Source of the DNA: Spirochaetales bacterium
GTDB taxonomy: Bacteria > Spirochaetota > Spirochaetia > SZUA-6 > JAFGRV01
Direction of reading: 5' to 3'
Length of the DNA: 39,480 bases
Assembly (NCBI GenBank): GCA_016930085.1
Contig: JAFGHO010000134.1
Coordinates: 1-39,480 of the forward strand
Below, piece after piece: positions 1 through 39,480 of the stretch. Numbering within the stretch: the stretch's first letter is position 1; each line of letters starts with the position of its first letter. The position numbers were made by a program, and so were the translations under genes. The notes below the pieces were generated by a model. The model worked only from the letters and a program-made list of their open reading frames with translations, was not told the origin of the DNA and did no database searches.

Positions 1-84
1 CGGTTCTGCTGTCGGTTCTGCTGTCGGTTCTGCTGTCGGTTCTGCTGTCGGTTCTGCTGTCGGTTCTGCTGTCGGTTCTGCTGT
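1..84 (-). repeat. 12-bp tandem repeat, seven copies, encoding TAEP
   Basis: Seven identical head-to-tail copies of a 12-base unit (plus strand cggttctgctgt) start at base 1; an eighth, degenerate unit follows at 85-96. The unit is a multiple of three and keeps the CBM protein in frame as Thr-Ala-Glu-Pro. It is a flexible interdomain linker of the kind found in secreted polysaccharide-binding proteins. The true copy number is unknown because the array reaches the window edge. Confidence 0.95.
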
Positions 85-1701
85 CGGGACCGGAGTCGAA
101 ACTGAAGGTTCCTGACCATAAACGAGTGTTCCGTTTATATAAACAGGAATTTGGTCCCAATCGGTATACGTTGTCTTTGAAATATCACACGAATAATCGT
201 CACTTTCGTCATAGTTGCTCCAGTCTTCTTTATTGATGCGAACCATGATTTCCAGGGTATCGATTGCCGGTTCGAGGACACCGGCTTCGGGTGTAAAACC
301 GATTTCAAGATACCCGTCATAAAATGTACCTGTGACATTATTGGCTATATATTCGGTTATATAATTATTGTTAATAGCCCCATAATCGACATAAAACACA
401 TCACCTGAGGTGCTTTCATTCGAATAGTAATAGCGAATGGTCATTTCCGATAGTTCGATTGTCGCTGTACCGGTATTGACAATATGGATGTGGGGTTTGA
501 TATGCTGGTCTGATATATTAAGATCGCCGCATTTGTATTGAAGTGCCACCGAAACTATCCCCGGTTCGTTTGTCGGTTCCGGTGTCGAAACATCTGTCGG
601 AAGCGGTGTCGGTGCGGGGGTTGGTTCGGTTCCTTCCTGCGGTGTTTCATCCGGTCCTGTGCCGGTGGGGTAATAAAGATTGTCTTTTGTAAGGATGATT
701 TTATCGATAGTGGCCCCGTCTTCTCTCATCCAGAGATTGAAGGTATGATATCCTGCCGGTAGATTGTAATTTTGGCCGCTTTTTACCCATGACCATGACC
801 ATGAAGTCCCGTAATGCCATTCGTATTTTGTTCCGTCATCAAAACCGGTTCCGCATGAGTCGTCGCTTGCCGAAAATCCCTTTCTCAATACCCACACGTA
901 CCATACGGCATTGTCCGATGTCAGGTTTATGAGGTACTCCATTTTGGGAGCATCGGTTGAGTTCGCCGAGCTGATACCCGAGTTCGGCGACGCATACATG
1001 TATATACCGCCGCTTGAAAGGCTGTCTGGCTGTTCAATCCATGAAAAATCGGCATAGGAACCGGTACCGGCGATATTTCCGGTAAAGCTTTCGGTTTCCA
1101 TGACAATCATTCCGTCCGTTTCAATAAAGGCCATGCTTCCCGGCTGGGGAGTGGGAAGTTCCGCCGGAATTATTTCTGGCGGTTCTGTTGCCGCCGGCGG
1201 CTCCTGGCTGCCGGGCTCGATTCCCCAGATAAGGTTTCCGTCAAGATACAGGGTGATTTTTTCCGAATCCGTATAAGAGGTCTGCGATCCATCGTATGAA
1301 TAATCGTTGTTCTCGTTATAAGCTGACCAATCCACCTTGTTTAATCGCAGCTGTATGTCTCCGGTCGATTGTCCCGGATAAAGAATCCCTGCTACGTAAG
1401 TAAAACCTATCTCGATATAATCAGCGGAGAAGGTACCCGTTACGTTTCCTCCACCGATACGGGCGTAATCGACATAAAACATTTCCCGGGAAACGGTATC
1501 TTTTGAATAATAATATCGCGCAGTAAGCCTTGAAAGATACAATGTCGTTGGCCCTGTGTTGATAATGGTTAAATGGGGTTTAATTTGATTATCGAGTGGT
1601 GCGTTATAATCACCGCATCTGTATTGTACCTTTTGCCCGAATGCCGATAACGATACAATACACAATAACATTACAATAAAGAATACCTTTATTTTTGTCA
1701 T
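1..1701 (-). CDS. Secreted multi-domain carbohydrate-binding protein (CBM3, CBM6-like, CBM3, TAEP repeats), C-terminus outside window
   Basis: The reading frame is open without a stop from an ATG at 1701 to base 1, giving 567 residues with the end cut off by the window. Residues 1-22 are a signal peptide with a likely cleavage after SAFG. Residues about 23-155 and 385-530 are two family 3 cellulose-binding modules: both have the IKPH...N(T)G strand, FYVDY, E/L-IGFT, the (K/N)-x-DWS-x-Y motif and a terminal YTD. Residues about 189-340 look like a CBM6-type jelly roll (METESF at its start, many Trp and Tyr, IDKIIL at its end). Pro/Thr-rich linkers separate the modules, and the visible protein ends in seven perfect TAEP repeats. 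A GGAGG lies 6 bases before the ATG. No catalytic domain is visible; one may follow the repeats. Binding of cellulose or a similar polysaccharide is inferred from the CBM3 family. Confidence 0.85.
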   Translation of the reverse strand, partial: MTKIKVFFIVMLLCIVSLSAFGQKVQYRCGDYNAPLDNQIKPHLTIINTGPTTLYLSRLTARYYYSKDTVSREMFYVDYARIGGGNVTGTFSADYIEIGFTYVAGILYPGQSTGDIQLRLNKVDWSAYNENNDYSYDGSQTSYTDSEKITLYLDGNLIWGIEPGSQEPPAATEPPEIIPAELPTPQPGSMAFIETDGMIVMETESFTGNIAGTGSYADFSWIEQPDSLSSGGIYMYASPNSGISSANSTDAPKMEYLINLTSDNAVWYVWVLRKGFSASDDSCGTGFDDGTKYEWHYGTSWSWSWVKSGQNYNLPAGYHTFNLWMREDGATIDKIILTKDNLYYPTGTGPDETPQEGTEPTPAPTPLPTDVSTPEPTNEPGIVSVALQYKCGDLNISDQHIKPHIHIVNTGTATIELSEMTIRYYYSNESTSGDVFYVDYGAINNNYITEYIANNVTGTFYDGYLEIGFTPEAGVLEPAIDTLEIMVRINKEDWSNYDESDDYSCDISKTTYTDWDQIPVYINGTLVYGQEPSVSTPVPTAEPTAEPTAEPTAEPTAEPTAEPTAEP

Positions 1702-2192
1702 TTTTTCCTCCAACCTCTTTTATATTTTGTTATGTTTAAATTAATAAAATTAATGTTCTGTTTGTTCGTAATCGAGATTGGCGCACAACCTCTCCGGTTT
1801 TTATCAAAAAGCCAAAAAACTTCGACGGTGTTAAGGTCAATCTCAATTACATGGCGTTATTTTGGATGAAGACTGGTTTCTCCGATATGTCCACCTCCTT
1901 TTTTTATTTACATTTAAAGCAGACAGCCGGAAGAAGGATAATGCCTCTATTCCGGACTATCGAATACACTTATTACCACTATACCTTTTGTTTTATTATA
2001 TCATGTTTAAAGTATCTCTTTTTTGTTCACAATACAATCAGTGTTATACTGATATTTATATAGGGGAATCTCCTATATTATAAACGTGTAAATAACCTAT
2101 TTTAAATTATCGAATAATAGGAGGGGTTTGGTTCTAGGATATTAAGCGGATAAGGCATTACACCATAACCCCGGCAATGGGGGTGGGTAGTT
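1702..2192. other. Intergenic region with no convincing gene
   Basis: This AT-rich stretch of about 490 bases lies upstream of the CBM gene and downstream of the signal peptidase gene, both on the minus strand. It must hold the CBM promoter, but no unambiguous -35/-10 pair is visible. A weak inverted repeat (7-bp arms, 2058-2078) and a C-rich/G-rich hairpin near 2164-2185 could end signal peptidase transcription, although neither has a run of T. Short open frames here lack start signals and family resemblance. Confidence 0.5.
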
Positions 2193-4019
2193 TTAGTCAA
2201 TTGTTCCAAACCTGCTAAAAGGCCAGAGCCGGGCAACGACAAGCCCCAATATCTTTTTTTCTTCCAGCAGATGGGGATTGAGCATTGAGTAATAAACAAA
2301 CGAATGCGGATCTGTTTTATCGATCCTTGTCGGTTTTTCGTTTTGGGCGGAAAATCGGAAATCGTATGAATGATATCTGTTGTCACCCATAAGAAAGTAG
2401 TGGTCTTCCGGGATATATTGGCTCTCAGCGGCTGGAAATTCCGGGAAATTTCTTTCATCGTAATATCTGATGTAAATATAAAAATCATTCAATTCTTCAA
2501 GGATCGCCACAAGCGCCGCGTCTTCCCATATGGCGGCGATCAATGTATTCTCGACGATAAGTTCAAGATACCGTTTGAATTTTTCGAGACAGAGTTTTTG
2601 AAAGAGAAGACTCAGTTTTTTCCCGTTAAGGGAATAGGGTGATAGCGGTTCATGTGAATAGTTAATTTCCTTATTATCGGGTGAGAAATATTTTTTATAC
2701 ACATGGTATTCACTCCTTACCTCGCATTCTTCAAAATGTTCGATTTCCGAACCATGAAACACGTCAAGGCGAGAAACAGGGTTTGCCGTGTTGAAGACAC
2801 GAACCTCCTCGAGACACATGGTGAAATACTCAAACAATTCTCTTCCGCCGTTTGACCGGATCGTTTGTATCGTATCGACGAGATACGCAATATCCTTTTC
2901 AAGTATATCGATTGATAGAAGTTTCTTTTTATTGTCCCATGCGGTCAGGATTTCTCTGGTTTCCCGTGTTACGGGGATGTACTTTATCTCCTTTCTTATT
3001 TCCTTTATTTCGTCATAGAGGTCCGTATGGGCATAAGGGCCCATTCGGTCGACGGAATCGATCGGTATAAAATCGGACTCCCCCCGTATTTTGATATATA
3101 CCTTGTCGTCAAGCATCATGAGTTTTTCACCCGGTTCTCCGATAACGCGCTTTACGATAAACCGCTTCCTTACCTGGTGGTTTTCATCAAGATCGATATC
3201 GACAAGAGAAAGGGTCGCAAGAAAGACGAAGTGCTGGAAAATTTTTTTCAGCAGTGATGTTTGTTTGTAGTCGGGGCTTTCGAAGACGACGATGCTGCCG
3301 CGATGCGGTTTTTGAATGGCAGGGAATCTCCAGTCGGTAAGCGGAATGGAAGGACCGGAAAGGAATTTCGTGACAAGGGCCCTGTCATTGACTAAGATCG
3401 AAGGTACCATCGATTCGGACGGGATAAGGTAGAGTTGAAATACAAAGTGTTGAATGAGGATAACGATGATTATTGCCTGAATGAACACATGAACGTTTTC
3501 GATGACCATCTGCTTCATGGAACGTTGAACTTTGAATTTGGTTTTTTTCTCCCTCGCCTCTTCTTCCGTTATGATCCCCCATGAAAGCCGGGTTTTTTTC
3601 TTCCATAATAAAAAATAAAGTATCAAGGGGAGAAGACTCGAAATGGAACTGAAAACCCACAGCATGAAAGCGCGGGATTCCGTTATCAGTCCGTTCATTT
3701 CCCACGAAAGTCTCGGAAGGGAAAAGCCGATATAAACCGCAAGAATACAATAACCGGTATAGGTTTTCAGCGTATGGTAAAGATGCCTGTTTTCGAGAAT
3801 GAAAAGATTCCATAAAAAATAAAGATTCGATGCGATAATACTCAAGCGGAAAATTATCGATGCGACAAGCCAGAGGTCGAATGGATGAAACCCGGTCGTA
3901 AAAATGGTAATGAATACGACAATTGTCCAGACAACAAGGACGAAAAAGGGAACGAGCCAGGAGAAGTTGTCCTGATTGGCTTTAACGCGGTTGATCGTGG
4001 CGGTAAGGATATTGTTCAT
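2193..4019 (-). CDS. lepB: Signal peptidase I, S26A family, with extended N-terminal membrane region and large insertion
   Basis: This 608-residue inner-membrane serine protease should remove signal peptides from exported proteins. The nucleophile motif is IPSESM with Ser203; the general base is Lys290 in the IVKRVIGEPGE motif; the C-terminal GDNRYHSYDFR box is at 545-555. About five hydrophobic segments lie before residue 200, where most family members have one or two. Between the Lys box and the GDN box are about 250 residues, mostly charged and apparently helical (about 310-535), where E. coli LepB has a much shorter region. The total is roughly double the usual bacterial length. I recall spirochaete signal peptidases being large but cannot verify that here. 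No good ribosome-binding site precedes the ATG at 4019. It is flanked by genes for secreted proteins, which fits but does not prove a dedicated role. Confidence 0.9.
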   Translation of the reverse strand: MNNILTATINRVKANQDNFSWLVPFFVLVVWTIVVFITIFTTGFHPFDLWLVASIIFRLSIIASNLYFLWNLFILENRHLYHTLKTYTGYCILAVYIGFSLPRLSWEMNGLITESRAFMLWVFSSISSLLPLILYFLLWKKKTRLSWGIITEEEAREKKTKFKVQRSMKQMVIENVHVFIQAIIIVILIQHFVFQLYLIPSESMVPSILVNDRALVTKFLSGPSIPLTDWRFPAIQKPHRGSIVVFESPDYKQTSLLKKIFQHFVFLATLSLVDIDLDENHQVRKRFIVKRVIGEPGEKLMMLDDKVYIKIRGESDFIPIDSVDRMGPYAHTDLYDEIKEIRKEIKYIPVTRETREILTAWDNKKKLLSIDILEKDIAYLVDTIQTIRSNGGRELFEYFTMCLEEVRVFNTANPVSRLDVFHGSEIEHFEECEVRSEYHVYKKYFSPDNKEINYSHEPLSPYSLNGKKLSLLFQKLCLEKFKRYLELIVENTLIAAIWEDAALVAILEELNDFYIYIRYYDERNFPEFPAAESQYIPEDHYFLMGDNRYHSYDFRFSAQNEKPTRIDKTDPHSFVYYSMLNPHLLEEKKILGLVVARLWPFSRFGTID

Positions 4020-4121
4020 AGGAAGCTACTATATGAAAAAAAGACCGGTTCAGTCAAGGATAAAGCCCGTTCTCCGGCAAAATAAGGGGCCGGGCGGTGT
4101 GGTTTTTTCATAAAGAATGAA

Positions 4122-4151
4122 TTGACATAATGAGATCGATCTGCATACTAA
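4122..4151 (+). promoter_or_regulatory. Sigma70-type promoter of the Nudix gene
   Basis: TTGACA at 4122-4127 and TACTAA at 4146-4151 are separated by 18 bases. Transcription would start near 4158, only about 7 bases before the ATG at 4165, and no Shine-Dalgarno sequence fits in that leader. Confidence 0.5.
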
Positions 4152-4164
4152 AAACTAAAATACT

Positions 4165-4551
4165 ATGCAAAAGGTATCGGCAGCTGTATTTGTTAAAGAT
4201 GGCAAGTTTCTCATCGCCAGGCGAAAAAAGGGGGGAAGTCTCGGAAATAAATGGGAGTTTCCGGGCGGCAAAGTGGAAGCGGGCGAAACACCGCAGGAAG
4301 GACTTGTCAGGGAAATACATGAAGAGTTTGATATTGCGATAACAGTCGGGGAGTTTATCGGTTCACACAGATTTTCAAATGAGGACAAAGACTACGAACT
4401 AATGGCGTATTATACTGAGTACCTTGATGGTGAACTGAAACTTCATGAGCATCAGGAAATACGATGGATCACCCTGGATGATTTTGATTCGTTCGATTTT
4501 GCAGAATCTGACAGAACGATCGTTGAAATACTTAAAAAAAGGCATTTCTGA
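4165..4551 (+). CDS. mutT: Nudix hydrolase, MutT / 8-oxo-dGTP diphosphatase type
   Basis: The 128-residue protein is the usual MutT length. It carries a full Nudix box beginning GGKVEAGE and ending REIHEEFDI (GX5EX7REUXEEXGU), with the typical preceding GNKWEFPGG and the late EIRWITLDD strand. The family hydrolyses nucleoside diphosphates linked to another moiety. The MutT branch removes oxidised dGTP from the nucleotide pool in the cytoplasm, and the WEFPGGKVE context favours that branch. It stands alone, transcribed away from the signal peptidase gene. The start is supported by conservation of the MQKVSAAVFV strand rather than by a ribosome-binding site, because none is visible. A T-rich hairpin follows it. 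Confidence 0.88.
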   Translation: MQKVSAAVFVKDGKFLIARRKKGGSLGNKWEFPGGKVEAGETPQEGLVREIHEEFDIAITVGEFIGSHRFSNEDKDYELMAYYTEYLDGELKLHEHQEIRWITLDDFDSFDFAESDRTIVEILKKRHF

Positions 4552-4576
4552 TCCGACGTTAGGGGTTTGAATAGGG

Positions 4577-4602
4577 AAAAGCAGCATGATGGCTTTTTTT
4601 TT
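4577..4602 (+). terminator. Possible intrinsic terminator after the Nudix gene
   Basis: aaaagc and gctttt form a 6-bp stem with a 9-base loop, followed by a continued run of T. The stem is short, so it may be weak. Confidence 0.4.
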
Positions 4603-4707
4603 GGTATTCGGCAGATCCGTTCAGACTGCCGTATGGTAATGAGGTGGTGAACATGGCCGGAAAAGGCGGCCGGCTTGCAGGAAGTACGGGTAAATTTATA
4701 TTTCCGA

Positions 4708-4736
4708 TTGCCTTTTCACGCTATATGGTGTATAAT
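4708..4736 (+). promoter_or_regulatory. Strong sigma70-type promoter of the small CBM3 gene
   Basis: TTGCCT at 4708-4713 and a consensus TATAAT at 4731-4736 are exactly 17 bases apart. The predicted start near 4743 gives a leader of about 50 bases to the ATG at 4795. Confidence 0.7.
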
Positions 4737-4794
4737 GGGAATAAGAAGATATACGGATTATATTACTAAAAGGAATATTTGGAGGATATGCGTC

Positions 4795-5319
4795 ATGAAG
4801 AAAATACCGGTGTTAGTTATACTTGTACTATTCCTTTCGGTTTTCTCGTTACATGCACAATTGTATGTCGTCTATAAATGCGGTGAAACAAGGACCGAAT
4901 CCCCCATGATAAAACCCCATATCATGATTGTGAACGCAGGCCAGGAAACGATTCCGCTTCATGAGTTAAAAGTACGTTATTTCTATACAAATGACGGTGC
5001 GAAGGATGAATTCTATCTTGTCGAATACGCGGTGATCGGCAGTCAACTGGTCAATCTTTCCTTTTCCTACGGGTATGTGGATATCACCTTTTCACCGGCG
5101 GCAATGGTAAGCATAGCTCCCGGCGGCAATTCCGGTGAGATACTGGTTCGTATCAACAAGGGAGACTGGAGTAATTACAACCAGGCGGACGATTTTTCTT
5201 TTGATCCGTCGATTACCGGTTACAAACAACATAACAGAATCGCCCTTTACCGGAATGATATACTGATTTCAGGGTATGAATATTATCCGGAACCGTCCCC
5301 CACACGGTCACTGAAATAA
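4795..5319 (+). CDS. Small secreted protein made of one CBM3 module
   Basis: The protein has 174 residues: a signal peptide (MKKIPVLVILVLFLSVFSLHA, cleavage after LHA) and then a single family 3 carbohydrate-binding module filling the rest. It shares with the two CBM3 domains of the left-edge protein the K-C-G start, the KPH...VNAG segment, FYLVEYAVIG, the GDWSNYNQ motif and a terminal Tyr-rich tail. The start is chosen at MKKI because GGAGGA lies 8 bases upstream and a signal peptide follows; a frame-open extension to 4675 lacks both and crosses the promoter. There is no catalytic domain, so it probably acts as a stand-alone adhesin or helper that binds cellulose-like polysaccharide outside the cell. 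That role is inferred from the fold. Confidence 0.82.
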   Translation: MKKIPVLVILVLFLSVFSLHAQLYVVYKCGETRTESPMIKPHIMIVNAGQETIPLHELKVRYFYTNDGAKDEFYLVEYAVIGSQLVNLSFSYGYVDITFSPAAMVSIAPGGNSGEILVRINKGDWSNYNQADDFSFDPSITGYKQHNRIALYRNDILISGYEYYPEPSPTRSLK

Positions 5320-5463
5320 GAATTCACTGTCTCCGGAATAACTATATCAGCAGCCACGCTTTATTACGACGGGAGGCCTCGTTTCCAATAATGATTTCTT
5401 TCCCGGAGGACGCTTGAATATGTTCCGTTTTTAGTTGACGGCCTCAAAATAATCGGGAGTATC

Positions 5464-5492
5464 TTGACATTGCAACAGGTACTCTCTATATC
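5464..5492 (+). promoter_or_regulatory. Sigma70-type promoter with predicted start at the ATG
   Basis: A consensus TTGACA at 5464-5469 and TATATC at 5487-5492 are 17 bases apart. The expected transcription start (about 5499-5501) coincides with the ATG at 5501, and no ribosome-binding site is present. Confidence 0.6.
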
Positions 5493-5500
5493 TTTATAGT

Positions 5501-6988
5501 ATGAAACATATGATAAAGACGTTCTTTTTCCTTATTTTTTCTTTTTCCTTCCTTTGTACATGCACATATTCATTTTTAATCCGGGTGACTCCGGAAGACG
5601 CGCTTTTATTGGTCGACGGTAATCAATTTGAGAATGCCGGGAAATACAGCACGAAAGACAAGACGATAGAAGTGCTGGCTCAAAAGGAAGGATATCTGCC
5701 TGTTTCCGGCAGGTTTGAAAATAAATCGATATTTGCGAAAAAAGAGATTGTCATCGAGCTTGAGAAAAAGAAATACGACGTGAGTATCGATGCGACGGAA
5801 GACTGGATAGCATACACGATCGACGGTGAAAGCAGCGGTGTCCTCCCTTTTAACGGCTTTCTTACTCACGGCAGGCACACCCTTGAACTCACTAAAGAAG
5901 ACGGTCCCGTTCAATCGATCGGTCTTGACATAAAAAAAGAGGATCGATTTCTTCTACGGTATCAACGGCAGGTTCCTTTCGTCAATCAGATCGGCATCTT
6001 CTCCTGCGGGGGAGCGCCGAAACAGGTGACATTCTCGCCGGACGACAGATACCTCTATATCACGCTGCTCGGAGGACAGGGGTTTCAGATATTCGATATG
6101 GAAAAGAAAGCGATAACCTGTCTCGTCGGGCCGGACCAATGGGCACGGAAACTCGGATTCGTGGAAGGAATTTTTATCGAGAAATATCACTGCTATTTCG
6201 TGTCCCAAATGGGACCGGCGCAAATTTATGAGTATGATGTGAAAACCGACGGTACGGTGGCATACAAACGCACGATCAAATCCGGGGGTTCATGGTCAAA
6301 GGTCATCGCTTATTCCGACCGGCTCGATTTGCTTGCCGTCTCGAACTGGTGTTCGAATGATGTATCCATCATCGAGTATGAAACGGGCAAGGTGATCAGG
6401 AAGATCGACATACCGAAAGCACCGAGAGGGCTTGCGTTTTCCCTGGATGCTCGGTATCTATATATCGCCTCTTTTGACGGCGGATTCATTTTTAAATATA
6501 AAACAGACGACTGGTCGGAAGACGGCAGGATTTACAAGCGCGGGGCAGCGATGCGGCATATAGTGATTGCGCCGGATGACAGGCGTATTTTTGTCAGCAA
6601 CATGTACCATTGCGAAGTGTATGAAATCGACTGTGAAAGCTTCGAGATACTGCACCGGTACAAGGTGTTCCATAATCCGAACACGATCGATATTTCCGGC
6701 GATGCCCGGTATCTCTTTGTCTCGTGCAGGGGGCCGAACAATGAGAAGCGGTATACACTCAGAAGTCCCCTGGACGGAAAAGTCATGATATTCGACACGG
6801 AAACAAAGGAATGTGTTGCAACGATTCAGGGAGGAAACCAGCCGACGGGACTCGATGTCAGCAATAACGGAAAATATTGTGCGTTTACCAATTTTCAGGA
6901 TGCGAATTTCGAGTTGTATGATATTTCGGCGTTAGGGCAATCACGCTCGGACGGTAATATCGTTTCTGATGCGCGGGCAGGGAAATAA
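5501..6988 (+). CDS. PEGA-like plus beta-propeller exported protein
   Basis: The 495-residue protein begins with a hydrophobic signal sequence ending in FLCTC, which could be a relaxed lipobox, so it may be a lipoprotein. Residues about 27-150 look like PEGA-type beta domains (PEDALLLVDG, YTIDGESSGVLPF, then a repeated strand pattern). Residues about 165-485 form a YVTN/WD40-like propeller, seen as recurring blades of the type FSPDDRYLYI, FSLDARYLYIAS, IAPDDRRIFVSN, ISGDARYLFVS and VSNNGKYCAFTN. The family usually serves as an extracytoplasmic binding or scaffold protein; the ligand is not evident. The first ATG has no Shine-Dalgarno sequence but sits at the predicted transcription start. The YkgJ-type gene follows only 6 bases downstream and is probably cotranscribed. 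Confidence 0.75.
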   Translation: MKHMIKTFFFLIFSFSFLCTCTYSFLIRVTPEDALLLVDGNQFENAGKYSTKDKTIEVLAQKEGYLPVSGRFENKSIFAKKEIVIELEKKKYDVSIDATEDWIAYTIDGESSGVLPFNGFLTHGRHTLELTKEDGPVQSIGLDIKKEDRFLLRYQRQVPFVNQIGIFSCGGAPKQVTFSPDDRYLYITLLGGQGFQIFDMEKKAITCLVGPDQWARKLGFVEGIFIEKYHCYFVSQMGPAQIYEYDVKTDGTVAYKRTIKSGGSWSKVIAYSDRLDLLAVSNWCSNDVSIIEYETGKVIRKIDIPKAPRGLAFSLDARYLYIASFDGGFIFKYKTDDWSEDGRIYKRGAAMRHIVIAPDDRRIFVSNMYHCEVYEIDCESFEILHRYKVFHNPNTIDISGDARYLFVSCRGPNNEKRYTLRSPLDGKVMIFDTETKECVATIQGGNQPTGLDVSNNGKYCAFTNFQDANFELYDISALGQSRSDGNIVSDARAGK

Positions 6989-6994
6989 CTTCGC

Positions 6995-7627
6995 ATGCAC
7001 ACGGTAAAAGAACCGGAGGCTCATACGGATTGTCGCGCTTTCTTCCCTTGTCAATGCTGCGGAAATTGCTGCCGCGGAAACACTCGGATACAGCTTAACC
7101 CCTACGACCTTGAAAAAATGGCAGTCTTCTGCGGATATACATCGACGGCGCGACTTTTCGAAAAGCGTCTCGTCATCCGTGAAGCGGGGCAGCACGATAT
7201 GCCCATGGCGTATATCCGGTTCAAAAAAAGACCGTTTTTATTCTGCCCGTTTCTGCGAAACGATTACGACGAATGCCTGAAAACGGTAACGGGATACTGT
7301 CTTCTTCACCCCTCACATAAACCGCTTGTCTGTTCCATGGCCCCGGCGGGGAGGGAGATGGATTTTGAGACGGAGAGTGTCACGTACCTGATAACACCGG
7401 CGTCGGACGAATGTCCCGTTATCCTGAACCACGCGGATGAATATATAAGGACGGTAAAAACCCTTTTTAATGAAGAACTCGGTTATGAACTGCGTTATTT
7501 CAGGATTATGGAACGCTTGCGGTTTCTCCGTGAGGAGGGAAAGCGGGCGGCCATGCGGCTATATCTGTTTGACGTCCGGAAAGGAATCGGGGAACATATT
7601 GAGGAGTTCGAGAGACTATATATGTGA
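6995..7627 (+). CDS. YkgJ-family cysteine-cluster protein
   Basis: The 210-residue protein has an N-terminal CxCCGNCCRG cluster (Cys19, 21, 22, 25, 26), then isolated cysteines in FCPF, DEC, GYC and LVC, and a later DEC. This is the arrangement of the YkgJ (CxxCxxCC) family, thought to bind zinc or an iron-sulphur cluster; the substrate is unknown for most members. It starts 6 bases after the propeller gene, suggesting cotranscription, and ends 27 bases from the convergent GNAT-HDAC gene. A second cysteine-cluster protein sits in the neighbouring beta-lysine-type block, so the two may be related in function, but this one is probably expressed with the propeller gene. Confidence 0.75.
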   Translation: MHTVKEPEAHTDCRAFFPCQCCGNCCRGNTRIQLNPYDLEKMAVFCGYTSTARLFEKRLVIREAGQHDMPMAYIRFKKRPFLFCPFLRNDYDECLKTVTGYCLLHPSHKPLVCSMAPAGREMDFETESVTYLITPASDECPVILNHADEYIRTVKTLFNEELGYELRYFRIMERLRFLREEGKRAAMRLYLFDVRKGIGEHIEEFERLYM

Positions 7628-7654
7628 CCCATTTTCCCCGCCCGGTTTACCGGC

Positions 7655-9397
7655 TTATGACGGGTATATACCGTGCCAGAGTCCCTTGAAAAAGCCCATC
7701 GCGTTGGCCCCCAGATGCCGTGTGTTATAGCCGCCTTCCTGGACGACCAGTGTCGGAATGTCAAGACTCCCGATCATCTCACCGATTACCTCGAAATCTT
7801 CCTGTACGATTTCCCATGTGCCGACGGGGTCGCCCCGTGAAATATCGAGTCCTAAAAGCACGATGAGGAAGGAAGGATCGAACCGGGATATTTTTTCCAC
7901 CGCCCGCTTGATGCAATCGATATAGAGACCGGAATTTATATGTTCTGGAAGCGGCATATTTATATTGAAGCCCTCACCCGCGCCCTTCCCGGTTTCATCT
8001 TCAAATCCGGAAAAGAACGGGTATGAAAAAGACGGATGACCGTGAATTGAGATAGTGAGAACGTCATTCCGTTCGTAGAAAATATCCTGCTGGCCGTTGC
8101 CGTGATGATAGTCGATATCGAGCATTGCGACTTTACCGAGTCTGCTTAAAAAATGGGCGGCCGCCGCCGCCGAATTGAAATAACAGAATCCTCCGCAGGT
8201 ATTGCGTTCCGCGTGATGTCCGGGGGGGCGGACAAGGGCGTACGCGATTCGGTCGCCGCGGCAGAGTTCGTCCGCCGCGGTCAGCGCACAGTCGACCGCA
8301 CGTTTCGCGGCAATATAGGCATGTGCATTGATCGGAGTGAAGGTGTCTATGCAATAATAGCCCGCCCGGTAAATCAGGTCTTTCGGCAAATGCCGCTTGT
8401 TCCGTATGGGGAAAATATAGGGATAGACCGATTCGCCGGCTTTGAGATGTTTGCTGACATCGCGAAGATAATGGACGAACCGGGCCTCGTGAATCGCCGT
8501 GATATGGCGCTCGGAGAAATGCTTTACGGGTATTTTTCTGAAAAGGTTGCTCGTTAGGCATTTCTGCGCAATTCTCCTGATCCTGACCGGCACCTCGACA
8601 TACCCCCGTTCGCGTACATGATGGATATCGTGTTTGTCGTTTATGACAAGCACGATTTTTTTGTCTTGCGGTATCGTAACGGCGACCGTCACCGGGTGTT
8701 CCTCTTTTATATAGAGCGGTTTTCGTAATTGAACTGGCTCGTCTTTAAAAGAAGAAAGGACCGCATCGATATAATCAGGAGGACAGATACCCGAATATTT
8801 GCGTTCCAGGATGGCGGTGACAATAAGTTTCACAAGGTCGCGGTGAAGGACCGGGTGTTTGCCCAGTCCGTCAAAGACGAGATAAGGCGGATTGTCGTCG
8901 TCCGGCGTCAGCGGCGTTTCATACGTTGTGTTGGCAATGGGAAAAGCGCCGTAGCGTTCATAGAATTTCAGCCGCATCCTGTTCTGCTTGAGTAACTCGG
9001 GGTCTTTGCACAACTCAGGATCATCGGGAAGGCATTCGAAAAAGATTCCCAGCACTTTCAGGGTGAGTGCTTCTTCGCGGACTCGTTCGTAAAGTGCCCC
9101 GCCGATTCCTCTCCTCGCTACGGTTTTCGAGGTCGACACGTAATCGAGGTAGATGAAATTGAGATCGGGATAATGATTGAGAAGGGCGAATCCTTTTACC
9201 CTCCCCATCATATCATCGGAGACAAAAAGGATTGACCGGTATCTGTATTTCATGGGATTTTTCAGATGATCGGCAAGCGACGATACTTCGTAATCCGAGA
9301 TTGCCGGGAAGCGGTCCCTCAGGATAGCCGCGACCTGTGTCAGTGTGTGCTTGTTGACGGGGAGAATATCGTCGTAAATTCTTCTGATACGAAACAT
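7655..9397 (-). CDS. GNAT acetyltransferase fused to histone-deacetylase-family amidohydrolase
   Basis: From ATG 9397 the protein has 580 residues. Residues about 10-170 are a GNAT domain: FIYLDYVSTSKTVARRGIGGALY is the acetyl-CoA strand/loop, with the Q/RxxGxG/A-like ARRGIGG element. Residues about 255-575 are an arginase-fold deacetylase: RPPGHHAE with His394-His395, DIDYHHGNG giving zinc ligands Asp429 and His431, LLGLD with zinc ligand Asp518, and EGGY with Tyr557. All active-site residues are present, so it should be an active amide hydrolase of the acetylpolyamine amidohydrolase/HDAC type. The start at MFRIRR is chosen because a promoter lies at 9456-9483; the longer open frame would run upstream through it. 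It is divergent from lysine aminomutase, so an acetylated (beta-)lysine or polyamine substrate is plausible but only inferred. Confidence 0.88.
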   Translation of the reverse strand: MFRIRRIYDDILPVNKHTLTQVAAILRDRFPAISDYEVSSLADHLKNPMKYRYRSILFVSDDMMGRVKGFALLNHYPDLNFIYLDYVSTSKTVARRGIGGALYERVREEALTLKVLGIFFECLPDDPELCKDPELLKQNRMRLKFYERYGAFPIANTTYETPLTPDDDNPPYLVFDGLGKHPVLHRDLVKLIVTAILERKYSGICPPDYIDAVLSSFKDEPVQLRKPLYIKEEHPVTVAVTIPQDKKIVLVINDKHDIHHVRERGYVEVPVRIRRIAQKCLTSNLFRKIPVKHFSERHITAIHEARFVHYLRDVSKHLKAGESVYPYIFPIRNKRHLPKDLIYRAGYYCIDTFTPINAHAYIAAKRAVDCALTAADELCRGDRIAYALVRPPGHHAERNTCGGFCYFNSAAAAAHFLSRLGKVAMLDIDYHHGNGQQDIFYERNDVLTISIHGHPSFSYPFFSGFEDETGKGAGEGFNINMPLPEHINSGLYIDCIKRAVEKISRFDPSFLIVLLGLDISRGDPVGTWEIVQEDFEVIGEMIGSLDIPTLVVQEGGYNTRHLGANAMGFFKGLWHGIYPS

Positions 9398-9455
9398 CGA
9401 CACGTCCGTTTCCTCATTTTTGTCCGGCAAATCGCCGCCTTTCAAGCGTAGAAAA

Positions 9456-9483
9456 ATGTTATCTCTTTTTGGTAAAAAGTCAA
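9456..9483 (-). promoter_or_regulatory. Promoter of the GNAT-HDAC gene
   Basis: On the minus strand, TTGACT (9483-9478) and TAACAT (9461-9456) are 16 bases apart. The predicted start near 9449 gives a leader of about 50 bases containing GAGGA before the ATG at 9397. Confidence 0.55.
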
Positions 9484-9549
9484 GGGCATTGTATGCAGAA
9501 CCGCCTCCGGCGGCCAAAAAAAATATTGTTTTTTTTATACTTTTTTTTC

Positions 9550-9577
9550 TTGACATTGTTCGAAAAAGTATTATCTT
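9550..9577 (+). promoter_or_regulatory. Promoter of the lysine aminomutase operon
   Basis: TTGACA (9550-9555) and TATCTT (9572-9577) are 16 bases apart. The predicted start near 9584 leaves a leader of about 45 bases to the ATG at 9628. It diverges from the GNAT-HDAC promoter within about 100 bases, so the two could share a regulator. Confidence 0.5.
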
Positions 9578-9627
9578 TGCATCAGCCTGAAATTTTGCAG
9601 GTATATCCTCTTTCAAGGAGTGTGCAA

Positions 9628-10929
9628 ATGAGAAAGCACATTTACACAACGGAGGTCGATAAACCTCCGAATGAAGATGTAGAGCCTCCGGGTAATATGA
9701 GTGTGGCGTTCAAGCTATCACTCATAAGTCCAATCCCGCCTGTTTCCAAAAGCCCGCCTATAAGCAATGATATTGCAGGACAGTCTGTTGCATCGTTTCC
9801 CGTGAATGAAAAAGCCCGGCTATTCAGGGACCGGTTTTTTCCGTATGTTCCTGAGAAGGAATGGAACAACTGGCGCTGGCAGCTTAAGCACCGCATCATT
9901 GACATGGAAACGCTGAAGATGTACATCAACCTTTCGGATGACGAGGAAAAATTCTTCGCAACGGATGTGTCCGCTTTTCCAATCAGTATTACGCCCTACT
10001 ACCTCAGCCTCATCGATCCCGATGATCCCGGCCAACCGCTGCGCAAAGCGGTGGTGCCCGTCTTTTCCGAAAGACTCATCATGGATGTCGAAACCGAAGA
10101 CCCGCTTGGAGAAGATCTTGACAGTCCGGTACCCGGTATCGTTCACCGCTATCCGGACAGGGTCCTGTTCCTTGTCACGAATTTCTGTTCGACCTTCTGC
10201 AGGTACTGCACCCGTTCCCGTCTTGTCTCGAAAGAGACGGAAAAATGCAACCTCGCAGAACGCTGGGACCTGGGAATCGAGTATATCAAAAACAACCCGG
10301 CGATACGGGATGTCCTTGTCTCCGGCGGCGATCCCCTCACCCTTCCCGATGAACGTATCGAATGGATTCTTTCGCGCCTGAGAGATATCGATCACGTCGA
10401 GATTATCAGAATCGGGACAAAGATTCCGGCCGTCCTTCCACAGAGGGTTACCGGAGGTCTTTTGAGGATACTTAAGAAGTATCATCCGCTTTACATTAAT
10501 ATACACGCGATGCATCCGGATGAACTCACCCCTGAAATGAAAGCGGCATGTGCACGTCTCGCCGATGCAGGAATACCCCTGGGTAGCCAGACCGTTCTTC
10601 TTGCAGGAATCAATGATGACAGCGTGACAATGCGGGCGTTGATGCAGGGATTACTAAAAACAAGGGTAAAGCCGTACTACCTCTACCAGTGTGACCTCGT
10701 TCCAGGATCAAGCCATTTCCGGACACCGGTGGAAAAGGGACTCGAGATCATCGAGGGGTTGCGAGGACACACGACAGGTATGGCCGTCCCCCATTATGTC
10801 ATCGATGCGCCGAACGGGGGGGGCAAAATCCCGCTGTTGCCGGACTATTGTGTGGCCGTATCGGACAAGCATTACGTATTGCGCAATTACAAACACAATA
10901 CCTACGTGTATCCGGACAGGGTTTGTTAA
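9628..10929 (+). CDS. kamA: Lysine 2,3-aminomutase (radical SAM, PLP)
   Basis: The 434-residue protein interconverts L-lysine and L-beta-lysine with a [4Fe-4S] cluster, S-adenosylmethionine and PLP. The cluster motif is CSTFCRYC (Cys187, 191, 194). The PLP lysine is Lys400 in NGGGKIPLLP. The two aspartates that read the substrate side-chain amine in the clostridial enzyme (Asp293 and Asp330, with PLP Lys337) correspond to Asp356 and Asp393 here, and the spacings of 37 and 7 residues are identical. Glutamate aminomutases replace these aspartates, so lysine is the expected substrate. AAGGAG 7 bases before the ATG fixes the start; the upstream open frame crosses the promoter. It is the first gene of a plus-strand run ending at 15110. 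An alternative role is lysine fermentation, but no other kam/kdd genes are nearby. Confidence 0.92.
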   Translation: MRKHIYTTEVDKPPNEDVEPPGNMSVAFKLSLISPIPPVSKSPPISNDIAGQSVASFPVNEKARLFRDRFFPYVPEKEWNNWRWQLKHRIIDMETLKMYINLSDDEEKFFATDVSAFPISITPYYLSLIDPDDPGQPLRKAVVPVFSERLIMDVETEDPLGEDLDSPVPGIVHRYPDRVLFLVTNFCSTFCRYCTRSRLVSKETEKCNLAERWDLGIEYIKNNPAIRDVLVSGGDPLTLPDERIEWILSRLRDIDHVEIIRIGTKIPAVLPQRVTGGLLRILKKYHPLYINIHAMHPDELTPEMKAACARLADAGIPLGSQTVLLAGINDDSVTMRALMQGLLKTRVKPYYLYQCDLVPGSSHFRTPVEKGLEIIEGLRGHTTGMAVPHYVIDAPNGGGKIPLLPDYCVAVSDKHYVLRNYKHNTYVYPDRVC

Positions 10930-10975
10930 ACTCTGGGATACAGGATAGTTCTCGTTTGAGATAAGGAGAAGAACC

Positions 10976-12004
10976 ATGGTAATAGGAATTACCTATGATC
11001 TCCGGGAAGAGTATCTTGCTGAGGGATATTCCGAGGAAGAGACCGCAGAGTTCGACAGTTCCGCGACGGTCGACTCGATTGCCGATACGCTCGCGGTACT
11101 GGGCCACAATGTTGTACGGATCGGGAACGTCAGGGAACTGATGCGCCGGCTGACAATGGGAGAACGGTGGGATCTGGTGTTCAATATCGCTGAAGGACTC
11201 AGCGGGTACGCGCGTGAAGCGCAGGTTCCGGTAATCCTTGAAATGTATGATATACCCTATACCTTTTCGGATCCGCTTCTGCTTTCGGTCTGTCTGCACA
11301 AGGGAATGGCGAAACATGTTATCCGTGACTTCGGGATTCCTACGCCGGAGTTTGCCGTCGTGGGCGACGAATCCGATATCGATGATATAACGCTTCCTTT
11401 TCCACTTTTCGCAAAGCCCGTTGCCGAAGGAACGGGAAAGGGCGTTACCTCGTCGTCGATGATCAATTCGAAGGAAGAACTTGCCGTCCAGTGTGTCGGT
11501 CTTCTGCAAAAATTCAGGCAGCCGGTGATTGTCGAAGGATTTTTACCGGGAAGGGAGTTTACCGTCGGGATTCTCGGGACGGGGAAAAACGCGCGGGTCA
11601 TCGGCGTTCTTGAAGTCATATTGAATAACATGGCCGAACGGCACGTGTATTCGTATGTCAACAAGGAACAGTGCGAGACACTCGTCACCTACAGGCTTTC
11701 TTCCGATCTGAGCGCGGAAACTGCCGCAGCTACCGCGCTAAAAACCTGGCGGGCGCTCGGATGCCGCGATGCCGGAAGGATCGATCTCCGGCAGGATCGG
11801 GATGGGATACCTTGTGTCATGGAAATCAATCCGCTTGCTGGACTCAATCCGACCCATTCGGACCTTCCCATGATCTGTTCGTTTGCCGGGATGACCTACA
11901 AGGAGCTTATCGACGGTATCGTCGAATCGGCGTCTTGCATGAGAAGGGAAAGCGACAATATAGCTGTGCCACAGAGAGTGTCCCGGTGCTTTTCTGAACA
12001 ATGA
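10976..12004 (+). CDS. D-Ala-D-Ala-ligase-like ATP-grasp enzyme (first paralogue)
   Basis: The 342-residue protein has the ATP-grasp layout of D-Ala-D-Ala ligase: LVFNIAEGLSG at about 62-72, a central FAKPVAEGTGKGV nucleotide loop, IVEGFLPGREFTVG, and the C-terminal GRIDLRQD...MEINPLAGLNPTHSDLP magnesium/acceptor region. The N-terminal GGxSxE D-alanine motif of real Ddl enzymes is missing, and the loop reads EGTGKG rather than EGSS. I therefore expect an ATP-dependent amide ligase for another amino acid or small acid. AAGGAG lies 7 bases before the ATG, and the gene begins 46 bases after lysine aminomutase, so beta-lysine is a plausible substrate. A paralogue is at 14064-15110. Confidence 0.85.
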   Translation: MVIGITYDLREEYLAEGYSEEETAEFDSSATVDSIADTLAVLGHNVVRIGNVRELMRRLTMGERWDLVFNIAEGLSGYAREAQVPVILEMYDIPYTFSDPLLLSVCLHKGMAKHVIRDFGIPTPEFAVVGDESDIDDITLPFPLFAKPVAEGTGKGVTSSSMINSKEELAVQCVGLLQKFRQPVIVEGFLPGREFTVGILGTGKNARVIGVLEVILNNMAERHVYSYVNKEQCETLVTYRLSSDLSAETAAATALKTWRALGCRDAGRIDLRQDRDGIPCVMEINPLAGLNPTHSDLPMICSFAGMTYKELIDGIVESASCMRRESDNIAVPQRVSRCFSEQ

Positions 12005-12018
12005 AAAAAAGTGTGTAC

Positions 12019-12051
12019 AGTCTGCTGCGGCAGAAAATGCCGCGGCAGACT
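12019..12051 (+). terminator. Strong intra-operon hairpin (terminator or processing/attenuation element)
   Basis: The arms 12019-12032 and 12038-12051 pair over 14 bases with one G-T wobble and a GAAAA loop. The bases after it are AATTTCTTA, not a clean T-run, so complete termination is doubtful. It sits in the 204-base gap between the first ATP-grasp gene and the RtcB-like gene and could reduce or stabilise transcription of one half of the operon. Confidence 0.5.
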
Positions 12052-12208
12052 AATTTCTTAGAAAAATAATACCTTTTACACGAAAGAGTTTGAAAGAGCT
12101 GTACGGTGTGTGTCCGTGGTTTCAAGGAGTGTAATAGGCTTTAAATAGCTTAAAATGGCTTGAAATAGCGGGTAAAACGAATAATACTGGAAAAGGGAGG
12201 AGGCGGTT

Positions 12209-13405
12209 ATGACAAAAGAAGAAATGCTGAAGCGGGCAAAGCAGCATTGTTTTTTTATCGGATTGAACGACAGCGGCGCTGAGTTATGCAGGGCAAATTC
12301 GGTATACGGTATTGCCGCAATACATTATATCCAGGAGCAAATCGGTCTTCCTCCGGATGCCACCTTCATCACCACCCCGGATATGACCATAACAAGGAAT
12401 ACGACTAGATGGAAAAGCGGTTTCGGGTATGGTGGAAAGATTACCTGGGGAAGCGGTCATGACGAACTCGTTATCCTGAACACAAAGCCGAACGCGTGCG
12501 GAATGCTCGTGGGCGGACTCGAATCATTCCCCGCGATCAATACCCTGCTTGAACGGCTGCACCGGATGGACAAGGAAACGACCGTTATCGACGGGATAGA
12601 GGTCCAGTGGGATTTTTACAAAAGCAACCATTTTATCGATCTCTTTTTCGTCAAGCCGGTGGCGAAAACAGGTATCCGTCTGCCGACTCACGCGTTTATC
12701 ATTCACGGGTCCGCCGGTGAGTTCAACGGAGACAACGCAAGGGGATTCGGACTGTATTACGACAAGAGTAAAAAACTAAAGGAAATTGCCGGGGAGATTG
12801 ACACGCCGTTCGGACAATTTTATATTCTCACCGGAGACGCTGCGAAAAGGTATTATGAGACATATCAGGTAGCCGAAGCATTTTCAAAGAAAAAACGCGA
12901 GATGGCGGCGAAGATACTCTTTGAAAACTTTACGGTCATTTCGAATGAATGCCACCAGGGACTTTCTCACATGAATGAGATCCTCCTTGGATGCAATCAA
13001 TACAGAAACGACGACAGGCTTTTCCCACTCGCGCTGCGGGGGGACCTTCCCGCATATCTGGTTTCGGGATGCAGAAGTCTGAGACCTGAGTGCATCGAGT
13101 TGCTTGGATTCGAGAAGCGTTCAAAAAGGCTGGGTGTTTATGAGCGGCTTCTCAACGCGAACATCTTTCCGCACGGGGGCGGGTACAACCTTCCCGACGT
13201 GTTGAGTGTCAACAGAGTCATCGAAATCGATGACGAGAGGTATTTTGATGTCGAAATGCAGAATGACAGAGGTAAAAAAATCATTTCTGAAGTACGTGAA
13301 TTGCCCTATGAATACCGGGGAAGAACGGTCGTTCTCCGCGCCCTGGAAACGGGACTCATCGAGATTGTCGCGAAACTTATTCCGCAGTATGTCTTTAAAA
13401 TATAG
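12209..13405 (+). CDS. Divergent RtcB-like protein of unknown function
   Basis: The 398-residue protein is close to RtcB in length. I see the RtcB metal/GMP-site motifs in order: CGM with Cys97, SNHFIDL with Asn140-His141 (RtcB GNHF), IIHGSAG with His166 (RtcB HSGSRG), ECHQGL with His249 (RtcB HN), LPAYLVSG (RtcB PGSMGTxSYLV), and PHGGGYNLP with His322 (RtcB HGAGR, the guanylylated histidine). Spacings are similar to RtcB but not identical. The metal aspartate three residues before the cysteine appears to be proline, and the arginine of HGAGR is Tyr. It may therefore have lost or changed RNA-ligase activity. GGGAGGAGG precedes the ATG. The assignment is motif-based inference; the family may simply be unknown. 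Its place among amino-acid ligases hints at a metal-dependent metabolic enzyme. Confidence 0.5.
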   Translation: MTKEEMLKRAKQHCFFIGLNDSGAELCRANSVYGIAAIHYIQEQIGLPPDATFITTPDMTITRNTTRWKSGFGYGGKITWGSGHDELVILNTKPNACGMLVGGLESFPAINTLLERLHRMDKETTVIDGIEVQWDFYKSNHFIDLFFVKPVAKTGIRLPTHAFIIHGSAGEFNGDNARGFGLYYDKSKKLKEIAGEIDTPFGQFYILTGDAAKRYYETYQVAEAFSKKKREMAAKILFENFTVISNECHQGLSHMNEILLGCNQYRNDDRLFPLALRGDLPAYLVSGCRSLRPECIELLGFEKRSKRLGVYERLLNANIFPHGGGYNLPDVLSVNRVIEIDDERYFDVEMQNDRGKKIISEVRELPYEYRGRTVVLRALETGLIEIVAKLIPQYVFKI

Positions 13406-13444
13406 TATGCATTTATATCAAATCAGTGTTGAAAGGTGCGTTGT

Positions 13445-14089
13445 ATGGTGCTGAAACTCTCCCAACCTTTCCCGTCGCGATACGGGTTACCGGTTGTCAT
13501 CAATGTCGATACCGATATTTTTACCACCCCCTATCCCTCGGCCGGGTGTATCGGAACGGACTGCCGTGACCGTTGTTGTTCGGGCGGCGCGATCATGGAC
13601 ATCGTCGCATTCGAAAAATTAAAAAATTTCAGGGAATCCGAACGATTCAAGGATATCAAGTGGGATGATTTTGCGTTCGAAAAAGACCCCTGCTATCCCG
13701 GAGGAATCGGATGTTATACGCCGATAATGAACGGGATGTGTGTTTTCAAAAATCGTGAAACACGGGGATGCGGTATTCATTCGTTCTGTCTCGAGCGCGG
13801 AATCGATTACAGGGAATTGAAGTTTTTCGCCTGCTGCATTTTCCCCGTCGAAGTCAACAGAATCGGAGAAAAAACGAATGTCCTCACGGCCGGTTACGAA
13901 CTGAGAAACGAGGGGTTCGATATCGCCTGCAAGACCGAAGGCGGCAGTACGGTCTACGAAAGCGCGCGGGACGATATCCGTTACTATTTCGGGGATGTAC
14001 TCATCGATATTCTGGACGATATGAAGAACCGGCGTATCGCTTATACATTCGGGAGAAAATATAATGGCGGCAGTCGGGCTTACCTATAA
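13445..14089 (+). CDS. Cysteine-cluster protein, YkgJ / DUF3109-like
   Basis: The 214-residue protein is rich in cysteine: GCIGTDCRDRCCSGG near residue 30, then CYPGGIGC, MCVF, GCGIHSFC and ACCIFP. The CCSGGAIM segment and the later HSFCLERG / CCIFPVEV segment resemble DUF3109/YkgJ proteins, which probably bind a metal or Fe-S cluster; their reactions are largely unknown. ATG 13445 is preceded by GAAAGG at good spacing; a GTG at 13436 is a possible alternative. The gene overlaps the next ATP-grasp gene by 26 bases, so the two are likely translationally coupled and may act together. Confidence 0.7.
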   Translation: MVLKLSQPFPSRYGLPVVINVDTDIFTTPYPSAGCIGTDCRDRCCSGGAIMDIVAFEKLKNFRESERFKDIKWDDFAFEKDPCYPGGIGCYTPIMNGMCVFKNRETRGCGIHSFCLERGIDYRELKFFACCIFPVEVNRIGEKTNVLTAGYELRNEGFDIACKTEGGSTVYESARDDIRYYFGDVLIDILDDMKNRRIAYTFGRKYNGGSRAYL

Positions 14090-15110
14090 CCTCATCCATG
14101 AAGATGCGATCGGGGACAAGCCGATCGATTCCATCGCGGAGTTCGACACCGGGGAGACGATCGACGCATTGGTGAATGCCCTCAAGGAGGGCGGCCATTC
14201 GGTCATTCCCATCGAGGCGGACGAAGGTGTCGTCGAAACTATTAAACGGCACCGGAAACACCTCGATATCGTCTTCAATATTGCCGAAGGCATCAGGGGC
14301 GAATCGCGGGAATCCCATGTACCCGCGATTCTCGAGATGCTCGGTATCCCCTATGTCGGTTCGGGCCCCCTGACACTCGCCATCTGCCTGAGTAAGGTCC
14401 GGACAAAAGAGATCCTTCTTTCCTATGGTATTCCGACTCCCGCCTATCAGGTTTTCCGGTCGGGCCGGGACTCACTCGTCCGGAACCTGCGGTTTCCGCT
14501 TATCGCAAAACTATCGAACGAAGGTTCGAGCATGGGCCTTTCGTACGCGTCGGTTGTAGACAATGAAAAGGAACTGCGGAAACAGGTCGCCTCCCTTCTT
14601 GATATTTACCGCGAGCCCGTCCTGGTCGAGGAGTTTATCGAGGGACGTGAGTTCGGTATACCGATCATCGGCAATACCCCGCCCGTCTGCCTTCCCCTCA
14701 TCGAGTTTCATTTTCACGGTGAACGGTCGATTACCATTTTCGTACCTGACAAGCCTCTCGATATATTCTCGGAAAGGCAATACGAAATACCGGACCCGAA
14801 GGTGACGAATGAATGTCCCGCACGCGTCGACACGGAAACGGAAAGAATGCTGACAGGTCTCGCGATCCGATCGTACAACGCGCTGGAATGCCGCGACTGG
14901 TGCAGACTCGAGATCAGGGTCGACCGGGGCGGCAATCCGTTCGTAATCGAACTAAATCCCATCGCCGGAATCGATCCGACCTACCGCTTTGCGGTTTCCG
15001 CCGAAATCGCCGGGCTGCCGTATGAACGGCTTATCAATAAAATTTTACTCTTTGCAATGGAACGTTACGGCATGGATACCGGCTGGTACCGGGATGTGTT
15101 CGGCGGCTGA
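14064..15110 (+). CDS. D-Ala-D-Ala-ligase-like ATP-grasp enzyme (second paralogue)
   Basis: The 348-residue protein is clearly homologous to the one at 10976: EFDTGETIDALVNAL against EFDSSATVDSIADTL, VFNIAEGIRGESRESHVPAILEM against VFNIAEGLSGYAREAQVPVILEM. It keeps the classical Ddl-like loop AKLSNEGSSMGL, then VEEFIEGREFGIP and EIRVDRGGNPFVIELNPIAGIDPTY. The Ddl N-terminal D-alanine motif is absent, and the acceptor loop differs from the first paralogue (DPTYRFAV instead of NPTHSDLP), so the two probably use different acceptors. It starts inside the cysteine-cluster gene after a GGGAGA site and ends 16 bases from the convergent HAD gene. I infer it is a second amide-bond step in the same pathway. 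Confidence 0.85.
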   Translation: MAAVGLTYNLIHEDAIGDKPIDSIAEFDTGETIDALVNALKEGGHSVIPIEADEGVVETIKRHRKHLDIVFNIAEGIRGESRESHVPAILEMLGIPYVGSGPLTLAICLSKVRTKEILLSYGIPTPAYQVFRSGRDSLVRNLRFPLIAKLSNEGSSMGLSYASVVDNEKELRKQVASLLDIYREPVLVEEFIEGREFGIPIIGNTPPVCLPLIEFHFHGERSITIFVPDKPLDIFSERQYEIPDPKVTNECPARVDTETERMLTGLAIRSYNALECRDWCRLEIRVDRGGNPFVIELNPIAGIDPTYRFAVSAEIAGLPYERLINKILLFAMERYGMDTGWYRDVFGG

Positions 15111-15126
15111 TTGAAAAGCGACACGG

Positions 15127-15963
15127 TCAGACGCGTGCGTTGTGCGTTCCGGCGAGATATTTTGCCACCCCGTCCGAATCATTGCTTTCGATGATCCCCG
15201 TTGCGCATTGTCTGCATTTTTCATGTGCGTTTGCCACGGCAAAAGCGGCATCCGATGCCGTGAACATGCCGATGTCGTTGAGGTTGTCTCCGAAGCTTAC
15301 CACGCGGTCCGGTTTGAGATACGATCGGAGGAATATGATTCCGTCGCGCTTGTTGGCGGCGCGGTGGGCGATCTCGATCCAGCAGAACCCGGGGCAATAC
15401 ACATCTTCGAGTAATGTGCAGGCTGCCGCACACTCTTTTGACGCCGAATCCATAAGGGGGGCAAGCCGTTGCGGGATTTCTATGCCGTTTATCATGATGA
15501 TCCGGTGGTCGTGCAGAAAATCCATACTCTCGACGAGACGCAGCCGTCTGTCACCCCGCTTAAGACGGCTGTTGATAAAAAGCTCTTCGGCGCTGTTGTT
15601 GATTCCCAGATAAAATATCTTTTTTTCGCCCTCCGGGGTAACCGCGTAGACGATCGGTGAGATCGAAAACCTGTTGAAGAGCGCGAGAACGGATGAAATG
15701 AGGCTGTGGTCGAGAAAATATTCGGCATGGAGGCGTCCGGTGCGGGGGTTCTTGATATACCCGCCGTTCATATAGACGACCGGTAACCGCAGGTTCAGTC
15801 CGTCGAGGATACGCGACGCCGATTCGGGTGTCCTTGCCGTGGCGATGGTAAACGAAAGCCTGTCTGCGATGAGCCGGTTGAGTGTTTCTGTGGTATAGAC
15901 GCTTAACGATTCGTCTGATCTGAGCAGCGTTCCGTCCAGGTCGGATACGTAGAGTGTTTCCAT
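15127..15963 (-). CDS. HAD-superfamily hydrolase, Cof / sugar-phosphatase type
   Basis: The 278-residue protein has the HAD motifs of a C2-capped Cof-type phosphatase: SDLDGTLLRSDE (nucleophile and acid aspartates) at residues 6-17, FTIATARTPES (motif II Thr), a conserved Lys in ANKRDGI before motif IV, and SFGDNLNDIGMF (motif IV aspartates). Members dephosphorylate sugar phosphates or flavin and PLP precursors in the cytoplasm; the substrate cannot be read from sequence. The start at METLYVSDLD is the normal family start. The longer open frame would pass through a promoter and three tandem repeats. No good Shine-Dalgarno sequence lies close to the ATG (GGAG is 18 bases away). It is convergent with the ATP-grasp gene and alone on its strand. 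Confidence 0.85.
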   Translation of the reverse strand: METLYVSDLDGTLLRSDESLSVYTTETLNRLIADRLSFTIATARTPESASRILDGLNLRLPVVYMNGGYIKNPRTGRLHAEYFLDHSLISSVLALFNRFSISPIVYAVTPEGEKKIFYLGINNSAEELFINSRLKRGDRRLRLVESMDFLHDHRIIMINGIEIPQRLAPLMDSASKECAAACTLLEDVYCPGFCWIEIAHRAANKRDGIIFLRSYLKPDRVVSFGDNLNDIGMFTASDAAFAVANAHEKCRQCATGIIESNDSDGVAKYLAGTHNARV

Positions 15964-15986
15964 GGTTCGTCGAACGATTTTTCTCC

Positions 15987-16040
15987 TTCCGCCGGGAAAA
16001 AATTCCCCTTCCGCCGGGAAAAAATTCTCCTTCCGCCGGG
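15987..16040. repeat. Three tandem 22-bp repeats in the HAD gene leader
   Basis: The core ttccgccggg recurs at 15987, 16009 and 16031, each time 22 bases apart, with an A-run and ATTC between; the third copy is cut short. On the transcribed strand each complete unit can fold a small GGGAA/TTCCC-type hairpin. The block lies between the -10 box and the start codon. Confidence 0.85.
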
Positions 16041-16045
16041 ATATA

Positions 16046-16074
16046 TGTATAATAATAACCACGGAATAAGTCAA
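16046..16074 (-). promoter_or_regulatory. Promoter of the HAD hydrolase gene
   Basis: On the minus strand, TTGACT (16074-16069) and TATACA (16051-16046) are 17 bases apart. The predicted start falls at about 16039, the beginning of the three 22-bp repeats, giving a leader of about 75 bases. Confidence 0.6.
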
Positions 16075-16215
16075 GGGCGCGCAGCGGCCGGCACGGCAAC
16101 CGGCCTGTTTCGGATGCAGGGGCGCAATGTATGGTGTTCCCGTGGAAGGAGCATGAAGCAACGCGGAAAAAAGAAGGAACAGGTGATCACGAAGATTTTT
16201 ATAAAGAATAAGGCA

Positions 16216-16245
16216 GACACGGATTGACACCGATTATCACGGATT
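16216..16245. repeat. Three imperfect 10-bp repeats (gacacggatt type)
   Basis: gacacggatt, gacaccgatt and atcacggatt follow each other without a gap in non-coding DNA. I recall similar cacggatt-rich short repeats in unrelated environmental genomes, but cannot confirm that here; function unknown. Confidence 0.6.
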
Positions 16246-16370
16246 AAAAATAAATATAAAAAGCATACATACTCAATTTTTTACGGGATATGGATACGTA
16301 AGCCGGGTATATGAAAAAACCATAGAAGCAAGAAGGATAAAATCCAAAGGGCCATGGGCGTTTTTGTTTT

Positions 16371-16892
16371 AGGTCTCTGTTGTTTTCTTATTTATATTTC
16401 TTTGTTGTAGTATTTTTCTACTCAATCCAACAATAACTGCAACTAATCCGCTTGAGGCCACTCCTGTAATAAATGCAATAATTATTGATGGCCAGAATTA
16501 AAAATTATCGTGAAAACATAGTAGATACTTAATATTTTCAGAATCATGTGATGATAATTCTTCTATTGCTTCTTTTTCTTCAGTTTTTTCTTTTAATTCA
16601 TTAGTGATATTCTTTAAAACTTTAATCTGATTATCAATATAGTTATCCAACGTTAACAAATAGTCTTTAATTTCGGAGAGGCTTTCTGTTCTATTGTCTA
16701 TTTCTATATCTTTTTTGTTTTTTTCGTAATCTTTAAAATGCTGTATAGGAAAACAAACCAATTATTATTACGATAATTAGAAATACAATGAGACTGCCGG
16801 GCATCTGCGGAAGCCCCACAATGACAATAGAATAGGCGGCTGTATCGTTATTATAAAACAGCTGTTCAATTTTAAGGCGTGGGGCGATCTGT
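16371..16892 (-). pseudogene. Decayed small membrane / coiled-coil protein gene
   Basis: Read on the minus strand, three fragments line up. From about 16892 to 16735 one frame gives a short leader (LKIEQLFYNN...) and a hydrophobic segment beginning MPGSLIVFLII (Met codon at 16804), ending at TAA. A second frame from about 16761 to 16498 gives a Lys/Glu-rich coiled coil (IKDYLLTLDNYIDNQIKVLK) ending NF-stop. The same frame continues after that single TAA as FWPSIIIAFITGVASSGLVAV, a second membrane segment, to a stop near 16371. One frameshift and one in-frame stop would restore a protein with two membrane segments around a coiled coil. The stretch is much more AT-rich than its neighbours. Alternatively only the 87-residue middle fragment (TTG start) is expressed. 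I do not recognise the family. Confidence 0.45.
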
Positions 16893-17060
16893 AGTTAATA
16901 AAAAACAAATAGTAACCATAAAAATAGAAAGGAGCAAGTGATTATAGTGTAATGAAAAGATACGGAGTTTGATCACCGGTTTTTACAGCCCGGCAGGTAT
17001 GTACCGTCAAAGATGTTGATGAAATAAAAATTATCTGAGTATTGAAGCTCAATAATCTTC
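16893..17060. other. Upstream region of the MEMO gene
   Basis: The stretch is AT-rich and non-coding. I see no confident -35/-10 pair, no strong hairpin and no clear ribosome-binding site before the MEMO start. Confidence 0.4.
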
Positions 17061-18302
17061 ATGGTACAATTAAGTATGCCAGCCGATTATCCGAAATTAC
17101 GCCCGGTCGAAGCATTCGCGATGGAAGATAACCTTATCGGTCTTCGCGATCTCGAGGGTTTTACTAAAAAAATCGTTATGTTAAAGCCGGAGATATTTTT
17201 TATCTGTACGCTTTTCGACGGCCGGCATTCGATCGTCGATATTCAGGAAGCATTTTCAAAACAATTCGGGGTGATGGTAACCGGTGAAATCGTCCGGCAG
17301 ATTATCGATAAGCTGGATGAATATTTTTTTCTCGAAACCGAACGATTTATCGAGGAGCGAAAGAAAGAGATTGCCGCGTTCAGGGGCAATACGGTCCGGT
17401 CCGCCGTTCATGCGGGAAGCGCGTATGAAGGAGATCCGTCAAAATTACGGCTGCAACTCGAGGAATTTTTCAATCGTACCGATAGTCCGGGTATTCCCGA
17501 CACATCGAAGCCGACAGGACGTCTCATTGGACTGATGGCACCTCACATCGATATTGAAAGGGGAGGGCTCTGTTTCGCTCAAAGCTATGCGGAACTCGCA
17601 AGAGAGTGTAACGCCGAGACCTTTCTCATTCTCGGTATCGCTCATATGCCGACGGAAAAAACCTTTGTAGTCACGGAGAAGGATTTCGAAACACCATTCG
17701 GCATTCTTCCCTCGGAAAAACGCTTTATTTCGATACTCAGGGGAAAATGCAGGCGCGACTTTTCAAGCGACGAGTTTGTCCATAAAAACGAACACTCGAT
17801 CGAGTTCCAGGTTCTTTTCCTCCAATACCTGTTTCAGAAAAAGAATGGTATATCGATCATTCCCGTCCTCTGTTCTTCGATGCACGAAAGCATAATGAAC
17901 AATACCTCCCCGTATCGGAAGGCGGAGATAAAAGAGTTTATCGATGCCCTTGGTGAAACAATAGATATGTTTGACGGTGATGTATGCGTCATTGCGGGTG
18001 TGGATTTGAGCCATATCGGGCAGCGTTTCAATCAGGATATCACAATTACGGATACCGTCGCGGGGGAGCTTAAAGAAAGCGACCGGAAACTCCTCGAACC
18101 GGTTTTGGACGGCGATGCCGAGATGTTTATACAGCGTATCGCCGAACAAACGGACCGTACCAATATCTGCGGGATACCGGCAATCTATACCCTTTTAAAG
18201 CTGCTTAACCCGAAAAAATCGAAACTCCTGCTGTATGACCAGTCGATCGATTATGGCGCCAATTCCATTGTCTCGTTCGCCGGTGCGGGATTTTACCGGT
18301 AA
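17061..18302 (+). CDS. MEMO-family protein (AmmeMemoRadiSam system protein B) with N-terminal extension
   Basis: The protein has 413 residues. The MEMO/LigB-like domain starts near residue 112 (VRSAVHAGSAYEGD). The family metal-site-like residues are visible: His162 in APHIDIERGG, His195 in GIAHMP, the HSIEFQ segment, DLSHIG and the cysteine in NICGIPAI. The first 110 residues, absent from the short form, include a helical block (FDGRHSIVDIQEAFSKQFG...LDEYFFLE) resembling a PqqD-like winged-helix fold. MEMO proteins are dioxygenase-fold proteins often encoded near AMMECR1 and radical SAM genes; neither partner is present here. The start could be 17061 or the ATG at 17076; neither has a good Shine-Dalgarno sequence. 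Confidence 0.8.
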   Translation: MVQLSMPADYPKLRPVEAFAMEDNLIGLRDLEGFTKKIVMLKPEIFFICTLFDGRHSIVDIQEAFSKQFGVMVTGEIVRQIIDKLDEYFFLETERFIEERKKEIAAFRGNTVRSAVHAGSAYEGDPSKLRLQLEEFFNRTDSPGIPDTSKPTGRLIGLMAPHIDIERGGLCFAQSYAELARECNAETFLILGIAHMPTEKTFVVTEKDFETPFGILPSEKRFISILRGKCRRDFSSDEFVHKNEHSIEFQVLFLQYLFQKKNGISIIPVLCSSMHESIMNNTSPYRKAEIKEFIDALGETIDMFDGDVCVIAGVDLSHIGQRFNQDITITDTVAGELKESDRKLLEPVLDGDAEMFIQRIAEQTDRTNICGIPAIYTLLKLLNPKKSKLLLYDQSIDYGANSIVSFAGAGFYR

Positions 18303-18962
18303 ACGGAAACATCCGGAAATACGCGTAAGGACGTTTCAGGGACCCCGCAAAGGATATTAATTGAATCTCCCTTATTGTTCATTCGATTAGTCCGATATCG
18401 GGTATCCGCTTTCGCCGGCTGTTTCCACGGACAATCTCCTGTTGGATAAGCCCCGGTCTTAATCCAATTCCGCTAGGGAAAGGTTCCTGCTATTATGCTA
18501 AGTGACTATATGGAATTCGCCAATTAATGACACCATTGAAATATCTTTGATAACCATCCTTGAAAAGACCTATTTAAAAAACGTTTTATCCTGATAAAAT
18601 GCCTAAAATATATCATTTAATGGATTACCCCACAAACCATGATAGAGAGAATGGATCATCGGAAGATCGCCGATGTCTCTTCCGCATCGCCTAAAGCGAA
18701 TCATGTTAATCGGTAAGATATTCGCCGGCCTGCGGTTTATCGCCGGTCATTTTAATTAATATTTTCCTTTGTATCTTGCCTAATATTCTTTTTTTTGTTT
18801 ATATACATTTAATGATAAAAAAGAATAATATCATTTCGCTGTATTTCCTGTTCTTTTAACAGGAACAGCCGATAAATATTTTTTTTTATTCAAATGCTTG
18901 TAGCTAAGCTTCGATTACGCTTAAGTAAAATGCATAAACAATAGACGATAAGGGAGGAACAC
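18303..18962. other. Long intergenic region upstream of the xylose genes
   Basis: These 660 bases hold no convincing gene. Visible structure: an 8-bp-arm hairpin (ttcctgtt/aacaggaa, 18845-18865), an inverted repeat aatgata (18811-18817) / tatcatt (18829-18835), and a related tatcatttaat at about 18610-18620. These AT-rich inverted elements could be regulator sites for the xylulokinase operon. No consensus promoter stands out. A GGGAGG at 18952-18957 is the ribosome-binding site of the next gene. Confidence 0.45.
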
Positions 18963-20474
18963 GTGTATTTATTAGGTTTTGATATTGGAAGTTCGTCGAT
19001 CAAGGCATGCCTTCTGGAAGCGGAGACCGGCAGACTGGTAGCAAATGCCATGTCCCCTGATGACGAGATGACCATGATCGTTAAAAAAATGGGTTGGGCG
19101 GAACAGGAGCCTTCGGTGTGGTGGAAACATGTTGTCGAGGTAAGCCGTAAAATTAAAGAAAAAGCCGGTTCGAAGATGAATGACGTCGGGGCGATCGGTA
19201 TTTCCTACCAGATGCATGGTCTTGTTGTCGTGGATCGCGATTTGAATGTCCTGCGTCCTTCGATAATCTGGTGTGACAGCCGGGCTGTGGGGATGGGAGA
19301 AAAGATGGCCGGTAAAATCGGCAGCGACGATTGTCTCAAGCATCTCCTCAATCTTCCTGGAAATTTCACCGCCTCAAAACTCCTCTGGGTACGGGAGAAT
19401 GAGCCTGATGTGTACGGCAAGGTGTGGAAGGCCATGCTTCCCGGCGATTTTATCGCGATGAAAATGACCGGTGAAGTAAAGACAACCGGTACGGGATTAT
19501 CCGAAGGAATCCTGTGGGATTTTACCCGTGACGCATTGGCGGATCAGGTCCTCGATGCGGGAGGAATGTCTCGTGGACTCATTCCCGATCTCGTTCCGGT
19601 TTTTTCAGTCCACGGCCGGCTGTCGCAAAAGGCGGCGGGAGAGCTGGGATTGAAAGCGGGCATTCCGATTTCATACAGGGCGGGAGACCAGCCGAACAAT
19701 GCCCTGTCCCTCAACTGTATCAATCCCGGCGACGTTGCGGCAACGGCAGGGACGTCGGGGGTAGTCTATGCGGTGAGTGACAAAATTTCCTACGATCCGC
19801 TTTCCCGTGTCAATACATTCCTTCATGTCAACCATTCAAAAGAAAACCACCGTTACGGAACGCTTCTCTGTATCAACGGAACCGGAATTCTCTACAGCTG
19901 GCTGAAACATACGCTGGTGCCCGGTATGGATTATAAGGAGATGGACGGCGCCGCCGGACAGTCGAAACCCGGGGCCGAAGGGCTTTTCTTTTTCCCATAC
20001 GGAAACGGGGCAGAGCGAACCCTCGAGAATATCGATATCGGGTCCATGGTAGCACGTCTCAATTTCAACATCCATAAGCGCGAACATGTCCTCAGGGCCG
20101 CCCAGGAAGGGGTGATCTTTGCGCTGAAATACGGCCTCGATATAATCGAGGGGATGGGAATCAGTATAAACCAGGTAAAGGCGGGTTATGCGAATATGTT
20201 CAAAAGCTCGCTTTTCGGCGAGATTTTTGCCAATGTGAGCGGTTCGATGGTCGAACTGTATAACACGGACGGTTCGCAGGGTGCCGCACGGGGAGCCGGT
20301 ATCGGTGCGGGAATATACAAGAGTGCGGAAGAGGCCTTCTCCGGTTTGACGAAGGTTCATACGATCGAACCGCAGAAAGAAGCCGCATCATCATATAAAG
20401 GAATCTATGCAGAATGGAAATCCATTCTGGAGACTATATTACATTCTGAGAAAGAGAAAGGGGTTAATAAATGA
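18963..20474 (+). CDS. xylB: Xylulokinase (FGGY family)
   Basis: The 503-residue protein should phosphorylate D-xylulose to xylulose 5-phosphate with ATP in the cytoplasm, feeding the pentose phosphate pathway. Family marks are the N-terminal phosphate loop GFDIGSSSIKACL, ISYQMHGLVVVD, the sugar-site WCDSRAV, the catalytic-Asp loop YRAGDQPNNAL, the ATP-site AATAGTSGVVYAV, and the C-terminal YNTDGSQGAARGAGIGAG. Length is normal for XylB. The start codon is GTG, supported by GGGAGG at 6-base spacing. Its stop overlaps the start of the isomerase gene by 4 bases (ATGA), so the two are coupled. Other FGGY substrates (for example L-xylulose or ribulose) remain possible because the partner isomerase is atypical. 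Confidence 0.88.
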   Translation: MYLLGFDIGSSSIKACLLEAETGRLVANAMSPDDEMTMIVKKMGWAEQEPSVWWKHVVEVSRKIKEKAGSKMNDVGAIGISYQMHGLVVVDRDLNVLRPSIIWCDSRAVGMGEKMAGKIGSDDCLKHLLNLPGNFTASKLLWVRENEPDVYGKVWKAMLPGDFIAMKMTGEVKTTGTGLSEGILWDFTRDALADQVLDAGGMSRGLIPDLVPVFSVHGRLSQKAAGELGLKAGIPISYRAGDQPNNALSLNCINPGDVAATAGTSGVVYAVSDKISYDPLSRVNTFLHVNHSKENHRYGTLLCINGTGILYSWLKHTLVPGMDYKEMDGAAGQSKPGAEGLFFFPYGNGAERTLENIDIGSMVARLNFNIHKREHVLRAAQEGVIFALKYGLDIIEGMGISINQVKAGYANMFKSSLFGEIFANVSGSMVELYNTDGSQGAARGAGIGAGIYKSAEEAFSGLTKVHTIEPQKEAASSYKGIYAEWKSILETILHSEKEKGVNK

Positions 20475-21598
20475 AACCATCTTATCACAGTGTCTGTGCA
20501 TGGACATTCAATGCAGGAAAAGGCGGGTTTACCCCGTCCGATACGAGGGAATTGTGGAGTGACGAAAAACTTTCCACGGTCGGCAAGATAAAGCTGATCA
20601 AGGATAAGATCGCCCCGCGTATGCCCTCACACATCAAACTCGGTTTCGAGATGCATTATAATTACGAGTATAATGAAGAGAATGTTTCCGAGGTCGCTGA
20701 TGCACTCGTCGATACGGGTATCGCATGTGCCATGGTTACACCGGGGGCGCACCGGTATTTTCCCTACGGCGGCATCTGTTCACTCAACGCCGATGAACGG
20801 AAAAAAGCGAATGAATACGGACAGCGGTGTGTCGAACTCGCTTACAACAAGCTGAAAAAATCATGGAATCACGACGTTCCGCCCGCACTCGTCGTGTGGA
20901 ACGGTTCCTTCGGCTATGACCTTGCTTCGATCGGCGTACGGGAAATGTACCGTAACTTGAAAGAGGGGATCGCCGGTATCTGCAAGATCGAACAGAAAAT
21001 GGGCGGTGAGTTGTTCGTCGCAATCGAACCCAAACCGAACGAAGGCCATCCCGCGATGCTGCTTCCCACGGTAGCGAGCGCGATCGTTCTCTGGAGAAAG
21101 CTTGCCGAAGAGTTCAATATCCCGCTTGCCAAAAAGGGCGTCAATAAAGAGTTCGGGCATTCGGAAATGATCGGGCTCGATATCGTCCATGATACAGTGG
21201 AAGAGATCGACAACAAAATGCTCGTCCATATGCATATCAACAGCCAGGGTTACAACGACGGTATTATTCTCGGCGGTCCGGGAAAATACGATATCGACCA
21301 TGGAGCCCGTGTGAACGGGATGAATATCGCTGTCGCGGGTCTGATTGAAGGCGCGGGGTACAAGCGCTGGAAAGGCCACGATATGCAGACAAGGGCGCAT
21401 GATACGGAAGAACAGGGAGTCGACAGGGTGATTCGAAGTATCCTGAGTTGGGATGCCTGTGAACAAGCCGCAGCCGATCTCGATGAAAAAGAACTTCTCA
21501 ACCTGCTTCAGAAATGTGAAACGGCCCGTGCCGAAGACATGATGCGCCATGCGGTGGTCAAGGCCCAGAAAATCTTTGACGATTTGTACAAGGGTTGA
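20471..21598 (+). CDS. Xylose-isomerase-like TIM-barrel sugar isomerase
   Basis: The 375-residue protein aligns by eye with actinobacterial xylose isomerase: VVWNG (the active-site Trp, residue 143), AIEPKPNE (Glu186, Lys188), EFGHSEMIGLD (Glu227 and His230, the metal-2 ligands) and GHDMQT (Asp304). Two hallmarks differ. The metal ligand Asp of HIDLNGQ is His255 in VHMHINSQG, and the FHDxD His-Asp pair near the N-terminus is not evident. It therefore belongs to the xylose isomerase superfamily, but the exact sugar is uncertain. Coupling to a xylulokinase-type gene argues for an aldose-to-ketose pentose step, for example xylose to xylulose. A perfect terminator lies 23 bases after its stop. 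Confidence 0.78.
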   Translation: MKPSYHSVCAWTFNAGKGGFTPSDTRELWSDEKLSTVGKIKLIKDKIAPRMPSHIKLGFEMHYNYEYNEENVSEVADALVDTGIACAMVTPGAHRYFPYGGICSLNADERKKANEYGQRCVELAYNKLKKSWNHDVPPALVVWNGSFGYDLASIGVREMYRNLKEGIAGICKIEQKMGGELFVAIEPKPNEGHPAMLLPTVASAIVLWRKLAEEFNIPLAKKGVNKEFGHSEMIGLDIVHDTVEEIDNKMLVHMHINSQGYNDGIILGGPGKYDIDHGARVNGMNIAVAGLIEGAGYKRWKGHDMQTRAHDTEEQGVDRVIRSILSWDACEQAAADLDEKELLNLLQKCETARAEDMMRHAVVKAQKIFDDLYKG

Positions 21599-21621
21599 TG
21601 CCCGATGACACGCAAATATAA

Positions 21622-21648
21622 ACAAAGGCCCGCATCGCGGGCCTTTGT
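21622..21648. terminator. Two-way intrinsic terminator between convergent genes
   Basis: A perfect 12-bp stem (acaaaggcccgc / gcgggcctttgt) has an ATC loop. It is GC-rich in the inner half, with A and T runs on the outer ends on either strand, so it can end both the xylose operon and the aminotransferase transcript. Confidence 0.85.
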
Positions 21649-21649
21649 G

Positions 21650-22504
21650 TTATATGGATGTCACCCTTTGTCTGAATGCTTCGATAAGCCGGCGCGTTAC
21701 GGGGCCGGGGCTTCCTGTCCCGATGGTACGGCCGTCGATGGAGATAACGGGAATGATTTCCGCGCCCGTACCGGTAAGAAAGCATTCTTCCGCGTTGTAG
21801 AGATCATAACGGGTGAGGGTGGATGCCCGGAAGGGAAGGTGCAGCGCCCCGGATAATTCGATCACGGTTTCCCGTGTTATCCCTTCGAGAATGCCGGAGT
21901 GTGAAAGGGGGGTAATAATGGTTTTATTATTAATAATAAAGATATTATCACCGGTACATTCCGTCACGTAACCTTCCCTGCTGAGCATGATCGCTTCAAG
22001 CGCGCCTGCACGGCTTGCCTCGATTTTTGCCAGAATGTTATTGAGATAATTGAGTGATTTTATCCTCGGATCCAGACAGTCGGCCGGCATCCTCCTGGTT
22101 GAGGCGGTTATCACGCTGATTCCTTTTGCATAAAACTCCCGTGGGTAGAGTGAAATATCGTCGACGATAACAATAACGGAAGGAACCGGACACTTGCGGG
22201 GGTCTACACCCAGATCGCCCCTTCCCCGTGTGACCAGCAGGCGTATGTAGCCCTCGTGTATTCCGTTTAATTCGACCGTTTTCAAAACGACGGCCGCCGT
22301 TTCGGCCTCCTTTATCGGTATATTTAAAGCGATTGCCTGTGCGCTTCTGTATAATCTCCCGATATGCGCCTCCAGTTTGAATACTTTTCCGGCATACACC
22401 CTGATACCCTCGAACACCCCGTCCCCGTAGAGAAGTCCGTGATCGTACACCGATATTTTCGCCTCGTCTTTCTCGTAATATTTCCCGTCGATATATACCT
22501 TCAT
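21650..22504 (-). CDS. ilvE: Class IV PLP aminotransferase, branched-chain type
   Basis: From ATG 22504 the protein has 284 residues. Features are YIDGKYY...DHGLLYGDGVFEGIR at the N-terminus, the PLP lysine in RIKSLNYLNN, VTECTGDNIFI, and the late LTGTGAEIIPV. These fit branched-chain amino acid aminotransferase (valine, leucine, isoleucine to 2-oxo acids); D-amino-acid transaminase and ADC lyase share the fold. Two ATGs are possible: that at 22510 touches the GGAGGT, while the one at 22504 has a normal 7-base gap and is preferred. It directly follows the TrmB-type gene on the same strand with an overlapping or nearly overlapping junction, so they form one operon. That pairing suggests the regulator controls or senses amino-acid supply. 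Confidence 0.85.
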   Translation of the reverse strand: MKVYIDGKYYEKDEAKISVYDHGLLYGDGVFEGIRVYAGKVFKLEAHIGRLYRSAQAIALNIPIKEAETAAVVLKTVELNGIHEGYIRLLVTRGRGDLGVDPRKCPVPSVIVIVDDISLYPREFYAKGISVITASTRRMPADCLDPRIKSLNYLNNILAKIEASRAGALEAIMLSREGYVTECTGDNIFIINNKTIITPLSHSGILEGITRETVIELSGALHLPFRASTLTRYDLYNAEECFLTGTGAEIIPVISIDGRTIGTGSPGPVTRRLIEAFRQRVTSI

Positions 22505-22506
22505 TT

Positions 22507-23313
22507 TCATACCTCCTCGTCGTTGAATATATCCCGTAATTTGACGTAATTGTTGCCGAACCGTTCTATCAGCAGCCTGTCAAATCGATTGACGATTTTC
22601 ATGATATACACATCGTGTTTGACATAGTCTTCAGCAAGGGTGACGAATCCCGAGTTCCTGCTCCATGCCCCTTCGACGTTACCGTTTTCTTCCACGGTTC
22701 CCACGATCGCTTCTCTTCCGTCGGCGATCAGGACAAAACCGCGGCCGCCCTTTTCCGCATAGATCGTGTCTTCGATCGGATGGGGAAAAAGTTGCCCGGT
22801 CGTGATATTCGGTTTGCCGAAATGAACGATCGCCATCCTTATTTTCGCTTTTTCCTTTTCTTCGAGAAGATCGGCAAGGTGTTCCGCTTCCTCTTTCCAT
22901 GTCGAAATCAAAAGCGTTGATTGTGAACCGGATACCATACGGCGCGCACGTTCGATAAAATCGGTATAGTCCGATATGTTCCAGATGTATGAAATTTCTG
23001 TTTCCTCTCCAACGATCGAAAGCTGTTCTTCGAGGGATTCGAGTGTTTTCTTCATCCTTCCCCGGTAAATTCCGATCAACTCCGTGGGTTCAAGGGGGCT
23101 GTAGTGCTTTTTATTGCCTTTCATCGTTTCGATGACGACCCCCTTTTCCGAAAGCCGCGCCAGCACTTCATATATTTTCGATGTCGGAAGCCCGGAAGTT
23201 TTTGCGATTTCATAGGCAGTCGCCGGATTCGATTTGAGCAGGCCGATATAGGCACGCGCTTCATATTCGGTAAAACCGAATTTCATCAACTCTGAAACTA
23301 TATTAACTACCAT
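22507..23313 (-). CDS. TrmB-family transcriptional regulator
   Basis: The 268-residue protein begins with a winged helix-turn-helix typical of TrmB (LMKFGFTEYEARAYIGLLK...ATAYEIAKTSGLPTSKIYEVLARL) at about residues 8-62. It continues with a short helical linker (YRGRMKKTLESLEEQL) and an effector-type region (SQSTLLISTWKEE...GFVLIADGREAIVG) that resembles the PLD-like sensor half of TrmB. It should bind DNA as a dimer and respond to a small molecule not identifiable here. The ATG at 23313 has no ribosome-binding site but lies at the predicted transcription start; an ATG at residue 10 is an alternative. The start region carries two palindromes, suggesting autoregulation. It is divergent from the RND efflux genes, a second likely target. 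Confidence 0.85.
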   Translation of the reverse strand: MVVNIVSELMKFGFTEYEARAYIGLLKSNPATAYEIAKTSGLPTSKIYEVLARLSEKGVVIETMKGNKKHYSPLEPTELIGIYRGRMKKTLESLEEQLSIVGEETEISYIWNISDYTDFIERARRMVSGSQSTLLISTWKEEAEHLADLLEEKEKAKIRMAIVHFGKPNITTGQLFPHPIEDTIYAEKGGRGFVLIADGREAIVGTVEENGNVEGAWSRNSGFVTLAEDYVKHDVYIMKIVNRFDRLLIERFGNNYVKLRDIFNDEEV

Positions 23314-23327
23314 AGTAGTTAATATAG
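23298..23327. promoter_or_regulatory. 13-bp inverted repeat over the TrmB start codon and -10 box
   Basis: ctatattaactac (23298-23310) and gtagttaatatag (23315-23327) are perfect inverted repeats around a 4-base centre. The right arm contains the -10 box of the TrmB gene, and the ATG lies in the centre. Such a site fits a dimeric repressor acting on its own gene. Confidence 0.75.
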
Positions 23328-23350
23328 CACGACAATTGTCGTACTGTCAA
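23321..23350 (-). promoter_or_regulatory. Sigma70-type promoter of the TrmB-aminotransferase operon
   Basis: On the minus strand, a consensus TTGACA (23350-23345) and TATATT (23326-23321) are 18 bases apart. The expected start is at or next to the ATG at 23313, so the message would be leaderless or begin translation at the next ATG. Confidence 0.7.
23329..23342. promoter_or_regulatory. 14-bp perfect palindrome in the promoter spacer
   Basis: acgacaattgtcgt is its own reverse complement and lies between the -35 and -10 boxes of the TrmB promoter, two bases from the larger inverted repeat. It is a separate operator candidate, perhaps for a second regulator or for the divergent efflux genes. 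Confidence 0.6.
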
Positions 23351-23429
23351 GAAAAAAAAAGTAAAATCACCTTATCTTTTTTTTAATATCTGAGTAATAT
23401 ATGACAAGTGATTTCCGGAGGTTGCCGAC

Positions 23430-24518
23430 ATGATGAAAAATTTTTTTCCGTTATCATTATTTATTATGCTTATTTTTTATCACGCGTGTTCTGGTGAGGA
23501 TTCGGACGGCGGGACATACGCGACGTATTCCGCCCCGGATGATGTTCCGGCTCTTTCGGTCGATGTCCTCGAGGTATCGAAAGGCGCCCTGATCGAGGAA
23601 ATCAGGGTGTCGGGGATCATCGAGGGAAATAATGAGGTGGATGTGGTATCGGAAACAAGCGGCATCATTGTCTCGATTGGTTTTGAAGCGGGTGATACAG
23701 TTGCAAAAGGTGAGGCGCTCGTAAAGGTGGATGACAGTATCGCGTTGTATACGAGAAATCAGGCCGCACTGGATCTCGAAACCGCACGACTCGATCTTGA
23801 GGCGAAAGAAAAGTTTTATAAAAGCGGGAATACCTCCCTCCTCGAATTGACAAGGGCAAAAAGCGTCTTTAACGGCCAGAAGGCACGGTATGAATCGGCG
23901 CTTAAAGCCTATGAAGACACGACGATACGAACACCAATCGCCGGGACGGTCGCACGCCGCGAACAGGGGATTTCAGCCGGTAATTATCTGAACCGGGGGC
24001 AGCGGATAGCGCGGATCATCGACGACTCGGCGTTCATTCTCCGGGCAAGTGTCGGTGAAAGACAGGTTGTCCTGCTCGAGATCGGCTCGGAGGCGGTCGT
24101 CGACGTTCCTGCAGCCGGAGAAAACAGGATATCCGCGACGGTCACCGCCGTGGCGGGCGGAAGCGATCGGGAGACGGGAAGCTTCCCCGTTCTCATTTCC
24201 TGGAAAAACTCAAAGGCGGGCGATGTGAAGTCCGGCATGTCGGCCGTCGCCGATATCAAGACCAAAAGCGGCGATACAGCCGTCATTATACCCCTTTCCT
24301 CGATCGTCAATCGCGAAGGCGGCACCTATGTGTTTGTCGCGAAAGACGGGAAGGCCGAGGCGGCGTTGATACGTCCCGGAGAACGATTCGGTGAACGGAT
24401 CGTTGTCGAGGCGGGGCTCGAGCCGGGAGACCTTCTCGTCATTTCGAGAATATCTTCTCTGAAACCCGGTTATCCGGTCAGGGCATCGGTCGTCGGGAAA
24501 AGCGGAGGGTATCGATGA
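23430..24518 (+). CDS. RND efflux periplasmic adaptor (membrane fusion protein), lipoprotein
   Basis: The 362-residue protein starts with a lipoprotein signal (FYHAC, lipidated Cys20). It then shows the adaptor order: a first half-lipoyl region (VSGIIEGNNEVDVVSETSGIIVSIGFEAGDTVAKGEALVKVD), a short helical hairpin (DLETARLDLEAKEKFYKSGNTSLLELTRAKS), a second half-lipoyl region (TIRTPIAGTVARREQGISAGNYL), a beta-barrel and a membrane-proximal domain. It links an RND pump to an outer-membrane channel. CCGGAGG precedes the ATG at 23430. Its stop overlaps the pump gene start (ATGA). No outer-membrane channel gene follows, so a TolC-like partner must be encoded elsewhere. Confidence 0.9.
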   Translation: MMKNFFPLSLFIMLIFYHACSGEDSDGGTYATYSAPDDVPALSVDVLEVSKGALIEEIRVSGIIEGNNEVDVVSETSGIIVSIGFEAGDTVAKGEALVKVDDSIALYTRNQAALDLETARLDLEAKEKFYKSGNTSLLELTRAKSVFNGQKARYESALKAYEDTTIRTPIAGTVARREQGISAGNYLNRGQRIARIIDDSAFILRASVGERQVVLLEIGSEAVVDVPAAGENRISATVTAVAGGSDRETGSFPVLISWKNSKAGDVKSGMSAVADIKTKSGDTAVIIPLSSIVNREGGTYVFVAKDGKAEAALIRPGERFGERIVVEAGLEPGDLLVISRISSLKPGYPVRASVVGKSGGYR

Positions 24519-27500
24519 GTATAGGAAAGTTCTCGGTCAACAATGCGGTACTGGCAAATATACTCATGATCGCCATTCTCATTTTCGGGTTTTTGAGTCT
24601 TGGCCGGCTTCCGCAGGAACAATTCAGCGAGGTGCCCTTTTTCTGGGTCAACATCATCGTTCCGTATCCCGGTGTTTCCGTCGAGGATATCGAACGCAAT
24701 GTAACCGTGAAGATTGAAAATGAATACAAAGGAACCAAAAACCTGAAACGTATCGTTTCGACCACGAGTGAGGGATTGAGTATCGTCCGCATAGAGTTCG
24801 ACGACGGGATTCCGAAAGAGGAATTCGACCGTCTCTATCAGGAAGTACAGACGCGTTTCAACAAGGTGGAGTTGCCCGACGGCGTCCTCGATGCGGAAAT
24901 CGACGATTTTTCTGCTGCCGATTTCCTCCCCGTCATTGAAGTAGTCCTTTCGGGAAATGTTTCCTATGATATTCTCAACAGAACCGCGCAACAGCTGGAA
25001 GATGAGCTGCGCGGCGTCGATGAGGTAGCCTCGGTCAATCTTGTCGGATCCCGTGACAGGCGGCTGGTCATCAAGGCGGACAGGCAGAAAATGGAGGCGC
25101 TTCGCCTTTCAATCGACGAGGTGGTAAGGGCGATCCGGGCCAACAACATCAATGTTCCCGGGGGAATTCTAGAAACGGACAACAGGGAATATTTGATCAG
25201 GACGATCAACAATATCGATGATTTCGATGATTTGAGAAACATCGTCGTCCGCAGTGATCGTACGGGCGGTCCGGGAACCATTCATGTTTACGATATCGCC
25301 ACTGTCACGGAAAGCTACGATCAACGGGGTATCGTAGCCCGGTTGAACGGCAGCCCCGCGATTACCCTCCGGATAGCGAAAGTGACCGGTGGAAGCTCGA
25401 CGCGTGTGATCGATCGCATCAAGAACCATATCGGGACTTTCAGTGAAACATCTCCTGAGGGGATTCGCTTTACCCTGTTAAATGATTCGACGGTCCAGAT
25501 TCGTGACAGCATCGATACCCTTCTTTCAAATGCCCTGATAGGTTTTATTCTTCTTGTGGTCATTCTCTTTGTCTTTATCGGCCTTCGAAACGCGATAATG
25601 ACCGCGATCGGAATTCCCGTTACCTTTGCAATTACCTTTATCATACTCGAACTAATGGGTGAAACATTCAATACCAATACCCTTTTCGGACTCGTCCTGG
25701 TTCTGGGGTTGATTGTCGACGACGCCATCGTTATTGTCGAGAATAATTACCGGCTCGAACTGGGCGGTCTTACGAGAAGAGAGGCGGCAATACGGGGCAC
25801 AAACCAGGTAATCATTCCGGTTATCGCCTCGACACTGACAACCGTTGCGGCATTCCTGCCGCTGATGATTCTGCCGGGAACGATCGGGAAGTTTTTACGT
25901 GTTATTCCACTGACTGTTTCGATCGCCCTGCTGGCCTCGACTTTCGAAGCGACATTTTTCCTTCCGCCGCATTATGCGGAATGGCCTGGAAAGGTGAAGA
26001 GGAGGAGGCAGGTTATTTTCGAAGCGATACGAGCCCGTTTTAAAAGAATGATCGCGCGGCTTTATTTGCACAGGCGTATCGTCGTCATTCTTCTCGTGAT
26101 TGTTACGATCGGATTCTTTTTTGCGGTTCCATTGATAAGGCAGGACCTGTTCAGCGCGGAAGACTTCACCCTTTTTTATATCGATATCGAACTGCCGCTT
26201 GGTTCGAATAGAAGCAAAACCGAGGCCGTGGTTTCGTCATTCGAAGAACGGTTGCTGCCGCTTATCGGTAACGGTGAAGTGGCGGCGATAAACTCTTTTA
26301 TCGGATTCGCTTCCGGAAGCAACAGCAATACGGTGAAAAGCAATATCGCCCAGATCACGGTCGATCTGTCCGAACGCAAGGAAGGGCGAAAAAGGCCGAT
26401 CAGCCTTATCATGGCGGAAATACGTGAACTGTGCGACGACATTTCCGGGATCGAGGATGTGCAGTACCGTAAAGCGGTCAATGGTCCCCCGGTTACACCC
26501 CCGGTTTCCTTCAGAATATTCGGCAACTCGCTGGAACATCTGGATACCGTCAGGCAGGGGATCAGGGAACGGCTTTTTTCCTACCCGGAACTGCTCAATA
26601 TAAGGGACAATGCGGAACAGGGAACGCCGGAACTTCGAATCCGGATCAATCAGAATCGGGCTGAACAATTCGGGTTTTCAACCCTTTCGATCGGTCAGGC
26701 GATTAAGGCAAGCTTTGACGGAATCACGGCGAGTTCCTTTTTCAAGGACAACCGGGAAATCGACATTATCGTGACTTTTGATTCCGGTCCCTCACTCTCG
26801 ATCGAAGAGATGGAAGAGTTGAAACTCATTACTCCGGATGGAAGGGCTATCCCCTTTTCATCGGTATGCACGATAGAACAGGGGAGGGGGCTTGCATCGA
26901 TCCGTCGCGAAGACGGGAAACGTGAGGTTACCATCGAGGCGGATGCATATACGAATGAAACGATCCGGAGTATCAATACCGATATCGTGCGTCTTTTTGA
27001 GGAGGAGTACAAATCGAAATTTCCGGATGTGACACTCAGTGTCGGGGGCGAGTTTGCGGAGTTTGGCGATTTGATATTTCAGATCCTGCGGATATTTTTG
27101 ATCGGGCTGGCACTCATCTACATTATTCTGGCAACACAATTCAAGTCGTACAGCCAACCCTTTATCATCCTTGTCTCGATACCTTTTGCCTTTGTCGGGG
27201 TCATCGTTTTTCTTTTGATATCGGGCACCCCTTTTTCCACAACGGTCCTCTACTCCGGGGTCGCGTTGGCGGGGATTGCGGTCAATGACGCGATCGTCCT
27301 TATCAGTTTTATCAATGAACTGAAAAAGGGAAACAGGCCCCTCGGTGAGGCCGTCATCGAGGCCGCAGAAACACGTCTCCGGCCAATTCTTCTTACTTCA
27401 GTCACCACCATTGCCGGTCTTCTCCCGACCGCGATCGGGATCGGAGGAGTCTCTGTGGTGTGGGGACCCATGGCGAGTACGATCGTATTCGGTCTTATTT

Positions 27501-27613
27501 TTTCAACGGCCTCGACCCTTGTTTTTGTCCCATGTTTTTACGGGCTTCTCTACGATAAAAAGAAGAAAGGGGGAGAACCTTCCGTTTTGACGGCAGAAAC
27601 AGGCGAACCATAA
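24515..27613 (+). CDS. RND-family efflux pump (inner membrane)
   Basis: The 1032-residue protein has the duplicated RND layout: one N-terminal membrane helix (NNAVLANILMIAILIFGFLSLG), a periplasmic loop, helices 2-6 (IGFILLVVILFVFIGLRNAIMTAIGIPVTF and onwards, with LVLGLIVDDAIVIVEN in helix 4), then a second helix 7 (RRIVVILLVIVTIGFFFAVPL) and a matching second half with VALAGIAVNDAIVLISF. The acidic helix-4 pair (DD) for proton coupling is present. It belongs to the acriflavin/AcrB-like group; the substrate is not evident. It is translationally coupled to the adaptor gene and transcribed divergently from the TrmB-type regulator. Confidence 0.92.
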   Translation: MSIGKFSVNNAVLANILMIAILIFGFLSLGRLPQEQFSEVPFFWVNIIVPYPGVSVEDIERNVTVKIENEYKGTKNLKRIVSTTSEGLSIVRIEFDDGIPKEEFDRLYQEVQTRFNKVELPDGVLDAEIDDFSAADFLPVIEVVLSGNVSYDILNRTAQQLEDELRGVDEVASVNLVGSRDRRLVIKADRQKMEALRLSIDEVVRAIRANNINVPGGILETDNREYLIRTINNIDDFDDLRNIVVRSDRTGGPGTIHVYDIATVTESYDQRGIVARLNGSPAITLRIAKVTGGSSTRVIDRIKNHIGTFSETSPEGIRFTLLNDSTVQIRDSIDTLLSNALIGFILLVVILFVFIGLRNAIMTAIGIPVTFAITFIILELMGETFNTNTLFGLVLVLGLIVDDAIVIVENNYRLELGGLTRREAAIRGTNQVIIPVIASTLTTVAAFLPLMILPGTIGKFLRVIPLTVSIALLASTFEATFFLPPHYAEWPGKVKRRRQVIFEAIRARFKRMIARLYLHRRIVVILLVIVTIGFFFAVPLIRQDLFSAEDFTLFYIDIELPLGSNRSKTEAVVSSFEERLLPLIGNGEVAAINSFIGFASGSNSNTVKSNIAQITVDLSERKEGRKRPISLIMAEIRELCDDISGIEDVQYRKAVNGPPVTPPVSFRIFGNSLEHLDTVRQGIRERLFSYPELLNIRDNAEQGTPELRIRINQNRAEQFGFSTLSIGQAIKASFDGITASSFFKDNREIDIIVTFDSGPSLSIEEMEELKLITPDGRAIPFSSVCTIEQGRGLASIRREDGKREVTIEADAYTNETIRSINTDIVRLFEEEYKSKFPDVTLSVGGEFAEFGDLIFQILRIFLIGLALIYIILATQFKSYSQPFIILVSIPFAFVGVIVFLLISGTPFSTTVLYSGVALAGIAVNDAIVLISFINELKKGNRPLGEAVIEAAETRLRPILLTSVTTIAGLLPTAIGIGGVSVVWGPMASTIVFGLIFSTASTLVFVPCFYGLLYDKKKKGGEPSVLTAETGEP

Positions 27614-27812
27614 CGAAATCTTCCGGTTCGAATTATATGTGAAATCAGGATGCCGGCGACGGGCTGAAAGAATACCATAGTAATCCGGGAAGCGATACCG
27701 TCAACGCCCGGCATTGACTTTTTTCTGTATTAATTATACCAATAACCGGAAACAAAAAATGAACAACTCGTAAGTCCAATTATTTTTAGTGATCAGGATG
27801 AGGATATACAGC

Positions 27813-30800
27813 ATGAGTGAAAAGGAAATACTTGCAAAAACATATAATTCTTCGGAAGTCGAGGAACCTATATATAAACGGTGGCTTTCATCCGGTGCAT
27901 TCCATGCCGTCCCGGATTCCCGGGGGCCCGACAGACGATATGTGGTGATGATGCCGCTTCCGAATGTAACGGGGGCGCTCCATATGGGGCACGCAATGGA
28001 TAATGTGATGCAGGATCTTCTTATCCGTTGGCACAGGATGATGGGCGACAATACACTCTGGATGCCGGGTACCGATCATGCCGGTATCGCCACACAGGCG
28101 GTTGTCGAAAAGAGGCTCAAGGAACTCGAGGGGCTGACGCGCCACGATGTCGGAAGAGACGGGCTTGTGGAGCGTATCTGGCGATGGAAGGACCAGTATC
28201 AGTCCCGTATTATCGAACAGCAGCAGCGGATGGGCTGCAGCTGCGATTGGAAGCGGCAGCGGTTTACCATGGACGCGGTGTGTGCCGGGGCGGTACGGCA
28301 CGCTTTTTTCAGGATGTTTTCCGACTCACTTATTTTCAGGGGAAAACGTCTCGTGAACTGGGACGTTTATCTGCGCACCACGATTTCCGATGACGAGATG
28401 TATTACGAAACCATTAACGGTTATTTTTGGCATCTTGTCTATCCGGTTATCGATCCCCAAAAAGGCGAACCCGAAAATGTGGTCGTGGCGACGACAAGGC
28501 CGGAAACCATGCTCGGCGATACGGCGGTCGCGGTACATCCCGACCCGGAAAAGGCGCTGAACCAAATCATTAAGGAAACGGAAGAACAATTGTCGTACGT
28601 CTCCGGGGCCGTGAAGGCGGAGCTTGAAGAAAAACGCACGGCACTCGAAGAAAGAAAGAACGCCGTGTTGCCGCGGCTTCTTCTCCTCAGGGATATGGCC
28701 CTTGACGGCAGGAAGGTCAACCTTCCCCTCCTTGATAGACCGATCCCCCTTATCACGGACGAATGGGCGAAACCGGAACTCGGTTCCGGCTGCGTTAAAA
28801 TCACCCCCGCCCATGATTACAATGACTACGATGTCTGGATGCGACACAGGGACATGATCGATATCATCAATATTTTGAACTCTGACGGAACCCTGAACGA
28901 AAACGCGGGGCCGTATGCGGGTTTGGACCGATTTCAGGCTCGCGAGGCGGTCGTCTCCGATCTGAAGGCACAGGGACTCCTCGAGAAAACGGAGGAACGG
29001 GAGGTCGAGATCGGTCACAGTGACAGAAGCAAGACCCCGGTCGAGCCTTTTCTTTCCGATCAATGGTTCATTAAAATGGGTGATGTGGACGGCGGCATCC
29101 TCATGGGCAGGGGAACGAAAAAGGAGTTTTCCTCGCCCGGTCTCGTTCAGGCAGCCATGGATGCTGTTTCAGACGGAAGGGTGGCGATCCATCCGGAGCG
29201 GTATACGAAGACATACCTCGATTGGTTGTCAGAAAAACGCGATTGGCCTATCAGCAGGCAACTCTGGTGGGGGCATAGAATCCCGGTTTGGTCGAAGACA
29301 TATGAAGCGGGGGCGCTTGGAAACGAGAAAGTTTTTGCTGAAATTGCGGAATACCTGAAACATAAAAACAGCGAAGAAGAGGAAGTCCTTGTCGGTATCA
29401 ATGCAATCGATACGGAAAGAGGGGTGCTTTTTCACGAAAAGGAACTCGGCGGTTTGAAGCCGCCCGCGTGGCATCGGGAAGAAGCATGCCGTATCGACGT
29501 CTGCCTCCTTTCGGACACCGAAGGCGTTATCCGTCTTCTTGAAGAACACGGTTTCGAACAGGACAAGGATGTCCTCGATACCTGGTTTTCCTCCGCGCTC
29601 TGGCCGTTCTCCACACTCGGATGGCCCTCCCCTGAAACCGCTGAAATCGAAGAAGGCGAGGCGGTTTTAGGCGCTCAAAACGGATCCGAAAACTGTCTCG
29701 ATTACTACTACCCGGGAAGCTGCCTGGTAACGGCGCGTGACATCATCACTCTCTGGGTAGCCCGAATGGTTCTTGCCGGACTCTACTGCCTTGGCGACGT
29801 CCCTTTTACCGATGTCTTCATTCACGCAAATATCCTCGACGGCAAGGGAGTGAGGATGAGTAAATCGAAGGGAAACGGGATTGATCCGGTGGATATAATC
29901 GGGGCGTACGGAACGGACGCAATGCGCTATGTGCTCTGCGATATGCAGACCGGCACCCAGGATATCCGCCTGCCGGTCACCGCGGTCTGTCCGGAATGCG
30001 GCTATCACAACGACCTGGGGATCACCAAGCACGGCAGCAGTATCTTCTGCTATGTGTGCGGGAAAAACACCGATGGTTCTCTGCGAAAGGGCGCCTGTGG
30101 GAAAGAGTTCGACGTACTCGGCACGCTTCCGCATCTGAAACAGGCAACATTGATCAGCGAACGCTTTGAAACCGGGAGGGCTTTCTGTACGAAGTTGTGG
30201 AACTCCGCCCGTTTTGTGTTTATGAATTTAGGAGATCCCCCGGATACGGATATCGATCCGGATGAATTGCTTATCGAGGACAGGTGGATTTTGGGCCGGC
30301 TGAGTGAGACGATACGGGAGGTGACGCATGGCCTCGAGATATACAATCCATCGTACGCCATGAATGCGGTAAGGGAGTTTTTCTGGTCGAATTTTTGCGA
30401 CTGGTACCTGGAACTCGCTAAACCGCGGTTGTACAACAAGACCGATGTTTCGCGTGATATCGCGTGCCGGATGCTTACGTTTGTGATGGATGTCACACTC
30501 AGGCTGCTTCATCCCTTTATCCCCTTTATGACTGAATATCTCTGGCAAAAGCTCGGGACGCTTGCGGCCGAACGCGGGCTTGGAACGATCGCTTCCCTTT
30601 CTCCTTCACGGGATCTTATTACTGCGGCATGGCCGCGTCCGTTGATGGACTCGGAAGACGGTGAGGTGGTTTCGGCGTTTTCAATCCTTCAGGAGATTGT
30701 CAGGGCGGTCCGGGATATCCGGGCCGACAGATCCGTACCTCCGAAACAAAAACTCACCGTCACCCTCGATCCGCAAAAGGAAACGGAAGGAATTATCGGG

Positions 30801-31130
30801 AACAATATCCATGTGCTTAAAGAACTCGCGGGTATCGAGACGGTGAATCTGCAACAGGGGGCAAAACGGATGCCCGGTTCGGCATCAAAGATAGCGGGCG
30901 GATGTCAGCTTTTTGTGCATGATATTATCGATGATGAACTCGAAAAGAAACGGCTAAAGGAAGCACTCCTTAAGGCCAATAACGAAATAGATGTCTGCCG
31001 GAAGAAACTCGAAAATAAAAACTTTATCGAACGAGCGCCCCGGGATGTGGTACAGAAGCAACGGGACAGGCTCTCGGACTGCTTGGCCGACAAGGACAGA
31101 ATCACGAAAAGTCTGAAAGAACTCGAATAA
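27813..31130 (+). CDS. valS: Valyl-tRNA synthetase with zinc-ribbon insertion
   Basis: From ATG 27813 (GAGG at 9-base spacing) the protein has 1105 residues, longer than the usual 880-950. It charges tRNA-Val in the cytoplasm. The class I motifs are HMGH (57-60) and RMSKS (681-685). The editing domain, with ATTRPETMLGDTAVAVHP, carries a helical insertion (KALNQIIKETEEQL...ERKNAVLPR). Between the catalytic core and the anticodon domain sits a zinc-ribbon-like segment with cysteines 726/729 and 746/749. The C-terminus ends in the ValS coiled-coil arm. GTG 27789 and ATG 27798 are possible earlier starts. A possible upstream promoter (TTGACT 27714, TATACC 27735) has a short 15-base spacer. Confidence 0.94.
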   Translation: MSEKEILAKTYNSSEVEEPIYKRWLSSGAFHAVPDSRGPDRRYVVMMPLPNVTGALHMGHAMDNVMQDLLIRWHRMMGDNTLWMPGTDHAGIATQAVVEKRLKELEGLTRHDVGRDGLVERIWRWKDQYQSRIIEQQQRMGCSCDWKRQRFTMDAVCAGAVRHAFFRMFSDSLIFRGKRLVNWDVYLRTTISDDEMYYETINGYFWHLVYPVIDPQKGEPENVVVATTRPETMLGDTAVAVHPDPEKALNQIIKETEEQLSYVSGAVKAELEEKRTALEERKNAVLPRLLLLRDMALDGRKVNLPLLDRPIPLITDEWAKPELGSGCVKITPAHDYNDYDVWMRHRDMIDIINILNSDGTLNENAGPYAGLDRFQAREAVVSDLKAQGLLEKTEEREVEIGHSDRSKTPVEPFLSDQWFIKMGDVDGGILMGRGTKKEFSSPGLVQAAMDAVSDGRVAIHPERYTKTYLDWLSEKRDWPISRQLWWGHRIPVWSKTYEAGALGNEKVFAEIAEYLKHKNSEEEEVLVGINAIDTERGVLFHEKELGGLKPPAWHREEACRIDVCLLSDTEGVIRLLEEHGFEQDKDVLDTWFSSALWPFSTLGWPSPETAEIEEGEAVLGAQNGSENCLDYYYPGSCLVTARDIITLWVARMVLAGLYCLGDVPFTDVFIHANILDGKGVRMSKSKGNGIDPVDIIGAYGTDAMRYVLCDMQTGTQDIRLPVTAVCPECGYHNDLGITKHGSSIFCYVCGKNTDGSLRKGACGKEFDVLGTLPHLKQATLISERFETGRAFCTKLWNSARFVFMNLGDPPDTDIDPDELLIEDRWILGRLSETIREVTHGLEIYNPSYAMNAVREFFWSNFCDWYLELAKPRLYNKTDVSRDIACRMLTFVMDVTLRLLHPFIPFMTEYLWQKLGTLAAERGLGTIASLSPSRDLITAAWPRPLMDSEDGEVVSAFSILQEIVRAVRDIRADRSVPPKQKLTVTLDPQKETEGIIGNNIHVLKELAGIETVNLQQGAKRMPGSASKIAGGCQLFVHDIIDDELEKKRLKEALLKANNEIDVCRKKLENKNFIERAPRDVVQKQRDRLSDCLADKDRITKSLKELE

Positions 31131-31151
31131 GGTGGCGTGTAAAAAGAGTCG

Positions 31152-32519
31152 ATGAAGCCTTTTTTCCCCACGATAACAGACAGGAACATAAACAAAGCCC
31201 TCTTTTATTCCGTTATCGACGGAATACTCTGGGCGGTTATGTACGGCTTCGCAGAGAATAACATCGTACTTTTTGCACTCTTTTTCAAAGCAACCGCCCT
31301 GCAGGTGAGTCTGATGCAGGGATCAATGCAGTTCGGCGTCTCGATGGCACAACTCATCGGTGCGCGCGTTGTGCGACGGCTTCGGAAAAGAAAGCTTCTT
31401 TCCATTTGCTGCAACATACTTCACGCCATCTCCTTTCTCATCATCGTTTACGGTGCATTCCTGACGCGGAATCCCCTGATCATTCTGATCGCCTTTGCCT
31501 GCGGCGCGTTCGCCAACAATATCGCCAGTCCGGGCTGGATATCATGGATGAACGATATCGTGCCGGTAAAGGTTCGCGGGACGTTCTGGGGAACGAGAAA
31601 CAGGATTATCAATTTCGTCATGTTTTGTGCGATCATAGTCGCCGGATTGACGCTTCATGTAATGCGAGAAAACGGGATCGAATACATCGGCTTTATTCTT
31701 CTTTTTACAATCGCAAGCCTTTCCCGTCTTTCATCCGTTATTCCACTGGCGAAACAATACGAACCGCCTTTGGTCGTCACCCCGGACGCGGAAACCTTTA
31801 AATTTCGTATTTTTTTAAGGAAACTCGCAACGACAAATTTCGGGAGATTCGCGCTTTTCTCGTTTTTATTGACCTTTTCGGTCAATATCATGGCGCCGGT
31901 CATCCCCGTGTTTCTCATCAAATCCCTCGGTTTCAATTACATTCAGTTCACGATTGTAATGATGTCGTCCATGGTCTCGACCTTTCTGGCCATGCGGTAT
32001 TGGGGAACCCTTTCCGATTCGTACGGTAATTACCGTATCGTGCTGGTAACGGCGCTGTCGCTTCCTCTCATCACTATCGGATGGGCGGTCGTCAAGAATT
32101 TCTATATACTCATCATCATTCAGCTTTTTTCCGGTTTTGTCTGGTCCGGATTCAATCTTTCGAGTCAGAACTACATTTTTGACAGTGTCAAGGCCGAGAA
32201 TATTCCAAAAATATCGGCCTATTTTACTTCACTCAATAATATCAGCGCGTTCGCGGGATCGGTTACCGGGGGGGTGCTGACAATCCTGACAAAACAGTTC
32301 GCCGTTCCTTTTTTTGCCGCTTATAATTTCGAACTCATTTTCCTTTTTTCCGGGGCATTGCGTTTTCTGATCATCGTCATTCTCATAAAACAATTCAGTG
32401 AAGTGCGGAAGGTGGAACCTTCTCCCGGTATACGTCATTTTTACATTTTTTATCCGATGGCAAATATCATCAACCGGTTCAAGGTAATCATAGACCGGTT
32501 TGCGAAAAAGACCGGATAA
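31152..32519 (+). CDS. Major facilitator superfamily transporter
   Basis: The 455-residue membrane protein has about 12 hydrophobic segments in two halves. Signs of the family are the loop GARVVRRLRKRKLL between helices 2 and 3, the conserved SPGWISWMNDIVPVKVRGTFWGTRNRI region, and the repeated-half motif RYWGTLSDSYG in the second half. The transported substance cannot be told from sequence. The start is 21 bases after the valS stop, with only a weak GGTGG as a ribosome site, so it may be cotranscribed with valS. The C-terminus is charged and cytoplasmic. The GH36 gene follows after 101 bases, so a sugar is one possible substrate, but this is only context. Confidence 0.85.
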   Translation: MKPFFPTITDRNINKALFYSVIDGILWAVMYGFAENNIVLFALFFKATALQVSLMQGSMQFGVSMAQLIGARVVRRLRKRKLLSICCNILHAISFLIIVYGAFLTRNPLIILIAFACGAFANNIASPGWISWMNDIVPVKVRGTFWGTRNRIINFVMFCAIIVAGLTLHVMRENGIEYIGFILLFTIASLSRLSSVIPLAKQYEPPLVVTPDAETFKFRIFLRKLATTNFGRFALFSFLLTFSVNIMAPVIPVFLIKSLGFNYIQFTIVMMSSMVSTFLAMRYWGTLSDSYGNYRIVLVTALSLPLITIGWAVVKNFYILIIIQLFSGFVWSGFNLSSQNYIFDSVKAENIPKISAYFTSLNNISAFAGSVTGGVLTILTKQFAVPFFAAYNFELIFLFSGALRFLIIVILIKQFSEVRKVEPSPGIRHFYIFYPMANIINRFKVIIDRFAKKTG

Positions 32520-32620
32520 ATAATCGGTCTGTCGCGGTATACGGGGATGGGTGCATTCGATACATGAACACGCGGTGACGATGAACGTTACCGGATTCAT
32601 TTAAAAAGGGAGGAGACAGA

Positions 32621-34852
32621 ATGGAAAATCAATCACCGAAATCAAAGGCGATCAAGACCGCTGCTCTGGTTATCGGCGGCAATATACTTTTTATCGGTAT
32701 CATGGTCGGTATCGCGTGTATTGTTCTCATGAATACCGAAGGGAAACTGAAAGTTGTGCTTGACGGAACGAAAGGAGAACTTTCTTTCGTCTATGACAAC
32801 GAAACGATTCTTAAAGCCGGTCTCAAGATGGTAATACCGGCGAATCCGCCGGTCAAGGATACTCGAAAAGGATGCCTGTTTTCATATGAACTCGAAACGA
32901 TAAAAAAAGGAAATACGGTTACCCGTCGATGTCTTTTACGGATTGAAGACACATCCGGTGATGAGTTCGCTCTTTCCGGTGAAGTATCCGGTTACGGCGC
33001 ATTTCCATGCGCCCCCGAGAAAAACGAACGGCTCGAAAAGGTTATCCGCGTATGCAGCGGACCGAGTGCGAGCGGACTCAATAACGGCATTTACTGTCCC
33101 GCTGACGATTGGGCGATCGAGTTCACTCACCCCCGCCTTTCCGGTTTTGAGTATACCGGTTCCGCGGGAGAGAAGAACCGCTTTGAGTTTTCCGTCACGG
33201 GAAAGGGTGAGATCGTCATCGATTTCAAACCCGGTTTCTATAAATACCACCGGGGTCTCGAGTATTATGAAGGGGGAACCTCACATATAAGGGATTCCGT
33301 CCCGTCGGCATGGATCTCCTGGAAGGCTTACGGCGGGGCCGTGACGGAAGATGACGTGACGGCTGCGACCGAATGGTGCGCGGACAACCTCGGGGATTAC
33401 GGACTCACCCACATCATCGTCGACGACGGGTGGTTTACCGGACAGACCGCCCCCGGGGCGGGTATGTACAATGTCCCGCCAGGCATTGACTGGACAAAAG
33501 CTAACCGTAAATTCCCTTCCGGTATAAACGGTCTTGCGGAGTTTATCCACGACGGGAACCTGAAAGCGGGAATATGGATGTCGCCCTTCGGGTTCTCGGG
33601 AGATCCGGAGATCAATCCGGACTACTGGATACGGTACTCCGGGGACGGGCAATTCCTCTACAATGAGTGGCACGGTTTTCATTACTGCGACGCGTCGAAC
33701 AACGCGGCGGTCGACGCATGGCTGACGCGTGGAGTGAAGGCGCAACGGGCGAACGGGATCGATTTTTTCAAACTTGACGGAATGTACCATGTCGCTTACG
33801 AAGGCTACCGGGAAGCATCTGATTATTTCAAGGCAAAGGGTATGAGGTGGCAGGAAGCGCTCCGCACGGGCTGGAAGGCCCTGATAAAAGCGGCGGACGG
33901 CGGTTACGTGTTGAGCTGCTGGGGAAGGGTGCCCGAGATCGCGGGCATTCCCAATGCGATTCGTATCGGGCAGGACAAGGGTTCGGAGTGGATCTATGTC
34001 ACGATCGCCGCGGAAGATCTCCGGCAATATCTCTACGAACACAATATTGTCTGGACCGCTGATCCGGACCACATCGTGTTCGGAAACCTGCAGGCGACAG
34101 AATCACGGACATGGGCGACGCTTGTCGGGGTGACCGGAACGCTTCTCTCTTTTTCTGATGTAAGCCGGTCACTGACGGAAGAAAAACTCTCCATCCTGCG
34201 CCACGTGCTTCCGGTGATCGGAGGTCCGGCAGTCAGGCCGCTCAACCTGTTTCCGTACGAGAAGCGCCCCGATCTCTGGCTGCTCGAGATTGTGCGGCCG
34301 TTTGACGAGTGGGTGGTCGTCGCAGATATGGATATGGGCGATCCGCCTGGTGAAATCGATTTCAGTGAGATCGGTCTCAAGGAACATACCGCCTATACCG
34401 TCTTCGATTTCTGGAACGACCGGTTTCTGGGCGTCTATGAAAACACGTTCCCCTGCGGCGGGCCCGCCGCGCGGGACACGCAGTTGTTTTGCATAAAGGA
34501 AATGAGGGACCACCCCTGGGTGATTTCGGTAAACAGGCATATCAGTCAGGGGGGGGTATCGATCGTGAATATGAGTTATGAAAACGGTCAACTGAACGGG
34601 ATGTCCCGTATCGTGAAGGACGATCCGTATATCCTTTCACTCTATACCCACGGCCGAACGATCGACGCGGTCTCGGCCGGCGGCGGTTGCGAATATGAAC
34701 TGGAAGAGGAAGGATGGCACGCGCGGCTTACCCTTCGTTCGCCGCGTACGGGAGAGTTCGGCTGGAGTGTCTCTTTCGGCGAAAAGAACATCGCGTTAGA
34801 GCCGATACGAAATGAAGAACTCAATCCTGCCATGGAAGACGGTCAATCATGA
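32621..34852 (+). CDS. Membrane-anchored GH36-type alpha-galactosidase
   Basis: The 743-residue protein starts with a short Lys-containing head and a membrane helix (about 13-36), so it is anchored with the rest outside the cytoplasm. A beta-sandwich region to about 230 precedes a TIM barrel: DDGWF, GIWMSPFG, then FFKLDGM with the likely nucleophile Asp386, and RIGQDKGSEW with the likely acid/base Asp452. This is the clan GH-D arrangement (GH27/GH36). A C-terminal beta domain follows. Alpha-galactosidase activity is the family norm, but related enzymes act on other alpha-linked sugars. GGGAGG precedes the ATG. Its end overlaps the convergent SanA-like gene by 10 bases. Confidence 0.85.
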   Translation: MENQSPKSKAIKTAALVIGGNILFIGIMVGIACIVLMNTEGKLKVVLDGTKGELSFVYDNETILKAGLKMVIPANPPVKDTRKGCLFSYELETIKKGNTVTRRCLLRIEDTSGDEFALSGEVSGYGAFPCAPEKNERLEKVIRVCSGPSASGLNNGIYCPADDWAIEFTHPRLSGFEYTGSAGEKNRFEFSVTGKGEIVIDFKPGFYKYHRGLEYYEGGTSHIRDSVPSAWISWKAYGGAVTEDDVTAATEWCADNLGDYGLTHIIVDDGWFTGQTAPGAGMYNVPPGIDWTKANRKFPSGINGLAEFIHDGNLKAGIWMSPFGFSGDPEINPDYWIRYSGDGQFLYNEWHGFHYCDASNNAAVDAWLTRGVKAQRANGIDFFKLDGMYHVAYEGYREASDYFKAKGMRWQEALRTGWKALIKAADGGYVLSCWGRVPEIAGIPNAIRIGQDKGSEWIYVTIAAEDLRQYLYEHNIVWTADPDHIVFGNLQATESRTWATLVGVTGTLLSFSDVSRSLTEEKLSILRHVLPVIGGPAVRPLNLFPYEKRPDLWLLEIVRPFDEWVVVADMDMGDPPGEIDFSEIGLKEHTAYTVFDFWNDRFLGVYENTFPCGGPAARDTQLFCIKEMRDHPWVISVNRHISQGGVSIVNMSYENGQLNGMSRIVKDDPYILSLYTHGRTIDAVSAGGGCEYELEEEGWHARLTLRSPRTGEFGWSVSFGEKNIALEPIRNEELNPAMEDGQS

Positions 34853-35499
34853 CTTGCCGACCCGCTTCCGTGGATATCGATCGGTGTGCCGAGGTAGCGG
34901 GGAAGGGGTTTTGTGATGTTGATGTCGACAAAGGCCAGAATCCTGGCGAAAAACTCCCGGACCTTGTTTTTCGTTTGCGTTTGATAGATTCTCAGGTCTG
35001 ACGGGACACCGATCGCATCGATGCCGAGTCTGTTGGCGATATAGAGGGCGCGGGGAAGGTGGAAGGAGTTTGTCACGATAATGAGGCTTTTGATGCCGAA
35101 TACATCGCGCGCCCGGTAGAGAGAATCATATGTCCTGAAGCCCGCATGGTCGGTAAAGATATCTTTGACATCGATACCCTGTGAGGCGACATAGTTCTTC
35201 ATGACGTTCACCTCGTCATATTCGTCCCGGCCGTGATCGCCTGAAAGCAGCAGCTTCTCAACCCGGCCTTCTTCATAAAGCGCGATCCCCACGCGAAGCC
35301 TGTCTTCGAGAATGTGCGACGGCAGCTTGTTTTTCCATACGCTCGCACCGAGTACCATACAGACATATCGTTTCTGCACTTCCGTCACGGGAAATATACG
35401 GTGACGGTATTTCGAGTTTACCTCGTGATTGACTAAAAAGAGTGCCGTGATTCCCGCAAGAATGATAAGACTGATTCTCAATGATAGTGATTCTGCCAT
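34843..35499 (-). CDS. SanA/YdcF-like DUF218 membrane protein
   Basis: The 218-residue protein has one N-terminal membrane helix (SLRISLIILAGITALFLV) and a DUF218 domain: VCMVLGASVWKNKLPS, LLSGDHGRDEYDEVNVMKNY, FTDHAGFRTYDSLYRA and VTNSFHLPRALYIA. The arrangement matches SanA (vancomycin exclusion, envelope barrier) better than YdcF or ElyC, because of the LGASV and DHAGFRTYDS motifs. Its biochemical role is not settled in the family; involvement in cell-envelope precursor or barrier function is inferred. It is convergent with the GH36 gene, overlapping its last 10 bases, and no promoter stands out upstream. Confidence 0.82.
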   Translation of the reverse strand: MAESLSLRISLIILAGITALFLVNHEVNSKYRHRIFPVTEVQKRYVCMVLGASVWKNKLPSHILEDRLRVGIALYEEGRVEKLLLSGDHGRDEYDEVNVMKNYVASQGIDVKDIFTDHAGFRTYDSLYRARDVFGIKSLIIVTNSFHLPRALYIANRLGIDAIGVPSDLRIYQTQTKNKVREFFARILAFVDINITKPLPRYLGTPIDIHGSGSASHD

Positions 35500-35649
35500 C
35501 GGTTGATTATACTATATAAATCTCGTAATGATAACCCTCATGGGGTCTCGTGTCCCTGATAGAGGGGGATGTGACTGACGATAAACCCGTATCCCGCCCA
35601 CGGTATCTTTTTCTTGAGAAAAACGGATAAACATGGTACTATCGTCACG

Positions 35650-38397
35650 ATGATGATGAATGTCTTTAAGCGAAAAAAGACCGGCGGCGCACTCGATTCC
35701 CTGACCGCGAGGGAAAAAGCGAAGCTTGAAGAATTGATTTTCGAAGAAGAGAAAAAAGGGGAAAAAAGGGTCAATAAAATCACCTTTGTCATTTCAGCTG
35801 TTATCCTGCTTATTGTATTCATCATCGTCATTCTGTTTGGTATCCAGCCGAATTTCGAAGCGGATGTGATCGTTATCGGATTGTTTTTTCTCTATAATCT
35901 TATATTGTTCATCATCCTCAAAAAAGATATATATTACCGGTTTTTCAAGTATATGACGGTCACCGTCACGGTCACAGCGATTATTTTTCTGCTTTATCTT
36001 TATTCCGTAACGTCGGGCTGGCTGCATGCGACACGAACCGTCACCATTACAGTCTTTTTCCTTGTTATCTGTCTTTCGGGATATTATCAGCGTCCCAGAC
36101 TGCCGGTTTATACGGCCGTGCTTTCATCATGCGGATACCTGATTATATACTTTTACACCGTATTCTTTACCGATATTCCCGTTGTCGTTATCGAGAACTA
36201 CAAAGAGCCGGTGCTTTCATGGGATCTCGCGATCATGTATCCGGGATTTTTTCTTATCACCGGCGGGATCGTTTCCACCATTACAAGGAGGCTTCAGATA
36301 ATACTGGGCCGCTCGATACATTACGAGGCGGAGGCATTTTTCAGGAAGGAGACGGAAGAGACGAACAGGAAGCTGAAGGAACTGGACCATTTCAAAACAT
36401 TGTTTTTTCAGAATATCACCCATGAGTTCAGGACCCCACTCACCCTCATCCTGGGGCCGCTCGATTCGCTTCTCAGTTCCGATTCGGCATCGGTCTCCGG
36501 AACGGTCCGCGGCCGGCTCGAGGTGATTCAACGAAACGCCAAACGCCTGTTGTATCTCGTCAATCAGCTGCTCGACCTCGCGAGGATCGAAAGCGGAAAG
36601 ATGACACTCCGGGTACGTGAAACCGATATCGTCGAATTTCTGAGGCGCATCGTTTCAGTATATCATTCGTTCGCGGCAGGCAAAAACATCGATCTTTCTC
36701 TCACCACGGACAGGGAAGCATGCCTTCTCTTTATCGATACCGAAAAAATTGAAAAAGTGATAAACAATCTCCTGTCGAATGCGTTCAAATTCGTCAAATC
36801 AGGCGGCCGTATCACCGTGAGTGTTTCCGGTCCGGTCGGCGTATCGTCGGCAATCGGGAAAGATTCTTACAGGCAATCGGGTATCGAAGATGTCGTTGTC
36901 ATCAAGGTAAGGGACACGGGTATCGGGATTCCGGAGGATCAACTTGAATCGATTTTCGACAGGTTCCGGCAGGTCGACGGTTCGTCGACGAGGGATGCCG
37001 AAGGAACGGGTATCGGACTATCACTTGTCAAGGAATATGTCGGCCTCCATCACGGGGCGATCGAGGTGACAAGCGAATTGGAGTCGTTTACCGAGTTCTC
37101 CGTCTATCTTCCTGCCGGGAAGACGCATTTGAAAAAGGAGGAAATTATCACCGGCGATGATGGCGAGACGTTACCCGATAACGATGCGGTCTTGCCCCTC
37201 GAGGCAAAAAGGACGATCCATACAGGCCGGGAAGGTGCCGGCGGAAAGGGAACGGCACCGGGACAGGAGAAGGTCCTTGTCGTCGAAGACAATGACGATA
37301 TGCGACAGTATATCAGTGAAATTCTGAAAGACACATACGCGCTGTATGAAGCAAAAAACGGGGAAGAAGCCATGGCGAGCGTGTCGGCCGTTGTGCCCGA
37401 CCTGATTATAAGCGATGTCATGATGCCGAAGATGGACGGGAATCAGCTCATCGCCGCGTTGAGGAAAAACGAGAAAACGAAAAAGATTCCAGTGATACTT
37501 TTGACCGCGCAGACGTCGGAAGAATACAAAATAAAAAAGCTCATCGAAGGTGTCGATGACTATATTTCGAAACCCTTCAATCCCCGCGAATTACAGGCAC
37601 GGGTCGCCATTCTCCTCAAGGCCCGTGAATACGAACGGATCATTGTGAACAGCATTACCTACACCAGCCGTATACAACGGTCCATTCTGCCGGGTGAATC
37701 GACCCTCGACCGGTATATACGCCATTTTTCCATATGGAAGCCGCGGGATATCGTCAGCGGCGATATATACTGGTTCAAAAGCTTCTCCGATACGGAATTT
37801 CTTGTTGCCGTGATCGACTGCACGGGGCACGGGGTTCCCGGCGCGGTCATGACAATGACGGCGAACTCGGTCCTGAACCGTATCGCCGACGATTACGTCC
37901 ATGACGATCCTTCCGCGATTCTCGGGAACCTCAATATCCTCATGAGAGAAACACTGAAACAGAACACGCCCCATCCACTCTCGGATGACGGACTCGACAT
38001 CGCCCTCTGTTACGCCGATACGAAGAAAGAGAAACTGGTTTTTGCCGGCGCGCGGCTGTCACTCTTGTATTTTCAGAACGGAATCCTCCAAGAGATAAAG
38101 GGAGACCGGCAGAGTATCGGGTATGTCAGATCCCGTGAGGATTACCGGTACGCGAACCACGACGTGCCGCTGGATGGTGAGACCTGTTATTACCTGGCGA
38201 CGGACGGTTATTACGAACAAAACTCACCCGGCAGTACCATACCCATGGGCAGGCAGCGGTTTTTCGGGTATCTGAAATCGTGCGCGGTCATGTCTTTGGA
38301 CGATCAAAAGGTATTTCTTGAAAAATCGCTTTCGGACTTCGAACGGGACGCCCCGCAGCGGGACGATATCACCGTTATCGGGTTCCGGTTTACTTAA
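35650..38397 (+). CDS. Hybrid histidine kinase with receiver and C-terminal PP2C/SpoIIE phosphatase domains
   Basis: Counted from ATG 35650 the protein has 915 residues. Residues about 40-210 hold six or so membrane helices. HisKA follows with the phospho-acceptor His258 in NITHEFRTP. HATPase_c shows NNLLSNAFKFV, RDTGIGIPEDQL and GTGIGLSLV. A CheY-like receiver (about 540-660) has the phospho-acceptor Asp589 in ISDVMMPKMDG and a late SKPFNP lysine. A SpoIIE/RsbU-type PP2C domain (about 693-915) keeps the metal aspartates in SGDIYW, VIDCTGHGVPGA, ATDGYYEQN and RDDITVIG. So one protein could sense, pass phosphate internally and control a phosphatase output, typically on an anti-sigma-factor antagonist. 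A TTG 36 bases upstream is an alternative start. No partner STAS gene is adjacent. Confidence 0.9.
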   Translation: MMMNVFKRKKTGGALDSLTAREKAKLEELIFEEEKKGEKRVNKITFVISAVILLIVFIIVILFGIQPNFEADVIVIGLFFLYNLILFIILKKDIYYRFFKYMTVTVTVTAIIFLLYLYSVTSGWLHATRTVTITVFFLVICLSGYYQRPRLPVYTAVLSSCGYLIIYFYTVFFTDIPVVVIENYKEPVLSWDLAIMYPGFFLITGGIVSTITRRLQIILGRSIHYEAEAFFRKETEETNRKLKELDHFKTLFFQNITHEFRTPLTLILGPLDSLLSSDSASVSGTVRGRLEVIQRNAKRLLYLVNQLLDLARIESGKMTLRVRETDIVEFLRRIVSVYHSFAAGKNIDLSLTTDREACLLFIDTEKIEKVINNLLSNAFKFVKSGGRITVSVSGPVGVSSAIGKDSYRQSGIEDVVVIKVRDTGIGIPEDQLESIFDRFRQVDGSSTRDAEGTGIGLSLVKEYVGLHHGAIEVTSELESFTEFSVYLPAGKTHLKKEEIITGDDGETLPDNDAVLPLEAKRTIHTGREGAGGKGTAPGQEKVLVVEDNDDMRQYISEILKDTYALYEAKNGEEAMASVSAVVPDLIISDVMMPKMDGNQLIAALRKNEKTKKIPVILLTAQTSEEYKIKKLIEGVDDYISKPFNPRELQARVAILLKAREYERIIVNSITYTSRIQRSILPGESTLDRYIRHFSIWKPRDIVSGDIYWFKSFSDTEFLVAVIDCTGHGVPGAVMTMTANSVLNRIADDYVHDDPSAILGNLNILMRETLKQNTPHPLSDDGLDIALCYADTKKEKLVFAGARLSLLYFQNGILQEIKGDRQSIGYVRSREDYRYANHDVPLDGETCYYLATDGYYEQNSPGSTIPMGRQRFFGYLKSCAVMSLDDQKVFLEKSLSDFERDAPQRDDITVIGFRFT

Positions 38398-38795
38398 TAA
38401 TCACCGGCGGTCTTCAGTATCAGCCCCGGGATCTCGCTGAAATGGTTATCCATGGTAAAAAGGGCGAGACCGTTCTGCATGGCGGTCGCGGCGATCCATA
38501 TATCGTTGGTCGGGACCGGCCTTCCTTTTTGCTTTAATCCGGCGAATATTGCGGCATAGAATTCCGCCGTTGTTTCATCATGGGTAATGAGATGCACCCG
38601 TGGCGAATTGGCAAATTCTTCGAGTTCTTCCCTGTTTTTTTTCTCTCTACTTCCCATTTTGAATCCTGACAACAATTCCGCGAGTACCGTCACCTCAATC
38701 CCGATGAAATCGATATGTCTGAAAGTTTCCGTGACGGCCGGATTATTCCGTTTAAAATGAGTGTAGACATTCGTATCGATGAGTACCTTTCTCAT
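38394..38795 (-). CDS. vapC: PIN-domain toxin, VapC/FitB type
   Basis: The 133-residue protein has the PIN acidic residues: VLIDTNVY (Asp7) at the start, TVLAELLSG (Glu), PTNDIWIAATA (Asp), and FTMDNHFSEIPGL at the end. VapC-type toxins are Mg-dependent ribonucleases, often cutting initiator tRNA or rRNA. Its start overlaps the antitoxin stop by 4 bases, typical of this module. Its last bases overlap the convergent kinase gene by 4. Confidence 0.85.
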   Translation of the reverse strand: MRKVLIDTNVYTHFKRNNPAVTETFRHIDFIGIEVTVLAELLSGFKMGSREKKNREELEEFANSPRVHLITHDETTAEFYAAIFAGLKQKGRPVPTNDIWIAATAMQNGLALFTMDNHFSEIPGLILKTAGDY

Positions 38796-39049
38796 TTCCA
38801 GATGTCACTTTCGATACTATCGAAGCCGGAAACGGCTTCATTGAATTCGCTTTCATCATCCTTCGTCCATGTCCCGGCAAGGTGGTCGAGGTCGTCATAT
38901 GTGGCATAGGGGGCCTTCTCTACGATTCCCAGCGCCTTTCTCAGCAATGACAGAATGGTCCTGTTGAGGCTTTGATGCTCTTCTTTTGCTTTCTTTCCCA
39001 GTTTCTTTTCAAGCTGCTCGTCGATTCCCCTTATGGTGATCGATTTCAT
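38792..39049 (-). CDS. vapB: Antitoxin, FitA-like ribbon-helix-helix type
   Basis: The 85-residue protein starts MKSITIRGIDEQLEKKLGKKAKEEHQSLNRTILSLLRKAL, a ribbon-helix-helix DNA-binding fold like FitA. The acidic C-terminus (DDLDHLAGTWTKDDESEF) can block the PIN toxin. GGAGGGAGG precedes the ATG. The palindromes just upstream are the expected self-repression sites. Confidence 0.85.
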   Translation of the reverse strand: MKSITIRGIDEQLEKKLGKKAKEEHQSLNRTILSLLRKALGIVEKAPYATYDDLDHLAGTWTKDDESEFNEAVSGFDSIESDIWK

Positions 39050-39072
39050 TCCTCCCTCCTTTGAACCGTATT

Positions 39073-39106
39073 ATGGTTATATTATGGTATCATTAATGAT
39101 AACCAT
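39073..39106. promoter_or_regulatory. Operator-like inverted repeats upstream of the toxin-antitoxin pair
   Basis: atggttat (39073-39080) is repeated inverted as ataaccat (39099-39106), and the perfect palindrome tatcattaatgata lies at 39088-39101. Position, 24 bases before the antitoxin start, fits repression by the antitoxin-toxin complex. Confidence 0.65.
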
Positions 39107-39376
39107 TTTTTTGGAAAAATCAATAGCTACAAGGCTTTTCGTTCGAGTAAAAAAAATTGGAATCGTCCGCGGATAAAAAAAAGCCCCCGCGGTGAAGTGT
39201 CTTTTTGTGAGAATGAGGGCGTTTTTTGTTATATACTAATATCGACTTCATGGTAATTCTCGCCTATTCCTTACGAAATCCGTCCGTCGCTACCCGCACG
39301 GACGACGCCTTTCGGATAAATCGGGTACATTTATATTGTAAAAAGATTATTCCCCTGGTTTCAGGCTGGTGAGATC
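39107..39376. other. Intergenic region with a possible two-way terminator
   Basis: No gene seen. The elements ccgcgg at 39167-39172 and 39187-39192, and the A8-gccc / gggc-gtttttt pair (about 39174-39227), could form a terminator-like hairpin facing both ways. No gene ends here, so its role is unclear. No clear promoter for the last gene is seen. Confidence 0.35.
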
Positions 39377-39480
39377 ATGAAAAAGGTGCATATCATCCCG
39401 TTGTTGTTAATCTTCTCCTTTTACCAAAGCACGGCGGATAATATATCCGGGAAGGCGGATAATATATCCGGGAAGGCGGA
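39377..39480 (+). CDS. Start of a secreted protein with ADNISGK tandem repeats, cut by the window edge
   Basis: An ATG at 39377 opens a frame that runs to the last base: a signal peptide (MKKVHIIPLLLIFSFYQSTA, likely cut after STA) followed directly by Ala-Asp-Asn-Ile-Ser-Gly-Lys repeats. A GGTGAG lies 3-8 bases upstream. Only 34 codons are visible, so the product cannot be named. Confidence 0.6.
   Translation, partial: MKKVHIIPLLLIFSFYQSTADNISGKADNISGKA
39434..39480 (+). repeat. 21-bp tandem repeat at the right edge
   Basis: Two full copies of a 21-base unit (39434-39454, 39455-39475) and the first five bases of a third, in frame with the signal-peptide ORF. The array continues beyond the window. 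Confidence 0.9.

Follow-up and report, generated by a model that had tools for sequence, protein, structure and literature searches.

A rare family of bacterial proteins with homology to RtcB RNA ligases and changes in the metal and nucleotide site

The RtcB-like gene and its neighbours

The window, i.e. the whole stretch of 39,480 nucleotides analysed here from a Spirochaetales bacterium, carries a gene for what we call the RtcB-like protein, together with genes for a KamA-family radical SAM enzyme, two ATP-grasp ligases and a Cys-rich protein (Table 1). The RtcB-like ORF starts with ATG downstream of a good ribosome-binding sequence (GGAGG-type); the true start of the KamA-family gene may lie further downstream than listed. 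The gene order KamA, ATP-grasp 1, RtcB-like, Cys-rich protein, ATP-grasp 2 is found in G000, G703 and G704, and copies of the Cys-rich protein with 52–55% identity lie between the two ligase genes of G702, G703 and G704, a position that is conserved in four genomes. A previous reading of the sequence alone placed the RtcB-like gene inside an amino acid ligase operon; the gene does lie among ligase genes, although a terminator-like hairpin with a 14-bp stem splits off the upstream ligase gene. The same reading correctly stated that no rtcA or tRNA repair gene is near this locus, where the neighbours are the KamA, ATP-grasp and Cys-rich protein genes, and a canonical archease-rtcB pair is found elsewhere in the genome.

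Table 1. Location of the genes, residues and loci described in the text. Residue equivalences are given with the numbering of Pyrococcus horikoshii RtcB (PhRtcB) unless indicated.
Feature	Position	Strand	Basis
KamA-plus-ligase cluster of the window	7655-15110
KamA-family (lysine 2,3-aminomutase-like) radical SAM enzyme	9469..10929	+	TIGR00238 over cut-off; TIGR03820 496 bits, below its cut-off
ATP-grasp ligase 1, D-Ala-D-Ala-ligase-like	10976..12004	+	PF07478
Terminator-like hairpin between upstream ligase gene and RtcB-like gene	12019..12051	+	14 pairs; fold -28.2 kcal/mol, z -7.1
RtcB-like protein, 398 aa	12209..13405	+	ORF; homologues; profile match to RtcB with controls
Asp58 = Asp65 (His-GMP formation)	12380..12382	+	Short-RtcB alignment; invariant in 10 sequences, distant clade included
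Pro94, replaces metal Asp95 (human Asp119)	12488..12490	+	Alignment; Pro in 7/7 window-type members
Cys97 = metal Cys98	12497..12499	+	Alignment, conservation
Asn140-His141-Phe142 = Asn202, His203 (metal), Phe204 (guanine)	12626..12634	+	Alignment; roles from PMC3973293
Asp144, replaces guanine-contact Glu206 (conservative change)	12638..12640	+	Alignment; lost in sensor-fused clade
His166 = metal His234	12704..12706	+	Alignment, conservation
Glu171, invariant family-specific acid (HxSAxE)	12719..12721	+	Conservation, 10-sequence set
His249 = metal His329	12953..12955	+	Short-RtcB alignment
His322 = guanylylated His404 (HGGGY/HGAGY)	13172..13174	+	Alignment, conservation
Tyr326, replaces HGAGR arginine (Arg408)	13184..13186	+	Alignment; Tyr in 7/7 window-type members
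Tyr369 = position 451 (Tyr)	13313..13315	+	Alignment
Lys397 = guanine-contact Lys480	13397..13399	+	Alignment; invariant in window-type members
Cys-rich protein	13436..14089	+	No family above cut-off (Pfam, NCBIfam)
ATP-grasp ligase 2, D-Ala-D-Ala-ligase-like	14064..15110	+	PF07478
Canonical rtcB, same genome	C117:68771-70078		569 bits
Archease, same genome	C117:68114-68527
HD-domain hydrolase adjoining an RtcB-like gene	L006:9731-10372
HD-domain hydrolase one gene away from an RtcB-like gene	L046:6764-7399
Possible remnant copy (L042)	G706:C24:10478-10576		E 0.001
Second-clade locus, G916	L050:4782-14118
Second-clade locus, G1145	L054:9332-3524
Second-clade locus, MT837290.1	L051:3133-6230

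The gene order common to G000, G703 and G704 favours a role for the RtcB-like protein in a beta-amino-acid or dipeptide pathway with KamA and the two ATP-grasp ligases, with a small molecule instead of RNA as its substrate. However, only three of the seven genomes with the gene have it within a KamA/ATP-grasp cluster, and in G702, G706, G003 and G296 it is outside; indeed, G702 has both a KamA-ligase cluster without the gene and the gene itself on another contig. Likewise, we found no RtcB-like copy adjoining the KamA-ligase clusters of G694, G695, G698, G699, G702, G707 and G720, some of which are on short contigs, and in the window the hairpin stands between ligase 1 and the RtcB-like gene. 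Such a pathway role is thus quite unlikely, and the close functional coupling to amino acid ligases implied by the sequence-only reading, consistent as it is with the three clustered copies, is largely rejected on gene-order evidence.

The cluster of KamA and ATP-grasp ligase genes is itself widespread (window and L065–L070), and those of the window and of G695 include a divergent GNAT-histone-deacetylase-like fusion gene. The neighbours of solo RtcB-like copies vary, and include HD hydrolase, PilZ and cNMP-binding genes. The HD-domain hydrolases found near the RtcB-like gene in G003 and G706, two distant genomes, are 60% identical to each other.

A rare family with few relatives

Neither the protein nor a 3-sequence profile retrieved anything significant when searched against PDB, Pfam, NCBIfam, PHROGs and PADLOC; in particular, the protein had no match to PF01139 at E values up to 1 in the Pfam search, and no RtcB match in NCBIfam. 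No relatives appeared in four scans of viral contigs, or in plasmids, either. Two weak matches, to CdiI (E 0.14) and to a phage minor head protein (E 0.04), were set aside as chance. In turn, we identified six standalone homologues showing 59–69% identity: one from a Sedimentisphaerales MAG (L002, 68%), from a scan of GTDB contigs, and five from whole-genome searches, of which one belongs to the same phylum as the window genome (G003, 59%) and four to the same order (G702, G703, G704 and G706, 63–69%). Together with the window protein, these make up the seven window-type members, whereas the 10-sequence set used below also includes a distant clade of sensor-fused proteins. The family is sparsely distributed, being present in two of 296 genomes of the window's phylum (its own genome counted), in one of 392 genomes from the phylum of L002 and, at E values up to 0.01, in six of 395 genomes of the class, one of these six hits being a distant sensor-fused protein. 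Genome G706 also contains, ca. 1.3 kb from its intact gene, a short stretch with a stop that resembles residues 16–48 of the RtcB-like protein (L042).

Profile comparisons indicate homology to RtcB

Comparison with hhalign of the 7-sequence profile and RtcB profiles from the window's phylum gave probabilities of 94.2–96.4%, while the maxima of 100 column shuffles were 0.4–9.2% and the reversed profile reached 0.1–1.2%. The 10-sequence profile matched the RtcB sets with 87–98% probability, its best values being 96–98%, and unrelated decoy families from the same loci with at most 1.3%. In hmmsearch, 17 distinct RtcBs (18 entries, with one duplicate locus) ranked ahead of the first unrelated protein, among 703. 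The hhalign signal is carried by the short (ca. 380–410 aa) and the mixed RtcB sets, and the long RtcB type alone gave at most 2.2%, except when the 10-sequence profile was aligned in global mode, which gave 81%. The profile check suggested by the sequence-only reading hence comes out at 94–98%, with controls of at most 9.2%, and the motifs it had listed, CGM (C97), NHF (H141), H-G-S (H166), C-H-Q (H249) and HGGGY (H322), do occur in RtcB order at those residues.

The lack of a Pfam match to RtcB could suggest a chance resemblance of motifs in an unrelated protein, and structure predictions lend this some weight. An AlphaFold model from three sequences (pLDDT 44) had the RtcB TTHA1785 (2epg) as the most probable match among those listed, at a level that is not significant (probability 0.51, E 0.45, TM 0.26). 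With nine sequences, in an alignment containing no RtcB and leaving out the MT837290.1 row, the model improved to pLDDT 67 and pTM 0.72, with a poor C-terminal third, and had no significant PDB match, RtcB included. Because neither model retrieved RtcB significantly, the RtcB fold is unconfirmed, and these fold searches count somewhat against it. Nevertheless, chance resemblance is very unlikely, because the matches of both clades to RtcB profiles, in which the active-site motifs align, score far higher than those of shuffled or reversed profiles and of unrelated families. Judged from these profile comparisons with controls, and from strict conservation in the seven homologues, the RtcB-like protein represents a rare, undescribed family homologous to the RNA ligase RtcB, and the same evidence supports the sequence-only reading of a divergent relative whose metal and nucleotide site has changed.

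The active site retains most catalytic positions but not the second-metal aspartate

Residue equivalences (Table 1) were derived from the hhalign alignment with short RtcBs, after checking the PhRtcB numbering; those of C97, H249 and D58 rest on this set, because in the mixed-RtcB alignment the regions of C97 and H249 are misaligned and D58 is unpaired. The metal ligands Cys98, His203, His234 and His329 are all matched by aligned and invariant residues, and the guanine pocket formed by F204, E206 and Lys480 is matched by F142, D144 and K397. Invariant positions in the seven window-type members include D58, P94, N95, C97, N140, H141, F142, D144, H166, E171, H249, H322, Y326, Y369 and K397, among others.

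Conversely, the metal ligand Asp95 and Arg408 of the HGAGR motif have no match, since P94 and Y326, present in all seven members, pair with them in the alignment with short bacterial RtcBs, as had been noticed from the sequence alone. Among the RtcBs compared, Asp95 occurs in 30/30 and Arg408 in 28/30. Because both of these defining residues were tested and are absent, the protein is not to be classed as RtcB itself, and the sequence data place the family in the RtcB superfamily, as a genuine but rare branch. Additionally, the VHRKGA and PGSMG segments of RtcB are not recognisable in the RtcB-like protein.

The family resembles RtcB (PF01139), especially the short bacterial type of ca. 380–410 aa, in having the same motif order (PD, C-G, NHF-x-[ED], H, H, HG-G, terminal Lys), and shares with it by alignment the metal Cys, three His, the guanylylated His and the guanine-contact Phe and Lys. 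It differs from RtcB in the Pro for the metal Asp and the Tyr for the HGAGR Arg, in being below Pfam detection, and in that its gene does not adjoin archease or rtcA. RtcB2-PrfH, described as an RtcB paralogue in an RNA-repair operon (PMC9223846), is a similar case in that the housekeeping operon is not the site of this additional RtcB-type gene; unlike there, we noticed no prfH homologue adjoining the RtcB-like gene. The ca. 470 aa RtcB homologues of L032 and L034 (G045 and G014, with a similar match in G026) lack, by alignment, the metal Cys/His and the guanylylated His, and are possibly inactive paralogues.

A possible guanylyltransferase unable to seal RNA

In the usual view of RtcB, a single conserved site catalyses a single reaction. 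The roles of its residues have been dissected by mutation. With Archease, the D95A mutant of P. horikoshii RtcB keeps guanylylation of the RNA 3'-phosphate but loses ligation; F204, E206 and K480 contact guanine, and mutants D65A, N202A and H404A are not rescued, so these residues are needed (PMC3973293). Similarly, human RTCB D119A shows weak guanylylation and no ligation (PMC10944509). By alignment, the RtcB-like protein retains the Asp and the Asn on which His-GMP formation and binding of the phosphate depend, and has lost the Asp required for a complete second metal site.

Our preferred reading, tentative and with somewhat less than an even chance of being correct, is that the RtcB-like protein may be a GTP-dependent guanylyltransferase unable to seal RNA, and not the RNA ligase of the cell, a proposal drawn from the sequence and from analogy with RtcB. 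The protein would bind GTP and one or two divalent metals, form a His322-GMP intermediate and pass the GMP on to a phosphate, an RNA end bearing a 3'-phosphate or some other phosphorylated molecule being the most likely acceptor. Because RtcB Asp mutants keep some guanylylation and not ligation, the sealing step would not be carried out; the protein would then guanylylate or process RNA ends (or a metabolite), leaving the RNA ligase role to the canonical archease-rtcB pair. The earlier suggestion of a repurposed GTP/metal enzyme is plausible, because the guanine-contact positions F204 and K480 are retained, E206 is present as Asp, and the ligation-critical Asp is lost, although it too is deduced from sequence, and the protein may be a repurposed RNA-end-modifying enzyme. 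Against the guanylyltransferase reading stand the loss of the HGAGR Arg, the unrecognisable VHRKGA and PGSMG segments, the unconfirmed fold and the loss of guanine contacts E206 and K480 in the sensor-fused clade; also, RtcB mutants can predict only imperfectly the behaviour of an enzyme whose evolution has accommodated Pro94.

Two other readings of the same site were considered. The protein could still function as a 3'-5' RNA ligase if its second metal site has been rebuilt, with the lost Asp replaced by Asn95 or by Glu171, an acid specific to the family and a possible substitute metal ligand; nearly all other catalytic positions are kept, and both residues are invariant, distant clade included. 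Yet the presence of Asp95 in all, and of Arg408 in nearly all, of the RtcBs compared, the failure of Asp95/Asp119 mutants to ligate (PMC3973293, PMC10944509) and the archease-rtcB pair already in the genome make this rather unlikely. Also unlikely is a derivative that has lost catalysis or serves as a sensor, and that would bind metal or a guanine nucleotide and exert control over its neighbours, as the loss of the Asp95 and Arg408 equivalents and the varied partners of solo copies would suggest: His322, Asp58 and the four metal ligands are invariant in 10/10 sequences, including the distant clade, a conservation that exceeds the needs of mere binding. If the guanylyltransferase reading holds, a family that keeps the guanylylation residues and has the sealing residue replaced would be a natural case of the two half-reactions coming apart, and would offer a direct test of the role of the second metal.

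A second clade is fused to sensor-type NTPases

The distant clade consists of two proteins of 1099 (G916) and 1067 aa (G1145), in which a STAND-like P-loop NTPase at the N-terminus is joined to an RtcB-like domain at the C-terminus, and of an 856 aa protein from a gut-derived contig (MT837290.1), with the same RtcB-like domain and a different N-terminus. In domain searches, the G916 protein exceeded the cut-off of NPHP3_N (36.8 vs. 24.8 bits), the G1145 protein exceeded only a general AAA cut-off, and the MT837290.1 protein had no NTPase-type hit. This clade matches the window clade with 98–99% probability in profile comparisons, and RtcB on its own with 77–93%. Its members keep D58, N95, C97, NHF, H166, E171, H249 and H322, and lack the metal Asp; because the contacts equivalent to E206 and K480 are also lost, GTP use may not be general in the family.

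The gene following the RtcB-like fusion encodes a histidine phosphatase in all three loci, and the pair is a candidate for an undescribed defence module. The C-terminal domain of two STAND-like NTPases being a distant RtcB-like relative, these proteins resemble the STAND/NACHT-type sensor NTPases of anti-phage defence; they differ from them in that an RtcB-like domain at such a position, paired with a histidine phosphatase, had no description in the literature searched, which comprised papers available without subscription. One speculative and doubtful scenario is that this new branch of the RtcB superfamily (N-x-C, NHF, HxSAxE, PHGxG; second-metal Asp lost) would be an effector that nucleotidylates or cleaves RNA ends, fused to STAND proteins and working with the histidine phosphatase in anti-phage defence, with standalone copies doing related RNA-end or nucleotide chemistry. 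If so, RtcB-like domains on defence-type sensors would constitute an unreported effector type in bacterial immunity. A YobI-type ATPase gene then follows in G916 and G1145, and G916 alone contains a Septu/PDC-M62-like pair as well, in a neighbourhood that looks like a defence island.
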